Shown here piece after piece: positions 1-51,846 of a stretch of 51,846 bases of DNA (the first letter of the stretch is position 1; each line of letters opens with the position of its first letter). This DNA comes from a virus. A program made the position numbers and the translations under genes. A model generated the notes under the pieces. The model searched no databases and was not told the DNA's origin. It worked only from the letters and a program-made list of their open reading frames with translations. The DNA is taken from the IMG/VR virus record IMGVR_UViG_3300017963_000334, positions 1-51,846 of that record, one strand, 5' to 3'.

Positions 1-175
1 ATTGGCAAAGGTAATCTTCTTGTTAGTGGCCGTTTCGGTAATGTCCCAGAATGGAACAAAGTCACCAGCAGCAATAGCGGCAGCATCCAATTCGTTGATG
101 TCAAGATTAAACGTCCTTGACGCCGAAATATCTCCACCGCCACTCAGGCCGGAGCCAGCCGTGAGAGTCACCGAG
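1..175. repeat. Terminal repeat, left copy (imperfect, 175 bases)
   Basis: This segment aligns without gaps to 51672-51846 with 19 mismatches by hand count. Bases 53-123 are identical in both copies. Most mismatches are synonymous in the fibre reading frame, so the repeat is a coding repeat under protein-level constraint rather than a simple sequencing overlap. Confidence 0.9.
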
Positions 176-666
176 GTATGGTCGACGTCCTCAATCGGAT
201 GTGTTACCTTGTCAATTTCAACCAACAGCACAAGATCCGTCAAGGCTGTGCCGATTTTGACTACATTATCAGCGGGCGGTGTGGTAGTTATTTTCCCGGT
301 AGTTGTGCTCAGATAATATACGGAGGTTGCAATTAGGGAGCCACCTATATCTATAACCTGAGCCCATTCATCGGCTGTCGCTTCAAATTCCCCCCCCGCA
401 ACGACCCGAAGGGTACTTGCTGGCATGGCAAGATCCGCCGACAGGCCAAGTACATGCGACGTACCCACGGCAGACGCAGACGCCTTCTTCACTTTGCCGG
501 TGGCGTTACTATATACAGGTTGTCCAACAACGATAAATGCTCGCTCATTATTGATCAACTCCGATACGCCAACTTGCTCAATAATACCAACCAAACAATC
601 CGCATCGCTATATTGATCAACGCGACCAGAGGTGGAATCCAATATTAGCGGTCTACGTAATTCCAT
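1..666 (-). CDS. Phage fibre protein, partial (runs off left edge)
   Basis: No stop codon is reached before the left edge, so only the N-terminal 222 codons are present. Residues of roughly 45-150 form a beta-rich module with the pattern GQPVY...YYLS...GK..T...KIGTAL. The same module occurs in the proteins at 678-1142 and 51147-51846. The last 58 codons (GSGLSGGGDIS, then FWDITETATNKKITFA) match the first codons of the right-edge gene. The start is an ATG 11 bases after the stop of the upstream gene, with no strong ribosome site. It lies at the distal end of the tail gene run, as expected for a receptor-binding fibre or head fibre. The function is inferred from this fold pattern and position. 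Joined to the right-edge gene it would form a protein of roughly 400 residues. Confidence 0.75.
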   Translation of the reverse strand, partial: MELRRPLILDSTSGRVDQYSDADCLVGIIEQVGVSELINNERAFIVVGQPVYSNATGKVKKASASAVGTSHVLGLSADLAMPASTLRVVAGGEFEATADEWAQVIDIGGSLIATSVYYLSTTTGKITTTPPADNVVKIGTALTDLVLLVEIDKVTHPIEDVDHTSVTLTAGSGLSGGGDISASRTFNLDINELDAAAIAAGDFVPFWDITETATNKKITFAN

Positions 667-677
667 CGCAAAACAAC

Positions 678-1142
678 CTACAGCTTCGTTGGACGACCCG
701 GTAACACCTCAAGATCGTTAACACTCAAGGCCCTGCCTACTAGCATAAAGGCATCATTGATTGTCGTCGGCACTACTGCGGTAAGCCCGCCAGTTTCGGC
801 AAGATAATATATAGTTCCGGCAGTCAGCTCAACAGCCCCGATGGCATCAGTCCAATTTTCCAAGGAGACGATTCCCGCCATGACAACTTCCACTTGCCCC
901 CCCTCGCTTGCGGAACCACTCGCAACACCGCACACCTCCGACTTGTCAAGATCATCCGCCCTTGCGTGATATAATTTCCCATCAGCCGGCATATATAGTG
1001 GCATGCCGGCTTCAATATCCTCGCCAGCCGCGTAAGACGGTACGGAAATATCCTCCAAATCTGATAGCGCAATTTCCAATTGCTGAATGGCGCGCCTCAT
1101 CTCGACTGGACTATTCGAGTGCGGGATATATCGCTCAGCCAT
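678..1142 (-). CDS. Fibre-domain structural protein, small
   Basis: A 154-residue protein. A short helical N-terminus (about residues 10-35, RRAIQQLEIALSDLE) precedes one beta module (about 40-154: GMPLYMPADGK, then TAGTIYYLAETGG, then VGRALS). The module has the same order of conserved positions as the proteins at both window ends. Its start codon overlaps the stop of the upstream nozzle-like gene (TAATG), so it is translationally coupled to it. A short single-module copy next to a longer version suggests a fibre base or adaptor, or a duplicated fibre segment. The virion role is inferred from fold similarity and neighbours. I do not recognise a named family with certainty. Confidence 0.7.
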   Translation of the reverse strand: MAERYIPHSNSPVEMRRAIQQLEIALSDLEDISVPSYAAGEDIEAGMPLYMPADGKLYHARADDLDKSEVCGVASGSASEGGQVEVVMAGIVSLENWTDAIGAVELTAGTIYYLAETGGLTAVVPTTINDAFMLVGRALSVNDLEVLPGRPTKL

Positions 1143-3550
1143 TAGGCAAACCTCCTGCGCCCACTCTCGCGCACGGTTGCAATCGCCTGCTCAAACGCCC
1201 ACTTGCGCCCAGCCGTGCCGGTTATCTTCAGCATGGTTGCCTGCCCGCGGCAAGCCGGGTATACATGTGCATTCAATCCAGCTACCCAGGTGGCGGAGTC
1301 AGAGGCGCTAGCCGTAGCGGCTGCCTCGAAAGTATTTGCCGGATGAAGGCTCCAAGTTACGTCACCACTGTCGGAAGCCATCACGCCAACGAGAGTTGAT
1401 ACTACCCCGACTTGTCCATCCCGCCCCAGAGGAATAGGCCCCATCATGGCGTAGGAGGAAAACGACGTGCCGCAATCGGTCTCAGCCAAGGCTGAGAATC
1501 GCCGGAGCTTGCCATCGCGACACCCAAGTACAACGCACGAATCCTCAATTGCCGTCGACTGGTAGGAGCACGTCGTCAGCGGCTCACGGCTGGAGGCTAA
1601 CGATAAGGGCCAAAAAGTCTTCCGCTGCCAGTCAAACCACCAATGCGTACGAGCGTTGGACGATTCTTCCGACAGGAAGATATGCACTCCCTTGTCAGCC
1701 GTATCGAATTCCAACAGGGCCGTAATGGTCTCGGGATTTAGATTCTTGAATTCCCGCGGGAGAATATTGCGTGAAACAGGAATGGGTGCGCTGTCTCCGC
1801 CGGGCGGCAGGATGTACAGCCCATCAAGCGACAGGAAGACCAGTTCCCCTGCGGGCCCGAGGCACCATGCTTTAGCACCAATAATCCCCACCGTGCGCGA
1901 GAGAGCGTCTAAACGCCCTCCGTACGCCGGATCGCCCCTCATCCGCCAGACGGAATCCCGGCAGCCCATGATGAGATAGTCGTCGCTATGCGGCGCGAAG
2001 GCAGTCAGCGCAGTCCCCGGAACGCCCGCCTCACTTGCCGTGCCGGCTACGGCCCTCTGGGTGTCCGCTTGAGAGTAGTCCCAATCGTCCTCGTCATTCT
2101 GCCTGCACGCATACCACACATGCGGCGCTATGTCCGCACCGCCCATGAATAACCTGCCCAGGTGCCGACAAATCAACGGGCAGCCCGTCGGCACCTGCCC
2201 TGTGGAAGCCGTGTGGATTGCCAGAGTGCCAGCGCTTAGATCGTATACTTTAGGCGCCCGTTCAACACGATAACTACAATTCCCTACGCCCGGTACGGGA
2301 TCAAGCGTAAGCCCGTCTGGTTCAATAAGCGTTATCTTGTATGTTCCCTCCTCTAGCGTGCCAGTTGTGTTTGTGAGAACTACTACATAGTCGTGTGTCG
2401 TGATGCCGTATTCAGAAAAATCAACTCCGTCTTCAAAGAGCACGCCGGCCAACACTGCTCCGCTATTGCTACTCTTCGCTAAACCATAATCAGCGATATA
2501 CAGATCTTGGCCGCTCTGGGCAGCCGTTAGCAGCACATCATCGCGCAGGGTCAGATCGGTCGTCACCTGCGTCATTGAGCCGTAGGTCGACTCGTACCAG
2601 AGATCACCAGACGCAGAGGCGACCAGGACAGTACGTGCTCCCGTAAGCACGCTCGTGGAGTAATATTGCACCCTGAAGACGTTCGCCAGGCACATACCGC
2701 CATCGACGGTGCACTCCATGCCGAAGCCAACGCGAAGTCCCGAGTGGGCATCCACCGTCCCGGACAGAATCTCCGTTCCATTCCAGTAGACTGATACATC
2801 ATTGCCATCAACGGTAGCGGAGAGCCAACCGGGAATGGCGGCGCTAGTCGCGCCAGTCGCAGTATCAACCTCCGTGTCTGTCTCAGCCAAGTAGGACGTG
2901 AGGGTCGCACTGTAGGCTCCATCCGTGCCAGTCATCGTCAATTCGACAACGACGCCCTCGGTAGTAATGTCAGGCGTCGTATCGTCCAGGCGGAAGTACA
3001 GACGGTACTTTCCGTGCCAGGCACCCTCGTAGGGCGAAAGGAACATCTCAACCGTGTAGGCGCTAGTCGAGTCGATCGACAGCGCAGTGCGTACCACTTC
3101 CCCTTCGGACGTGCTCGTATCGACACTGGCAAGCGCCTCCGGGAGGATATTCGGAACATCCTCGGCCCAAGCGGCTTGCGCCCATGCCGCAGCAAGAGAC
3201 GTGCCCGCAAACGTATCCGACCAGGCAGTAAAGTTATCACCGAGAGCCAGGACCATAGGGGCCAGGAGTCGCACATTTGCCCCGAGATCCGTAATGTGCG
3301 ACTCGACCAGCCCCGGCCGGCTTCCCCCGCGTTCTCGCCCTTCAATGGTTGCTATTGGCCGTACGTTACTGAGATCATACGAAGTGTAAGGAGGCTGCTG
3401 CCGATAAGCCCCTTGGCGATTTAATCCGCCCAACGGAAAGAGGACATGCAAGTCCCGTTTCTTTGCCATTTTCTGCCCCGGATAGAAAAGAACCTCAGCG
3501 ACCGGGTAGCTTGAAGGGCATCCCATCGCCAGAGTCCCGCGCTTACCCAT
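1142..3550 (-). CDS. Large tail protein, nozzle/tail-tube-B-like
   Basis: An 802-residue beta-rich protein and the largest in the left structural cluster. Near the N-terminus it has GGLNRQGAYRQQPPYTSYDL followed by NVRP and RGGSRPGL, a pattern I associate with short-tail nozzle or stabilisation proteins. Mid-regions alternate short beta segments, compatible with a beta-propeller or a stack of beta sandwiches. It sits between a small helical protein and the fibre genes, the usual place for a distal tail-tube component. The first ATG (3550) lacks a good ribosome site. An internal ATG at 3469, before AKKRDLHVLFPLGG, is a credible alternative that would leave an 84-base gap. Nozzle assignment is an inference; a generic tail protein is safer. 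Confidence 0.65.
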   Translation of the reverse strand: MGKRGTLAMGCPSSYPVAEVLFYPGQKMAKKRDLHVLFPLGGLNRQGAYRQQPPYTSYDLSNVRPIATIEGRERGGSRPGLVESHITDLGANVRLLAPMVLALGDNFTAWSDTFAGTSLAAAWAQAAWAEDVPNILPEALASVDTSTSEGEVVRTALSIDSTSAYTVEMFLSPYEGAWHGKYRLYFRLDDTTPDITTEGVVVELTMTGTDGAYSATLTSYLAETDTEVDTATGATSAAIPGWLSATVDGNDVSVYWNGTEILSGTVDAHSGLRVGFGMECTVDGGMCLANVFRVQYYSTSVLTGARTVLVASASGDLWYESTYGSMTQVTTDLTLRDDVLLTAAQSGQDLYIADYGLAKSSNSGAVLAGVLFEDGVDFSEYGITTHDYVVVLTNTTGTLEEGTYKITLIEPDGLTLDPVPGVGNCSYRVERAPKVYDLSAGTLAIHTASTGQVPTGCPLICRHLGRLFMGGADIAPHVWYACRQNDEDDWDYSQADTQRAVAGTASEAGVPGTALTAFAPHSDDYLIMGCRDSVWRMRGDPAYGGRLDALSRTVGIIGAKAWCLGPAGELVFLSLDGLYILPPGGDSAPIPVSRNILPREFKNLNPETITALLEFDTADKGVHIFLSEESSNARTHWWFDWQRKTFWPLSLASSREPLTTCSYQSTAIEDSCVVLGCRDGKLRRFSALAETDCGTSFSSYAMMGPIPLGRDGQVGVVSTLVGVMASDSGDVTWSLHPANTFEAAATASASDSATWVAGLNAHVYPACRGQATMLKITGTAGRKWAFEQAIATVRESGRRRFA

Positions 3551-3552
3551 AC

Positions 3553-3924
3553 TTACTCAGCGAAAAACGGCTCCAGCGCTTCAAGCTCCGCCATGGACAG
3601 TTTTTCGCCCTCGGCAATAGATGCCATGACTTGGCTGAGCGCAATTTCGCACTTCGCCAAATCGCATTCCGTCTCCATTACCTCGCTGAACCGGCGAATG
3701 TACTCCGCGAATTCAGGCGTACCCGTTTCAATCCTGGCATCTTCGCCATCGCGGGTTTCGGTGAGTTCATGTATCAGCGCCACCCGCTGCTTCTCGGCAA
3801 TTTCGTATTCAGCCAATACGAGGCGCACATACTTGAGAATCTGGTACGCCATCTGCGGTTTCATCTTTAGTGCTGCCAGATTCCGCCACGCTTCAACCGC
3901 CTGAAACACCTGCCCCAACTTCAT
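3553..3924 (-). CDS. Small helical structural-cluster protein
   Basis: A 123-residue protein predicted to be almost entirely alpha-helical from its composition (many A, E, L, R, K and no glycine runs). It has a good ribosome site (GAAAGGAGAAGAG) before ATG. It lies two bases upstream of the nozzle-like gene, so the two are co-transcribed. Two cysteines (ECDLAKC) are present, but this is too little to call a metal site. Possible roles are a tail chaperone or a helical core component. I do not recognise the family. Confidence 0.65.
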   Translation of the reverse strand: MKLGQVFQAVEAWRNLAALKMKPQMAYQILKYVRLVLAEYEIAEKQRVALIHELTETRDGEDARIETGTPEFAEYIRRFSEVMETECDLAKCEIALSQVMASIAEGEKLSMAELEALEPFFAE

Positions 3925-3947
3925 TCTCTTCTCCTTTCCTGAACTTG

Positions 3948-4166
3948 CTACGCAACATCAATCTCTTTGATATTGACAATAATACCAACTTCCCATTCCT
4001 TCCCATCGGGCACTTTTCGGTCTAGAATTACCGAGCCGCCTTCGCCGGTGGTTCTAATTTTCAATGCCTTACCAGCTCCCAAGCGAATACCCACTTCCGA
4101 GCCATTAAGCTGTACTCGCCTTGGTATAGCCGGGACCTCTGGATGTATGAGTTGAACTAATTCCAT
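3948..4166 (-). CDS. Small hypothetical protein (72 aa)
   Basis: A short beta-type protein ending in KEWEVGIIVNIKEIDVA. The chosen ATG at 4166 follows GAGGAGGTGTTG, a strong ribosome site; an in-frame ATG two codons upstream lies inside that site. The IRTTGEGGSVILDRKVPDGK stretch looks like an edge of a beta sandwich, comparable to small decoration or adaptor proteins. It sits between the fibre-like 4235-5602 gene and the helical 3553-3924 gene in one transcription unit. No family was recognised; it is probably a virion accessory. Confidence 0.6.
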   Translation of the reverse strand: MELVQLIHPEVPAIPRRVQLNGSEVGIRLGAGKALKIRTTGEGGSVILDRKVPDGKEWEVGIIVNIKEIDVA

Positions 4167-4195
4167 CAACACCTCCTCGACTAAACGTAAATACC

Positions 4196-4218
4196 TAGCG
4201 CTCCAAACTGGAGCGCTA
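4196..4218 (-). terminator. Stem-loop between structural genes
   Basis: TAGCGCTCCA and TGGAGCGCTA form a perfect 10-base stem with a 3-base loop. On the transcribed minus strand it lies between the stop of the 4235-5602 gene and the start of the 72-aa gene. The following bases (GGTATTTACGTTTAG) are T-rich but not a clean U tract. It may act as a partial terminator or an mRNA-processing or stability hairpin. Confidence 0.5.
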
Positions 4219-4234
4219 AGTATAAAGGATTCAC

Positions 4235-5602
4235 TTACGCTCCGTAGAATGGAATCTGATACGTATTTCCTTGCACGGAAATGGTAATATACCCAGCCTC
4301 CTGATCGCTCTCCGGATTGGCCGTCATTCCATCGGCACTAACCGTACACCCCATCTGACCGGACGCGGAAGCCAAGAGGAAATTGGTTACGGTACAATTT
4401 CCATGGATCAGCGAAGTTCCGTTGCCGTACATTGCCAGGAAAGCATCAAGCGTACCGGAACCATTAAATTCCAACCTCGCCACCGCATTCGTGCCAGTTG
4501 GAGTCACATCCGTATAATGCTTAATGTACATGCCGTAATAATCGCTGCCCAAGGTGGCAGTGTTAGGCGCATACGTTTCGATATCAACAGCCGACACGAC
4601 ACCGCTAACAGTGCCCGTTCCTAACGCCTCAACCTCGACGTAGACACCGCGCTGACCACCGCCGCACGTCTTGCCAGTCGCGACAGTGTTACGAACATTC
4701 AGCGTGTAGTTATTAGCAGTCCCCGTCGTGGCAAGCGGAGCAAGTTGCAACAGAGATCCGATATGCGTCCCGGAAGTTACTGCCTGCGACGTATAGACTG
4801 CCAGTGCCCGTTGCGCAGCAGTTGTATGAGCAACTGGGCTTGCACTCGTCCCAACTGCAATACAGATATCGGCATCATTTACCCATAAACCCATTGGCCA
4901 GTTGGCCTTGGTTGAATGCGAATCATTCACATGAGCAACGAATGCAGCAATAATGCTGTTATTTGTGTATCCAGCCGTAAGCAATCCGTCTGCGATGAAT
5001 GCACCACAAATACCACTATTGGTAAATGTCGCCGGAGTAATTACGGTACCAACAACAGCCCCGAGGTATGTGCTGGTACTCGCCGGGCCCGTGAAAGTTC
5101 CGCTGATTTCGAGATTCCCCCAAATGGCAGCATTATTACCATTCGTCGAGATAGTCCCGCCGGTGAAATACAATTCGCTCCAGGAAGCAAAAGTGGAGAC
5201 ATCGTTAGTTTGCGAAGCGGTAACTGCGAGCTGATCGTAACTAGCTGAATACGCACCGCTCGCCACAGCAGCATTGATCCTACCGGCAACCTGAAGTACC
5301 ATATCAGGATCAGTACCATCCAATGCAATTCCAGTTGCGCCCACACCCCAATCGTGCGTACCAACCTGAAGCTTGTCGGCATAATCACCAGCTTCAACCG
5401 CATTGAAGTCACAAGACGTAACGGACCCCTCGTTGACATACAATGCCGTACCACCAGACCCATCGGTATGCTGGAAAATACATCCAGTCTGATAACCATC
5501 TGTCCCGTCAGTCGGCACCGTTGCGCCACTCGCGAATAGAAGCCCACGGTCGGCCAACACTGGCTGCTTCATCCGCAACAAAGAACACACACGACTAATC
5601 AT
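4235..5602 (-). CDS. Repetitive beta-structured virion protein, fibre-like
   Basis: A 455-residue protein very rich in G, T, S, A and N, lacking charged clusters, typical of beta-helical or trimeric fibre shafts. N-terminal GYQTGCIFQHTDGSGG then TALYVNEGSVTSCDFN resembles head-fibre and decoration proteins. It ends in NTYQIPFYGA, like phage proteins with a terminal beta strand that locks a trimer. It lies downstream of the tandem small beta genes and upstream of the tail genes. The start at 5602 follows GGGGGTTCTGCTG; an ATG at 5572 is possible. I infer a head fibre or side fibre. Surface exposure is likely but untested. Confidence 0.65.
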   Translation of the reverse strand: MISRVCSLLRMKQPVLADRGLLFASGATVPTDGTDGYQTGCIFQHTDGSGGTALYVNEGSVTSCDFNAVEAGDYADKLQVGTHDWGVGATGIALDGTDPDMVLQVAGRINAAVASGAYSASYDQLAVTASQTNDVSTFASWSELYFTGGTISTNGNNAAIWGNLEISGTFTGPASTSTYLGAVVGTVITPATFTNSGICGAFIADGLLTAGYTNNSIIAAFVAHVNDSHSTKANWPMGLWVNDADICIAVGTSASPVAHTTAAQRALAVYTSQAVTSGTHIGSLLQLAPLATTGTANNYTLNVRNTVATGKTCGGGQRGVYVEVEALGTGTVSGVVSAVDIETYAPNTATLGSDYYGMYIKHYTDVTPTGTNAVARLEFNGSGTLDAFLAMYGNGTSLIHGNCTVTNFLLASASGQMGCTVSADGMTANPESDQEAGYITISVQGNTYQIPFYGA

Positions 5603-5661
5603 CAGCAGAACCCCCGTTCACGAGAAAGAAATGAATACTGGTGCTTCAGCCCAGCAGTTGA

Positions 5662-5931
5662 TTACACATCCATCGTCAGATTACCCTCTTGGTAAGCACC
5701 CGCCGCCCCGTTCCCAATTGCATAGACCGCCTGCCTTGCAAGGTGCCCTCGCACCGTAATGGAATCTCCCGTCGTGAGTAACTCCAGGGATTCGCCATCC
5801 ACGGCATCTACACCAAACCCCAACGAAACCGGCGTTGTATTCTGCAATTGGATCGTCAGTTTATCTCGATAACGACTCGCCGCCACGATGACGGCACTCG
5901 TATCAGTTGCAGCCCACGTACCACTAATCAT
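5662..5931 (-). CDS. Small beta protein, tandem duplicate B
   Basis: An 89-residue protein clearly paralogous to its upstream neighbour (5928-6215). Both begin MISG.W and share SRYRD.LTIQL, GFG.DAV, GDSITVRGH.ARQAVYA.G and GAYQEG. Their genes overlap by four bases (ATGA), so they are made together. The conserved core suggests a small beta sandwich that may pack around capsid or tail vertices; gene dosage or heteromer formation would explain the duplication. I do not recognise the family. The location between the adaptor and the fibre-like gene argues for a decoration, fibre-base or head-completion protein. Confidence 0.7.
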   Translation of the reverse strand: MISGTWAATDTSAVIVAASRYRDKLTIQLQNTTPVSLGFGVDAVDGESLELLTTGDSITVRGHLARQAVYAIGNGAAGAYQEGNLTMDV

Positions 5932-6215
5932 AGTGGTGCATCCCCCATGTTAAGACTCAAATCGCCCTCCTGGTAAGCCCCTCCGCCGAGTGCTCCCAGT
6001 GCATAAACCGCCTGCCGTGCGATGTGACCGCGCACCGTAATTGAATCTCCAGGCGACACAATCAGCACGGAAGCATCTATAACAGCATCCGTACCGAAAC
6101 CAAAGCAGACTGTCCCCTTGGCCGTGTGGAGTTGAATCGTCAGAATGTCCCGGTACCTACTCGCCGGAATAATCTGAGCACTTGCGGCGCCCGAAGTCCA
6201 ACTACCGGAGATCAT
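5928..6215 (-). CDS. Small beta protein, tandem duplicate A
   Basis: A 95-residue paralogue of the 5662-5931 product, with a short extra C-terminal tail (MGDAPL). Shared blocks run over nearly the full length; differences concentrate in the segment after SRYRD and in the middle. The start overlaps the stop of the upstream adaptor gene by four bases, so the three genes form a coupled set. The residue order GDSITVRGHIARQAVYALG is the best diagnostic. The role is unknown; a virion vertex or collar accessory is a reasonable inference from context. Confidence 0.7.
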   Translation of the reverse strand: MISGSWTSGAASAQIIPASRYRDILTIQLHTAKGTVCFGFGTDAVIDASVLIVSPGDSITVRGHIARQAVYALGALGGGAYQEGDLSLNMGDAPL

Positions 6216-7000
6216 ATGTATTCACCCTTGTATGTCACCGAGTAGGCCCCGTCATACAACTCCGATCCACGCCGCCATGGTTCCGAATCAGTTGCCGCAG
6301 GCTGACCCATGCGGCCGAAATTTCTTGCGCCGCGCTTCTGATCGCGAGCTACCGCGTCAATCAACAACCGCTCGAAAAGCTGAGTATGCACCCCCGGCTC
6401 GTCATCATTCCGAGCTTCGGCTACCGCCAAGCAGGATTCCTTGTATAGCTCACTCATCTGCATCCCGCCAAGGGGATACGGATACGTATCACCTAATTCA
6501 CCCTGATACGAATCGTAGCAGTAGTAAAGCGTATACGTAGCATCCGGTTCCGGGTAGAAAAGAACTTCCTGCCGCTGTCCACTGGAGCCGTCCGAATCCT
6601 TGAAGCGAGTTGCGAAGAAATTCGGATAAGCATTACGATCGGAAGAGGAGCGCATTTCGAGGAGGATCGCTAAGGGAACCTCCCGAATGGCTGCCTGATG
6701 CTTATCGGGAGCGTAGTGGAATTCTCCTACTATCCGCCCGTAGTCGTCAGGCAGATCATAGTCACCATCATCGGCCGAAATCGCCAGAGTAGTAGTCGGC
6801 CTAAGGAAGGACCATTCGTATCCCACTACCCCCTGGACGGCCGGCGGATAGAGAACCCGCCGATACCCGGTCTGTACAATCCCCTCGATTTCCGTTGCCT
6901 GCGCTGTGCTCCAGGCCGTCTGGTCCGAACCGTATCCCAGTAAAAACCCCACTTCCTTCTTGAGATCAACCCAGCCCAGAGTGAGAGAAGATTCAGCCAT
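6212..7000 (-). CDS. Head-tail adaptor / connector-like protein
   Basis: A 262-residue protein. The N-terminus is helical (DLKKEVGFLLGY). A central region has YDLPDDYGRIVGEFHY and QEVLFYPEPDATYTLYYCYDS, and a helical C-terminal part has ESCLAVAEARNDDEPGVHTQ. This order (helix bundle, strand insertion with a 'LPDDY' motif, helices) is what I expect of phage adaptor (gp6 or tail-tubular-A-like) proteins that seal the portal and attach the tail. It follows the capsid genes and precedes the tail genes, the standard adaptor position. The gene begins 19 bases after a strong stem-loop that separates it from the capsid block. Confidence 0.7.
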   Translation of the reverse strand: MAESSLTLGWVDLKKEVGFLLGYGSDQTAWSTAQATEIEGIVQTGYRRVLYPPAVQGVVGYEWSFLRPTTTLAISADDGDYDLPDDYGRIVGEFHYAPDKHQAAIREVPLAILLEMRSSSDRNAYPNFFATRFKDSDGSSGQRQEVLFYPEPDATYTLYYCYDSYQGELGDTYPYPLGGMQMSELYKESCLAVAEARNDDEPGVHTQLFERLLIDAVARDQKRGARNFGRMGQPAATDSEPWRRGSELYDGAYSVTYKGEYI

Positions 7001-7019
7001 GCGTGCCCCGATGTAATAC

Positions 7020-7056
7020 AGGCTGACGGCAAGGAAGAGAAACTTGCCGCCAGCCT
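7020..7056 (-). terminator. Strong stem-loop downstream of the capsid genes
   Basis: Arms 7020-7033 and 7043-7056 pair over 14 bases with a single mismatch that becomes a G-U pair in the minus-strand RNA. The loop is 9 bases. It lies after the stop of the 7104-7931 gene and just before the adaptor gene. There is no clear U run (GTATTACATC follows), so partial termination or RNA processing that raises capsid expression over tail expression is more likely than full termination. Confidence 0.55.
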
Positions 7057-7103
7057 TTGCGTCCGTGGGGGTATTTCAGCTAGCTTGCCCCACGGTATGA
7101 AGG

Positions 7104-7931
7104 TTACGACAAGGTTGCTCCTACGACGTGCTGCACAACCCAAACACCACTCGTGTCAAAGGCATCCCATGCCAGCGTGACTTCCTCTTTGTCAGCGTCG
7201 AGTACAATGCCGGTCATGCCATCCGTCGGATCAGCATTCCCGACGCCCTCGATACCGCTCGTCACGGCAATCGCCACGTCGTTCGTCTGGGCCTGCTGGC
7301 ACACGAACGCCTTGCGAAGGCCAGGAATCGTGCCATCGGCAAGCGTAAAGGTGGCATCGGCGCCGGTCGAAATATCCGTATCGACATACGAGACGCCACC
7401 AACCATGAAAGTCGTGGCACCACCATCCAGAAGGCCATCGGCATTTGCCGACACAACCTCAACGAGACCAGACTCGGGCCCTTCCTCCAAAAGCGCTTGG
7501 CACTTACCGGCAGTAGTCGCACGATTGACTGTCTGCATCGGCACGCACGAGCCCCGGCCCGGAAAGCCAGCCAGCCGGAAATAGCCCGCGTACGTACCGC
7601 CGGCCTCACAAGTCAGGCGCCCCACACCAATCGTGGTGCTCGCTTTAGAAAGAACGTTGCACAACGATCCAGGCTTGAAAATCTCAATGAACTGCCCGCC
7701 GGTCGTGGCGGAATACTTCCGCGCAGCCACGCCAGCGAACCAACGAGCGTTCAGGATCGTCGGCAATTCGACCCGGTTGCACCGTCGACCATCAGCCGCC
7801 GAAACCGTACCGTAATCCCAGTTGTAACAAACGCCCTGACCTTCGAGCAAAGCAGTAGACCCCTCGAACCACACCCACTCAATGTCGCCGTGCGGCTGCT
7901 TCTCGTAGGCATTGACAGAACGATCACCCAT
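7104..7931 (-). CDS. Capsid-associated structural protein
   Basis: A 275-residue, glycine- and threonine-rich protein placed directly after the major capsid gene. N-terminal features are WVWFEGSTALLEGQGVCYNW, RVELPTILNARWFAGVA and GGQFIEIFKPGS, a pattern typical of phage proteins with an SH3-like or DUF2190-type beta core used for capsid decoration. The last third (GVWVVQHVVGATLS) is also beta. It has 6-7 cysteines, unusual for a cytosol-assembled capsid part. I infer a decoration or head-fibre protein. It could alternatively be a minor coat protein. Confidence 0.7.
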   Translation of the reverse strand: MGDRSVNAYEKQPHGDIEWVWFEGSTALLEGQGVCYNWDYGTVSAADGRRCNRVELPTILNARWFAGVAARKYSATTGGQFIEIFKPGSLCNVLSKASTTIGVGRLTCEAGGTYAGYFRLAGFPGRGSCVPMQTVNRATTAGKCQALLEEGPESGLVEVVSANADGLLDGGATTFMVGGVSYVDTDISTGADATFTLADGTIPGLRKAFVCQQAQTNDVAIAVTSGIEGVGNADPTDGMTGIVLDADKEEVTLAWDAFDTSGVWVVQHVVGATLS

Positions 7932-7979
7932 CAGCTTATCTCCCTGTTAGTAGTGAACTTTTCACCCTACTGCCTACGA

Positions 7980-9014
7980 TTACGCAGTAGCATAAACCGA
8001 CTGCCGGCGCAGGTCCGTGCAGACCATATTGAGCGTGCAGTCAAGATCAACCCGGCGCACGAGGTGCTTACCCGGGACCATATACGGCTTCTGGAGGTTA
8101 TTCTCCCAGCCGGGCATCACGCCAATTGCCAGGAACTTCCAATCAAGCATATACACCGAATTCTGCGTGTCGTCATCGAGATACGGCACGTAGACAATCG
8201 GCGTACTCTTGAACATGGTCCGCCCGTCTTTGGAAGCGAGGTCGTTACCGAGATTCATATTCTGATTCTCAAGCAACTCCTCCATAATTCCAATCACGGA
8301 ATCATTGGTATAGATACCATTCTTCATACTGCCGAGATCGGGGACCGCATGAGAAACCGGCGAACGGAACTTGGACTTGCGGTGCCCCCGGCGCATCCTA
8401 CGAACCAAGTCTTCCTTGGATACGGCCGTGTATTGCGACGCCCAGTTGGCCCACCGCGTGTAAGTCGTCGAGTCAACGTTGCCGCGACCACTCGCAAAAC
8501 CAGCCGGATTCTCCCCATTGAAACCCTCGACGGCGTTCTTGATCACCCAGTAACCAACACCGTACGGCGTCTTGTCGTCAGTCGAATCGTCCGGCTTGCC
8601 CCAGAGAAATTCCTCCAATTTCTCAAAGAGCGAAATCTGCATCCCGACGTATCGGGTCTTGATCAAGTCAACAATCGCATGCCCGCCACGCTGGAATTCC
8701 GGCTCGCGCTGATCGTAGATATAGTGAGCGTTGACATGGCGCGGCTCAACCGTGCCGTACGTCATTGTATCTGTTAGAGCACTACCGTCTGTCTCGAACA
8801 GGCCAACCGCCCTAGCCGAATGGTTGTGATCATGCTGAATCTCGAAGCGCCACGGATGCCCCCCGGTGAACTTCTTCTGCCGTCCCTTCCACATTTCCCG
8901 GACGGCAACATGATCCTGCAAGTCAGTCTGCAAATCAACAAACGCACCACGCTTGATTAAATGCTCCTGCGTCAGTTGGACAGCATCGTCAATATCGGAA
9001 TACTGAATCGTCAT
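7980..9014 (-). CDS. Major capsid protein
   Basis: A 344-residue protein following the scaffold-like gene, with size, position and composition expected of an HK97-fold coat subunit. Supporting segments are VAVREMWKGRQKKF near the N-terminus, GGHAIVDLIKTRYVGMQISL (long spine-like helix), and a C-terminal domain with STPIVYVPYLDDDTQNSVYM, LDWKFLAIGVMPGWENN and LDCTLNMVCTDLR, typical of phage coat A-domains. The ATG at 9014 follows GGGGGATAATTG. The in-frame TTG before it is not needed. The capsid role rests on gene order (terminase, portal, scaffold, coat) and these segments; no single diagnostic motif exists for the fold. Confidence 0.85.
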   Translation of the reverse strand: MTIQYSDIDDAVQLTQEHLIKRGAFVDLQTDLQDHVAVREMWKGRQKKFTGGHPWRFEIQHDHNHSARAVGLFETDGSALTDTMTYGTVEPRHVNAHYIYDQREPEFQRGGHAIVDLIKTRYVGMQISLFEKLEEFLWGKPDDSTDDKTPYGVGYWVIKNAVEGFNGENPAGFASGRGNVDSTTYTRWANWASQYTAVSKEDLVRRMRRGHRKSKFRSPVSHAVPDLGSMKNGIYTNDSVIGIMEELLENQNMNLGNDLASKDGRTMFKSTPIVYVPYLDDDTQNSVYMLDWKFLAIGVMPGWENNLQKPYMVPGKHLVRRVDLDCTLNMVCTDLRRQSVYATA

Positions 9015-9047
9015 CAATTATCCCCCGTGCCCCACGGAGGAAGGTGC

Positions 9048-10040
9048 CTAGCCGCCGAACCTCTCGTCGATTGCCCGCGCTGCGTCTTCCTCCGGTGACA
9101 ATTCGTTGTCAGTCACCTTTTCACCCTTAGAGCCACGCTGTACGTGCTGCCTCGCTCGCTTGCGCAACTCCGACTGAATTTGCTTACGCTCCAATTCGGC
9201 AAATTCTTTCGCCAGCACAACCTTCGCCGCCGCCTGAAACATCTCCTCACGAGGCGGCATCGGTCGACCAACTGCTTGATAGCCGGCAATCTGCACGGCC
9301 ATCTGCTCCGCAATGGCATCACGCATCGCCAATTGCGAACTTCCTGGAGCCAATGACCTATAGGTTCCCTGCCCCAGGGTATCCTGGAAGTCGGTACCGA
9401 GCGATTGCACCTGCCCGTCAAACCAAACTTCCACTTCACGCGCCGCTGCCTCCTGGGAGACTTGCGTGGTTTGTTCCTGTCCCGCCTTGAGTGCTCGCAA
9501 TTCCTCACGCTGCGCCTTAATCTGACCAGCCAGCGTCCCGAGCAATTCGACCACTTCCGGCTCGAACTCTTCAGTATTCAATGTATCGAAGACAGCCAGG
9601 GGGTCTTCTTCGTCCTCCTCAGTCTGCTTCCGGCTTTGCCGCTGCGACTGTTCGATTACTTCGCAAGCCCGACCTAGCGCTTGGTCCGACGGAAAAGCCC
9701 GCGCTTCAGCAAGTGAAAAACCAGCTCGCACAGCACGCTCCACCAGCACAGTCGATCGCTCAGGCGGCGCAGAAAGCGATTGGTCCTGCTGATCATCGTC
9801 CCGCTCGTCCCCCTCCTGTTGCTTATCATCTCCCGACTGGTCGTCCTCTTCCTGCTGGTCATCTTCCTGCTGATCGCCCTCTTCCTGCTGGTCATCCTCT
9901 TCCTGCTTATCGTCTTCCTGCTGATCGTTTTCCTGCTGATCATCTTCATCCAGAGTTTGCTCCTGTGCTGCGTGCATCTTTTCAGCAGCCTCCGTAGCAG
10001 CCTCATCTATTTCCGTCAGCAGATCCTTCTCAATTGCCAT
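9048..10040 (-). CDS. Scaffolding-like protein with acidic low-complexity repeat
   Basis: A 330-residue protein. After a short helix, about residues 32-90 consist of near-repeats of DDQQEE and DQQEDD encoded by a degenerate 15-18-base repeat (about 9800-9960). A helical and coiled-coil region (LLGTLAGQIKAQREELRALK) and a basic C-terminus (RKQIQSELRKRARQHVQRG) follow. An acidic disordered segment plus a charged helical tail, immediately before the major capsid gene, is characteristic of scaffolds that organise procapsids. The ATG at 10040 follows AGGAGGTGAAGAGA, an excellent ribosome site, so the upstream in-frame ATG is rejected. No protease motif is visible, so it is probably a dissociating scaffold. 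Confidence 0.75.
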   Translation of the reverse strand: MAIEKDLLTEIDEAATEAAEKMHAAQEQTLDEDDQQENDQQEDDKQEEDDQQEEGDQQEDDQQEEDDQSGDDKQQEGDERDDDQQDQSLSAPPERSTVLVERAVRAGFSLAEARAFPSDQALGRACEVIEQSQRQSRKQTEEDEEDPLAVFDTLNTEEFEPEVVELLGTLAGQIKAQREELRALKAGQEQTTQVSQEAAAREVEVWFDGQVQSLGTDFQDTLGQGTYRSLAPGSSQLAMRDAIAEQMAVQIAGYQAVGRPMPPREEMFQAAAKVVLAKEFAELERKQIQSELRKRARQHVQRGSKGEKVTDNELSPEEDAARAIDERFGG

Positions 10041-10053
10041 TCTCTTCACCTCC

Positions 10054-10428
10054 TCAATCAAACGAATTCTTATCGTGCATTCCACGAAGCTTCAGAGCCT
10101 TGCGGCGATGCTCTGCACTAGTGTAAATAGGATCGCCGTCCTTCGTGACTTCTGTTGGGCAGCCCCGCTTGGCCAGATAATCTCGCAATTCCTGAGCCTG
10201 ATTTGCATTCACCCCAGATGCGAAACAGGGCTCCATCGGCCATTTGCCGTGTCCCTGCTTAACTGGAGTCTTCGATCCCTTCACGACTCCTCGTGGCACC
10301 CCTTCAGCTTGCCGGTCTCGGCGAGCCGTTTTGCCATGAACCCGAATCACTTCAGGAATTGTGTGGTGAAACGAATAATGGCGTTCAACCGTCTCCCCAT
10401 CATTGGTAGTGAAGCAATAAATCGGCAT
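10054..10428 (-). CDS. Small structural-cluster protein with FmdB-like start
   Basis: A 124-residue basic protein. The beginning MPIYCFTTNDGETVERHYSF resembles the N-terminus of FmdB-type zinc-ribbon proteins, but the paired CxxC needed for a full zinc site is missing: C5, then isolated cysteines at FASGV and GCPTEV. The central KTARRDRQAEGVPRGVVKG is strongly basic. It lies between the 10474 gene and the scaffold gene, where head accessory proteins are common. The ATG at 10428 follows GAGGAAAGCT. Possible roles are nucleic-acid binding in the head or a degenerate zinc ribbon. Function unknown. Confidence 0.6.
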   Translation of the reverse strand: MPIYCFTTNDGETVERHYSFHHTIPEVIRVHGKTARRDRQAEGVPRGVVKGSKTPVKQGHGKWPMEPCFASGVNANQAQELRDYLAKRGCPTEVTKDGDPIYTSAEHRRKALKLRGMHDKNSFD

Positions 10429-10473
10429 AGCTTTCCTCACCCCCGTAGGTTACCCTCAATACCGTAAAATTCC

Positions 10474-10743
10474 TCAGAAGAGATCCCAGAGCCCCTTCTG
10501 GTACCAACTCTTCTTCCGACGAGGGGATTTAACCTCTTGCTGCGCCTCCCTTTGCGCCCTGATCCGCTCCTGAGCGATACGGAGCTTTTCCGCCTCCGAA
10601 GCGCCCTCCGGATACACCGGCTTCGCCGGCGGCTTCGGCTTCTTCTTCCCGGGTTTCTCAACAGGTTCCTTGGGGTTAAAATACTCGTCCCCACGTTTGG
10701 CCATTCTTTTCCAGCCCAATAACCGCGCAATCAGTTCATTCAT
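10474..10743 (-). CDS. Small lysine/proline-rich head-cluster protein
   Basis: An 89-residue protein. A short hydrophobic N-terminal helix (MNELIARLLGWKRM) is followed by a K/P-rich linker (KPGKKKPKPPAKPV), a charged helix (AEKLRIAQERIRAQREAQQE) and a C-terminal KSWYQKGLWDLF. Its start overlaps the portal stop codon by four bases (ATGA), so it is coupled to portal synthesis. Aromatic C-terminal tails of this kind often act as docking peptides. No family was recognised. Confidence 0.6.
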   Translation of the reverse strand: MNELIARLLGWKRMAKRGDEYFNPKEPVEKPGKKKPKPPAKPVYPEGASEAEKLRIAQERIRAQREAQQEVKSPRRKKSWYQKGLWDLF

Positions 10744-12455
10744 GCTTCTTGTCCCATTTCCAAGAGTTGCGACATCATCTCGTCCGCCTGCGAGGTTGGC
10801 GCAGGCCGGCTTGTGTGTTCATACGTTCGCTTCGTCTCAGCAGGTTGGCCGGCGGCCTGCTGTCCAGTGGGGGGCTGGGGTTCGTTGGCGAAGACTATAA
10901 TATCCTGCAATTCATCGAAGTCCGTCAGTTTTGCTACGAGCTTCAAAAGTGATTGCACATCCAGCTCTCCACCTTGCCGTTGAATTTCGGGCATAAGTGG
11001 TATGATATAAGTGCTCATGATATACCCGAGTCGCTGAAGCTTGAGAGTCGGAGAATTGTCGAGTAGACTGAATACATCAATATCCAGTTGATACTCATCG
11101 AAATCCCCCTGGCGGGAATTACGATTCCACAACACCGGAATTGATTGCCCAGGCATGCCGGGCAATGGTTTCTCCAGTAGGCGTTCCCCAACCGGATCGT
11201 GCCATTCGTACCAAGCCAGAGCACGAAATACCTCGCGTACTTGGCTAATCGTCACCGTCTGCATGTCACGGAGTTGAGCGCTCGCTGCTTCACTCAGTAG
11301 CCGATCCTGGCCGAGCGTTTCCGTCTGGGGGGCTAAGCCGCCAAGCGCGTCGAGATTACCGCCGAAGTAGGACGCGAGATCACGACACTGCATGAAGTAG
11401 GCAAGCGTCTGCGGATCAATGCCTCCCGCCGCAAGCACCTTGGGCTCCGAACCCGTATACTTGATCCCTTCGCCGTCTTTCGCCCGCTTGAAATTCATCA
11501 CCGAATCGTCATTACCGCCCTGGAAGCCAAGCACTCGCTTCTGGTCGTCGGCCTGGCAAGCAAGCTTCCTGAATAGCGCATTGGCCAATTCATGCAGATC
11601 GCGCCACACCGACACGGGCGACAGCGGCAGGAGATTACCAGGTACGTCCGAGAACCCCAGGACGTAATAAGGGCTGTGTTGAGGTCCCTCCCACTCTATG
11701 TCGTTCAGGAGCTTCTTCGCCTTGACGGCATAAGTCACCAGGCGACGTTCCTTGGGCAGCCAAACATCACGAACTAAGAGGCGTCGTTTAAACGACTCAA
11801 CTCCACCCCCTCCTGCACTAATTCCTTCAGCGCGCTCTTGGCCGTTGGGCCCAATAGTCGTCTCCGCGCCGTCATCCAACTCTTTCAATTCTTGCTTCGA
11901 GACCCATCCGAGATCCCTCAGTTCCTCATGCGTCAGCAAGTAATCGTGCCCCTCGTATTGCACCTGAGCGTGATTCTTAGCGGACATATCCAGGAAGTAA
12001 TCATCACTCGTAACAACTTCGACGAAAGGCTGACCATAGGGGATACCCATTACTTCGCTAACTGCCACCAGGCCAACGCGAAGAATGCCCATCGAAAACA
12101 AGGCTTCACCAACCCAACGGCGCAGTGTATTCTCCAAGTCAATTTCGGCAGGAATATCATTGACTGCCAATTCCAGATTGGCCGCCGTCGCCTTGAGCTG
12201 CGGATTACGAGTACCAATCAAAGCCCGTGGAGCACGAGCCGCCAGGGATCGCACATAAATCTGATGCGCCAATTTTAGGAGATTGACCGGCATCGTCTCA
12301 TCCGATCCGTAATCACTGTAGTGATTTCCAAGGAACTGCTTAATTGCATCCACTCGGTTCTGGCGTGGAGTGGTCAATTGCTTAATCGACCAGACTACTG
12401 ATTTATCAAGGTTCTCGAATTCCCGTTTTGTCAGACGCTTACTCACTTCCGCCAT
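10740..12455 (-). CDS. Portal protein
   Basis: A 571-residue protein directly downstream of the large terminase. Features consistent with podovirus-type portals include an N-terminal helical region (TPRQNRVDAIKQFLGNHY), a middle beta wing (GIPYGQPFVEVVTSDDYF), QHSPYYVLGFSDVPGNLLPL near the stem region and a long C-terminal helical part with QTETLGQDRLLSEAASAQLR, the 'TATE' type segment common in portals. The C-terminus is P/Q-rich and ends in helices. The ATG at 12455 overlaps the terminase gene by 13 bases; a longer start at 12515 is possible. The portal forms the dodecameric DNA channel at one capsid vertex. Confidence 0.85.
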   Translation of the reverse strand: MAEVSKRLTKREFENLDKSVVWSIKQLTTPRQNRVDAIKQFLGNHYSDYGSDETMPVNLLKLAHQIYVRSLAARAPRALIGTRNPQLKATAANLELAVNDIPAEIDLENTLRRWVGEALFSMGILRVGLVAVSEVMGIPYGQPFVEVVTSDDYFLDMSAKNHAQVQYEGHDYLLTHEELRDLGWVSKQELKELDDGAETTIGPNGQERAEGISAGGGGVESFKRRLLVRDVWLPKERRLVTYAVKAKKLLNDIEWEGPQHSPYYVLGFSDVPGNLLPLSPVSVWRDLHELANALFRKLACQADDQKRVLGFQGGNDDSVMNFKRAKDGEGIKYTGSEPKVLAAGGIDPQTLAYFMQCRDLASYFGGNLDALGGLAPQTETLGQDRLLSEAASAQLRDMQTVTISQVREVFRALAWYEWHDPVGERLLEKPLPGMPGQSIPVLWNRNSRQGDFDEYQLDIDVFSLLDNSPTLKLQRLGYIMSTYIIPLMPEIQRQGGELDVQSLLKLVAKLTDFDELQDIIVFANEPQPPTGQQAAGQPAETKRTYEHTSRPAPTSQADEMMSQLLEMGQEA

Positions 12456-14323
12456 CCCCCGGTTAGTTGTCGTGATTCTTTTCGATTCTGTTCCTCGCGC
12501 ATTTTCCGTCGCCAAGCAAGACTGCCGATAGGCGCCTCCGGTGCTTCGGCCTTCTTGGGCACTTGCCCGATTCCGTGCATCGCCTTCCAGGCCAACGCAT
12601 CTGCCATCACGCGGTCACCGTGATTTGAGCTAGCACCGGATGGATCTTCTTTCTTCTCCGCCTTGGCGTGACCGACACCACCATTCGGCAAATGAACATA
12701 CTCAAGCGTTTCCTCTAAGGCACATCGCGAGTAATTCGCCAGCCGGCGACCCTCAATCGCCGCGCGATACTCGCCAAGCAAGACGCGCTTACTGTCTTTC
12801 GTTGGAGCCCAACCTGGAATATCAGAAACTCTTTTTCTAATTGACTGGTCATTAGCTCGCATATAAATATGTGTATAACCCAATTCGAGAATTCTTGGAC
12901 CGAACTGCTGTCCAGGGCCATTCATTTCCCAAATCATAAAGGGCTGATAATGAGTCGCCTTTTTGAGCCATTTCGCAATCGCAACCGCCAGGACAGCAAA
13001 CGCTTCCGGACGCATATACGGCGTGGCAACTTCCAACACCTTGGTATGCGTCAGGGCGTCGTAGGCAACAATGCAAGAATTCGAGGCACCCGTACCGGCG
13101 GACACATCCACACCAATGATCATTCGATGCGACCCCAGGATCGGATTACCGTCGCCGTCTAGTGCGGTCCAAAGGAAGGTGTAGCCCCGGGGATCTTTGC
13201 GAAATCGAATCGGGTCCGCCGCGATCTCGTCAAATTCCAGATCGCCGATTATGTCCGGCGGGCGGGCAAACTCCGCCATAGCCAAGTCGACCAGCTCAGC
13301 ATTGAACCATTGGCCGCCGGACCCGCCGTAGTCAATGTCCATCTCCTTGGCAATTTCGCGAGCCGAATTGGATCTATCGCATTCGTTGGCGTACCACGGC
13401 GACCGCTTCTTACCATCGGGCAGAGGCACGTTCTTCGCATGAATCAGAGCATCAAGCCGCATCATCTCCGCTACGGCGTCGTCGAACTGGGCCCAATATT
13501 CTTCGTCCAGCGGTACGAAGGCATTATTGTTACGAGTGTAAAGACCCTTCTTGCCCCTCGGGTGGCGCGTCCAATGAAGCGTCAGCTTCTTAATGTTCGT
13601 CTGACGCATCGTATGAAAGGCATTCGCCGTGCCATTGGGAGTCGAATTGAACAGGCGGCAGTTCGTCACCGGCCTGGTCGATTCGCAGATATGCGACCCG
13701 AACGCCTCGACCATGGCGAACTCGTCAAGCAGGATCGCCGTACGTCGGTCGCCACGCCCGAAATCCTTTGTCGTCGTCTCTCCGTCAATGACGCTGTGAT
13801 TCTCGGGATTCTCCAAGTGGCGTTTCGTACGGTGGTCGTGAGCGTTGAAGCCGGCGGGACGCAGCGACGGCGGAAGATTGTTATGCAGGAAATCGAGCCG
13901 CCAGAAGATCGCCTTCGGGTTCCCCGTCGAATCCACAAGCTCGTCGACGCGGGAACCGACGAGGAAGGATTGCATCGGCCTGAACAGCCAACGATAGAAG
14001 AAGGCGCCGATGCAGATCCACGACGCCCCCATGTCTCGCGATTTCTCAATCAGCAAATCGTGATGATTGATTGCCGCCAGAATCTCCAGAAGCGCCTCTT
14101 CCTGGAAATCGTAGAGAATGAATGGAACCTTATGGATCGGCTCCAGACGTGGATCGTACGTCCAGCAAAAAGCATTAAAGAAGAAGATCGGATCAAGAGC
14201 ACACGCCTGTTTGATCGCCGTCGCAAAAGACGGATCATCCCCCATGCGCTGATAGACTTTACGACGCCATTTCAGATTCGCAATGCGATCCCTGGGAACA
14301 TGATGCTCAAACGGAGTCTGCAC
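12443..14323 (-). CDS. terL: Terminase large subunit
   Basis: A 626-residue packaging motor and nuclease. The ATPase part has a deviant Walker A (EKSRDMGAS, residues 93-101), a Q-motif-like tryptophan region before it and a Walker B (AILLDEFA, about residue 190) followed by the coupling segment NSTPNGTANAF. The nuclease domain has the RNase-H-like strand IIGVDVSAGTG (about residue 400) and a late acidic residue in DRVMADALAWK. The order of motifs is complete. The start is GTG after GAGAGGAAA, overlapping the upstream probable small terminase gene by 17 bases. It would cut and translocate phage DNA through the portal. Confidence 0.93.
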   Translation of the reverse strand: MQTPFEHHVPRDRIANLKWRRKVYQRMGDDPSFATAIKQACALDPIFFFNAFCWTYDPRLEPIHKVPFILYDFQEEALLEILAAINHHDLLIEKSRDMGASWICIGAFFYRWLFRPMQSFLVGSRVDELVDSTGNPKAIFWRLDFLHNNLPPSLRPAGFNAHDHRTKRHLENPENHSVIDGETTTKDFGRGDRRTAILLDEFAMVEAFGSHICESTRPVTNCRLFNSTPNGTANAFHTMRQTNIKKLTLHWTRHPRGKKGLYTRNNNAFVPLDEEYWAQFDDAVAEMMRLDALIHAKNVPLPDGKKRSPWYANECDRSNSAREIAKEMDIDYGGSGGQWFNAELVDLAMAEFARPPDIIGDLEFDEIAADPIRFRKDPRGYTFLWTALDGDGNPILGSHRMIIGVDVSAGTGASNSCIVAYDALTHTKVLEVATPYMRPEAFAVLAVAIAKWLKKATHYQPFMIWEMNGPGQQFGPRILELGYTHIYMRANDQSIRKRVSDIPGWAPTKDSKRVLLGEYRAAIEGRRLANYSRCALEETLEYVHLPNGGVGHAKAEKKEDPSGASSNHGDRVMADALAWKAMHGIGQVPKKAEAPEAPIGSLAWRRKMREEQNRKESRQLTGGWRK

Positions 14324-14885
14324 TTTCCTCTCCGAACGCCTCTAACATCATGTCGATTTCGTCAATCGACCTTTTCACTTCCTTCTCATCGCCGGAGTCT
14401 ACTTTCGCTTTTAGCTCTAGCTGATTCACCTTACCTAGGAAATCTTTCGGCTCCTCGATCGCACGCCGGTAAAGATAGAACGCCGTGTCATTCGGGCACG
14501 TACTCGGCGCCTCCCCCGTACGAATGAACCTACCGGCCGCCTCCGTTGCCCAGGCAAGGCTCTCGCGATACGACAAATCCTTTTGCTCGTTGACGACTCC
14601 CTCCGCGTCCTGGGCACGCTTGTCGCGATGACGCCGTATAAACAGCTCTACATCTTCGTGCGACCCAGGCTCAGGGTCGTACGAAGTTACGTCGTGCCGT
14701 CCAAAGAGGCGGAGGCAGGCCGGCTGTTCCTTCGCGGCCTGCACCTGAGCTTGCGCCTTTGTGTATCCCTTCTCCTTTCGTAGTTCCTTAATCCGTTCGT
14801 CCCAGGCATAGTATTCCGTGTGATCCTTGCTCAGGGGCCACAGGGTCTTCCGGGCTTCCTTGGCGAATTGCTCAATAGCAGTCAT
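14307..14885 (-). CDS. Probable terminase small subunit
   Basis: A 192-residue, highly charged, mainly helical protein immediately upstream of and overlapping terL. The N-terminal half contains HTEYYAWDERIKELRKEKGY followed by KAQAQVQAAKEQP; the C-terminal half has a helical oligomer-like tail (KVNQLELKAKVDSGDEKEVK, DEIDMMLEAFGEE). No clear helix-turn-helix is visible by eye. Position and size are the main evidence that it recognises DNA for packaging. Its start (14885, one of two adjacent ATGs) overlaps the end of the RING-like gene. Confidence 0.6.
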   Translation of the reverse strand: MTAIEQFAKEARKTLWPLSKDHTEYYAWDERIKELRKEKGYTKAQAQVQAAKEQPACLRLFGRHDVTSYDPEPGSHEDVELFIRRHRDKRAQDAEGVVNEQKDLSYRESLAWATEAAGRFIRTGEAPSTCPNDTAFYLYRRAIEEPKDFLGKVNQLELKAKVDSGDEKEVKRSIDEIDMMLEAFGEESADSV

Positions 14886-15075
14886 CATCGTTATCCCAGT
14901 CGTCGTCGCCCCAGGCTTCTTCCTCCTCGTAAGCATCACAGTCATCGAGGCAATCGTTACACCAATACCCATCACCACAATCTGAGCAAAAGACTGCGCC
15001 GCATAAGCATGTTTTGACGCCTTCCTCCGTAGACAGGCGATCGCACAAGTCGCACTCCACATCAGGAATCAACAT
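14872..15075 (-). CDS. Small RING-like zinc-finger protein, acidic tail
   Basis: A 67-residue protein with eight cysteines arranged C-x2-C-x11-C-x-C-x4-C-x2-C-x6-C-x2-C, consistent with two zinc ions in a treble-clef or cross-brace RING-like arrangement. The last 25 residues are almost all D, E and W/Y (EEEEAWGDDDWDNDDD). The ATG at 15075 follows GGGAGAGACCA. It overlaps both neighbours by 14 bases and is therefore translationally coupled to the terminase genes. A protein-interaction or DNA-mimic role is possible. Nothing in the sequence fixes it. Confidence 0.65.
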   Translation of the reverse strand: MLIPDVECDLCDRLSTEEGVKTCLCGAVFCSDCGDGYWCNDCLDDCDAYEEEEAWGDDDWDNDDDCY

Positions 15076-15508
15076 TGGTCTCTCCCTCGTGGGCTGCCTC
15101 AACTTCTACTTGGAGAATTGCGCACTTGCACAAAATGTTTGATTCAGCGTCTTCCCGAAACGCCTCATTCAACACCTGAATGAATTCTTGCTTGCCAGCC
15201 TCGAAGCCGCTCCCATAAGCCTCTTGGTATGCTTGGCGCGATTGAAGATACTCTTTTTGAAGCTGCTCACATCGGACTCTGTAGCCGCTATTGAACGCCT
15301 CAATAAGCTCTCGCTCCCACTTATTGAATGGCACCTGGAGAAGCCACCACCAAACGTTGTGCATGTAGCGAGCAATCCAATGGATGCCGATCGGATAGCA
15401 CACGTCTCTTTGCTTGCAAGCGTCATACCACGTAGGGACGTACCCAAACGGATACTCTTCATACAACCCAACGTAACGCCGCAGTTGAAACCACTTTCTC
15501 TTCTTCAT
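15062..15508 (-). CDS. Hypothetical protein (148 aa)
   Basis: Rich in aromatic residues at the N-terminal half (WFQLRRYVGLYEEYPFGYV, then HNVWWWLLQVPFNKWE), then a helical charged region (RCEQLQKEYLQSRQAYQEAY). The WWWLL stretch could be a membrane-associated or amphipathic helix rather than a full span. The ribosome site AAGTGGGAAGAG precedes the ATG. It is co-transcribed with the RING-like and terminase genes. No family was recognised; it may be an early-late regulator or a membrane-linked accessory. Confidence 0.6.
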   Translation of the reverse strand: MKKRKWFQLRRYVGLYEEYPFGYVPTWYDACKQRDVCYPIGIHWIARYMHNVWWWLLQVPFNKWERELIEAFNSGYRVRCEQLQKEYLQSRQAYQEAYGSGFEAGKQEFIQVLNEAFREDAESNILCKCAILQVEVEAAHEGETNVDS

Positions 15509-15519
15509 CTCTTCCCACT

Positions 15520-15618
15520 TCAGTCGTTAAGGAATGCGTTTTCAAAAATGAGCAATCCCAGCACGCCCAGGAACGCAAGTAATGGAGAAATGCAAATCAA
15601 AGCTGTTACGAACGTCAT
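15520..15618 (-). CDS. Membrane microprotein (32 aa)
   Basis: A 32-residue open frame preceded by AAAAGGAGAAGAG, a near-ideal ribosome site seven bases from ATG. Nearly the whole length is one hydrophobic helix (TALICISPLLAFLGVLGLLI) with a short polar tail (FENAFLND). It sits between two other short genes in the same orientation. Single-span phage microproteins of this kind can be holin-like, superinfection-exclusion or lysis-timing peptides; which of these applies is not visible. Confidence 0.6.
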   Translation of the reverse strand: MTFVTALICISPLLAFLGVLGLLIFENAFLND

Positions 15619-15629
15619 CTCTTCTCCTT

Positions 15630-15716
15630 TTACTTCTGCATCAGGTGGCAAATCGTGAGCATTTGATACCAGATCATGAACAACAGGATATTCTCGCTCA
15701 ACTGGAGCGCTTCCAT
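15630..15716 (-). CDS. Hydrophobic microprotein (28 aa)
   Basis: A 28-residue frame with a good ribosome site (GGGAGGGTGAG) that overlaps the end of the upstream gene. The sequence has a charged start (MEALQLSEN) and a hydrophobic, methionine-rich helix (ILLFMIWYQMLTICHLM). It is followed 11 bases later by the 32-aa membrane microprotein. It could be a membrane peptide or only a coupling frame. Confidence 0.45.
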   Translation of the reverse strand: MEALQLSENILLFMIWYQMLTICHLMQK

Positions 15717-15717
15717 C

Positions 15718-16119
15718 TCACCCTCCCAAGATTGCAAGCAAGAGATCCTTGACCTGATCAGAGTATGCGCCGCCACCAAGTAGCGCAACCAGACCAAGCG
15801 CAACAACGTACAACCATTTGTTCTTGAGCAACTTCTTCACGGAATCAGGCACAACGAATCCCCCTTTGACTGAAGAAACAAACCGAACAAGTCGAAGATA
15901 CTTGCGGCTCAACAGAAACGCAGGACATTCCCAAACAGGCGTAACTAAGTCATGTTTCACGCAGACAGCGTACACGTCCCGTGCAATGGCGCAGTTCTCC
16001 TCGGAACCGGCAACGAAACGAGCACACAGGTTGCACAGGCAGTAATCCCAGTGCTTCCCCTTGAGATCCGCCCGAACCTTGACGTGCCGTCCATGGTGCT
16101 TGTAGGACGTGATTCGCAT
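15718..16119 (-). CDS. Two-part protein: cysteine-rich domain plus membrane helix
   Basis: A 133-residue protein, first gene of the leftward structural operon. Residues of about 1-65 hold YKHHGRHVKVRADLKGKHWD, then CLCNLC and later CVKHDL and ECPAF, a probable zinc-binding fold found in other phage accessory proteins. Residues 105-125 form a transmembrane helix (NKWLYVVALGLVALLGGG) with a short tail. The combination suggests a small cytosolic domain tethered to the inner membrane. The ATG at 16119 follows GAGGGG. An upstream in-frame extension into the G-rich region is not supported by composition. Function unknown; a host-interaction or lysis role is conceivable. Confidence 0.6.
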   Translation of the reverse strand: MRITSYKHHGRHVKVRADLKGKHWDYCLCNLCARFVAGSEENCAIARDVYAVCVKHDLVTPVWECPAFLLSRKYLRLVRFVSSVKGGFVVPDSVKKLLKNKWLYVVALGLVALLGGGAYSDQVKDLLLAILGG

Positions 16120-16321
16120 GGGCCCCTCGAACGCGATAGCCGCCAGATTCGAGGGTAACCACGGCAACCGTAGAAAGAGGAAATGAGAAGTGGCGTGTCG
16201 AGGGAGGGGGGCTAAGTGGTATGGAGAGGAAGCGCGGCCGGGTTCCGGTTTTAAGGATTCTGAGGGTTTGGGGCCCCCTGTGGCTCTCGCAATCCCTACA
16301 ATCCTTACCATTGCCCTGCCC

Positions 16322-16354
16322 TCGTGGCCAATGAGGACACGTCATTGGCCACGA
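16322..16354. repeat. Perfect 13-base inverted repeat, 7-base loop
   Basis: Arms TCGTGGCCAATGA (16322-16334) and TCATTGGCCACGA (16342-16354) are exact complements. Neither side is followed by a U tract, so a protein-binding operator or origin hairpin fits better than a terminator. Confidence 0.75.
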
Positions 16355-16398
16355 TTGGTTACACGGGTATGGGATGGGGTAGGGAGGGAATGAAAATT

Positions 16399-16418
16399 GT
16401 ACTAGTGTACTAGTACAC
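16399..16418. promoter_or_regulatory. Operator-like palindrome with direct 8-base repeat
   Basis: GTACTAGT occurs twice back to back (16399-16406, 16407-16414), and GTGTACTAGTACAC (16405-16418) is a perfect 14-base palindrome nested in it. This is the geometry of a two-site operator for a dimeric repressor. No bound protein is identified. Confidence 0.55.
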
Positions 16419-16494
16419 TCATGCGCGCTACATAACCGAGCGCTTTGTAACGGAGTTAAGCCCCACCCCGCCCACTCGCCCACTCACCCGACAC

Positions 16495-16510
16495 TCGGCC
16501 GATCGGCCGA
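16495..16510. repeat. Perfect 16-base palindrome
   Basis: TCGGCCGATCGGCCGA is fully self-complementary and contains TCGGCCGA twice. It lies mid-way in the gene-poor region and may bind a dimeric protein or form a cruciform. Confidence 0.65.
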
Positions 16511-16788
16511 ACAGCCGTTTATACGCAACTACCTACCATGAGGGGGCACACTGTACGCTTGACCATTTCCTCCCACCCATCAGTGTGGAATACCCCCTCT
16601 AATGACCTGTCCCATTGGTGTCCCGCCCCGAGATGTGACACATCTAACCCCTTATTACCCCTTACTACCAAATGAGTTAGAAACGAAAAAAAGATGTATG
16701 TGTCCTGGTGTCGCGCACCCTTTATATAAAAAGGCGGAAAGTAGCCATTGGAGGGGGAAGATAAAAGGGGGTTGGGACACAGGGACAC

Positions 16789-16816
16789 ATACACACACAC
16801 ACAACACATACACACA
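16789..16816. repeat. A/C dinucleotide run
   Basis: An interrupted (CA)n tract spanning about 28 bases. Such tracts are DNA-flexible and length-variable. No gene overlaps it; a structural role in the control region is possible. Confidence 0.6.
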
Positions 16817-16870
16817 TACTAACTACTTATATACTCTCTACTTACGCTGTGCGGGGGGGCTTATGCCACC

Positions 16871-16927
16871 TGTCACACTTCCTACTGTGACACCCCCGGG
16901 ACACTTGTGACGGGTGCCCTAGCACCC
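16871..16927 (+). promoter_or_regulatory. Clustered inverted repeats upstream of the rightward operon
   Basis: TGTCACA/TGTGACA (16871-16877, 16886-16892) with an 8-base spacer, a further TGTGAC at 16906-16911, and a GGGTGC/GCACCC hairpin (16912-16927) occur within 60 bases just before the first rightward gene. Repeated TGTGAC half-sites suggest a regulator-binding cluster or a 5' leader structure. Confidence 0.45.
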
Positions 16928-16970
16928 CCTTACTACCTTTGTGCCACACTACCCACCCAAAGGATGAATC

Positions 16971-17276
16971 ATGCTTGATGCCACTCCAGAGAGGGACAAC
17001 CACACCCCTTGCCTTACCCCAGGGTGCAACAAGCCCCACCGGACGCGGGGGCTATGCTCGCAATGCTATGCCGATGCTTCTGCTATGATCCGCCGCGGGG
17101 AAATGACTTGGGGCAAGCTAATTGACCTTGGCTTGGCTCTGGCGTCCAACCGGGAACACTCAAGCCGTCGGCTGTTCAGAGAGGCAGTCAAGGCTCGAAT
17201 GAAAGGGCAGACTCCGCCAATTGGGCCGCAAGGCATGTCTGACATGTCTCGCCCTGAGGCTTCTAGCTCCAATTAA
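16971..17276 (+). CDS. RGLC-type zinc-knuckle protein A
   Basis: A 101-residue protein, first gene of the rightward operon. Residues 14-55 contain C-x4-C-x6-RGLC-x2-CY followed by an A...I..G..TW..L..LGLA helix. This same arrangement, with H replacing the last C, occurs in the 137-aa protein at 35218-35631. The four metal-binding residues suggest one zinc ion and a DNA- or RNA-binding role. The tail (about 75-101) is S/P-rich and probably disordered. The ribosome site AAAGGATGAATC precedes ATG. A strong terminator follows at 17307-17338, so it may be expressed separately, as expected for an immediate-early or regulatory gene. Confidence 0.7.
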   Translation: MLDATPERDNHTPCLTPGCNKPHRTRGLCSQCYADASAMIRRGEMTWGKLIDLGLALASNREHSSRRLFREAVKARMKGQTPPIGPQGMSDMSRPEASSSN

Positions 17277-17306
17277 CGGTAACCGATACGCATAGTGTTT
17301 CCCTTG

Positions 17307-17338
17307 CGCCTCTATCCATCGGGATAGGGGCGTTTTTT
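17307..17338 (+). terminator. Rho-independent terminator
   Basis: CGCCTCTATCC and GGATAGGGGCG pair over 11 bases (one G-U) around a 4-base loop, followed directly by six T. This is a textbook intrinsic terminator for the RGLC protein transcript, and the best terminator in the window. Confidence 0.9.
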
Positions 17339-17464
17339 CATGCGCTCAGCAGAATCGGCATAACCAAAACATTCGGAAAGTTTTCGTTTTTTTGTTTGAC
17401 TCGCTCGTTCTATGGGGCAAACTTCAATCAGGCAACGGATGGTTTCAACTCAGGAGTTAAAATC

Positions 17465-17677
17465 ATGGCGAGTGCGAAAACCGCTACAATTGAATATGAC
17501 CACGCTGAAAAGTGTTGGTGGGTAGGTATCGCTTGCCCAGAGTGCGGGGAATATCACGAGTTACTAGCGCAAACAGCGTATCAAGCTGACGAGTTAGCCT
17601 ATCTGTTTGAGCGTGCTCCCTACTGTTTGGAGTGTACGGACGGGCCGAATGAGGACATTGAGTCAGAAGCAGCCTAG
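17465..17677 (+). CDS. Small zinc-ribbon protein (70 aa)
   Basis: A 70-residue protein with CPEC near residue 28 and CLEC near residue 57, the two halves of a four-cysteine zinc ribbon. Between them lies an amphipathic helix (LLAQTAYQADELAYLFERA). The ATG at 17465 follows AGGAGTTAAAATC. It is the first gene after the intrinsic terminator, so a promoter should lie between 17339 and 17464. Function unknown; small zinc-ribbon proteins in early phage operons commonly bind host proteins or nucleic acid. Confidence 0.65.
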   Translation: MASAKTATIEYDHAEKCWWVGIACPECGEYHELLAQTAYQADELAYLFERAPYCLECTDGPNEDIESEAA

Positions 17678-17687
17678 GAGTGTACCT

Positions 17688-17924
17688 ATGGGAATCGAGT
17701 ATTGCGATAACGGTCAGTTTGTCTACGCACCCCTTTGGTGGCATAGGCAAGGATTGTCCCAAACTGCTAGTGGATACGGAGCGCAATTGACTACTCCCTG
17801 GAAGACGGAATACCAGGGGAAATTGTATCGCGTTTATCAAACGTGTTACAGCAATGCAGCTAGCTCATGGATCGTTGTTCGCGGTCAGAGGCTTCACCTT
17901 AGTAACACCACCCTGCCGGAGTAA
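17688..17924 (+). CDS. Hypothetical early protein (78 aa)
   Basis: A 78-residue protein with many aromatic residues (YCDNGQFVYAPLWWHRQGL), probably a small beta fold. The ATG at 17688 follows TAGGAGTGTACCT, a good ribosome site, 10 bases after the upstream stop and four bases before the ardA start. It belongs to the same early operon. No family was recognised; being adjacent to ArdA it may be another anti-defence protein. Confidence 0.6.
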   Translation: MGIEYCDNGQFVYAPLWWHRQGLSQTASGYGAQLTTPWKTEYQGKLYRVYQTCYSNAASSWIVVRGQRLHLSNTTLPE

Positions 17925-17928
17925 AACC

Positions 17929-18456
17929 ATGTCCCAATGTGAAGAGACTACTACCCCCAGAATCTACATTGCCTGCTTGGCATCCTACAACCGCAGTATT
18001 TTGCACGGTCGTTGGATTGACGCAATCGATGCCGATGATATCAGGGCGGAAATCGCTGCAATGCTGGCTGAATCCCCCGTACCCGGCGCCGAGGAGTGGG
18101 CTATCCATGACTACGAAGGATTCGGTAGCCTTCAGGTGAGCGAATTCGAGGATCTAGAGCAAGTCGCCGAAATTGGCCGTTTGATCGATGAATACGGCCA
18201 AGCTTTCGCAGCCTATGCCGCTCACGTAGGTATTGACTTCGCAACGGAAGTAGGTTTCCAGGAAGCCTACCGCGGCGAGTGGGGGAGCGAAGAGGAGTAC
18301 GGCGAAGAGATATTTGATGAGTGGTATGCCAACCAGATTCCGGAAAACATTCGGTGCTATATCGACTACGAAGCTTACGCTCACGACTTGTTCATGAACG
18401 ATTGCTATAGCATCGAAAATCCCGATGGAGGCGTATACGTGTTTATGAATCAGTAG
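17929..18456 (+). CDS. ardA: ArdA antirestriction protein
   Basis: A 175-residue acidic protein. It begins PRIYIACLASYNRSILHGRW followed by IDA, the characteristic ArdA N-terminal strand pattern, and continues with EEWAIHDYEGFG and many D/E residues spread along the length. ArdA proteins are elongated dimers that mimic bent B-form DNA and occupy the DNA groove of type I restriction-modification enzymes, protecting incoming DNA. The chosen ATG (17929) follows CGGAGTAAAACC. Its location near the start of the rightward operon fits expression soon after DNA entry. The identification is strong; the target enzyme in the host is unknown. Confidence 0.9.
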   Translation: MSQCEETTTPRIYIACLASYNRSILHGRWIDAIDADDIRAEIAAMLAESPVPGAEEWAIHDYEGFGSLQVSEFEDLEQVAEIGRLIDEYGQAFAAYAAHVGIDFATEVGFQEAYRGEWGSEEEYGEEIFDEWYANQIPENIRCYIDYEAYAHDLFMNDCYSIENPDGGVYVFMNQ

Positions 18457-18464
18457 CCAGACTT

Positions 18465-18487
18465 TCCCTCCCTCGGTTTTGAGGGGG
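18465..18487 (+). terminator. Weak stem-loop after ardA
   Basis: CTCCCTC and GAGGGGG pair (one G-U) around GGTTTT. No U tract follows, so it may be a transcript-end or stability hairpin rather than a terminator. Confidence 0.4.
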
Positions 18488-18527
18488 GCTTAGCCTGCTT
18501 ACTGGTTTTATCAAAGGGGGGTAAATC

Positions 18528-18635
18528 ATGCCCGACGGCAAGCGCAAACGGAGGACACGGGACAAGGCAAGAAGGCAATGGTACGCCTACTGGCGCGCGG
18601 TGAGATTCAACCGCAGATTCGGGATTGGAGGGTAA
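18528..18635 (+). CDS. Basic microprotein (35 aa)
   Basis: A 35-residue frame after AAGGGGGGTAAATC. About 13 of 35 residues are R or K (GKRKRRTRDKARRQ) with two tryptophans and two tyrosines in the middle, so a nucleic-acid-binding peptide is plausible. It starts in the same operon after ardA and ends just before another small start codon. Coding status rests on the ribosome site and unusual composition only. Confidence 0.5.
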   Translation: MPDGKRKRRTRDKARRQWYAYWRAVRFNRRFGIGG

Positions 18636-18636
18636 C

Positions 18637-18748
18637 ATGACTGAAACAAGTACGCCCATTTCCGGAAGCCTGTAAGGGGTGACTCATGTATTACTTCAAA
18701 CCGATGATGCCTTTCTATAATCGCTTCCTTGCCGCGCCTACTGAATGA
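18637..18748 (+). other. Two very short open frames (12 and 20 aa)
   Basis: ATG at 18637 follows GGAGGGTAAC and gives a 12-codon frame (to 18675). ATG at 18686 follows AAGGGGTGACTC and gives a 20-codon frame (to 18748) with a hydrophobic, aromatic sequence (MYYFKPMMPFYNRF). Both have good ribosome sites but no further support. They may be leader or coupling frames for the next gene. Confidence 0.35.
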
Positions 18749-18751
18749 CTT

Positions 18752-18892
18752 ATGTCCCCTGGGGGGCGCGTTCTAATAGCGAAAGCCATTCGGCTATGCA
18801 AGGGCAAATATGGGCTACGGGAAGCGCGACATTTTCGGGACGCATTGTATTGCGCAGGATGCATCTATCCTCTCATCCGCTCGATAAGGTGA
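18752..18892 (+). CDS. Small basic protein (46 aa), probable
   Basis: A 46-residue frame with a helical basic core (LIAKAIRLCKGKYGLREARH) and a C-x2-C pair (CAGC). The ATG lies four bases after the stop of a 20-codon frame, so coupled translation would compensate for its weak ribosome site. The stop is four bases before the next real gene. It fits the tight packing of the operon, but homology was not testable. Confidence 0.45.
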   Translation: MSPGGRVLIAKAIRLCKGKYGLREARHFRDALYCAGCIYPLIRSIR

Positions 18893-18896
18893 CATA

Positions 18897-19079
18897 ATGG
18901 ACCCGGACGCAACCTATTACGAGATGTTCGCAGCCATGAGGGACGGGAGGTTGGGCGAAGCGCGCCAGTATGCCCTCGACTTGCGGGAGTGGCTGGACCA
19001 AGGGGGATTCTACCCTCAGCGCTACTCCCAGCAGGAAGTCGACGCCTACCTCGCCTCGGTACTCCGCCGCACCACCTAG
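18897..19079 (+). CDS. Small helical protein (60 aa)
   Basis: A 60-residue acidic, helical protein (MDPDATYYEMFAAMRDGRLG, then ALDLREWLDQGGF). The N-terminal DP.AT pattern and the WL..GGF turn recur in small phage proteins I have seen from planctomycete-type genomes. The ribosome site GATAAGGTGACATA precedes ATG. It is 12 bases upstream of the next gene. Function unknown. Confidence 0.65.
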   Translation: MDPDATYYEMFAAMRDGRLGEARQYALDLREWLDQGGFYPQRYSQQEVDAYLASVLRRTT

Positions 19080-19090
19080 GGAGCAACACC

Positions 19091-19552
19091 ATGTCACGGC
19101 GAAAGAACATCGCCATCCGCGACCTGATCGATCTTGTGAACCGGAAGAACCGGATTTCGTTTTGCAGCCCGGAAACGCGGGCGGGATGGAATAGCCTGCT
19201 TGACGAGGTTTTGCACAACGCCAACGTCTATCGGGGATTCCGCTATCTGAGTGCAGACGAGGTTCCCGCCGGTCACCTTCCGGGAATCGTGGAAGAGTGG
19301 GTTAGCGACTTCGATACAGGCGGAGACTGCGATACCCTCCCGTGGAAAATTACCTCGGAGGATATTAAGGAAGCCTTACTTGAAATGCTCACTTCCAAGG
19401 GACGCGAGGACTACCGATCGGGCGCTTTGGCGGAATTCGCTATTGAATTCGCCGAAGTAAACGGGCTGGAGCCCGGACAACCCCTGCCTGAAGACGACCT
19501 GTACGATGAAATGCCCTTTGCGGTTGTGCTGATTGAAGTCTCGAAAGACTGA
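19091..19552 (+). CDS. Hypothetical early protein (153 aa)
   Basis: A 153-residue acidic protein. The N-terminal third (RRKNIAIRDLIDLVNRKNR, CSPETRAGWNSLLDEVLH) is helical and basic to neutral; the remainder is acidic (DFDTGGDC, PEDDLYDEMPF). The ATG at 19091 follows AGGGAGCAACACC. It is in line with the small helical protein upstream and followed by a stem-loop. Function unknown; its bipartite charge suggests a binding protein. Confidence 0.6.
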   Translation: MSRRKNIAIRDLIDLVNRKNRISFCSPETRAGWNSLLDEVLHNANVYRGFRYLSADEVPAGHLPGIVEEWVSDFDTGGDCDTLPWKITSEDIKEALLEMLTSKGREDYRSGALAEFAIEFAEVNGLEPGQPLPEDDLYDEMPFAVVLIEVSKD

Positions 19553-19565
19553 GAGTATCCCACCG

Positions 19566-19587
19566 TGGACAGCCAGTAGGCTGTCCA
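19566..19587 (+). terminator. Stem-loop after the 153-aa gene
   Basis: TGGACAGCC and GGCTGTCCA form a perfect 9-base stem with loop AGTA, 14 bases after the stop codon. It is followed by GACTGGGCTACTTTT, so T residues are present but displaced. A weak terminator or RNA-end hairpin is likely. Confidence 0.5.
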
Positions 19588-19647
19588 GACTGGGCTACTT
19601 TTGACTTGGCAACTGGAGAATGCTTCGATATGAGAAGGGGAGCAATA

Positions 19648-19836
19648 ATGCAACGAGCGGAAACACTGCTAATCGAAACACCCCGGAAGCGCGTGCGAAT
19701 TCGGCTGGCGCGCCAAATGGACATTCACGAAGTGCGCGATCATTGTAAGTGCCTCATTCGAGGGATAGCGCCTCAGAGTATTACGCTTTCCGCGCCCTTG
19801 GCAATTGCGACTTACGCGGGGGCGAAATTCCATTAA
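19648..19836 (+). CDS. Small basic protein (62 aa)
   Basis: A 62-residue protein with a basic N-terminal half (TPRKRVRIRLARQMDIHEV) and one C-x-C. The ATG at 19648 follows AGGGGAGCAATA; an ATG at 19630 would add six residues. The sequence could form a beta hairpin and helix. It is isolated by a stem-loop upstream and a leader-type frame downstream. Function unknown. Confidence 0.5.
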   Translation: MQRAETLLIETPRKRVRIRLARQMDIHEVRDHCKCLIRGIAPQSITLSAPLAIATYAGAKFH

Positions 19837-19888
19837 GCCCCTCCCCGGGTGCTGTTGGTGTATTGAATTTTGTGTTCAAACCAGGTTG

Positions 19889-20006
19889 AAAGGAGGTGAC
19901 GTATGCACAGGGACTCGTAATGAGCCCAACCCCGCGCTCGGTGGTATTTCCGTTTCGATCCGTTGATTGTCGGAGTGGGCTACGCAAGCGACGAGCGCGG
20001 GCTTAG
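19889..20006 (+). promoter_or_regulatory. Perfect ribosome site with 5-codon leader frame, coupled to a 28-codon frame
   Basis: AAAGGAGGTGAC, a near-perfect anti-16S match, precedes ATG at 19903, but the frame (MHRDS) stops after five codons at 19920. TAATG then opens a second, arginine-rich 28-codon frame (19920-20006, RSGLRKRRARA at its end). The strongest ribosome site of the operon thus drives a minimal leader. It may be a translation-coupling or attenuation leader. Confidence 0.5.
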
Positions 20007-20036
20007 TTTCATTATTGAGCAAGAGGGGAAGAGACT

Positions 20037-20144
20037 ATGTTGTCACCAAGAGACGAGGAGGCAGTGATTCTCATATTTGGAATTGTAATTGGTGCAATCC
20101 AGACACTACTAGTTGGCAGTGCTGTTTTACTACATCTTTTATGA
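20037..20144 (+). CDS. Membrane microprotein (35 aa)
   Basis: A 35-residue frame: polar start MLSPRDEEAV followed by one membrane helix (ILIFGIVIGAIQTLLVGSAV, then LLHLL). AAGAGGGGAAGAGACT precedes the ATG. Its stop overlaps an ATG of the next gene (ATGA). Single-span topology suggests an inner-membrane peptide, for example superinfection exclusion or holin-like. The early-operon location argues for exclusion rather than lysis, but this is inference. Confidence 0.55.
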   Translation: MLSPRDEEAVILIFGIVIGAIQTLLVGSAVLLHLL

Positions 20145-20155
20145 GGGGGGGGAAC

Positions 20156-20584
20156 GTGAACGTTTACATCCATGATGCAGACATCTATTGCGAGGATTGT
20201 GGGGAGGCAATTTGTGAATTCCTGAAAGGATCTGATTTCGCGCCAACCGACCCGGACGATGAAACTAGCTACGATTCAAGCGAATTCCCCAAGGGGCCGT
20301 ACCCGGATGGAGGTGGGGAGGCAGACTGTCCGCAGCATTGCGGATCTGGCAAGGATTGCTTTAACGCCATCGAGCTATCCGACGGGCATAAGATTGGCGC
20401 TTGGCTCGAAAACCCGCTCACAATCGATGGGCTCGGCTACGTTCGGGAAGCTATCCAGGGGGGTGGGGAGGTTGCCGCATTGTGGGCGGAGTGGTATGCA
20501 GATTGTTTGGATGAAGAGAGCCCCTGCGAAAATTGTATGGCGGGTGCTTGTAATGGATGTATTCACGATGAAGCTACTCTGTAG
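20156..20584 (+). CDS. Cysteine-rich acidic early protein (142 aa)
   Basis: A 142-residue acidic protein with several paired cysteines: CEDCGEAIC near the N-terminus, CPQHC and CFNA in the middle, CENC and CNGC at the C-terminus, enough for two zinc sites. The GTG at 20156 follows GAGGGGGGGAAC; an upstream ATG (20141) overlaps the membrane microprotein stop and is an alternative. The middle segment IDGLGYVREAIQGGGEVAAL then WAEWYADC is helical. Function unknown. Confidence 0.6.
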   Translation: MNVYIHDADIYCEDCGEAICEFLKGSDFAPTDPDDETSYDSSEFPKGPYPDGGGEADCPQHCGSGKDCFNAIELSDGHKIGAWLENPLTIDGLGYVREAIQGGGEVAALWAEWYADCLDEESPCENCMAGACNGCIHDEATL

Positions 20585-20631
20585 GGGGCTTGGCTTGTCC
20601 ACTGTTCACTTCCCTGGAGTGAGATAACACC

Positions 20632-21489
20632 ATGACGAACACCACAACCGAGACGACGACGGAAGTGATTGCGCGGATGCTCAAACAGAACACGGGCCGC
20701 GTCCTGGTCGATTCAGGCGACTACTACGGACGCCACTTTGAGCAGAACCAGGATCGGGATTTCGAGAAAGAGCCCGAGGCGGTTCTACACGTCGAGCGCC
20801 CCCGGCACGAGGGCGAAAGGCTCGAATGCTGGCCGGTCTTCAGCGTGTATCACTGGCTTAAGGATCGGCTGGAGTACAACGCCGATCTTGACGAGCGCTA
20901 CCGATATTACTGCGGTAGGATGGCATACAATTTTTCTCTACATTCGGCTGAGCGGTTTGTCGAAGACCGGGAAGGCAAGGGCATCTATGGCGATGGCGGT
21001 CCCGTCACTGTCAACACGCACAACGGGGAAGACCTGCTCTCCCAGACGGTCCAGTTTGTGTACTGGACCGACGGGGAAGGGGACGCGCACGTTCTCTTGC
21101 AGATACACAACGGGTGCGACGTGCGCTGGGGCTATACCGATCCGGTCGCCTTCGACGTAGGGGACTATGACGGAACGGCCATTTTCGACAACGCCCGTGG
21201 AAGCGTCAGTTGCGCGGAGTGTTGCCGCCATTGGGACACGGACGACGGGGTTCACTTCGCGCCCGATGGGGCCTGCGGGGAGGACTACACGCCATTAGGC
21301 GAGTACCCCACCACCCTCGAAAAGCCTGAGTATCCCAGGAAGCCCGACCCGGCGCAACTCACGCTGCCGATCGACCTGCCCGAAAAGCCTACACCTGACA
21401 TTGGCGTGATTTGGATCGACGAGGAAGGCAAGGCGCACTGCCCGAGTTGTGGCGGAGTGCTGGAAGCCTGGTTTCAGAGAGTGAGTTAA
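20632..21489 (+). CDS. Hypothetical phage protein (285 aa), zinc ribbon at C-terminus
   Basis: A 285-residue acidic protein. Residues 20-50 carry GRVLVDSGDYYGRHFEQNQD, a pattern recurring in phage proteins of unknown function. Aromatic and charged residues dominate the middle (YHWLKDRLEYNADLDERYRY). CAECC near residue 205 and CPSC near residue 275 could bind metal. The ribosome site is GGAGTGAGATAACACC. It is the largest of the rightward accessory genes and five bases upstream of an HNH endonuclease gene. Function is not known; conservation across phages would be the key test. Confidence 0.65.
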   Translation: MTNTTTETTTEVIARMLKQNTGRVLVDSGDYYGRHFEQNQDRDFEKEPEAVLHVERPRHEGERLECWPVFSVYHWLKDRLEYNADLDERYRYYCGRMAYNFSLHSAERFVEDREGKGIYGDGGPVTVNTHNGEDLLSQTVQFVYWTDGEGDAHVLLQIHNGCDVRWGYTDPVAFDVGDYDGTAIFDNARGSVSCAECCRHWDTDDGVHFAPDGACGEDYTPLGEYPTTLEKPEYPRKPDPAQLTLPIDLPEKPTPDIGVIWIDEEGKAHCPSCGGVLEAWFQRVS

Positions 21490-21494
21490 AGAGC

Positions 21495-22085
21495 ATGGAA
21501 CAAACGAAGATTTGTAGTAAGTGTGGCAAGGAAAGACCTGTAAGCGAGTTTTCTCCGAACGGACAAGCGAAAGCAGATGGAGTCAGGCCGCGCAAATCGT
21601 ATTGCAAGATTTGCGCATCCGAGGCTGCGCGGCATTGGTATCAGGAGAATAGGAACCGAGTACTGACGAAGAAGAAAGAGCGATATGGAAGAGAAAAAGA
21701 GCGACTCAAAAAAGAGAGCCGGGAATGGTACTGGAAAAATCACGCTAGGTGCCTTGCGGTTAAATCAGAATGGCGCAGGAAAAACAAAAGGGAGTACACG
21801 GAAGTCATAAGAAGGTGGACCAGAGCGAACCGCTTCCGTATCGCAATTAACAGTTCACGAAATGCCGCTAAGAGACTTGGATACTCTCAATGTACAGCTA
21901 CAGTAAAAGAAATCGAGGCTGCGTTTACTGGTTACTGCCATGTATGCGGATTGTCAGAATCGGAACACAACGGGAAATTGCACATGGACCATGATCATGA
22001 GACTGGAGAGTTTCGAGGGTGGTTATGCCGGTCGTGCAATGCAAAAGACGCACTTGCGACGAAACTACAAGAGAAGGCGGCTTAG
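21495..22085 (+). CDS. HNH / endonuclease-VII-type nuclease
   Basis: A 196-residue protein. An N-terminal zinc knuckle (CSKCGKERPVSEF, then CKIC) is followed by a long basic helical linker (KKKERYGREKERLKKESREW) and a C-terminal HNH or recombination-endonuclease-VII domain: CHVCG, LHMDHDHETGEFRGWLCRSC and N. The metal-binding DHDH and CxxC pairs are intact, so it should be active. The gene looks more A/T-rich than its flanks and lies between unrelated accessory genes, like an acquired or homing-type insert. Roles could be genome processing near packaging, host DNA breakdown or simple mobility. Confidence 0.85.
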   Translation: MEQTKICSKCGKERPVSEFSPNGQAKADGVRPRKSYCKICASEAARHWYQENRNRVLTKKKERYGREKERLKKESREWYWKNHARCLAVKSEWRRKNKREYTEVIRRWTRANRFRIAINSSRNAAKRLGYSQCTATVKEIEAAFTGYCHVCGLSESEHNGKLHMDHDHETGEFRGWLCRSCNAKDALATKLQEKAA

Positions 22086-22165
22086 TATGGCGTGGGCCCG
22101 GCGTTGCCTTGAGACGGACGGCAGGGCATAGCTGGCCTCACCCTGATCTCTTGAGGAGCGACACC

Positions 22166-22345
22166 ATGCGATGCGAAAGTTGCGAGATACTTATCATCAA
22201 CGGCGTGCGGTGCCATGAAATCGGCTGCCCGAGCGCCTGGCGGGACGAGGTGCGGGAGTGCCGATGGTGCGGTTGTGAGTTTCGGCCCGAAGACCCCGGG
22301 CAGGACTATTGTTCCGAGGAATGCGCTTGGAGTAGCACACTATGA
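22166..22345 (+). CDS. Small double zinc-knuckle protein (59 aa)
   Basis: A 59-residue protein with eight cysteines: MRCESC, CHEIGC, CRWCGC and YCSEEC, consistent with two zinc knuckles. The CRWCG...YCSEEC half is the familiar pattern of short zinc-ribbon and MYM-type proteins. The start ATG at 22166 follows GAGGAGCGACACC. It is followed by an overlapping 18-codon frame. It is probably an interaction module; its partner is unknown. Confidence 0.6.
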   Translation: MRCESCEILIINGVRCHEIGCPSAWRDEVRECRWCGCEFRPEDPGQDYCSEECAWSSTL

Positions 22346-22398
22346 ACGACACCACGAAAGAAACCGAAAACCTGATTCGTACCCGCGCCGGGGTGTAA
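22342..22398 (+). other. 18-codon frame overlapping upstream stop
   Basis: ATGA overlap with the zinc-knuckle gene opens MNDTTKETENLIRTRAGV, then stops. The next about 90 bases to 22488 remain open in another frame. It may be a remnant of a frameshifted gene or a coupling frame. Confidence 0.3.
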
Positions 22399-22488
22399 CC
22401 ACTACGGCAACCGTGGAATCTAGCCCAGACGAGGACGAGCAGGCAGTATACAATAGAAGTAATTGAGTCACTAGCGGGAAGGAGTGAT

Positions 22489-23214
22489 ATGGCGTTTAAA
22501 CGCTGCCCGGAGTGCGGCGCCGCACACGGACCACGGAAGAAGATGTGCCACTGCGGACATTACTTCGGAGTAAAATCACGGCAAAGTACGGAACGACACC
22601 CTCTGTACCCGGAGCCCGGCGCAGGGGTGATCGACAACTACCATGGACTGCCGGTCCTTAGCCTTCCTCCGCCTCTACCCACTGACGGATTACTCTCTAC
22701 CGAAGCAGTTCGTGATGAGTACGTGAGTTACGAGGGGCTGGGGTTTTGTGTCTATTCCTACATCCCGGCGGATCGGATTTTTGATCCAATTCTCCGGGGA
22801 CGTTGGCGCCGTGCCCGCACGGCTTTACAGGCAGTGGTCGAGTATCTTGACTTTTCCGAAGAGGAGCGTGAAGTGGCAAAACAGCACGAAGAACTTAGGA
22901 GAGTGGTAACGGAAACCTGCAATTCCCTGGCGGACAGTAAATGCCAAATCGCAGCGCGAGAAGGGGGGCATAGTCTCCTGCGCGCGATTAGTCTGCTGTT
23001 TGCGGTAACGCGGGGACTAGAGACGGAGATCACGCGAGCAACTGCCATCCAATGTGCGAAGGAAGCTTGTGAAGAACTCACGACGTGTGCTTCCAAACTT
23101 GGGGAAAATGGAATTACTGAATTGGCGGAATACATCCGTACAAAACAAGCCGAATTGTCTCGGGTGGTTGCGCGGCTCCTCACTGCGGAGGAAGATAGTG
23201 CCAAAGCAGCCTAA
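22489..23214 (+). CDS. Zinc-ribbon protein with helical C-terminus (241 aa)
   Basis: A 241-residue protein. N-terminal residues 5-25 form a ribbon: CPECGAAHGPRKKMCHCGHY. A P-rich spacer (LPPPLPTDG) and a helical remainder with charged heptad-like stretches (EEEREVAKQHEELRRVV, EYIRTKQAELSRVVARLL) follow. The ribosome site GGAAGGAGTGAT is strong. The next gene begins inside its end (17-base overlap). The fold suggests a nucleic-acid-binding ribbon joined to a coiled-coil oligomerisation part. Specific function unknown. Confidence 0.65.
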   Translation: MAFKRCPECGAAHGPRKKMCHCGHYFGVKSRQSTERHPLYPEPGAGVIDNYHGLPVLSLPPPLPTDGLLSTEAVRDEYVSYEGLGFCVYSYIPADRIFDPILRGRWRRARTALQAVVEYLDFSEEEREVAKQHEELRRVVTETCNSLADSKCQIAAREGGHSLLRAISLLFAVTRGLETEITRATAIQCAKEACEELTTCASKLGENGITELAEYIRTKQAELSRVVARLLTAEEDSAKAA

Positions 23215-23410
23215 TTGGCCGGGCGACCTGAAAGCGCATACCCGGCGAGTTAAGCGCGTAGCCAAAGCTTTTGGTGCCTACAACTATACACCGCTCTGGG
23301 CTACGCGCTTAGCCGAGATTTTTGTGAATCTCTCTGAGCATGGAAGCGAAGAGCGCAAGTTGGGTATGCTTGGACTGATTCGGCGAATCCTGGAGGGGCA
23401 AAACAAATGA
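23198..23410 (+). CDS. Small basic helical protein (70 aa)
   Basis: A 70-residue protein starting at GTG 23198 after GGAGGAAGATA, an excellent site. The start lies 17 bases inside the previous gene. Basic N-terminal region (DLKAHTRRVKRVAKAFG) and a helical remainder (WATRLAEIFVNLSEHG). Its stop overlaps the next ATG. Function unknown; coupling implies it is produced with the SprT-like protein. Confidence 0.6.
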   Translation: MPKQPNWPGDLKAHTRRVKRVAKAFGAYNYTPLWATRLAEIFVNLSEHGSEERKLGMLGLIRRILEGQNK

Positions 23411-23979
23411 CGCGCGAACAATGGTTGAATCAACTCCTAGATGCCTTGCGGCCGATCTTCCAAGGGGCTGACGCGGAAGTCCCCGAGCATGTACGAGTAT
23501 CTTGCGGCTGGCCAAGCAAGGCAGCGACGGCCAGAAAGAATCGCCGAATCGGAGAGTGCTGGGACAAGGAGCAATCGAGCGATGAACACTACGAGATTTT
23601 CGTGAGCCCAATACTCTCCGATTCGTTAGCGGTTGCAGATACGCTCGTTCACGAGCTAGTACATGCCTGCGTTGGAACGAAATGCGGACATCGCGCGCCA
23701 TTTCGGCGGCTTGCACTCGCCGTCGGCTTGGAAGGTGAAATGCGCTCTTCGAGTGCCGGAGAGGATTTACTGCTCGTACTCAAGGAGTTAATTAAACAGC
23801 TTGGCCCTTACCCTCATGGGGAAATTAGCTTCCCGGAGAAAGAAAAGAAACAGAGCACTCGCCTTCTTAAAGTGGAGTGCCCCGATTGCGGCTACACTGT
23901 ACGTACCACGCGCAAGTGGTTAGAAGTGGGGCTTCCAACATGCTGCTGCGGCAGCGCGATGTTATATCAGGAGACGTAA
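23407..23979 (+). CDS. SprT-like zinc metalloprotein with zinc ribbon (190 aa)
   Basis: A 190-residue protein. An HExxH motif (LVHELVHACVG, about residues 79-89) is followed by CGHRAPFRRLALAVGL, the histidine-containing helix that supplies the third ligand in SprT-like and zincin proteases. The C-terminal half has CPDCGY and CCCG, forming a four-cysteine ribbon, as in SprT/Spartan-type proteins. Such proteins can degrade protein-DNA crosslinks in cells; for phages the role is unestablished. Overlaps with both neighbours (ATGA, TAATG) fix the start. A second, ribbon-less HExxH protein is encoded at 28640-28939. Confidence 0.8.
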   Translation: MTREQWLNQLLDALRPIFQGADAEVPEHVRVSCGWPSKAATARKNRRIGECWDKEQSSDEHYEIFVSPILSDSLAVADTLVHELVHACVGTKCGHRAPFRRLALAVGLEGEMRSSSAGEDLLLVLKELIKQLGPYPHGEISFPEKEKKQSTRLLKVECPDCGYTVRTTRKWLEVGLPTCCCGSAMLYQET

Positions 23980-24296
23980 TGCAAAGAACCCTAGATTCCT
24001 ATGAGTTTTTCCGGAAGAAGACAAGCGACGATACGCTAGGTGCCCTATTGACAATTGCTCATGGCATGTTGCGTGGCGATCCGCCGCATGAGCAGGAAAT
24101 GCTACTGACCGTTACCGAAGTAGCACAATTGCTTCAAATCAGCCAGGATACAGTGTACAACCTGATTCATACAGGCGAACTGCCCCATTGCCGATTTGGG
24201 AATGCCATCCGCATTCCACGACAAGCCCTTGAACAATACTTGCGTACCCTATATACTACTCCACAGGAGCCCACCACTCTGCGGTTGGCTTCGTGA
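23979..24296 (+). CDS. Excisionase-type helix-turn-helix protein
   Basis: A 105-residue protein. Residues 45-92 form the excisionase or MerR-like DNA-binding domain: LLTVTEVAQLLQISQDTVYN, LIHTGELPHCRFGNAIRIPR and QALEQYL. In this family the winged HTH bends DNA at att sites and switches an integrase towards excision. The ATG at 23979 overlaps the SprT stop (TAATG) after CAGGAG. The gene lies 390 bases from the integrase gene, facing it, with one gene between. I infer that it is the recombination directionality factor for the tyrosine integrase, although such HTH proteins can also be transcription regulators. Confidence 0.75.
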   Translation: MQRTLDSYEFFRKKTSDDTLGALLTIAHGMLRGDPPHEQEMLLTVTEVAQLLQISQDTVYNLIHTGELPHCRFGNAIRIPRQALEQYLRTLYTTPQEPTTLRLAS

Positions 24297-24311
24297 CTGG
24301 CCCGCTGTCTC

Positions 24312-24344
24312 CCCTCCCCGGCTCTGCCTCGCATCCGGGGAGGG
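24312..24344. terminator. 10-base perfect stem-loop after the excisionase gene
   Basis: CCCTCCCCGG (24312-24321) and CCGGGGAGGG (24335-24344) are exact complements with a 13-base loop. It lies between the excisionase-like gene and the next gene in the same operon. No U tract; it may modulate expression of the downstream gene or protect the mRNA end. Confidence 0.5.
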
Positions 24345-24371
24345 ATTACCCTGACACGAGGAGACAAGGCA

Positions 24372-24689
24372 ATGAAGACCTATACTTTCCTTGGCGAAGT
24401 ATACCGCATCACCGACCGACCGCTCCATCCCTTCACAGTTGGCGTACCGTACCAGCGATTGGCGTTTCGCTGCCTCCCGGAGGATTGCCTTCCGATAATT
24501 GATGAGGGTGACCATATAATTACTGGTGACCACGACCTGTATGCCGTGTATCACGTAGAGACGTGGGAAGACGCCGAACGGCTAATGCACGCCTCGGACG
24601 GGGGTTCACAAGCGCGACACCAAGCAGCGCGAATTACATCGCTGGTATTTGAGGAATTACTGAGCCAGGGAATTCTCCTAGATGCTTAA
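24372..24689 (+). CDS. Last gene of the rightward operon (105 aa)
   Basis: A 105-residue protein. The middle (LPIIDEGDHIITGDHDLYAV) is beta-like; the C-terminus is helical (ARITSLVFEELLSQG). The ribosome site is GAGGAGACAAGGCA. Its stop overlaps the convergent integrase gene by four bases. No family was recognised. It marks the end of rightward transcription. Confidence 0.6.
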   Translation: MKTYTFLGEVYRITDRPLHPFTVGVPYQRLAFRCLPEDCLPIIDEGDHIITGDHDLYAVYHVETWEDAERLMHASDGGSQARHQAARITSLVFEELLSQGILLDA

Positions 24690-25702
24690 TTCCCCCCCAT
24701 ACTAGAGGTTGCTCGCTCCAGACTCGCTCGTAGGTGATCCGGCCGCTGATTGATGTGCTGGTACACCCGCTGAAGCATCGTGAGATCAGAATGCCCCATA
24801 ATCTCTGCGATCGTAACCAAGTCAACCCCTGCAAGGATTGCCTCCGTGGCGAAAGTATGACGGAGAGTATACGCTGTGACCAAAAAGCCCAGTTGCTTAC
24901 CGGCTTGGCGGAACTGCCAGCCAAGCGTGTCCTTCGTCCATGGATCACCTCGGGTAGAACGGAAGATTGGGCCGGGAATGCCCTCCCCCGCGACGCGGCT
25001 GCAAATCTCGAAGGCCCGGCCGTCCAGTGGCACGATGCGGGGGCGTTTGATTTTGGCTGTGAAGCCGGCTGGCAGATTCCAGCAGCGGTCTCCCCTGTTG
25101 AATTCAGCGGCGGATACTTTTCGAGCTTCCTCGGGGCGACAGCCAGTATGTCGAAGAATCTCTACAATATCCCGGAATGGCCCCGCGATCCCCGTCAGCA
25201 GCGCTTGGTATTGCTCCGGAGTAAGGCAGGTCTCCCGGCGATTGGGAGTCGGTTTCTTCATCCGGCAGAGCGGGCTGCGATCAATCAGACCTTGTTCAAC
25301 GGCCCAATTGAACGCCCTTTGGACAGCCCGTACGGCTCCATGTCGCGTGCTTGGACTGGCGGTCGCCGGTGGATAGGCACTATCTACCCAGCTTGTGACA
25401 TGGAACGGTCTAAGCCGGGAGAGTTTCAGCTTCCGCGGCAGGGAGCGGCCGAAGCTGAGGAGGAATTGCGCATACCAACGGTAGGTACGATCGGCGTTGT
25501 GCGTTTCGGACCAGTCCAGGTATCGGTTGATCAGTTGGGCAACTGCGCTGTCTCGCGTGAGCGATTCCCGCTCCGCCATGAGTTTGTGGTAAATCTCCCA
25601 CGCCTGTTTCTTGTCCGGATGGAGTCGGTAATGCCGGCCATTGATCTTGCAGTACCAGCATCTATGCGAAGATTTCCAGTAGGGTTTGGGCAGTCTTGGC
25701 AT
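24686..25702 (-). CDS. int: Tyrosine recombinase (phage integrase)
   Basis: A 338-residue integrase. The N-terminus (KSSHRCWYCKINGRHYRL) is the small arm-type domain typical of planctomycete integrases. Core-binding helices lie at about 50-145. The catalytic domain has R189 (HTGCRPEEARKV), lysines near 218-220, Y278-x-x-R281 (YTLRHTF, with tyrosine instead of the usual first histidine), H304 (GHSD) and nucleophile Y314. The ATG at 25702 follows AGGAGGAATTGTC; 33 upstream in-frame codons were rejected. It faces the excisionase-like gene. Recombination between attP and a host attB would integrate the phage. Confidence 0.92.
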   Translation of the reverse strand: MPRLPKPYWKSSHRCWYCKINGRHYRLHPDKKQAWEIYHKLMAERESLTRDSAVAQLINRYLDWSETHNADRTYRWYAQFLLSFGRSLPRKLKLSRLRPFHVTSWVDSAYPPATASPSTRHGAVRAVQRAFNWAVEQGLIDRSPLCRMKKPTPNRRETCLTPEQYQALLTGIAGPFRDIVEILRHTGCRPEEARKVSAAEFNRGDRCWNLPAGFTAKIKRPRIVPLDGRAFEICSRVAGEGIPGPIFRSTRGDPWTKDTLGWQFRQAGKQLGFLVTAYTLRHTFATEAILAGVDLVTIAEIMGHSDLTMLQRVYQHINQRPDHLRASLERATSSMGGN

Positions 25703-25735
25703 GACAATTCCTCCTGTGTGAACTATACTACATGG

Positions 25736-25759
25736 GGAGACGAAAGGGAGACAATCACG
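25736..25759 (-). repeat. Recombinase-region motif, copy 1 (overlaps integrase promoter)
   Basis: Bases 25736-25759 match 25966-25989 at 19 of 24 positions by hand count. On the minus strand this copy begins with a TTGTCT -35-like hexamer, 18 bases before TAGTAT, so it overlaps the probable integrase promoter. It could be an arm-type integrase site or a regulator operator. Confidence 0.5.
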
Positions 25760-25965
25760 TCCGACAGGGAAAAGCTCGATTTGCAAGTCTGGATTATGCA
25801 AACACTTGCGATGAAACGAGAGCGTGATCCCGCTTGCTCACCACGCATGCCTCGGGTGGAAACGGACTGGAGCGAGAAACAGCGTAAGTCCAGTCAGGAT
25901 CAGCTATTGGAGCGAATTCTCTTCAGGGAGAGGTTTGATTTCATGCGGTCTGGTATGGTCCTATC

Positions 25966-25989
25966 GGAGACAAAACGGTGACAATGCCG
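25966..25989 (-). repeat. Recombinase-region motif, copy 2
   Basis: Second copy of the same motif, 230 bases upstream of copy 1 relative to the integrase gene and in the same orientation. On the minus strand it reads ATTGTCACCG then TTTTGTCTCC. Paired sites at this spacing are compatible with DNA looping or arm-type recombinase binding. Confidence 0.5.
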
Positions 25990-26299
25990 AAATTGACTCT
26001 CTTCCTCATATTAGCATCTCCGACATGGCCAGACAACAAGGAAGAGATGCACAAATTGGCGGCTGATGGAGCCTTCGTAGTAGTTTGCCCGCAGTCGAGG
26101 ATCATATCCAGTTTCTTCGTTGTGCCATCCCCCGGCAGGGGGGACTCAACCGCTATTTTGATGGCATTACTGAACTAGCGCACCAGAACGCTCAGGAGGC
26201 TCCAGAATCGTCGATAGTGAGATAGGCATACATGGAGCCCCTCAGGGCCGAACGACGATCTTGAGCGATTGTACTGCCCCTGACAGGGAGATAGAACGC

Positions 26300-27019
26300 A
26301 TGGCGATAGCTATAACGTATGCACGCTTTTCCCCTCGGCCGAATGCTGAAGAATGTGATTCGATTGAGAAGCAGGAGGAGCGGTGCCTGGCGTATTGTCG
26401 CCAGAGGGTATATAAGGTTGTGGATACCTTTGAGGACCCTGACACCAGTGGGGGGGTCTTGGACCGGCCGGGGCTCTCGGCTGCAATCCGTGCTATCGAG
26501 AACTTCAAAGGCGAGGTCGTTCTGGTCGTCGACGCTACCGATCGCCTGGCCCGCGACATGCTCGTCAATCTGACGATCCAGCACGAGGTCGAGCGGGCCG
26601 GCGGCCGAATCGAATTCGCCAACGGAACCCCGGTTGCCGAGACCCCGGAGGGCCGGCTGTTCTCAAACATCCTCGCGGCCTTCGCCGCCTACGAGCGAGA
26701 TCGCATCCGGCATGCCACGAGCCGGGGCATGAAGCGCCGGCAGGCTAATGGAGAATGGTTCGGAAAGCCGCCGGTTGGCTGGAGGCGGGACCCCGGGAAC
26801 AGTAAGAAGCTTATAAAGTGCCCAACTGAGCAGGCGGCGTTAGGGATAATGAAGTACCAAGCGGGGCTTGGGCGCACCTCGGAAGAAATCAGGGCAATGT
26901 TACAAGAGTCTTGCGGTAACTTCCGCGGCAAGCCGTGGAGCGCGAGGACAGTAAGGCGAATCATTAAGCAATCCCAGGAGGGGGATTGCGACGGTAGTAA
27001 GGCAATTAGGGAGGAGTAG
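26300..27019 (+). CDS. Serine recombinase (resolvase/invertase superfamily)
   Basis: A 239-residue protein. The catalytic domain is complete: Y7-A-R9-F-S11 with S11 as nucleophile, the DSIEKQEERC helix, DRLARD (residues 81-86, R82 and R85 as active-site arginines) and FAAYERDRIRHATSRGMKRR at the start of the long E helix. The C-terminal part is short (GKPPVGWRRDPGNSKKLIKC, AGLGRTSEEIRAML and SARTVRRIIKQ), a helix-turn-helix-like tail, much smaller than large phage serine integrases with zinc and coiled-coil domains. Its size fits resolvase/invertase types. The ATG at 26300 follows AGGGAGATAGAACGC. It may resolve dimers or invert a segment rather than integrate. Confidence 0.85.
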   Translation: MAIAITYARFSPRPNAEECDSIEKQEERCLAYCRQRVYKVVDTFEDPDTSGGVLDRPGLSAAIRAIENFKGEVVLVVDATDRLARDMLVNLTIQHEVERAGGRIEFANGTPVAETPEGRLFSNILAAFAAYERDRIRHATSRGMKRRQANGEWFGKPPVGWRRDPGNSKKLIKCPTEQAALGIMKYQAGLGRTSEEIRAMLQESCGNFRGKPWSARTVRRIIKQSQEGDCDGSKAIREE

Positions 27020-27021
27020 AG

Positions 27022-27276
27022 ATGAAATTCAGTTTTTGCGAATCCGTGACTGCATCATCGCAGTCGCGATGGCACATTAGGCAATTAACCGAAGCTGGTA
27101 TGAAACTCGGCGGCGGAGCTGATACGTCATCTCTTTGCGGACGGCAGGTGGCGTGGGATTTGCAAGTGGAGATTACTGAACGGCTTTTGTCGCATTGCTG
27201 CAAGAAATGCGCTGAGGAATATCGGATTCAAGTCAGGCGGCTTCCTCAAGGGGGAAGAGTGTCCCCTGCCCCATGA
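27022..27276 (+). CDS. Small CxxC protein downstream of the serine recombinase (84 aa)
   Basis: An 84-residue protein with HIRQLTEAGMKLGGG, LCGRQVAWDLQVEI and CCKKCAEEYR, a pattern like other tiny phage proteins with one zinc knuckle. The ribosome site is GGGAGGAGTAGAG and the start is two bases after the recombinase stop. Its 3' end overlaps the convergent methyltransferase gene by 44 bases. It may work with the recombinase, but function is unknown. Confidence 0.6.
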   Translation: MKFSFCESVTASSQSRWHIRQLTEAGMKLGGGADTSSLCGRQVAWDLQVEITERLLSHCCKKCAEEYRIQVRRLPQGGRVSPAP

Positions 27277-28060
27277 GAAATCGCTTATCTGCCTTCCGAT
27301 GCCCCCGAATGGCCCGGCCTTCACCGGGCAATTTCTCTATGACCAGGCCATGCTCCCCTGCGATCTTCTCGCAATAGCTTGAATCCATCTCGATCAAGAT
27401 GCAACGTCGACCAATGCGCTTACAAACTCGGAGCGTCGTACCTGTGCCCGCAAATGGGTCCAGTACGAGATCGCCCGGCTGAGTGGTGAGGAGCAGGCAT
27501 CGCTCCACGAGCCCTTCGTGTAGCTGCGTAGGGCACCATTTACGGCGTTGCTTCGAGTTGCCCGTTACTCGTGGGAAATCAAATACATCCCCGGGCACGC
27601 GCCCCTTGGGGTCTGCCCGCTTATCACCATGGAGTTGACGCCAAGACGGGACGCGGATCGCGTCGGGATAGAGTGGCGCACCAAGGTGCTGAAATCGCCA
27701 CAGCGGACGATGATTGTTCCCGAGATCGTGCTTATTGTGCTGTCCAAAGGTGAAGGTCTGCGTGCAAGGCTTGACTTGCAGATCAGGATGGAGCGACAGC
27801 ATTAAATTGGTAATGCTTGCAATATGTAAGAGCCAGCGTGCATTGAAACTAAGCCAGACCGTATCGGATGCAAGTAGCATCGCGTGAAGCCAATTCTCCA
27901 TGGCGTTCTTGTAATCTTCTGCCGCGAGGCGATCCTTATAGGACTTGTACTTCAGGCCGATGTTATCCGGCGGATCGGCGAAGATACATGATACATCTTC
28001 TGGAGATATTACCCTGAGAGCCGAGAGGCAGTCGCCGCAGATGATTTTGTAGTCGCTCAT
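27233..28060 (-). CDS. DNA methyltransferase (N6-adenine/N4-cytosine, beta-type order)
   Basis: A 275-residue enzyme. Motif IV comes first (ADPPDNIGLKY, DPPD at residues 29-32), then the SAM-binding region late (LDPFAGTGTTLRVC, motif I), the circular order of beta-class amino-methyltransferases. The usual catalytic [DNS]PP[YFW] is here DPPD, an aromatic-to-aspartate change, followed by an aromatic a few residues later. The ATG at 28060 overlaps the upstream stop (ATGA). No restriction partner is adjacent, so it is an orphan methylase, consistent with protecting phage DNA or modifying it for timing. It is the last gene of the leftward operon. Confidence 0.85.
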   Translation of the reverse strand: MSDYKIICGDCLSALRVISPEDVSCIFADPPDNIGLKYKSYKDRLAAEDYKNAMENWLHAMLLASDTVWLSFNARWLLHIASITNLMLSLHPDLQVKPCTQTFTFGQHNKHDLGNNHRPLWRFQHLGAPLYPDAIRVPSWRQLHGDKRADPKGRVPGDVFDFPRVTGNSKQRRKWCPTQLHEGLVERCLLLTTQPGDLVLDPFAGTGTTLRVCKRIGRRCILIEMDSSYCEKIAGEHGLVIEKLPGEGRAIRGHRKADKRFLMGQGTLFPLEEAA

Positions 28061-28311
28061 TGGTTTGCTACTATTTGATGCGTGCTTTTTGTCGGCCAAT
28101 TTTCCCTCCCTGCTTTAGCCACCTCGATAGCCTCCTTTACGGATTCGCCTGTTGCGGTCTCCAGCGGAACGAAAACCCACCCGGGCGGGCATTGGCTAAT
28201 GTGCTCTTTGTGCGCTACGAAAACACCGAGATGCGCACCGCATGCAGCAAATCCGCCGACTTTAGCCAGGTATTCATGATAGGCCGTTGTTTGCATTTGG
28301 CAATTACTCAT
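28057..28311 (-). CDS. Small hypothetical protein (84 aa)
   Basis: An 84-residue protein with KVGGFAACGAHLGVFVAH (small beta-helix turn), PPGWVFVPLE and a helical C-terminal stretch. It starts in a TAATG overlap with the MazG-like gene and ends in an ATGA overlap with the methyltransferase gene. It is therefore coupled to both. No family was recognised. Confidence 0.6.
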   Translation of the reverse strand: MSNCQMQTTAYHEYLAKVGGFAACGAHLGVFVAHKEHISQCPPGWVFVPLETATGESVKEAIEVAKAGRENWPTKSTHQIVANQ

Positions 28312-28643
28312 TAGCGTTCATCTCCATCGCCGTGTATAGTGCCGCGCTGCCTGCGGGCGGCAAGTATGGCTATGTTCCCCCGAGCCACATCGCCCATATT
28401 GAGTCCCAGGTCAACGCAAAGGGCAGCTATATACCAAAGGACATCACCCAACTCCTTGGCTATCTGGGTGCGCCGTTCGCCTGTCACATGGCCGTCATCG
28501 TCGCGGAAGATCTTCTTGACCTTGTTAGCAACCTCACCGGCCTCCCCGGCAAGGCCGAGTGCCGGGTAGAAGATGCGGATACTATCCGGGTAGACGGCCG
28601 TCCGGGCAGCGGCAGCCTGATAGTCGTCGAAGGTGCGAATCAT
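28311..28643 (-). CDS. MazG-like nucleotide pyrophosphohydrolase
   Basis: A 110-residue all-helical protein with the MazG signature: GLAGEAGEVANKVKKIFRDD supplying the first metal-binding ExxE pair and AKELGDVLWYIAALCVDLG the second ExxD pair. Single-domain MazG-like enzymes hydrolyse nucleoside triphosphates to monophosphate and pyrophosphate. In phages they can alter alarmone or dNTP pools. The ATGA start overlap with the zinc peptidase gene fixes the start. It lies among three other nucleotide-related genes. Confidence 0.85.
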   Translation of the reverse strand: MIRTFDDYQAAAARTAVYPDSIRIFYPALGLAGEAGEVANKVKKIFRDDDGHVTGERRTQIAKELGDVLWYIAALCVDLGLNMGDVARGNIAILAARRQRGTIHGDGDER

Positions 28644-28939
28644 TTTTCTACCTCATCTCTGAATTGTTCCCAGGCTTCGTACGCTTTCGCCATCCCGATC
28701 CCCCAGCCCTTTCCGTGATTGCCAATCTGATCGTACTCCCAAGCGTGTCCCCACTCATGCACTAAAGTGTCGAGTTGCCTATGCCTGGGATCGCGCTTGC
28801 GAATACATACGGTAATTAGGCCACTATCCGACATGCTCGTTGAGCCGTCGTCTTTCATGTCGACGCGACGAACAACTACGCGATGCTTTAGCGGCACTGT
28901 GCGCTTCAGGTGAATCACAAAACGTTCAAAGCAATCCAC
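28640..28939 (-). CDS. Small zinc peptidase-like protein (HEWGH)
   Basis: A 99-residue protein. HEWGHAWEYD (about residues 61-70) is an HExxH zincin motif, followed by the G/H-rich turn NHGKGWGIGMAKAYEAW, which commonly supplies the third ligand in phage SprT-like minimal proteases. The N-terminal part provides the short beta sheet expected before the helix. No ribbon is present, unlike the 190-aa homologue at 23407-23979. The start is GTG after GAGG. Role unknown. Confidence 0.7.
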   Translation of the reverse strand: MDCFERFVIHLKRTVPLKHRVVVRRVDMKDDGSTSMSDSGLITVCIRKRDPRHRQLDTLVHEWGHAWEYDQIGNHGKGWGIGMAKAYEAWEQFRDEVEK

Positions 28940-28948
28940 TGGGCAACC

Positions 28949-29209
28949 TCACTTTCTTGGGAGAAAACGATAACGCATGACAACCAACAGCGCCGCGGTA
29001 TTGCCGGTATAGCTCACCAGTAGCCAGGGCACCCAGCCGCACTGCAATGGGATTGCAATCAGCATGCTCACGCCTCCGACAAGCCACACCCAGAGCATGC
29101 CGGCAGAAAGCCCGTTACCGTGCCCCCGCCGCCAGCATTGGACAGCTTGCGGAATCGCGCAAACACTGTAAGCAAGGGCGCCGAGCCATCCAAGGAGTGT
29201 AGCAATCAT
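28949..29209 (-). CDS. SemiSWEET / PQ-loop-like membrane protein
   Basis: An 86-residue protein with three membrane helices (about 2-19, 36-55, 59-80). The first ends in IPQ (P20-Q21), the PQ-loop proline-glutamine pair, followed by a short RRGHG loop and GLSAGMLWVWLVGG, which matches the second helix of the family. The third helix contains Y-x-G-N, where the conserved asparagine lines the sugar path. SemiSWEETs are three-helix subunits that dimerise to pass small solutes such as sugars. A basic tail follows. The ATGA start overlaps the nucleotidase stop. Confidence 0.8.
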   Translation of the reverse strand: MIATLLGWLGALAYSVCAIPQAVQCWRRGHGNGLSAGMLWVWLVGGVSMLIAIPLQCGWVPWLLVSYTGNTAALLVVMRYRFLPRK

Positions 29210-29826
29210 GCCGCTTCCTTTCTCATCCATGGTTGCCAGTACATGGGCCCAAATAGCCTATCAAATTCCCTTGTGATATAATGTGAAGTGTTAAAATCGT
29301 GCAGGGAATTCCATGGCCTCGGTACGAGAATCGCCGAACCGCCCGCCTGCCGGAAGGCTTGCACATTTTTATCCGTATCGTCAATTAACAGGGCATTCGG
29401 ACTCGCACAGGCATACTTAGAAGTTCCAATGAAACATTGCTCCTGAAGCCATTGCGGAAGGTGGGTTCGTATCCATGCTACTTTCGCCGAGGCAACATGA
29501 TTTCCGACTTTCCGCGGGGCTGCGGTCAGAATGAAGATGTTCTCTTGGCCGACAAGCGTTTCACACAGGGCGAGCAGCCAAGAGAATTCCTGCGATTGCG
29601 GGACAGTAGCCCAGAATTTCGCTGGGAGTATATTCCAGAAGGTTGCCTGCGTGAAGACAAACGCCTTCTGTAATGCGTTGGCTGCGCGGATAATATCGAA
29701 TCCCCATGCGGAATCGTACTTGCCATAATCGAATTTTTCTACGGGGCATCCGACCCAGCGAAGGGCAGATAAGGTAAACGTATTGAGTACGTCGTCCAAA
29801 TCGAGAAAGATCTTGGTTGGTCTCAT
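29206..29826 (-). CDS. HAD-family 5'(3')-deoxyribonucleotidase-like protein
   Basis: A 206-residue HAD protein. Motif I is DLDDVLNTF (D9 nucleophile, D11 acid), motif II ILTAAP, a lysine-containing motif III in SAKVAWIRTH, and motif IV IDDTDKNVQAF. This matches the deoxyribonucleotidase branch that dephosphorylates dNMPs. Acting after a MazG-like enzyme, it would complete dNTP to nucleoside breakdown. The start overlaps the stop of the dATP/dGTP-type gene. Alternative: a phosphatase of other small phosphate esters. Confidence 0.8.
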   Translation of the reverse strand: MRPTKIFLDLDDVLNTFTLSALRWVGCPVEKFDYGKYDSAWGFDIIRAANALQKAFVFTQATFWNILPAKFWATVPQSQEFSWLLALCETLVGQENIFILTAAPRKVGNHVASAKVAWIRTHLPQWLQEQCFIGTSKYACASPNALLIDDTDKNVQAFRQAGGSAILVPRPWNSLHDFNTSHYITREFDRLFGPMYWQPWMRKEAA

Positions 29827-30230
29827 GCGGCATCTCCTTTTGGGGGGAAATCAATAAATGGCGCTGAGCCACCAAGCAATTCGTGGAGACACCCCATTGC
29901 GTTAAAGATCACTCCGCATAGCGCTTCTTCTTTGGTAATCTCGTGGCGATCTTTCATGTCGTAGCGCCTCCAACCGCGATGGAGAAACCAGACATCGAAG
30001 AAATGCCTAAAGAGTGATTTGACATACTGCTCGATCGGAATGCCCTTTTGCCAATTGTCGGATTCTCGCATTTCTCCGTTCGATTGCTTCCTGTGCTCGT
30101 GCATGTATTGCGCATAGCGCTCTAATGCTATCGGGCTTAGAAAACCTTCAAAATCCAGTTTGTCATTATCTGAGTCGCGCGTTGCGCCTGACTCGAAAAT
30201 GCGAATCGCATCACTTTCTTTGTTACTCAC
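29823..30230 (-). CDS. dATP/dGTP diphosphohydrolase N-terminal-type protein
   Basis: A 135-residue helical protein with GATRDSDNDKLDFEGFLSPI then ALERYAQYMHEH, a NW..GIP turn and KSLFRHFFDVWFLHRGWRRY, the arrangement I associate with the phage 'dATP/dGTP diphosphohydrolase, N-terminal' domain family. The GTG at 30230 forms a GTGA overlap with the metallophosphatase gene. The upstream in-frame ATG inside that gene is rejected. Together with MazG-like and HAD proteins it suggests active management of purine deoxynucleotides. Catalysis by this short form is not proven. Confidence 0.65.
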   Translation of the reverse strand: MSNKESDAIRIFESGATRDSDNDKLDFEGFLSPIALERYAQYMHEHRKQSNGEMRESDNWQKGIPIEQYVKSLFRHFFDVWFLHRGWRRYDMKDRHEITKEEALCGVIFNAMGCLHELLGGSAPFIDFPPKGDAA

Positions 30231-30934
30231 GCTGCTCTCCTTTTTCTGAATCGAGATTTGTGGTATCGTTCTTTCGTGCCGCAAGGCATGATTTCGTGAT
30301 AAGGAATGCCGTCCAGGATGAGTGCCGCGGATAGAATTGGTCGTTCCTTGCAGTGTTTCCCGTAAGCAAATTGCCAGGCATCCACATCAATCCCGCACCC
30401 TACGTCGATTGAAAATATTCGCTCGCGAGGATTCGCTCGCCACTTGATTCCTGCTCGTGCATGACAATGCCCCATCACTGCTGGCATGAGCATCTTCCCG
30501 GCCAAGTTCCACGCTGGATGGATACCACCTTGGTCTGTGCCATGGCAGAAGTAGGCTCCATCAAGAACATGCTCATATTTCCACAGCCAACCTTTGGTTT
30601 CCCAGGTTTCATTGAAATTGCGAATGTAAACGGCTGGAATATTGGATTTTTCAGCTAGCCTCAATACCCTATCATCGTGGTTTCCAATGCATACATATGC
30701 TTTGGGAAACGCTTCGTACCACGTCTTAAGGCATGACTTGGCTAGTGTGTATTCGTCAGTCGCTCCAGGGCAATTGGGGTTCTTGACGTGAAAGCTGATT
30801 GCATGATGATCTACCACATCACCGATGAAAACGACTTTATTGCAAACCCACTCCTCATACAAATCACGGCAGAATGATAGGTACCCCGGGTGCGCAACTG
30901 GTGCGTGTATGTCTCCAATTACCAGTATTCTCAT
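30227..30934 (-). CDS. Calcineurin-like metallophosphatase
   Basis: A 235-residue enzyme with the full set of metallophosphoesterase motifs: GDIH (residues 7-10), GDVVDHH, GNHD and GHCHA, which hold two metal ions. The C-terminus is basic (KSRFRKRRAA), unusual for the family, and suggests nucleic-acid or membrane contact. Possible substrates are nucleotides, phosphorylated nucleic-acid ends or proteins. The AGGGGCAAAT site precedes ATG. It lies between RusA and the dATP/dGTP-type gene in the replication operon. Confidence 0.85.
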   Translation of the reverse strand: MRILVIGDIHAPVAHPGYLSFCRDLYEEWVCNKVVFIGDVVDHHAISFHVKNPNCPGATDEYTLAKSCLKTWYEAFPKAYVCIGNHDDRVLRLAEKSNIPAVYIRNFNETWETKGWLWKYEHVLDGAYFCHGTDQGGIHPAWNLAGKMLMPAVMGHCHARAGIKWRANPRERIFSIDVGCGIDVDAWQFAYGKHCKERPILSAALILDGIPYHEIMPCGTKERYHKSRFRKRRAA

Positions 30935-30945
30935 ATTTGCCCCTA

Positions 30946-31332
30946 CTACTTGAGCCTCGTCACAGTTAGTACGACTCTTGGATTGTCTCGGTCGACACGA
31001 AAACTAGGCGGCAATTTACGCATATGCTCCGAGTCGTCATCTTCCACGAGCCCGGCATCTACGATACCATCGTAAGCTGGCTTGATTGATACCATGGCAT
31101 TCTCATCATCATGCCGTCCCCTGCGCTTGTAATAGAAAGCTGATGCCACTTCGACTTTCAGCCAAGGTGCTGATTCAATTTCCTCTGCCTCCATGGCTTC
31201 TTTCGCTAGCCGGCGGAACTTCGCCGTCGCTGAAGCCTTGGCAAATCGGCCGCGAATAGTTGCCTGCGCCACATTGGGCGATAGCACCCGGGGCGGTAAG
31301 GGCAGCACAATTATTGCTGATTCGGCGTGCAT
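30946..31332 (-). CDS. rusA: RusA-family Holliday junction resolvase
   Basis: A 128-residue protein with the RusA signature in order: a basic N-terminal region, then HDDENAMVSIKPAYDGI (D75, D76, N78, K84, D88) and VDAGLVEDDDSEHMRKLP (D92, D98-D100). These acidic and lysine residues bind metal and catalyse symmetric junction cleavage. It overlaps the upstream PrimPol-helicase gene by 22 bases. In phages RusA debranches replication or recombination intermediates before packaging. Confidence 0.85.
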   Translation of the reverse strand: MHAESAIIVLPLPPRVLSPNVAQATIRGRFAKASATAKFRRLAKEAMEAEEIESAPWLKVEVASAFYYKRRGRHDDENAMVSIKPAYDGIVDAGLVEDDDSEHMRKLPPSFRVDRDNPRVVLTVTRLK

Positions 31333-33596
31333 TCCGCTTGCTTTCGATGGAGGATGTAATGCCGCCGCGACCAGAAGCGCGTAGTCTTGCCGTCCGGCTT
31401 ACGAAAGAGGTCTTCTGCCTCAAGTAAATCAGCAAGGAGAGCGTCGCGCCCTCGCCCATTAAGCCATCGACTCTTGCGCGTTAGTTCCCGTTTTACACAT
31501 CCCCTCTGTCCGGCTTGGTCAACTACATCCAGGAGCCGCCGCTTGTGACGTTCGATTTCGCTCTCGGTAATATCACCAGCATGCAGGGAGAAGTCTCGTA
31601 AGAGGAACCTCATCAAGCGACAGGCGAAATCCGCATGGGCGAATGTAATAATTGGGTTATCGGGATTGTCACTGACTGCCAATATTAGCGCAATCTTCCT
31701 GGCGTTCTCCTCGCCCTTCGCCCAAAGGCATTTTAATTCCGGATTATCACGACCGTACGCAATGCAATCGTTATCGAAAACGATGAATCGTTGTTTCGCT
31801 TCGGTATCCACAGAAACAACGAGTTGAATGGGGTCTGCCGCTTGGTACTGCCCGGCTACATCGTAATTCAATAATGTACCAACTGTGTGTCCCCCATCAG
31901 GTTCGATGATACGCTGCCGCCAAGCTCGCACCTGAGTCACGAGAGATTCCGGTATGGTTTCTTCTTCTGTTTGAGGATCACGCGATTTAACGGGGTCAGA
32001 ACCAGCATAGAATACAAGGCATCGCGAAAGCCACCCATCCTGTAACTCCTCAGGCGAGAGCCCCTCATGGAAGCGCCCCGGAGACGAGAAGCCGTAAATG
32101 CAACAACAAGGTTGTATAAGCTTCCTCTGGGTATCGCCATCCTTGTACTCACGACCCTTGTATACAGATTTGGCAGACGAGTACAACTTCATTAGTGTAT
32201 AAACTGTTCGGGCGGTATGGTTAGCTCCCGGATTTTTGAGGGCATTCAAGAAATGCCCTAATTCATCCCAGAGAAATAGAGTAGCGGGGTGCCTCTCAAG
32301 CCGCGATTCGATTGCCACATCGCTAGCAAGATCATCCCCCCCCAGAAGATCGCTACACCCAGCTCGCTCGCAAAGCCTACGAATCTGATAGGGGGCATGA
32401 TCCTTCCCCCATGAACTGCCGGCAATTCCCATGCAATAGAGGTTGGTACGCAACCGGCCCGCGCGGACCTTGCGTCCATAAAGCGCCCCGAGAAATGCCA
32501 AGGAACACCCAAGAGTAAGGAGTGGCTGAGGTTTCAGTGCCGTGCGATTGATCCAGGAACACAATTCCCCCAGTAAACCAGTAGGCTGGGTAAGAAAAGC
32601 CAACTCGCGTTGCCGCTCCTCGGGGTCCTCCTGCTCCTCTTCTTCCTCCTCCACGAAAGGCCGCTCAACTACGGGCTTGATAAGCTTAGCCTCCTCGACG
32701 GCAATTAACTTCTGAATTGCTTCAGGCGTATAAAGGCACGGCTGCTCAGTATACTCCTGGCTGTCCAGGAGCCACCCCACTGGCTTGTCGGAATTGAACT
32801 TTTGAGCTTCGCTGATTTTGCGTCGGAAGTCCTTGAGTTCCCTTGGGTCATCCAAGTCCCACGGCGGATCGCATCTCGGATTGAATTCGTGTGCAAGCAA
32901 ATCGAACGCCTGCGCTTCCGATAGAGCGAATCCACGCACCATGAAGTCTGCCGCTCGCAGGAGCTTATCATGCCCTCCACACCCCTGGACGGCAGGATCG
33001 CACGTTGCAAGGTAGGCACTAGCCCGACGGAGAACGTCGCTGTCCACAACATGAGTGGAGGGTAAGACTAATGGCGGGGGAGGGGAGGATTTTGCTTTCC
33101 CCTGCGGACGCAGGCAATCCGGGTACTCCGCTAGCTCGCATTCCCAGGGGGCACGTTCCTGAATCCACTCGTATCGGCCTCCGTTGGGATGAATCGACGG
33201 CGTGAGCACCACGTAATATCCGGTTGACCGAATATCAACGCCCGGCAGAAAGTTATTCTTATTGGCAGGCGGAGTATTAGTCCGGAAGAACAGATGCGCC
33301 CCGCCGCGGGGGGTAAGCTGCTTGACGGTCTCCGGTAAATTGTATTTCGAGAGGGAATCCCAGCCATTTGCCCTGTCGGATACATCAATGTCCACGACAT
33401 GAATACCGCTCGGTTCCCCGCAGGCCACGGCGATATTTGCGTCGGGCATGCGTCCCCACCAGTCGCGGATCAGGTATTCATTCTTTGTCGCATCCTTGAC
33501 GCCATGCTGCGTTGCTGGAGTCTTCTGCCCCGGGGAACACGGGAAGATTGCCCAGCCTAATTGCGCGTATTTCAACGCCCATTCGAGATGGTTCAT
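31311..33596 (-). CDS. Bifunctional primase-polymerase / helicase (PrimPol-DUF3987-type)
   Basis: A 761-residue replication protein. Residues 1-165 form an archaeo-eukaryotic-type PrimPol domain: VVDIDVSD (D69, D71 metal ligands), RGGAHLFF and RSTGYYVVLTPS. After a linker with an E-rich stretch (EEEEEEQEDPEERQR), the C-terminal ATPase has a P-loop variant GIAGSSWGKD with aspartate instead of serine or threonine, and the Walker B region TLFLWDELGHF. This primase-helicase arrangement serves as the phage's replication initiator and fork enzyme. The start has an ATGA overlap with the SF2 helicase gene. No separate DNA polymerase is present in the window. Confidence 0.85.
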   Translation of the reverse strand: MNHLEWALKYAQLGWAIFPCSPGQKTPATQHGVKDATKNEYLIRDWWGRMPDANIAVACGEPSGIHVVDIDVSDRANGWDSLSKYNLPETVKQLTPRGGAHLFFRTNTPPANKNNFLPGVDIRSTGYYVVLTPSIHPNGGRYEWIQERAPWECELAEYPDCLRPQGKAKSSPPPPLVLPSTHVVDSDVLRRASAYLATCDPAVQGCGGHDKLLRAADFMVRGFALSEAQAFDLLAHEFNPRCDPPWDLDDPRELKDFRRKISEAQKFNSDKPVGWLLDSQEYTEQPCLYTPEAIQKLIAVEEAKLIKPVVERPFVEEEEEEQEDPEERQRELAFLTQPTGLLGELCSWINRTALKPQPLLTLGCSLAFLGALYGRKVRAGRLRTNLYCMGIAGSSWGKDHAPYQIRRLCERAGCSDLLGGDDLASDVAIESRLERHPATLFLWDELGHFLNALKNPGANHTARTVYTLMKLYSSAKSVYKGREYKDGDTQRKLIQPCCCIYGFSSPGRFHEGLSPEELQDGWLSRCLVFYAGSDPVKSRDPQTEEETIPESLVTQVRAWRQRIIEPDGGHTVGTLLNYDVAGQYQAADPIQLVVSVDTEAKQRFIVFDNDCIAYGRDNPELKCLWAKGEENARKIALILAVSDNPDNPIITFAHADFACRLMRFLLRDFSLHAGDITESEIERHKRRLLDVVDQAGQRGCVKRELTRKSRWLNGRGRDALLADLLEAEDLFRKPDGKTTRFWSRRHYILHRKQAECTPNQQ

Positions 33597-35221
33597 GCTG
33601 CTTTCTCAAGCTCCCGATTATAATCAATCACCCTCCAGTATTTTCCGTCGCGTTGCACCGTGATTGTCTTCGTGTATTCCTCTAAAGTGGGAACCGTAAG
33701 GAGATTAGAGAGGGCTTTATCAACGGTAGCCCCTTTCGTAAGGAGTAGACTACAGCGCTTATGCCACCAGCGCTGGGCAATTTCCCCGGCCTTCCCTGGA
33801 TGATCCAGGCATACCCACTCCCGGAAGATACGCAAGCCGCAGCGGTAACGCACCAGGAGGCTATCTGGCTTGCCAGGTTTACAGTGGCGGCTAACCATGA
33901 CGCCATTAACAGCGTGTGTTTCGGGCGCATTTGAAAGGATGGAACGATCGGACGCCTTGTCTCCGTGCATTCGGCGTTCACGTTCCTCCTGTTCGAGCCG
34001 GTCAAATTCCTGCTTGGGAATTTCCCAGCCACACTGCGGACACCGCCTCACTGCGCGAGAAAAAGATTCTCGACACTGGCCACATACAGCAAGAACGGTA
34101 GGCTGGCCGCCAAGGAGATCAATTGGTCCGTGCTCATCAATGCATCCTGCGAAGTCAAGCACCAAACAATCGTGCTTATCTGGGTGCAGCCGCAAGCCAC
34201 GCCCCACCATTTGAGAGAATAGTCCAGGAGAGAGAGTGGGACGCAAGAGCACAATGCAGTCGACACAAGTTGCGTTGAATCCTTCAGTGTAAACGTTGAC
34301 GTTGCATACTGCGTGAAGTCGTCCCGCTTTGAAGTCATTTCCGATTTGCCTCCGAAGTTCGGGTTTGGTTTTGCCGGTGACAGCGGGGGCACAGATACTA
34401 TGACGACGAAGTTCTTGTGACACTGCCTGGCAATGCTCGACATCCACACAAAAGAATACGCTTGACTTCCGTTTTTCGCGATTGATAATGCTGACTGCTT
34501 CGTATACGGCGCGTTGAACCAAGTTGTGTTCGTTAGTAATTTTCGACAACGACGACGTAACATACTCTCCTCCTCTGCGCTTAACTCCGTGTAAGTCCGG
34601 TGCCACTTCTCCCACTTTCGATCGCAGCTCGCACAAGAATCCGTCCCGAATGAGGTCGGTAACTGCGGCTTCATAACACACCTCTTGAAGCAAGTGATCC
34701 TTATGGCAGATGGGGCCCGTGCTCATCCGGAAGGGAGTTGCAGTCCAGCCTATGACGCGGAGTTGTTCATTCCAGCGTCGACAGCCCTTCAGGAAGGTGA
34801 GATATTTCCCTTCGCCGCTATGCGGAATACGGTGAGCCTCATCGACCATGATAACATCGAACGGTGCGAAGTCCCCTGATCGTTTGTAGATCGAGTCGAT
34901 CGAAGCAAAAAGAATGGAAGCATCCCAATCCTTTCGCTTCAGGCCGGCAGAGAAGATCCCAATGTCATTCGCGAGCCTAAAGCCCTCGCGATGCTGCACC
35001 TCCATGAACTCGTCGAAGTTTTGCTGAACTAGCTCCTTCCGATGCGCCAAGACTACACACCGAAACCCCCGGGTCTTGGCCTTCCAACCTTGAATTGCCC
35101 AGGCGATCATTAACGACTTGCCGCCCCCCGTCGGTACGACGACGCACGGATTGGTATCCTTAGTGCAAATATGCCTATGCAAGGCAGAAAGACCTTCAGC
35201 CTGGTAGGGTCTGGGATTCAT
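33593..35221 (-). CDS. SF2 DEAH-box helicase
   Basis: A 542-residue superfamily 2 helicase. Motif I is PTGGGKS (residues 30-36), motif II DEAH (127-130), motif III TATP, and motif VI MVGRGLRLH in the second RecA-like domain. The arrangement resembles the type III restriction and RecG/RadD-like group. A zinc ribbon (CGQC, CPQC) lies after motif VI. The start has an ATGA overlap with the RGLC protein B gene. It probably unwinds recombination or replication intermediates with RusA and the Cas4-like nuclease. The operon has no restriction subunit next to it, so a restriction role is unlikely. Confidence 0.9.
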   Translation of the reverse strand: MNPRPYQAEGLSALHRHICTKDTNPCVVVPTGGGKSLMIAWAIQGWKAKTRGFRCVVLAHRKELVQQNFDEFMEVQHREGFRLANDIGIFSAGLKRKDWDASILFASIDSIYKRSGDFAPFDVIMVDEAHRIPHSGEGKYLTFLKGCRRWNEQLRVIGWTATPFRMSTGPICHKDHLLQEVCYEAAVTDLIRDGFLCELRSKVGEVAPDLHGVKRRGGEYVTSSLSKITNEHNLVQRAVYEAVSIINREKRKSSVFFCVDVEHCQAVSQELRRHSICAPAVTGKTKPELRRQIGNDFKAGRLHAVCNVNVYTEGFNATCVDCIVLLRPTLSPGLFSQMVGRGLRLHPDKHDCLVLDFAGCIDEHGPIDLLGGQPTVLAVCGQCRESFSRAVRRCPQCGWEIPKQEFDRLEQEERERRMHGDKASDRSILSNAPETHAVNGVMVSRHCKPGKPDSLLVRYRCGLRIFREWVCLDHPGKAGEIAQRWWHKRCSLLLTKGATVDKALSNLLTVPTLEEYTKTITVQRDGKYWRVIDYNRELEKAA

Positions 35222-35631
35222 TTGAGTGAAATATCCGGGCCGCGTCTGTAGATTTCGATTCCCAATTCTTGGAAGATTTCTCGACGCAACTTCGCATCGC
35301 GAGAGGACAATACGCTGGATCGGTATCCCAGCTCGCGATTGATCGCAACCGCCGAGGGGTAGATGCCGTGCTCGTGTAAGCTCACAATGGTTGCACGCAG
35401 CCTCGCAGCATGCGCCTTACCTCCGTATTCTTTGAATCGGCGAGGCTGAGCAAGGCCATGGTGTTCCAGGTTTTCCCACGTTTCGATCCCTTGCTGGATT
35501 AGATACCGCGCTCGCTGGTAGTGATGGAGACACAGGCCACGAGCATGCGGGGAAGTGGAGCAATCACGTATAAGGCAGCGATTCCTCGGTGAGGATTGCG
35601 CCGGCAGGAACTTGAACAGGGGTGCTCTCAC
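35218..35631 (-). CDS. RGLC-type zinc-knuckle protein B
   Basis: A 137-residue basic protein. Residues 19-60 repeat the arrangement of the 101-aa rightward protein: C-x4-C-x7-RGLC-x2-HY, then an alpha helix with I..G..TW..L...GLA. The C-terminal half (RDAKLRREIFQELGIEIY) is helical and basic, absent from the 101-aa form. It is coupled to the helicase and nuclease genes on each side (ATGA overlaps). A zinc-dependent nucleic-acid-binding role within replication is plausible. Two copies in opposite operons suggest shared targets. Confidence 0.7.
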   Translation of the reverse strand: MRAPLFKFLPAQSSPRNRCLIRDCSTSPHARGLCLHHYQRARYLIQQGIETWENLEHHGLAQPRRFKEYGGKAHAARLRATIVSLHEHGIYPSAVAINRELGYRSSVLSSRDAKLRREIFQELGIEIYRRGPDISLK

Positions 35632-36953
35632 GGATGGTGCTGCTCTCGTATTTCCGCTTGCTTAGTCTGGAGATCCACGAATAAGGCCCGGCCGTGATGG
35701 TACTCAGCCACGCTGTACTCCGGTTGGTTCGAAACTGCAATTGGTTTTTGTTCGCTAAACTCCTCCGCAAAAACCTCGCGCCAAGCAGCGGCTATTTCGT
35801 CGTAGTTTGCCCTACCTTGCCACACCAAGCGAACATCAGAGTGGGAGTACACTGCTGAAATCATATCCGGCTCACACTGGACAGCCGCCCCGAAAGTTTT
35901 CTTGAGCGATTGCAACAGCGAATTATCAAGCATCACCAGGGGAAGGCGCCGTAATTCCTCAGTCGTGTAGGCACCGTCTTCTTGACCATGCGCCCAAGCT
36001 CCGCCGGTATTATCCTCGAAGTCGATAACGGTACGTCCTTTCGGGTCCTGGTACGACGTTACTGGATGAGCATTCACAATCAGGTCGGGTACGACTAGAT
36101 GACATTCGCAAGCTCGCTCCTGCTCCTTGAGGCTTAGCCCCTTTTGGTGCAGTTCACATCGCCAGTGAGCGTTGCCGTCCAGGGTGGGGGTGGCATGGCA
36201 GCATTGTCGGCAGGATATGAATGGAATTGGCAATGCGGATTGCGCGAGACCGTGGCAAAGTTCTCTGGCGTCACAGAGCTTACATTGCCAGAAATCCGGC
36301 CGTTCCGAAGTCCGTGGAGGCGGTACCGTGGCGAAGATTATCTGTTCAGCACGCCTCAACAGCACCTCGGCTTCAGTTTTATCGTATCGGATACGCTCCG
36401 TATAGATTTCTTCCGTGTCCTTGTTCACGGCGACGTAGAGCGCCCTCTTCATTCCAGTGAGGTGCATATACATCATCATCTGGATGTAATGCTCAGGCTT
36501 TGCCTCCCAGACTCCCACCTTCTGGAGCTTCCGCCACGACTTTGCGTTGTGTGTCTTAATTTCGAGCACATGCCAAGTCTTTGGAGCCTCGGGCACTCCG
36601 AGCACAGCGCCGTCTAACCGCCCAGACAAATGCCCACCGAGAGCGACCACCCTGAATTGCTTGCCCGTTGCCTCATCAACCTCATGTACCTCACAGCCGA
36701 TTGCGCGTAAATCCGCTATCACACGAGGCTCCTCTAGGTTTCCGCGATCAAACAAGCGATACATGCGTCCTGGAAATTCAGCACGAGTGCAATGGCGAAA
36801 TTCATACCAGAGCGCCCGGTCGCATTTACCAAGACGTGAAGCGCCAAGGGTGTTGACATTCCAGCTTTTGGCCACTCCCTCCCGTCGCCAATGTTCGTAG
36901 ATTGCCAGAGTGGTCTTGGAGTCCTGCGGTAAGGCTTCTTTCAGGTTGGTCAT
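35628..36953 (-). CDS. Cas4-like PD-(D/E)XK nuclease with Fe-S-type cysteines
   Basis: A 441-residue nuclease. The catalytic core has SGRLDGAV (D114), EIK (E131, K133) and a Q (Q159) before MMMYMHLTG. A cysteine at 44 (LGKCDRALWYE) and C224-x2-C227-x5-C233 have the Cas4/AddB spacing for an iron-sulfur cluster. A second Cys-rich stretch (CRQCCH, CELH, CECH, about 248-285) is extra and could bind zinc. It is longer than typical single-domain Cas4. The extra C-terminal part is beta-rich. It acts near helicase, Sak4 and DUF669 genes, suggesting end resection in phage recombination. No CRISPR is present. Confidence 0.8.
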   Translation of the reverse strand: MTNLKEALPQDSKTTLAIYEHWRREGVAKSWNVNTLGASRLGKCDRALWYEFRHCTRAEFPGRMYRLFDRGNLEEPRVIADLRAIGCEVHEVDEATGKQFRVVALGGHLSGRLDGAVLGVPEAPKTWHVLEIKTHNAKSWRKLQKVGVWEAKPEHYIQMMMYMHLTGMKRALYVAVNKDTEEIYTERIRYDKTEAEVLLRRAEQIIFATVPPPRTSERPDFWQCKLCDARELCHGLAQSALPIPFISCRQCCHATPTLDGNAHWRCELHQKGLSLKEQERACECHLVVPDLIVNAHPVTSYQDPKGRTVIDFEDNTGGAWAHGQEDGAYTTEELRRLPLVMLDNSLLQSLKKTFGAAVQCEPDMISAVYSHSDVRLVWQGRANYDEIAAAWREVFAEEFSEQKPIAVSNQPEYSVAEYHHGRALFVDLQTKQAEIREQHHP

Positions 36954-37309
36954 TCAGATTTTCCTACTATATTGACGGGGGCATCGTAAGCCTCAGTAAG
37001 AGCCGCCTGGAGCACATGGCATCCGAACTGAATCTCCTCAGCCCTGACTCGAATGTTTTGCAATACTACCTTCGCTTCCTCGACTGCCTGCTGATAAACC
37101 ATAATCTTCTCCAGGTACCCTATTTCGACTGATTTTGAGGATGCCAGTTGCGCATGTAAGATTGGAAGGAGCGATCGTAAATCAGCTACTTCATTACGGC
37201 TACTACTTAGTTCGTAATGCAATTGCTTCAATTCCTGCCGTAGGAATTTCCGGGCTAGCTGACGCAGAAATTGAGACACGTAGCGGCGCGACTTAGTTAG
37301 AATATTCAT
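36950..37309 (-). CDS. Coiled-coil protein (119 aa)
   Basis: A 119-residue protein with a basic N-terminal segment (TKSRRYVSQFLRQLARKFLR) and a long helix (ELKQLHYELSSSRNEVADLR). It starts at ATG 37309. The upstream frame continuing into the DUF669 gene is antisense-type noise and is excluded. Its end overlaps the nuclease start (ATGA). It could be a partner of the nuclease. Function unknown. Confidence 0.6.
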   Translation of the reverse strand: MNILTKSRRYVSQFLRQLARKFLRQELKQLHYELSSSRNEVADLRSLLPILHAQLASSKSVEIGYLEKIMVYQQAVEEAKVVLQNIRVRAEEIQFGCHVLQAALTEAYDAPVNIVGKSE

Positions 37310-37406
37310 TCCGGTACCCTGAGTGTGATTTATGGCTATATCGCTTAGCCGCAAAGAAGAAGACAGAGCGGCGCCTGCCCCGACGCGCCGCCCTGCCGTG
37401 TGAGAG
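37310..37406. other. Short intergenic region in the replication operon
   Basis: About 97 bases between the DUF669-type and coiled-coil genes, with no clear site or hairpin. It holds the weak ribosome site for the downstream gene. Confidence 0.4.
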
Positions 37407-37937
37407 CTACGCCGCCGACTTGGGTCGATCCCAGGGGGCGACGTACGGCTGCCCAGCAGCCGATTGCGCAGGCTGTTGCTGAGCAGGCTGTTGCGCTGGA
37501 GCTTCCTGCGCAGGCTGTTGCTGCGCAGGCTGTTGCTGAGCCCCCTTGGGAGCCGAGTAAGTCCGCACGACATTCTGCCCTTCCTTGACTTTGACGCGCG
37601 CGACAACCTGCTTCTGAAGCAATTCGTCGGTGTCCTCAACCTTGCCAGCCCTCGCAGCCTGGCAGAGCGCGGAAAACTCCCTGCGACCAATCGCTTCCGC
37701 CTGCGTCGATTGGTTCGCGATGTTGATATTATGCCAAAGTTTCTGGTTGCCGAATTCGCCGCCGAGTACGACGAGTTGAACTGCCAGATAATACCCCGTA
37801 CCTGCTCTGGTCTGTTTCAGTTCTATTTTCTCGACTTCGCAGGGGTAATCCCCAGGCGGGAGTACCGGAAAATCCTTGGCCGGCTCATGCGCTGCCGGAT
37901 CAAAACCTTCCCCGAAAATGCCCCTCAAATCTGCCAT
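37407..37937 (-). CDS. DUF669-type protein with QQPAQ repeat tail
   Basis: A 176-residue protein. Residues 1-125 match DUF669-type phage proteins (FDPAAHEP, LPPGDYPCEVEKIELKQT, GYYLAVQLVVLGGEFGNQKL then WHNINI), small OB-like proteins encoded beside Sak4 ATPases and probably binding single-stranded DNA. The tail (about 130-165) is a Q/P/A repeat (QQPAQ copies) ending in APWDRPKSAA, a likely flexible, partner-binding end. Context (Sak4, nuclease) supports a single-strand binding role in recombination. Ribosome site GAGAGGAGAAGAGGTAA. Confidence 0.75.
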   Translation of the reverse strand: MADLRGIFGEGFDPAAHEPAKDFPVLPPGDYPCEVEKIELKQTRAGTGYYLAVQLVVLGGEFGNQKLWHNINIANQSTQAEAIGRREFSALCQAARAGKVEDTDELLQKQVVARVKVKEGQNVVRTYSAPKGAQQQPAQQQPAQEAPAQQPAQQQPAQSAAGQPYVAPWDRPKSAA

Positions 37938-37959
37938 TTACCTCTTCTCCTCTCTTCTG

Positions 37960-38742
37960 TTAGGAACTCATTGCCTGACTTACAGCACCCATAAACGCTT
38001 CCCATGACAGCGGTAGCTCGTAGGGCAAACGCCCGTATACGCCTCGGCCACCACCTGGATGAGCTGGACGCTTTTGCGTGAAAAGGAATCGCTGCCCCCC
38101 GGAAATATCCATACCGAGATGCTTCTCCTGGCCAAAACCGATATCCTCCTTTTTGACTACGACTTTCGTGTTACAAAATAGAATGCAATCCGCCCAGCGA
38201 TACAAGAGATTCGCCGCCCTCGCATCGAGGTCAAATTGGTACTGATCGTAAGAAGGCCCAGCCGGGTCGTCGAATCGCTTGACCTTGACATGGCCGATGA
38301 CAATCGAAGCCATGTTTCGCTCAGCCCGTAACGAATCAAGCCCCGTTAGGACTGTGCGCCACCAAGTCAATGCTTCCGTATATCCCTTCGCGTAGCCGCC
38401 ACCGACCTTTTCAATCGACGAGGCATTGCCATTCTCCTGACAGGTTTTCTGCCACACGAGTGATTCAAAAGCAGAAGCGCTATCCAAGACGAATGTAGCG
38501 TAGTCATGCTCCTGAGTGTATAGAGACACGATAACATCGAGGGTGTCTTGGTACTGTTGGGCCGGAGGAAATTTCGGAACCGTGAATTCGTCAATCCCCT
38601 CTTCGCCGCGCACCGGAAGGATAACGGGACGATTCGACGAAGCCGCGAAAGTGCTCTTACCAATCTTCTCGACACCCAGTAAGAGTATTCGCGGTGGGCG
38701 CGTAATTGCATCAGTGCGAAGTGACGAAAGATCAAATGCCAT
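37960..38742 (-). CDS. Sak4/RecA-like ATPase (AAA_24-type)
   Basis: A 260-residue ATPase with Walker A GVEKIGKST (23-31) and a Walker B region (YATFVLDSAS, about 78-88). The pattern (NRPVILPVRGEEGIDEF after Walker A, SIVIGHVKVKRF later, FLFTQKRPAHPGGGRG near the end) matches the short RecA-like phage recombinases of the Sak4 group. These promote single-strand annealing with a partner SSB-like protein, here the DUF669-type neighbour. GAGAGGGAAACG precedes ATG. The gene overlaps the upstream 72-aa gene by 11 bases. Confidence 0.85.
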   Translation of the reverse strand: MAFDLSSLRTDAITRPPRILLLGVEKIGKSTFAASSNRPVILPVRGEEGIDEFTVPKFPPAQQYQDTLDVIVSLYTQEHDYATFVLDSASAFESLVWQKTCQENGNASSIEKVGGGYAKGYTEALTWWRTVLTGLDSLRAERNMASIVIGHVKVKRFDDPAGPSYDQYQFDLDARAANLLYRWADCILFCNTKVVVKKEDIGFGQEKHLGMDISGGQRFLFTQKRPAHPGGGRGVYGRLPYELPLSWEAFMGAVSQAMSS

Positions 38743-38950
38743 CGTTTCCCTCTCGGATTTCGATACGAAAAAATTCCTCGTCTGCGTTGTCGGAAATCAT
38801 GGTTGCCACAATGTCCGCAAGCAACGCCTCAAACGATTCGCCTGGACCGCCTTCACCACGTTCCTCAGGCCACCCCGGGAAGGTAATCTCCTCGACCGTA
38901 CCGAGGTCGGCCTCGCCCGTCTCGGTCACTAGAAAGACATGCGGTCTCAT
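38732..38950 (-). CDS. Small acidic protein (72 aa)
   Basis: A 72-residue acidic protein (GTVEEITFPGWPEERGEGGP, then ADIVATMISDNADEEFF). It starts in an ATGA overlap with the single-span membrane protein gene, so it lies at the boundary of the envelope block and the replication block. Function unknown. Confidence 0.6.
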   Translation of the reverse strand: MRPHVFLVTETGEADLGTVEEITFPGWPEERGEGGPGESFEALLADIVATMISDNADEEFFRIEIREGNDGI

Positions 38951-39195
38951 TCCTCCTCTCCTGTATCTGTGTAATACGGCTCCCCGGTAATCGCCGAAGC
39001 GAGATTATCGAACGATTGGGCGAGAGTCTTCAGGGACCGATAGAAATCTTGTCGAGTTGCCTGAAGCGCCTCCAGGAAGCTCTCTCGTTCTTGCGGCAAT
39101 GCGCGAGTCAGAAGATACCAGAGGGCCCAGCCGAGAATCGCCAAGGCTCCTCCTTGGATTGCGAGAGCTTCGACGATTGAGGCTGCAATTAGCAT
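38947..39195 (-). CDS. Single-span membrane protein (82 aa), holin-like
   Basis: An 82-residue protein. One membrane helix (residues 8-29: VEALAIQGGALAILGWALWY, then LL) is followed by a helical charged cytosolic or periplasmic part (QERESFLEALQATRQDFYRS). The start ATG at 39195 follows GGAGAAAGTAAC. It is next to the thioredoxin-like lipoprotein gene. The topology is compatible with a small holin or a spanin-like anchor, but the long helical tail also fits a membrane-tethered partner. No conserved holin motif is visible. Confidence 0.55.
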   Translation of the reverse strand: MLIAASIVEALAIQGGALAILGWALWYLLTRALPQERESFLEALQATRQDFYRSLKTLAQSFDNLASAITGEPYYTDTGEEE

Positions 39196-39196
39196 G

Positions 39197-39550
39197 TTAC
39201 TTTCTCCGTGCCAGACAGAGGGCATGCCGAAAGTTGTATGCGCGACTCCAGCCCCCAAGCGGGGTAATTACGACATAGCAAGGCACCCTATCAATGCGGT
39301 AATGATCTACCAAATCTGGCACATCGTCGACATTGTAAGTACGTATGTATCCGCCTTCGCGCTTGTACGCCTTGACTAATTCGGTCTCGCATTTGCACAT
39401 CTTGCACCAAGGTGCAGAGAAATACAGAATCCGATAAGTCGGCCTCGGTCGTTGGCATCCCAGTAAGATTGAGCACACTAGCGCCAACATGCCCGCGGCA
39501 ATAATGAGACAGATGAGATGTTCAGTCACAGTCACGGAGACGCGCTTCAT
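39197..39550 (-). CDS. Thioredoxin-like lipoprotein
   Basis: A 117-residue protein. N-terminal signal with a lipobox LLGC (C32), so it should be anchored in a membrane outside the cytosol. A thioredoxin fold follows: SAPWCKMCKC (C49-x2-C52), then a helical part and the cis-proline segment VPCYVV. The CxxC and cis-proline are intact. The ATG at 39550 follows GGAGGAGAAAATT; six in-frame upstream codons are excluded. A redox role for envelope proteins is inferred, and it sits near cysteine-rich secreted peptidases. Confidence 0.75.
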   Translation of the reverse strand: MKRVSVTVTEHLICLIIAAGMLALVCSILLGCQRPRPTYRILYFSAPWCKMCKCETELVKAYKREGGYIRTYNVDDVPDLVDHYRIDRVPCYVVITPLGGWSRAYNFRHALCLARRK

Positions 39551-39567
39551 AATTTTCTCCTCCGCCA

Positions 39568-39606
39568 ACCCTGGGCTCGCGCACTCGTCCGGCGCGAGCC
39601 CAGGGT
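39568..39606 (-). terminator. Very strong stem-loop (15 bp) between envelope genes
   Basis: Arms 39568-39582 and 39592-39606 are exact complements (ACCCTGGGCTCGCGC in the left arm) with a 9-base loop. It lies between the 127-aa gene and the thioredoxin gene. The bases after it on the minus strand lack a U tract (TGGCGGAGGAG holds the next ribosome site). It may be an RNase-stop or attenuation hairpin rather than a full terminator. Confidence 0.6.
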
Positions 39607-39624
39607 ACCAGCTCCCCCCTCGCC

Positions 39625-40008
39625 CTATTCCTCGTCAGCCTCAACCTCTGCGAGTCTCGCCGCAACATAGGCTCGCCCCTCGTCGGTCCTCAGCTTGGCA
39701 TTGAGCACACTGGCAAAGACTTTCTCAAACTCGTCCAGGACGGCCCGCTCGCCAGCGAGGAACAACTTCGTCACTTCGACAACATGCTCCCCCATGCCGC
39801 TATAATCGCCGACCGAATAGTCGATCAGTAGATCAGGGATGCGCACGAGTCCATACTGCGAAAGCACCCCTGCCAGTTTGGCGGCAGCGCGGCGCCGGTC
39901 CTCGACACGAGTGTCGAACTGGAAACCTCGTTTAAACAGCTGGCGACCGAGCCAAACGCCGACGGCAGTGACGATCACAGCCAACAAGACAGTAGACAGC
40001 AAAGACAT
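39625..40008 (-). CDS. Membrane-anchored helical protein (127 aa)
   Basis: A 127-residue protein with an N-terminal membrane helix (residues 3-22: LLSTVLLAVIVTAVGVWLG) and a helical remainder with charged segments (EDRRRAAAKLAGVLSQ, YVAARLAEVEADEE). An inner-membrane anchored helical domain of this type can be a spanin-like or lysis-accessory protein. The site GGAGGAAAAAGT precedes the ATG. It lies between a thioredoxin-like protein and a thioredoxin-like anchored protein. Function unknown. Confidence 0.6.
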   Translation of the reverse strand: MSLLSTVLLAVIVTAVGVWLGRQLFKRGFQFDTRVEDRRRAAAKLAGVLSQYGLVRIPDLLIDYSVGDYSGMGEHVVEVTKLFLAGERAVLDEFEKVFASVLNAKLRTDEGRAYVAARLAEVEADEE

Positions 40009-40034
40009 ACTTTTTCCTCCAATTCGGATTCGGA

Positions 40035-40652
40035 TTACTCTTGATACATTTCAACGGCCTGCCAGACTGCGCCCCCAACCAAGCCAGCCAGGCCGGCTCC
40101 AAGGATCATAAGCACTTCCCTCCATGGGAAAAGCGGCACCTGCGGCGGCGCAGGAACTGCCACTAATTCCTCTAATTCCTCCTCTAATTCCTCCTCTGGT
40201 TCCTGCTCTTGCTGCTGCTGCTGATTGAGCGGACAGCATCTCTGGCGAAATTGCTGAAACCTTTGTCGCCACGGCAATTGCCCCGCCAGAATAGATCGGC
40301 GGAGCGTGCGGTCCAATGCCTGAGCTGAGCCAGGCAAGTATTCCGCGGCAGCTTCGTAAATCACGACGCCATCCGGTTGCTGTACGCGCACCGTTGGGAG
40401 CCCGTTGATATTCGGAGCGTATCGTTCGCGATAGATCGCAGTCCCCGCCTTGATCTTGTGATAGCGCACTTGCCGCGCTAATTCGCTATTTTCAAACCAG
40501 GCTGTCAATTGCTGGAATTGCACATCCGATTTCTCGCCGACAATCGAGATGTGCAATCGCGTATCTTCCGGCTCAGCAGATTGGCACGCACCGCACATGA
40601 TGACTCCAAGCGCGAGTGCCGCCAGGATCATCACCCCACATCGTCTCCGCAT
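40035..40652 (-). CDS. Secreted or anchored thioredoxin-fold-like protein, no CxxC
   Basis: A 205-residue protein. The N-terminal hydrophobic signal (MRRRCGVMILAALALGVIMC) is followed by a thioredoxin-fold-like pattern (LHISIVGEKSDVQFQQL, then NINGLPTVRVQQPDG with a cis-proline-like LP) lacking the catalytic CxxC, then a Q/E-rich linker (QQQQQEQEPEEELEEE) and a C-terminal membrane helix (VLMILGAGLAGLVGGAV). The ATG at 40652 follows GGAGGTTGAG; the longer in-frame region upstream is excluded. A structural, non-redox thioredoxin-like domain anchored to the envelope is inferred. Confidence 0.6.
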   Translation of the reverse strand: MRRRCGVMILAALALGVIMCGACQSAEPEDTRLHISIVGEKSDVQFQQLTAWFENSELARQVRYHKIKAGTAIYRERYAPNINGLPTVRVQQPDGVVIYEAAAEYLPGSAQALDRTLRRSILAGQLPWRQRFQQFRQRCCPLNQQQQQEQEPEEELEEELEELVAVPAPPQVPLFPWREVLMILGAGLAGLVGGAVWQAVEMYQE

Positions 40653-40663
40653 CTCAACCTCCG

Positions 40664-41224
40664 CTAAGGTAATGGTGAGGCGGGATTGTACAGCGGGACG
40701 AACGCCCAGCCGCCAGATTTCTTCCAATCCCGCAAAAAGACTTGCCTCGGAATCCGCTTGTATTTCTTCGGTGAATTCGTATCCAATAGATAGACCGCCT
40801 CCGCAGACATATGCACAAGGCATACGGCATGAGCGCCGCCATGGATAACCACGACGGCTCCGTATCTTTCCCGGCAAGCCCACTCCAGGAACTCTACCGA
40901 GCCGTCCGACTCTACTTGGTGCCGCACCCCCGCCGCGGCAAGGCGCGCCGAAAACCCGCTTGGCACTTCGCCGCCACCACGAGTTTGCCGTAGCCGATTA
41001 GCCAAGGTATATTGTTCCTGCCACCGCAAGAGTGCAATCGTTGACGCCCACATGCACGATCCGTTCTCTTGCCGCCCCTGCGACCAATTACGTGGCCGTA
41101 ATGCCAGTGGCGGATTGACGATTGGTACCTCGGGCGGGTACAGCTTGGCGTAGCTGTTTACAGCCCAGTCCAGGGACATGAACACCAAACAGGCGCAGGC
41201 TACGAAGGCGAGTGTTTTTTTCAT
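40664..41224 (-). CDS. C39/papain-like cysteine peptidase, secreted
   Basis: A 186-residue protein with an N-terminal hydrophobic signal or anchor (LAFVACACLVFMSLDWAV). The catalytic pattern is papain-like: NGSCMWAST with C57, GGAHAVCLVH with H132, and LLDTNSPKK with D148/N150. The order (C, H, D/N) and spacing suit C39-type or related papain-fold peptidases. Its ATGA start overlaps the 87-aa gene. Target may be host envelope or phage proteins. Being beside NlpC/P60-like and trypsin-like genes argues for an envelope-cleavage module. Confidence 0.7.
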   Translation of the reverse strand: MKKTLAFVACACLVFMSLDWAVNSYAKLYPPEVPIVNPPLALRPRNWSQGRQENGSCMWASTIALLRWQEQYTLANRLRQTRGGGEVPSGFSARLAAAGVRHQVESDGSVEFLEWACRERYGAVVVIHGGAHAVCLVHMSAEAVYLLDTNSPKKYKRIPRQVFLRDWKKSGGWAFVPLYNPASPLP

Positions 41225-41484
41225 TTGGCTTCCCTGCGGACTAGGATTCTAATTCCTGTTTCGGCATCCATTTCCCATACGGGAATCCCCTGAAAGAACA
41301 TCGCAGGCCCCCGGGGCTTTGACATCTCATCGGGAAAAAGAGTAGCCAGGACATGTTCGTGCTGATCGCGTGCAATTGCATACTCTAATTCGCCTAAGGT
41401 AATACCAACGCAATCAGGCTTCTCTTGCACTAATTGCTTGAGCTTCTTTCGCAGGTAGTGCCAGGCATGAGCGGATATTCTCAC
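41221..41484 (-). CDS. Small hypothetical protein (87 aa)
   Basis: An 87-residue protein with a basic helical N-terminus (HAWHYLRKKLKQLVQEKP) and a compact mid-part (LGELEYAIARDQHEHVLATL). GTGA overlap at the start (GTG after AGGAGATTCAA) and ATGA overlap at the end couple it to both peptidase genes. It may be a peptidase inhibitor, chaperone or adaptor. No family was recognised. Confidence 0.6.
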   Translation of the reverse strand: MRISAHAWHYLRKKLKQLVQEKPDCVGITLGELEYAIARDQHEHVLATLFPDEMSKPRGPAMFFQGIPVWEMDAETGIRILVRREAK

Positions 41485-42131
41485 TTGAATCTCCTCGGTT
41501 CCAGAAGTACCCCATCGCGGCGCTCCCTGCGTACAAGTAAGTTCGGACTCCAGCGACTTGCACTGCTACCGTTCAGGAGGCCGATGTGCTTTTGGGCGGC
41601 ATGAACATACTCAGAACAGAAGAAGCTTGTAAGATCCTCCGGCCGAAAGAGTGATTCGAGCCATGAGAATCCAATGCCACCAGCGCGAAAGGCACCAATG
41701 GCGTCGTAGTTCGTGCCGAGATGTCCCAGCAGGTAATGAAACAGCCGCTCTGATTCCAGCAGACGCAACTCGCGATACAGTGGATAGTGCCACACCTTCC
41801 CTTTGTATTCAGCAATCCGATCAGCCGGCTTGTGTCCTTGCACGCCTTTCGTAATCTCATCCCGGAAATAGCATTCCAGGGAACATGACATCGTGGATTC
41901 AAACAGAACAAGCGTACCCGCCCTAGGGGGGCACAAATAGAAACCCCCGGGGAGGCCGTCCGGCCAAAGTGGATACCTGGGGACCTCAGCCACGATTCCA
42001 ACATGACTGAGGCTCCACCATGGCAGTCCGTAGGTGGCCATGTTAATTCCTGCACTCCACCAGGAATCCCCCGAGAAGCCAAGAACGTCACCAGCCTTGA
42101 GATCACGAAGGTAAGCAATACTGCTCCACAT
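41481..42131 (-). CDS. Permuted NlpC/P60-like (YiiX/YaeF-type) hydrolase
   Basis: A 216-residue protein. LKAGDVLGFSG and LSHVGIVAEV (H43) come before SFFCSEYVHA (C172), giving a histidine-before-cysteine order, the circularly permuted form of the NlpC/P60 papain-like fold found in YiiX/YaeF-type proteins. Such enzymes cut peptide bonds, for example in murein or lipid-linked substrates. No signal peptide is evident, so it may need a holin or be packaged. It sits between the signal-bearing protease and cysteine peptidase genes. An endolysin role is possible. Confidence 0.7.
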   Translation of the reverse strand: MWSSIAYLRDLKAGDVLGFSGDSWWSAGINMATYGLPWWSLSHVGIVAEVPRYPLWPDGLPGGFYLCPPRAGTLVLFESTMSCSLECYFRDEITKGVQGHKPADRIAEYKGKVWHYPLYRELRLLESERLFHYLLGHLGTNYDAIGAFRAGGIGFSWLESLFRPEDLTSFFCSEYVHAAQKHIGLLNGSSASRWSPNLLVRRERRDGVLLEPRRFK

Positions 42132-42134
42132 AGT

Positions 42135-43100
42135 TCACTTCTCGACGTGAATGGAATGAAACAAGTCCGCCTCTTTCCCCCTGAAAGGCCACGGAAGCCA
42201 TGACTCGCCGGCTGGTGCAGTCGTGTCTTCGTCAGAAGCCTTAGGCATGGTGGGATTGAATTCCAGCGGCAAGTTAACCTCAATTTCGCTCGCCGGACGT
42301 TCCGCATTCGGATCGAAAATCCAACGCGCATCAATCTCATCCGCCCATTGCAGGATACTCCGGATCGGCACCATCCAATGAAAGCTATCTGCTCCGCGTG
42401 CGCCAAGAGTGAGCACCCCAACAAGCCGCCCATCCTCCTGGAGAGCGATCAAACCGCCGGAAGAACCACCCATGGCGGGGCAAGTAATTTGATCGTAAAC
42501 GCCGTGCTCGCTGCCGCCGAAATGCGGAATCCTGGCACCGACGCGGGAAACGATACCGCTCGTTAATGAGCAAGTGCCGCCAAGATCCTTGCCGCCAGGC
42601 GCGCCGCAATGAAAGAGAGCAGTCCCCGGGCGGGGGAAAGACTCTCCGAGGTAGAAGGTTGCGCCGTCAGAAAACTCGCCGTCAATTCGCACACGCAGTA
42701 GCGCTACATCCCGCGTAGCATTGACGCTCATCACTTTGGCATCATACCTACGCTCACCAACTACACGCCCATCAACCATGCGCTCCTGTACGATTTCCGC
42801 GTCTCGGTAAGTTACCAACTTGCGCGTGCTCCCCTTGCCATTGATCACATCTTCCACCTGCCGCAGATTACTCACGACATGCTCCGCCGTGAGGACCCAA
42901 GTAGTCATCTGCTCGCCAATCGGTACGAGAACGATCGTGCCCGACCCTTGCACGGAACTGTACCCGCCAGATGAGCAATAGATATTGACGCTGATCGCTT
43001 GGAGATCGGCCCCAACGCTCGTCGGCTCATCAGCCGCCATCAATGTGCCACAACTCAAGCAGAATAGTACGGTCAGCAACCACCCCAAGCCTCGACTCAT
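42135..43100 (-). CDS. Trypsin-like serine protease with signal peptide
   Basis: A 321-residue protein. The signal sequence (MSRGLGWLLTVLFCLSCGTL then MAAD) is followed by a chymotrypsin-fold catalytic domain with H74 (LTAEHVV), D131 (ATRDVALLRV) and S214 (MGGSSGGLIAL). The mature protein should act outside the cytosol. The C-terminal region (after about 265) is acidic, P/E-rich. The ATG at 43100 follows AGAGGAGAAAGAAG; the in-frame upstream extension is excluded. No PDZ domain is present, unlike DegP. A phage-encoded exported protease of this kind is unusual. Confidence 0.8.
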   Translation of the reverse strand: MSRGLGWLLTVLFCLSCGTLMAADEPTSVGADLQAISVNIYCSSGGYSSVQGSGTIVLVPIGEQMTTWVLTAEHVVSNLRQVEDVINGKGSTRKLVTYRDAEIVQERMVDGRVVGERRYDAKVMSVNATRDVALLRVRIDGEFSDGATFYLGESFPRPGTALFHCGAPGGKDLGGTCSLTSGIVSRVGARIPHFGGSEHGVYDQITCPAMGGSSGGLIALQEDGRLVGVLTLGARGADSFHWMVPIRSILQWADEIDARWIFDPNAERPASEIEVNLPLEFNPTMPKASDEDTTAPAGESWLPWPFRGKEADLFHSIHVEK

Positions 43101-43234
43101 CTTCTTTCTCCTCTGGTTCCAGTAACGCAAATGACTTACATCTACCATCCTGATTCGTAACAAAACAGATACAAGCGATGTAGGGCAGTTTTATCGGAAT
43201 ACTTTACCCCGCTCCCTGGTAGGACCCGCATCTG

Positions 43235-43328
43235 GTCCGTTCTTGTCCGCTCTCGTCCGTTCTCGTCCGAAATATTCTTTCCAGTCCGATGGGGTCCGGT
43301 ATGGTCCGATGGCGTCCGATGGCGTCCG
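43235..43328. repeat. Nine GTCCG words at a 10-base period
   Basis: GTCCG begins at 43235, 43245, 43255, 43265, then 43284, 43294, 43304, 43314 and 43324. Spacing is exactly 10 bases within two blocks (four and five copies), with a 19-base step between blocks. The array lies in the gap between the 1444-aa gene and the protease gene. One helical turn per copy puts every motif on one face of the DNA, like an iteron or cooperative operator array. Confidence 0.85.
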
Positions 43329-43335
43329 ATATGGT

Positions 43336-46300
43336 TTAGTCCTGCGGGGGCGCATTCTCAGAAGCAACCCACCAAAGGAAGAGACGATCCCGTAATTCGC
43401 CTGCGTAATCACGCACAATCTGCAATTCCTTGCGCTGCTCCGCCGTCAAATACTCGTGCTCGAACTCATACTCATCTCGGTCACTTAGCCGGCTAGCAAT
43501 CGGGTCGAGCCGCTTTAGGAATGCCTTAAACTTCCTCACTCCTTTTATGCCGGGATGCTTCTGTTGGAATGCGTCTTTCCATTCCACGAAAGCATCGTAA
43601 TCTTCCGCCATGGCAGCATCACGCGCCTGCTTGTACTGCGATACCGGGTAGACCCCGCCTTCCTCTGTGCCTTTCGATTTCAGGAATCTCGCACGGGCAT
43701 TGTAGATTTCGGAATAGGCAGACTGCCGCGGATCGACAACTCCCACGAACCAGCGTTGCCAGAAATGCGGCCGGGCCCGGTGTCCTTCGCCGACGATATT
43801 CCCCTTCATCCATTTGTAAATGTCGCCATAGCCGATTATGTTAGCAATCGCCACGTCGCGCTCAACGGCCCGCGGCTGAAATGGATTAGGAAAGAGCGAC
43901 TGTCCAGTGATGCCCTCGAAGAGGCCCTTCACATCAGGCCGCAAAAGGCCAATCATCTTTTCCATTGGGGCTAAGGCAACTTCTTTCGCTACATCTACAA
44001 CACCAGCCTGCCCCGCTCGCCATTCGTCCCACATGGACAGCGCTTCGTTTACGCCAAACCACTCCAAGAAATCCCCAAGGGCTCCGACATTCCGAAAGAC
44101 CCGAACGGTACCATCCGAGTTGGGGCCAAGGAGAATATGAGGATTTGCCTGATCGTATTCACCTAGACCGTCTTCGTCATCACGACCGAATAGCATTGGA
44201 TAAATCAGGTTATTCCAAGTCCACCAGGCCGCATACAGCCCGCCGATGCGCATCATGGCAGTAGCCGCCAGTACAGCCCCCATCCTGCGACCTTCACCAG
44301 CCTGGAATGCGTTGATTACCAATCGCGGGTATCGCTTGAGATTGATTTCCTGGAAAGCCCAGAAGGGAAAGAGATTCCTTCGTATGTATTCACCGGCTGC
44401 GGTCATATTGCCATAATCTCCAAGGAGATCACGACTCAATCTGGCCGCTGCCACTTCCGGGCCCATTTCCCTGGCGAGCACGCGCACCGCATTGCGATTG
44501 GAGGCGCCGTAATGTGTTACTTCACCTTTCTTGACCTGTTCCAAATAAGTCAAGAAGGCAGCATATCGAAGGAGATTTTCGCGCATCTCAACATGGGGGC
44601 GAACCAGTTCCATGTATAGTCGTGCTGGATTTCTCAGTAGCGCTCGCTGCTCAACTGGTTTTAGTCGCCGAAACACCTGCATTTCGGGGGTTTCAGCGAC
44701 TTCAGCCGTAAAGAAGCCAGCCGATACAACACCAAGATCGCGAGCTAAGCGCAATTCAGGCGACAACTCCAAACGATCGTGATGGTATTTCCATAACTCC
44801 TGCGTTGCCCTTGGCATTGCCCTGAGAATATAAGGGTTCGCCGCCAAAACCGGGTCCATATCGCCTGTGAAATTACGCACATTGTAAGGCACAATCCGCG
44901 CTGGATTCAGAAGTACAAACGCCTTCCAGCCGTTCATCGCACGACGATGTAGCTGCTTAATCCAATGAGCCTGATCGGTGACCTTCACGGCATCCAACTG
45001 ATCGGCTAACTCGACCGGAATCACAATGCGCTTATGCGGCCCCCCCAGGGCGGCTACCTGACGAACCTCTTCAGCCGTTAGATTCGCCGCCTCAATCGCA
45101 CCCTCTTGCAATGCTACGCCGATCTTCTCCGGAATCGTGAAGGCACGATAGAAAACATTACCAGGCTGGGGCTGCCAGAATGTGAGATCAGGATCGCGGG
45201 CGACGGCTTCCTCAAGAGTTAACTCCTGTTCCGCGGCCCTCTCTCGCATCTCTTCCGTATGGTCATATCGCTGCGTCAAATCTCGAAGCAACTCATCCTT
45301 GCGCAGTTCTGCCAGAGCATCAGCAAGCCATTCCGTTTCCGAAATCACATAATTCGTGCTATAGTCGAACTCCTCGGGTAGCGCATCCCCCTCGACGCGC
45401 CGTCGCTGAAACCCCCTCTTCTGGCGTCTGGCGGCGCTCACCTTACCAGCCTGCCGCTTAGCTTCCTGCACGACGCGAACATGCTGATGGAAATACGCCT
45501 CGGGATTGTCGAGTACGCGCTCAGGCAAAAAGCCGCGCTCAACTAATTGCATCACCGTTTCTCGAACGATCTTTCCACGAGCTTCCAGGGCCCTTTTGAC
45601 GGTGGGGGTGGCCTCAACTTGGGCTTCGATTTTAGACCTATACTCTTCGGCCTGCTGTTGACTCTCGAAGCCGAATCGCAACGGTTGCCCCTCCTCCAGC
45701 GCAGCGAGTTGATTCCTTATTACTAAGGCCCGCTCGAACAATTCTGTCTGCATCGGACCAAGCGGATCAACCACTGATGCCACTGTACGCACAGCCTCAT
45801 CAACTGCGGCCGTTGGCACAACCTTCAAGAGTCGAAAGAACTCCTGCGCCGGTATGAAATCATCAGTCGGAGGGAGATGCACTTGGGGGCGAGTAGCATA
45901 CTTCCAAGCAGTCTGCACCCCGCCGGATACTCGTTTCATAAATCCCATTCGCCCCGGAGTTCGGGCAGCGTTTAAACGCCTCTCCACTTCCGGGTCCTCA
46001 ACCCGGGCCACCTCTTCATCCTCGCCAATCACGTCAGGCCGCTCGCGCTCACCCAATCGCTCGCCAATCGCCTGGGCTCCCGTCTCCTCGGCCAATATCC
46101 CGGCCGTCTCAGGCCGTGCCTCCTCGGCGGCCCGTTGCGCTTCCAGGCGGGCGGACAACTCCGCAGAAGGCAGCTCACCCCAGCTTGACGGTTCTGCCTG
46201 AAGCTCCCCAGCCGCTTCATAGGCCGTCTCTGCGACCGACGGCTCCTGAGCCATTTCGGCTGCAATCGCCTCTTCCTGGGCCGCCTGCGGCGTCTCACTG

Positions 46301-47670
46301 GGTACCTCAAGATGCTGCCGAGCCTGTTCGTTAATCTCCCCCTGGAGTCTTATCTCCGCAGCTAGCCGCTGGACCCCCTCTCGGCGTTGCTCCCTCGACT
46401 CCCACCCTTCCTCCGGCAGCCCCCATTTCACCCGAGTTCGGCGTGACGGAATCTTACCCTGGTCCGCGTACTCTAAGATTTCCTGTTCAATCCGGGCTCC
46501 CTTCGCCCGAACCTGAGCCGCGCGAGCTTCAGTCGCCATCTGAGCCATCCCTGGACCGCCACCCAGAGCAGCAATCCCCGGCAGGGCATCCTTCATTTCC
46601 TGCCACATCGCCGGGGCAACCGACGAAAAGACTGGCCCCTCGACTTGCTCGTCAGTCAAGGCAGCGAGGTACTTCCCCACATCCCGAACACCCCGCTGTA
46701 TCCCCTCCTCGGTTGTCTCAACCCCTATCCGCTCCAGGGCATCAATCGCTTGGCCAATTGCCGCCCGAATAACAGGTTTCCGTTGTACCAATTTGGATAG
46801 CCGCGCTCCGCCATATTTCCGGATTGCTTGCGAGATTGCCCGCCTAGCTGTCCCCTTGACTGGCTGCGCAACCGCCCCCTTCGACATGCCGGTAGGGTCG
46901 ATATTCAGTAGCTCAATCATCGACTCTGCGGCAGCCGTCACGACGGCAGCGGCAAAGGCCGTCTTCGGTTCAAGCCCCATCTCTAAGTAATCCTCCCGCC
47001 GCTCCGGGAAGAGACGAGCGGTCCAGTAGCCGGCCATAGCTAGGGGGCCGCCACCCATGCCGGCAAGAAGTCCAGCGGAGAGATCGGGGGCCATGCCTGC
47101 TGCGCCGGCAGCAGCCTTCAGGGAGAGTGGAGCATCCTTCCCAAGGCTGGGATCGGCTCCTTGTTTGGCAGCCTCAAGCTGGCGCTTAAATTGCACCTCT
47201 TCGACAGTGCGACCACGCCCTTGAAGCCAGTCGCGAAAATCCCGAGCTGCGCCAGTCATGGCAGCGCCGGCTTCCGCAAAGGCGCCGCCTACTTGCTGGG
47301 CCCGTACCCCGAGCCGACCGCCCACAATTGCCGGCTCCTTCAGTCCCGGCTTTACCCAGCCCGACTCGGCATACTGCTTTTCCTTAGCCCACGACTGGGC
47401 CTGGGCAATTCGACCAACTTCCTCAATGAGCCATTGCCGCTCTGCGGGATCGGTAATTTCCTTCAGGGCCTTCGCTGAATAAGTCTCACGAGTCCCAGAG
47501 AGTGGCGCAACAAGCCCCCAGGCGTACTTATCGCGTAGGTAACTCCGGCGTCGTTCGATTGCGTCCCCTGTTCCGCTAGCAATCTCCTCCACCTTGGGGT
47601 CGAATTGCGGTGGTGGTGTAGTCGCCTGCCCGCCGCCCACAATGGCGAGCACTTGAGGATCAAATGGCAT
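43336..47670 (-). CDS. Giant internal / polyvalent-type virion protein (1444 aa)
   Basis: A 1444-residue protein, the largest in the window. The N-terminal third is alanine/glycine-rich with helices, including LAGMGGGPLAMAGYWTARL, possibly membrane-active. The middle (about 440-560) is E/A/Q-rich and low in order. The last 700 residues have LLNPARIVPYNVRNFTGD, YIRRNLFPFWAFQEINLKRY and several hydrophobic helices, resembling C-terminal 'large polyvalent protein' domains (LPD38-type). Such proteins are packed in the head and ejected with DNA to cross the envelope and act inside the host. The ATG at 47670 overlaps the upstream stop (TGATG); GTG 47673 is an alternative. Exact domain calls need profile search. 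Confidence 0.7.
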   Translation of the reverse strand: MPFDPQVLAIVGGGQATTPPPQFDPKVEEIASGTGDAIERRRSYLRDKYAWGLVAPLSGTRETYSAKALKEITDPAERQWLIEEVGRIAQAQSWAKEKQYAESGWVKPGLKEPAIVGGRLGVRAQQVGGAFAEAGAAMTGAARDFRDWLQGRGRTVEEVQFKRQLEAAKQGADPSLGKDAPLSLKAAAGAAGMAPDLSAGLLAGMGGGPLAMAGYWTARLFPERREDYLEMGLEPKTAFAAAVVTAAAESMIELLNIDPTGMSKGAVAQPVKGTARRAISQAIRKYGGARLSKLVQRKPVIRAAIGQAIDALERIGVETTEEGIQRGVRDVGKYLAALTDEQVEGPVFSSVAPAMWQEMKDALPGIAALGGGPGMAQMATEARAAQVRAKGARIEQEILEYADQGKIPSRRTRVKWGLPEEGWESREQRREGVQRLAAEIRLQGEINEQARQHLEVPSETPQAAQEEAIAAEMAQEPSVAETAYEAAGELQAEPSSWGELPSAELSARLEAQRAAEEARPETAGILAEETGAQAIGERLGERERPDVIGEDEEVARVEDPEVERRLNAARTPGRMGFMKRVSGGVQTAWKYATRPQVHLPPTDDFIPAQEFFRLLKVVPTAAVDEAVRTVASVVDPLGPMQTELFERALVIRNQLAALEEGQPLRFGFESQQQAEEYRSKIEAQVEATPTVKRALEARGKIVRETVMQLVERGFLPERVLDNPEAYFHQHVRVVQEAKRQAGKVSAARRQKRGFQRRRVEGDALPEEFDYSTNYVISETEWLADALAELRKDELLRDLTQRYDHTEEMRERAAEQELTLEEAVARDPDLTFWQPQPGNVFYRAFTIPEKIGVALQEGAIEAANLTAEEVRQVAALGGPHKRIVIPVELADQLDAVKVTDQAHWIKQLHRRAMNGWKAFVLLNPARIVPYNVRNFTGDMDPVLAANPYILRAMPRATQELWKYHHDRLELSPELRLARDLGVVSAGFFTAEVAETPEMQVFRRLKPVEQRALLRNPARLYMELVRPHVEMRENLLRYAAFLTYLEQVKKGEVTHYGASNRNAVRVLAREMGPEVAAARLSRDLLGDYGNMTAAGEYIRRNLFPFWAFQEINLKRYPRLVINAFQAGEGRRMGAVLAATAMMRIGGLYAAWWTWNNLIYPMLFGRDDEDGLGEYDQANPHILLGPNSDGTVRVFRNVGALGDFLEWFGVNEALSMWDEWRAGQAGVVDVAKEVALAPMEKMIGLLRPDVKGLFEGITGQSLFPNPFQPRAVERDVAIANIIGYGDIYKWMKGNIVGEGHRARPHFWQRWFVGVVDPRQSAYSEIYNARARFLKSKGTEEGGVYPVSQYKQARDAAMAEDYDAFVEWKDAFQQKHPGIKGVRKFKAFLKRLDPIASRLSDRDEYEFEHEYLTAEQRKELQIVRDYAGELRDRLFLWWVASENAPPQD

Positions 47671-48692
47671 CACTCGCTCGCTAGATGTGCATTTACATAT
47701 GTCTTATAGGCTTCCAGATAGGCAGCCTTCTTATTGTCGGGCACGGAATGGTATCCGCCAGGAAACTGCCGCAGATACGCCTGCGCGAATCCAACTTCCG
47801 GGGGGAGAGTCTTGTCAATATCTAAGACGGGAATGCCAGACTCCTCAACGGCATCCCACCAATTTCCCCCAGGCTCATCGGCACCGTAGACCATTTCCAT
47901 AAGTTGATCCACTTCGTGACGATTAAGGAAACGCTGCCCGGTCTTCTCCCCCATTTTGTCAAAGGTATCCACTCGCAGCTTGGCAAATTCCGTCAGAGTT
48001 CTTCGGCGATCCGCCTCGATTGCGTGTTGCCGTTCACGTTCAGCGTCCTGCCGCTCTTGTTGTTTCTGCGCTTCCAGATATTCCGGCATTTTTTCTGGAG
48101 AAACAAGCACCCTGGGATTGCCACTACGGTCATACCCCATCAGGCTACCAGTGCTCTCGTCTACCCAAGGCTCCATTGGACTGCGCCCCTCGGGGAATTG
48201 GATTTTATTCGGATCTTTCGGAACCAATGAAGGTTGAATTCCTGCCATCTGCATTTCGATCCCCTGGACGGCTCGCATCTTCTCATCGTCGGAGAAGGAA
48301 TCGCTTGACATAATCTGCTGTTTACCTTGCTCCAGTCGGGCAATTTCGCGCCTTTGCTGGGCAGTGAAACGTGATTCCCACTGGCTGGCGGCAGCCCGAG
48401 CTTGCTCACGGATACGAGTAATCTCTTGCTCATATCGCTGCTCTTGCAACTCCCGCGACAAACCAGCCTGAACGGCCATACGATCCAAAGCGAAGTCAGC
48501 CGCCTGGGATTGCATCTGAGCCCTAGCCTGAATGTCTGCCTGCTGGAGATTACGCTGCTGCGCAAGCTGATCTAAGCGAGCTTGATCTTCCCTACGTCGG
48601 TCAAGGTCGCGCTCTGCCCGCTGAGCTGCGCCGGCCAGGCCCGCAGCGATCAATGCCGGGCCAGTTACATCATGTCGCACTTCAATCGGCAT
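47670..48692 (-). CDS. Coiled-coil internal virion protein (340 aa)
   Basis: A 340-residue protein. About residues 20-150 are heptad-rich (RDLDRRREDQARLDQLAQQR, QRYEQEITRIREQARAAA, FTAQQRREIARLEQGKQQI), and a second charged helix lies near 210-240. Less helical C-terminal third (GGNWWDAVEESGIPVLDIDK). GGGAGCCTAAGA precedes ATG. Placed between the 189-aa helical protein and the 1444-aa protein, it matches the internal core proteins that form the ejected channel in short-tailed phages. Role inferred from position and coiled coil. Confidence 0.65.
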   Translation of the reverse strand: MPIEVRHDVTGPALIAAGLAGAAQRAERDLDRRREDQARLDQLAQQRNLQQADIQARAQMQSQAADFALDRMAVQAGLSRELQEQRYEQEITRIREQARAAASQWESRFTAQQRREIARLEQGKQQIMSSDSFSDDEKMRAVQGIEMQMAGIQPSLVPKDPNKIQFPEGRSPMEPWVDESTGSLMGYDRSGNPRVLVSPEKMPEYLEAQKQQERQDAERERQHAIEADRRRTLTEFAKLRVDTFDKMGEKTGQRFLNRHEVDQLMEMVYGADEPGGNWWDAVEESGIPVLDIDKTLPPEVGFAQAYLRQFPGGYHSVPDNKKAAYLEAYKTYVNAHLASE

Positions 48693-48694
48693 TC

Positions 48695-49264
48695 TTAGGC
48701 TCCCTGATTAATGCGCCCCAGAAGTTGTGCCATTGCCATGAGCCCCTGGGTGCCACCAATACCTCCACCGATTGCCTGAATCGCCTGCATTAAAGCACCC
48801 TGATTTGGATAAGCATCCGTCCTACGCTCCATAATCCCGAGACGAGTCTGCTGCATCTGATCAGCCAGCCTATCAAGAGAGGCTTGCTGCTCGCGCTGAA
48901 TCCCCATTTTCATCGTGGGGGCAATAGTTGTATTCGCCATCCCGAGGCGAGCAAGATTTTGCATCATACCGGCCTGCTGTTGGCCGTATGAGCCACGAAT
49001 GTCTGCCGCTCGTTGATTTGTCGTTTGCCCGGCAAGCTGAAGCATTTGGTTGTATCGAGCCTCATTTGCTGATCGCGCCTGGGTGTAAGCCTGGTTGTAG
49101 GCATTCACGAGCGACCCAAGTCCGCCAGTAATTTGCCCCAATTGATCTTGCGCCAATGGGGCCCCGGGTAGGCTGGAGCCGGCCGCTGGTTGCCGGTAGG
49201 AGGTTGTGATTGGAGTTCTCCACGTTTCGCGCAGTGGAGCAAATGCACCGCTTAGTCTGGTCAT
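48695..49264 (-). CDS. Helical internal virion protein (189 aa)
   Basis: A 189-residue protein. The N-terminus is extended (TPITTSYRQPAAGSSLPGAP), followed by glutamine/alanine-rich helices (AYNQAYTQARSANEARYNQM, RADIRGSYGQQQAGMMQNLA) and a glycine-rich C-terminal segment (QAIQAIGGGIGGTQGLMAM). It precedes the 340-aa and 1444-aa proteins, resembling the smallest member of a three-protein internal core set. The start is ATG after TAGGTAACGAC, just after the upstream stop. No enzymatic motif is visible. Confidence 0.65.
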   Translation of the reverse strand: MTRLSGAFAPLRETWRTPITTSYRQPAAGSSLPGAPLAQDQLGQITGGLGSLVNAYNQAYTQARSANEARYNQMLQLAGQTTNQRAADIRGSYGQQQAGMMQNLARLGMANTTIAPTMKMGIQREQQASLDRLADQMQQTRLGIMERRTDAYPNQGALMQAIQAIGGGIGGTQGLMAMAQLLGRINQGA

Positions 49265-49272
49265 GTCGTTAC

Positions 49273-50217
49273 CTAATCAAAAAGAGTAGACGTAATCTCC
49301 CCCGTCAGGGTATTGATTGTTGCATATTTCGTGCTGCCCCCGAATCCGGCCGCTTCCTCGGACCACACTTTTGTTTTATCCACAAGAACTTCTTCAGTAT
49401 CGAGATCAGTCACAATAAGCGTAGCGGTAACATCACCGCTGCCATTCATTAGATTCAACTTTGCATAAGCATGGTAAATCTTGCCTGATTCCAATTCGGC
49501 AGAAAGCGCCGTTACTTTGATTAGAGGCACATTCAAGCTGACCTCTACCTCATCAAGGTTCGCATCGTCTTCATAACTATAAGCCTCAGGCGGATCACCG
49601 CTGTACCCCAAGCACCCCCAATCCGTCGGAGCACCAGCAACCAATGTAGCGTTATCAATCCCTGCCACAACGGTAACAGTCGTCCATTCCTCTTCGTCGA
49701 CTTGCGCCCATGTTGTAAGCTGCGCCGTTACTGTAACCGCATATCGGTAAGTCCGAATCTCAATTGTGTCAGTATTCGTTAGTGCGCTTCCCGAAACTGT
49801 ACTGGCACCCTGAAGCGTAATTGTCTTACCTACATCGTCTTCTGTAAGCTCAAATTCGATTTCCGGCTCCGCCCCCCAGTAATCACCTATGTCGCTATAC
49901 GAAGAGGAAATTGAACTTGCATAGTCTGGATCACCAGAAAATCGCAAGTTCACGGACTCGCCGTCAATCGTAGCAGTCCAAGTGATGGAGCATCCAGAAG
50001 GTTCGATCGTGGCATACGTAACGTGGTCTCGCAGGCTAATCGTGATGCTGGCCGTTCCGCCATAGCCGATTGACTCCGAAGCTGACAGATTTAGCGAATA
50101 CACCGGAGTGTATCCTGGCGGATTGGGACCAGGGAAACTCCAATCCTCATCCCAGCCGGGCGGCACATCAGGCGGCTCCACGGCCGCGTCAGGTTTCGCT
50201 ACATAGGCCCCCGTCAT
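49273..50217 (-). CDS. Ig-like domain virion protein
   Basis: A 314-residue protein of beta-sandwich composition (S, T, V, G, D and few helices). It has a P-rich linker (PPDVPPGWDEDWSFPGPNPP) and two or three Ig-like sections (e.g. YSLNLSASESIGYGGTASIT; EFELTEDDVGKTITLQGAST). The start ATG at 50217 makes an ATGA overlap with the upstream beta-roll gene; an in-frame start at 50262 is less likely. Ig-like domains in phages mostly decorate capsids or tails and bind host surface sugars. Confidence 0.65.
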   Translation of the reverse strand: MTGAYVAKPDAAVEPPDVPPGWDEDWSFPGPNPPGYTPVYSLNLSASESIGYGGTASITISLRDHVTYATIEPSGCSITWTATIDGESVNLRFSGDPDYASSISSSYSDIGDYWGAEPEIEFELTEDDVGKTITLQGASTVSGSALTNTDTIEIRTYRYAVTVTAQLTTWAQVDEEEWTTVTVVAGIDNATLVAGAPTDWGCLGYSGDPPEAYSYEDDANLDEVEVSLNVPLIKVTALSAELESGKIYHAYAKLNLMNGSGDVTATLIVTDLDTEEVLVDKTKVWSEEAAGFGGSTKYATINTLTGEITSTLFD

Positions 50218-51137
50218 GCTACGTACCCGTTCACCCAAAGCATATCCACAACGGCACACCACCAGACTTCATCTTCCGTATTTGGTGTCACCTGAATCCG
50301 CAGCCAGTGATCGGGATCGTCGACTGTGATGGTCCCCAACGAAGCGCCGAACGTCCTAATTACGGTGGGGCCCGCAACATGCTGCGTCCCCCCGGCTGTC
50401 CTAGTTATGATGCCTTCGATCTTCTCGCAATATGTGCTTGTCTGCGTATTCTTCTTAGTGCCCATGATCTTAATGGTGTAATACACCACATCGCCATACA
50501 CAAGAGTTAGCGCATATGACCCACTGTCGCCGTCGAGGAATAGCTCCTCTTGATCGGTAGCTGAAGTGACGCATCGCAACATATTTACCTGTCGCTGGGC
50601 ATCACCCACCTCCTCGAACATCCCGGAACTATGGCCGATGGAACCATAATGCCTCAAGTAACATTCCGCTCCACCGATAATCGTACAGCCGTAAGCCGAG
50701 ACCGTGTGATACTGGCCATTGATAATTGACGAATAGTTCCCGCTAATTGTATTTTCAAAACCGCCAACAATAACGGACGATTGCCCAGAAATCACGTTAG
50801 TCGAGCCTCCGCATATCACCGATGCCGTACCCGACACGGTGTTATTGACTCCGCCGAGAATTCCCGAACCGAATCCGCTTGGTACTTGAGTTGCTAGCGT
50901 ACTTCTGCGCTGTAAATCTACTGCATAATCGCCGCGAGCGTTGCCCGCGTTGGAGACTCTCAAAGCACCAGTCCCGTGCGGAGCCAACATCAAATCGCCG
51001 TCCGTCGTGGCGACAGTAATAGCGCCGAAAACCTCTAACACTTCCCCCGACTGGAGTTGTTGCATCTCCGTCTTTGCCGTATTCAAGCCAAGCGGTCGCT
51101 TCCGCGTACCAGTTGGGTCCATTGGAAGGTAAGCCAT
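50214..51137 (-). CDS. YadA-like beta-roll fibre protein
   Basis: A 307-residue protein. Around residues 80-165 it has repeats near 14 residues long (SGILGGVNNTVSG, SVICGGSTNVISG, SVIVGGFENTISG, SIINGQYHTVSA), the left-handed parallel beta-roll seen in trimeric adhesin heads. The N-terminus (MAYLPMDPTGTRKRPLG) looks like an attachment region; the C-terminal part (YYTIKIMGTKK, IQVTPNTEDEVWWCAVVDML) is a beta domain like peptidase-G2-type or chaperone tips. The ribosome site AGAGGGGATAA precedes ATG. It is a fibre or appendage with likely host-binding role. Confidence 0.75.
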   Translation of the reverse strand: MAYLPMDPTGTRKRPLGLNTAKTEMQQLQSGEVLEVFGAITVATTDGDLMLAPHGTGALRVSNAGNARGDYAVDLQRRSTLATQVPSGFGSGILGGVNNTVSGTASVICGGSTNVISGQSSVIVGGFENTISGNYSSIINGQYHTVSAYGCTIIGGAECYLRHYGSIGHSSGMFEEVGDAQRQVNMLRCVTSATDQEELFLDGDSGSYALTLVYGDVVYYTIKIMGTKKNTQTSTYCEKIEGIITRTAGGTQHVAGPTVIRTFGASLGTITVDDPDHWLRIQVTPNTEDEVWWCAVVDMLWVNGYVA

Positions 51138-51146
51138 TTATCCCCT

Positions 51147-51846
51147 CTACAGCAAGATTGGCCTTGCAATTTCAATCTGTAATTGTGTGGCGCTCAGAGC
51201 CTTACCTACGCGAACAACAAATTGCCCAGCCGTTGTCGGCGCAGTTGCAGTTAATCGCCCAGCGGTACTCGGATCAAGATAATAGATGCTACCAGCAGAG
51301 AGTCCGCCCGAACCACCAGTCGCAGTATCCCACTGGCCCGTAGTAGCCGTGAGTATGCCGCCCGTAATTATGTAGCCAGACGCGGCCGACAGAATGCCAT
51401 CTGTAGACTGCACCAGGCCGATCACCTCAACCGTGGCTGATGCGTCAGCCTTTGCGAGATCGACTGTACCAGCTCCGTCACAGTATACTGGCCATCCAAT
51501 TTGGATTTTTCCAGCATTGCTATTTGTCATCGTGGCAATTTCGGTCGATCCCAGAGCGATATGGGCTGCGAGATCGTGATCCGATAGGACATTCGCAATC
51601 GTATTGGGGAGGGACAGATGCTCGGCAGCCACGTATCCAGTCAGGGAGTCATGGTCGAGCGTTGCCTCGAAATCAGCGAATGTGATCTTCTTGTTGGTAG
51701 CCGTTTCAGTAAGGTCCCAGAACGGAACAAAGTCACCAGCAGCAATAGCGGCAGCATCCAATTCGTTGATGTCAAGATTAAACGTCCTTGACGCAGAAAT
51801 GTCACCTCCACCGCTCAAGCCAGAACCAGCCGTGAGAGTCACCGAG
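51147..51846 (-). CDS. Phage fibre protein, C-terminal part (runs off right edge)
   Basis: A 233-codon frame open to the right edge with no true start inside the window. The first 58 codons (VTLTAGSGLSGGGDIS, FWDLTETATNKKITF) repeat the end of the left-edge gene. After a linker (DFEATLDHDSLTGYV, then NTIANVLSDHDLAAHI), a beta module (GWPVYCDGAGTV, GSIYYLDPSTAGR, VGKALSATQLQIEI) repeats the fold of the 678-1142 and left-edge proteins. It ends ten bases before the YadA-like gene. It is the probable distal half of the left-edge fibre gene. Confidence 0.75.
   Translation of the reverse strand, partial: SVTLTAGSGLSGGGDISASRTFNLDINELDAAAIAAGDFVPFWDLTETATNKKITFADFEATLDHDSLTGYVAAEHLSLPNTIANVLSDHDLAAHIALGSTEIATMTNSNAGKIQIGWPVYCDGAGTVDLAKADASATVEVIGLVQSTDGILSAASGYIITGGILTATTGQWDTATGGSGGLSAGSIYYLDPSTAGRLTATAPTTAGQFVVRVGKALSATQLQIEIARPILL
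51672..51846. repeat. Terminal repeat, right copy (imperfect, 175 bases)
   Basis: Gapless match to 1-175, with 19 mismatches by hand count and a 71-base identical core. The reading frame and encoded residues agree on both sides; the only clear amino-acid changes are I to L in FWD[IL]TETA and the last codon (N to D). Confidence 0.9.

Follow-up and report, generated by a model that had tools for sequence, protein, structure and literature searches.

A conserved five-gene block with two thioredoxin-fold proteins, possibly a late egress module, in phages of Planctomycetota

We identified a genuine and conserved gene set in phages whose hosts are Planctomycetota. Lysis is its most likely predicted role, and with moderate confidence we interpret the block as a late egress (lysis) module made of non-canonical parts, perhaps redox-controlled. 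The block was found on the minus strand of IMGVR_UViG_3300017963_000334, positions 1-51,846, and this whole stretch of 51,846 nucleotides is referred to below as the window (Table 1). Neighbourhood clustering revealed a core of five genes in a fixed order: C92 (a permuted papain-like hydrolase), a C39-like peptidase, Trx2, TM127 and Trx1. All seven features of the original prediction were recovered on the minus strand, with coordinates identical or very close to those it gave. Its picture of a three-peptidase block held in part: the block is envelope-directed and conserved, but the core consists of these five genes and the trypsin-like protease lies outside it.

Table 1. Features in and around the block, in window coordinates
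Feature	Position	Strand	Remarks
AAA_24 (Sak4-like) recombinase	37960..38742	-	PF13479, E 1.2e-38
g72, small protein, no family match	38732..38950	-	Between block and recombinase gene
TM91, small single-span protein (QGGALAILGWALWYLL), helical tail	38947..39225 (alternative end 39195)	-	Possible holin
Trx1, CxxC thioredoxin lipoprotein	39197..39550	-	Core gene 5
TM127, single span	39625..40008	-	Core gene 4
Trx2, CxxC-less thioredoxin-like, anchored	40035..40652	-	Core gene 3
C39-like cysteine peptidase, 186 aa	40664..41224	-	Core gene 2
g87, 87 aa, no family match	41221..41484	-	Start and stop codons overlap C92 and C39
C92, permuted papain-like (YaeF/YiiX-type) hydrolase, 216 aa	41481..42131	-	Core gene 1
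Trypsin-like protease	42135..43100	-	PF13365; signal peptide; companion, separable in relatives
1445-aa protein	43336..47673	-	Probably an ejected internal virion protein, judged by size and position

The same gene order and strand were observed in 77 C39-bearing loci by neighbourhood clustering. Trx2 was present in all 77, TM127 in 76, Trx1 in 69 and C92 in 67, counts that come from loci chosen by C39 presence and include several truncated contigs. Related phages, to which the original prediction had looked for the same set, kept it in order: it was seen in the near relatives L003, L004 and L007 as well as in dozens of distant phages, and the block is therefore far beyond chance. Completeness of IMG/VR contigs is not assured. 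Searches of annotated phages at the nucleotide and protein levels gave no match to the block, and the literature on planctomycete phage lysis and on thioredoxins in lysis cassettes did not describe this gene set.

Two unrelated phage backbones bear the block. In the window type, it comes after the internal virion protein gene; a homolog of the 1445-aa protein precedes it in L003, homologs lie upstream in seven loci in total, and a Sak4-like recombinase follows the block in L003, L004 and L007. In the siphovirus type, it is flanked by TerS-like and TerL genes, with the position before TerL observed in 55 loci. The window TerL had no relative in eight records, in a search run without a positive control, a result that fits unrelated backbones. 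Promoter and terminator scans gave results at chance level. The places before TerL and after an internal virion protein are late-gene positions where lysis genes commonly lie, and such placement on two backbones counts for the lysis reading. The same positions, directly after the large internal virion protein in window-type phages and also in G414, and between TerS-like and TerL genes elsewhere, would suit proteins that serve virion assembly or DNA entry, either by maturing or translocating ejected internal virion proteins or as particle-borne components. We regard this as decidedly improbable: nearly all homologs have signal peptides, lipoboxes and C-terminal spans, features that indicate the producing cell's envelope, and the flanking structural genes vary with the backbone while the block remains constant.

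The Planctomycetota host proposed in the original prediction was borne out by integrated copies of the block, which were found in one 444-kb planctomycete contig and two single-contig chromosomes. Some of the block phages are thus temperate. In divergent chromosomal prophages, the structural operon still includes the C39-like peptidase and Trx2 together with a small span protein, which also favors the lysis reading; in the G422 chromosome, a further protein with a coiled coil and a single span overlaps the C39 start. A fit to a protein-based, disulfide-rich envelope had also been suggested. However, planctomycetes possess peptidoglycan sacculi that are fragmented by lysozyme (PMC4432640); the protein wall premise is outdated and this part of the prediction fell away. 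The absence of common lysozyme-type endolysins was supported, as six common wall-hydrolase families (PF01510, PF13539, PF00959, PF01464, PF08291 and PF00877) had zero matches in 30 phage records. Bacterial controls were positive for these six families, the GH19 search had no working control, and endolysins outside the six control-backed families could be missed, which counts against the lysis reading; two of the Pfam scans listed 25 families each. In the window, no canonical endolysin family was found.

The C39-like peptidase has an N-terminal signal or anchor in the window phage and a lipobox in approximately half of its relatives. Multiple alignments showed that C57, H132, D148 and N150 are invariant in 67 homologs, and C57, H132 and N150 are kept even in distant prophage copies. 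Its structural model (pLDDT 88) had the C39-like peptidase 3erv as the best PDB match in Foldseek (3.3e-5), and the peptidase domains of PCAT1 and ComA were also among the best fold matches. Among viral models (BFVD), the top match was the endolysin of a Gordonia phage (2.2e-4), followed by further lysins and by lysozymes of phages. The window protein matched no Pfam C39 family at E up to 1. Judged by its model, it is C39-like in fold and outside the Pfam C39 family, with a putative peptidase role. A similar case is the N5 domain of mycobacteriophage LysA, which also matches the B. anthracis peptidase 3erv best (PMC3314691, Table 1); both are cysteine peptidases of phage origin and belong to the same fold family. 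However, LysA is modular, with other catalytic or wall-binding domains, whereas the block C39 is a single-domain, secreted or lipidated protein encoded beside thioredoxin-fold proteins. Another example is PeiR of the Methanobrevibacter provirus phi-mru, described as a C39 lytic endopeptidase, among peptidases requiring reducing conditions (PMC6189367). Like the block C39 it is a C39-type enzyme of a provirus, but it carries pseudomurein-binding repeats and targets archaeal pseudomurein, and the excerpted description mentions no thioredoxin partner. Two observations count against the lysis reading: no wall-binding domain was seen, and the block C39 is secreted or lipidated whereas ordinary endolysins are cytosolic.

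C92 has a permuted catalytic order, H43...E78...C172, which was invariant in the alignment of 59 homologs. An N-terminal hydrophobic segment was present in none of the 59 and the window protein has no signal peptide; the protein is predicted to be cytosolic. For its model (pLDDT 87), the only Foldseek matches with E < 0.001 were chains of 3kw0 (best, 2.8e-5) and of E. coli YiiX (2if6, 2.5e-4). A PHROG assignment as enoyl-CoA hydratase-like was dropped in favor of the structural match to YiiX. The window C92 did not match Pfam PF05708 (Peptidase_C92), which was matched by 8 of the 59 homologs at E up to 0.1 (best E 7.1e-4). The permuted residue order and fold are shared with YiiX/YaeF (Peptidase_C92) and with Tox-Act1-type phospholipases, and permuted NlpC/P60 enzymes are known to act on lipids, one of them being a phospholipase toxin (PMC12994826, PMC3142127). 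Unlike YiiX/YaeF, the block C92 is phage-encoded and has a constant place in a late operon, and the window copy lies below Pfam detection. In an unrestricted scan of bacterial and archaeal genomes, the C92 profile had two matches, both in planctomycete assemblies, and sequences of the block may therefore be useful as markers by which to recognize planctomycete viruses in metagenomes. The profile search found no C92 in the G422, G414, G366 and G390 copies, which counts against the lysis reading.

The two thioredoxin-fold proteins differ in their redox motifs. Trx1 of the window has the lipobox LLGC and the active site WCKMC, and its profile matched solved thioredoxins (best 5e-15). The CxxC motif was present in all 69 Trx1 homologs and WCxxC in 66 of them, with WCxxC and the cis-Pro invariant in 8 aligned members, and by its sequence Trx1 is a member of the thioredoxin family. 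Trx2 consists of a signal peptide, a thioredoxin-like domain, a Pro/Glu-rich linker and a C-terminal membrane span; hydrophobic segments were present at the N-terminus in 58 of 60 homologs and at the C-terminus in 57. CxxC was absent from the aligned place in every compared member except L210, a distant member with GCAPC at this place. The Trx2 profile had no match in PDB, and we infer a thioredoxin-like fold from GCAPC in L210 and a conserved cis-Pro motif. A longer Trx2 ORF (40035-40883) was rejected as an artefact of upstream read-through into C39; the likely ATG is at 40652.

TM127 has one N-terminal span, present in 63 of 63 homologs, followed by a domain of approximately 100 aa that is predicted to face the cytosol and matches no family. 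It may be considered holin-like by position and topology only. Homologs of TM91 were detected in L003, L004, L007, L036, L037 and L039, all of them window-type phages, and the L004 copy gave a non-significant hit to a holin PHROG (E 0.11). Profile searches with TM127 and TM91 revealed no significant holin family match, which also counts against the lysis reading. TM91 and a 90-aa protein of G422 resemble BhlA- or XhlA-type holins, but this identity was set aside as resemblance only, the profile searches being non-significant.

In the lysis model, the block would replace the common endolysin with other parts that are expressed late. TM127, joined in some phages by further small spans like TM91, would time or open the inner membrane. 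The secreted C39-like peptidase would act on the wall by cleaving peptidoglycan peptides or proteins linked to the wall, and the cytosolic C92 would attack membrane lipids or acylated lipoproteins. Trx1 may keep the catalytic cysteine of C39 reduced in the oxidising periplasm, in which case lysis may be redox-gated, and Trx2, whose redox motif is lost, would be a membrane-tethered partner. The trypsin-like protease would be an optional helper. A requirement of C39-type enzymes for reducing conditions, as given for PeiR (PMC6189367), would explain a co-encoded periplasmic thioredoxin. The full version of thiol-controlled lysis, with a lipidated C39 kept active by Trx1, a pseudo-thioredoxin partner and a lipid-acting C92 replacing the endolysin throughout the group, is a tentative proposal that we rather doubt. 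Similar to canonical holin-endolysin-spanin cassettes, the block is late, compact, located beside packaging genes and composed of membrane protein, enzyme and lipoprotein. In contrast to them, it has no detected muralytic family or significant holin match, and it contains two thioredoxin-fold proteins.

The original prediction had left lysis and exclusion side by side; lysis is the better reading and exclusion its main rival, though an unlikely one. Here the block would remodel the envelope of the host, either to exclude superinfecting phages or to modify the surface in the prophage state, for example with lipoproteins and anchored thioredoxin-fold proteins that block or degrade the receptors or ejection machinery of competitors. 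Lipoproteins and periplasmic proteins with a single span make up most of the block, as is typical of exclusion proteins, a secreted protease often co-occurs, and the temperate nature of some block phages is also consistent with this function. However, exclusion genes are usually small and variable, whereas the block keeps its set of several genes constant on unrelated backbones and lies inside a late structural or packaging operon rather than in a separate prophage-expressed unit. Under exclusion, moreover, the block phages would have no lysis genes that we could identify. A further reading, to which we assign a small probability, is non-lytic chronic release by local loosening of the envelope with survival of the cell; lysis is the norm for tailed phages that have complete morphogenesis modules, which counts against it. 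The block does have envelope enzymes and no identified muralytic enzyme, and chronic phage release from a planctomycete has been reported (PMC10945688), but that phage is 21.9 kb in size, extrachromosomal and not shown to bear the block.

Planctomycetes are widespread and cell-biologically unusual, and phage exit from them is little described in the literature searched. If the lysis reading is true, their phages break the envelope without common wall hydrolases, perhaps via redox chemistry. Egress can now be tested on defined genes, on their conserved catalytic residues and in two chromosomal prophages.

The trypsin-like protease matched Pfam Trypsin_2 (PF13365) with an E value of 5.8e-15 and contains the triad motifs AEHV, DVALL and GGSSGG. 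It was detected in 21 of 28 block-bearing virus records, often in a non-adjacent position. The original prediction had treated it as a main member of the block; it was dropped from the core, being elsewhere in the genome or not found in many relatives. Its profile matched the catalytic domains of Deg/HtrA proteases (~1e-8). Unlike these proteases, it is phage-encoded and not fixed in the block, and its Pfam scan listed no PDZ domain. Among the small proteins, g87 had no Pfam or PHROGs match, and neighbourhood clustering revealed no family at its place in distant relatives; its start and stop codons overlap C92 and C39 by 4 bases. Another small protein, g72, had no family match in Pfam or PHROGs and was kept in L003 and L007.

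In this linear phage contig from IMG/VR (51,846 bases), the block lies on the minus strand in the order trypsin-like protease, C92 (a permuted papain-like hydrolase), g87, C39-like (a secreted cysteine peptidase), Trx2, TM127, Trx1, TM91 and g72, flanked by a 1445-aa probable internal virion protein on one side and a Sak4-like recombinase on the other. C92, g87 and C39 are joined by 4-base start-on-stop overlaps, which suggests a single transcript. Within the block, Pfam recognized nothing apart from the protease and some weak matches to thioredoxin, and PHROGs contributed little beyond Pfam.

The original prediction suggested looking for the same set in related phages, and tblastn located the whole core in three of them (L003, L004 and L007), with the positions of C92 and the protease swapped relative to the window in L004. 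The C92-C39-Trx2-TM127-Trx1 set was also detected by tblastn in five further contigs (longest 75–91 kb); searches there with other genes of the window gave a tail-fibre-like match at most. Profile searches of IMG/VR yielded 77 loci for C39 and 114 for the protease, of which 80 were retained. When profiles were mapped on all loci, gene order and strand were nearly always identical. Among the 77 C39-bearing loci left once repeats had been removed (one contig contributes two, and several contigs end at the block edge), Trx2 was present in all 77, TM127 in 76, Trx1 in 69 and C92 in 67. The downstream neighbor was TerL in 55 and the Sak4 gene in 7; upstream, 38 loci had a TerS-like gene and 7 had the internal virion protein. 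Homing-type HNH genes split the block in some phages. One 103-kb contig (IMGVR_UViG_3300050333_000165) contained two separate cassettes, L065 and L070, ~70 kb apart, reflecting a duplication, two joined phages or an assembly artefact. The protease was detected in 21 of the 28 virus records with a cassette and was located elsewhere in the genome in siphovirus-type cassette phages. One phage contig (L005) had the protease, and the cassette was not found there.

The C39-like model (pLDDT 88) best matched structure 3erv, followed by several papain-like proteins, including bacteriocin-leader peptidases. Against viral models, a Gordonia phage endolysin ranked first and other lysins and phage lysozymes lower, all with modest scores. 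Like the C39-like model, mycobacteriophage LysA domain N5 matches the B. anthracis C39-like peptidase (3erv; PMC3314691). For the AlphaFold model of C92 (pLDDT 87), the only PDB matches below E 0.001 were 3kw0 and E. coli YiiX; residues H43, E78 and C172 were invariant among homologues, some of which reached PF05708. Profile and motif comparison identified Trx1 as a thioredoxin lipoprotein. Trx2 has no CxxC and retains the cis-proline; a distant member (L210) carries GCAPC at the aligned place. Predicted topology was nearly constant among homologues: an N-terminal hydrophobic segment in 54/67 C39, all TM127 and no C92 proteins. Nearly every Trx2 protein has a span at each end.

The original prediction saw no classical lysozyme-type endolysin, and scans of the window detected none. 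Amidase_2, M15_4, M15_3, Phage_lysozyme, SLT and NLPC_P60 had zero matches in 30 phage records, with positive bacterial controls; GH19 also had none in phage records, but its control was negative as well. No endolysin was found among the 25 Pfam families listed for the 91-kb relative, or among the 25 listed for the prophage of the planctomycete chromosome G422. As far as tested, the block differs from canonical lysis cassettes in lacking a recognized endolysin. Searches of publications on planctomycete phage lysis and on thioredoxin in lysis cassettes turned up no account of the set, and no counterpart was found in annotated phages.

Because of its late position, its envelope topology, the connection between C39 and phage lysins and the lack of a common endolysin, we favor a lysis or egress module; roles in superinfection exclusion, in the virion or in chronic release are possible alternatives. 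The block could plausibly act in the manner of a lysis cassette. One account describes C39-type lytic peptidases as requiring reducing conditions (PMC6189367), so the Trx1 lipoprotein beside secreted C39 would make sense as its activator. Permuted enzymes of the C92 type cleave or bind lipids (PMC3142127; PMC12994826), and one relative acts in lipoprotein acylation (PMC7387801); C92 may act on membrane lipids or lipoproteins, and TM127 could be holin-like. The argument from a protein-based wall is outdated and unneeded: planctomycete peptidoglycan is lysozyme-sensitive (PMC4432640), and the substrate may therefore be ordinary wall peptide cross-links.

One genome scan identified two relatives, each in a planctomycete assembly. 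The first is on a 444-kb contig, with a tyrosine-integrase-like gene at ~6.4 kb and phage genes after it. Past ~93 kb, cellular genes begin, those for heavy-metal efflux among them. A C39 profile search of 392 genomes of the planctomycete phylum detected C39 in five, two of which are single-contig chromosomes, of 7.70 Mb and 6.96 Mb, that harbor integrated prophages. Both prophages carry a reduced block (C39, Trx2 and a small span protein), adjoining TerL in G422 and following an 1825-aa internal virion protein in the other chromosome, G414. Restriction of the cassette to Planctomycetota is supported but not proven, because this search was confined to genomes of that phylum. In G422, a 90-aa protein with a coiled coil and a single span overlaps the C39 start. 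The layout of the two small coiled-coil/span proteins in the table resembles XhlA-type lysis proteins; a profile search with them gave zero significant matches.

Cassette phages also encode additional proteins (table). The PQ-loop type of small transporter is unusual in phages. Also out of the ordinary for a phage are the TROVE/Ro60-like protein and the Band_7/SPFH membrane protein of the 90.7-kb relative G006 (L013–L017).

Features observed in cassette-bearing genomes and in contig L005
Location	Strand	Feature
Window 17854-18456	+	Probable antirestriction protein of the ArdA type (PF07275 match at 1.3e-36 in the scan of window ORFs; ORF assigned by motif)
L217:17604-18179		ORF similar to window ArdA, G414 prophage region
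Window 23407-23979	+	SprT-like zinc metalloprotease-type protein; relatives in other cassette phages
Window 28640-28939	-	SprT-like zinc metalloprotease-type protein
Window 28949-29230	-	93-aa protein, probable source of PQ-loop repeat Pfam match
L005:6402-7115		Another permuted NlpC/P60-looking gene, upstream of protease (judged by eye)
L008:6999-7481		HNH/AP2 homing-type gene between C92 and C39, as in several phages
L010:10438-11046		HNH/AP2 homing-type gene between C92 and C39
L010:18070-19053		Long collagen-like Gly-X-Y repeat protein within structural operon; relatives in other cassette phages
L068:10086-10373		Small coiled-coil protein with C-terminal span, adjoining block
L214:8551-8823		Small coiled-coil protein with C-terminal span, adjoining block (G422 prophage)
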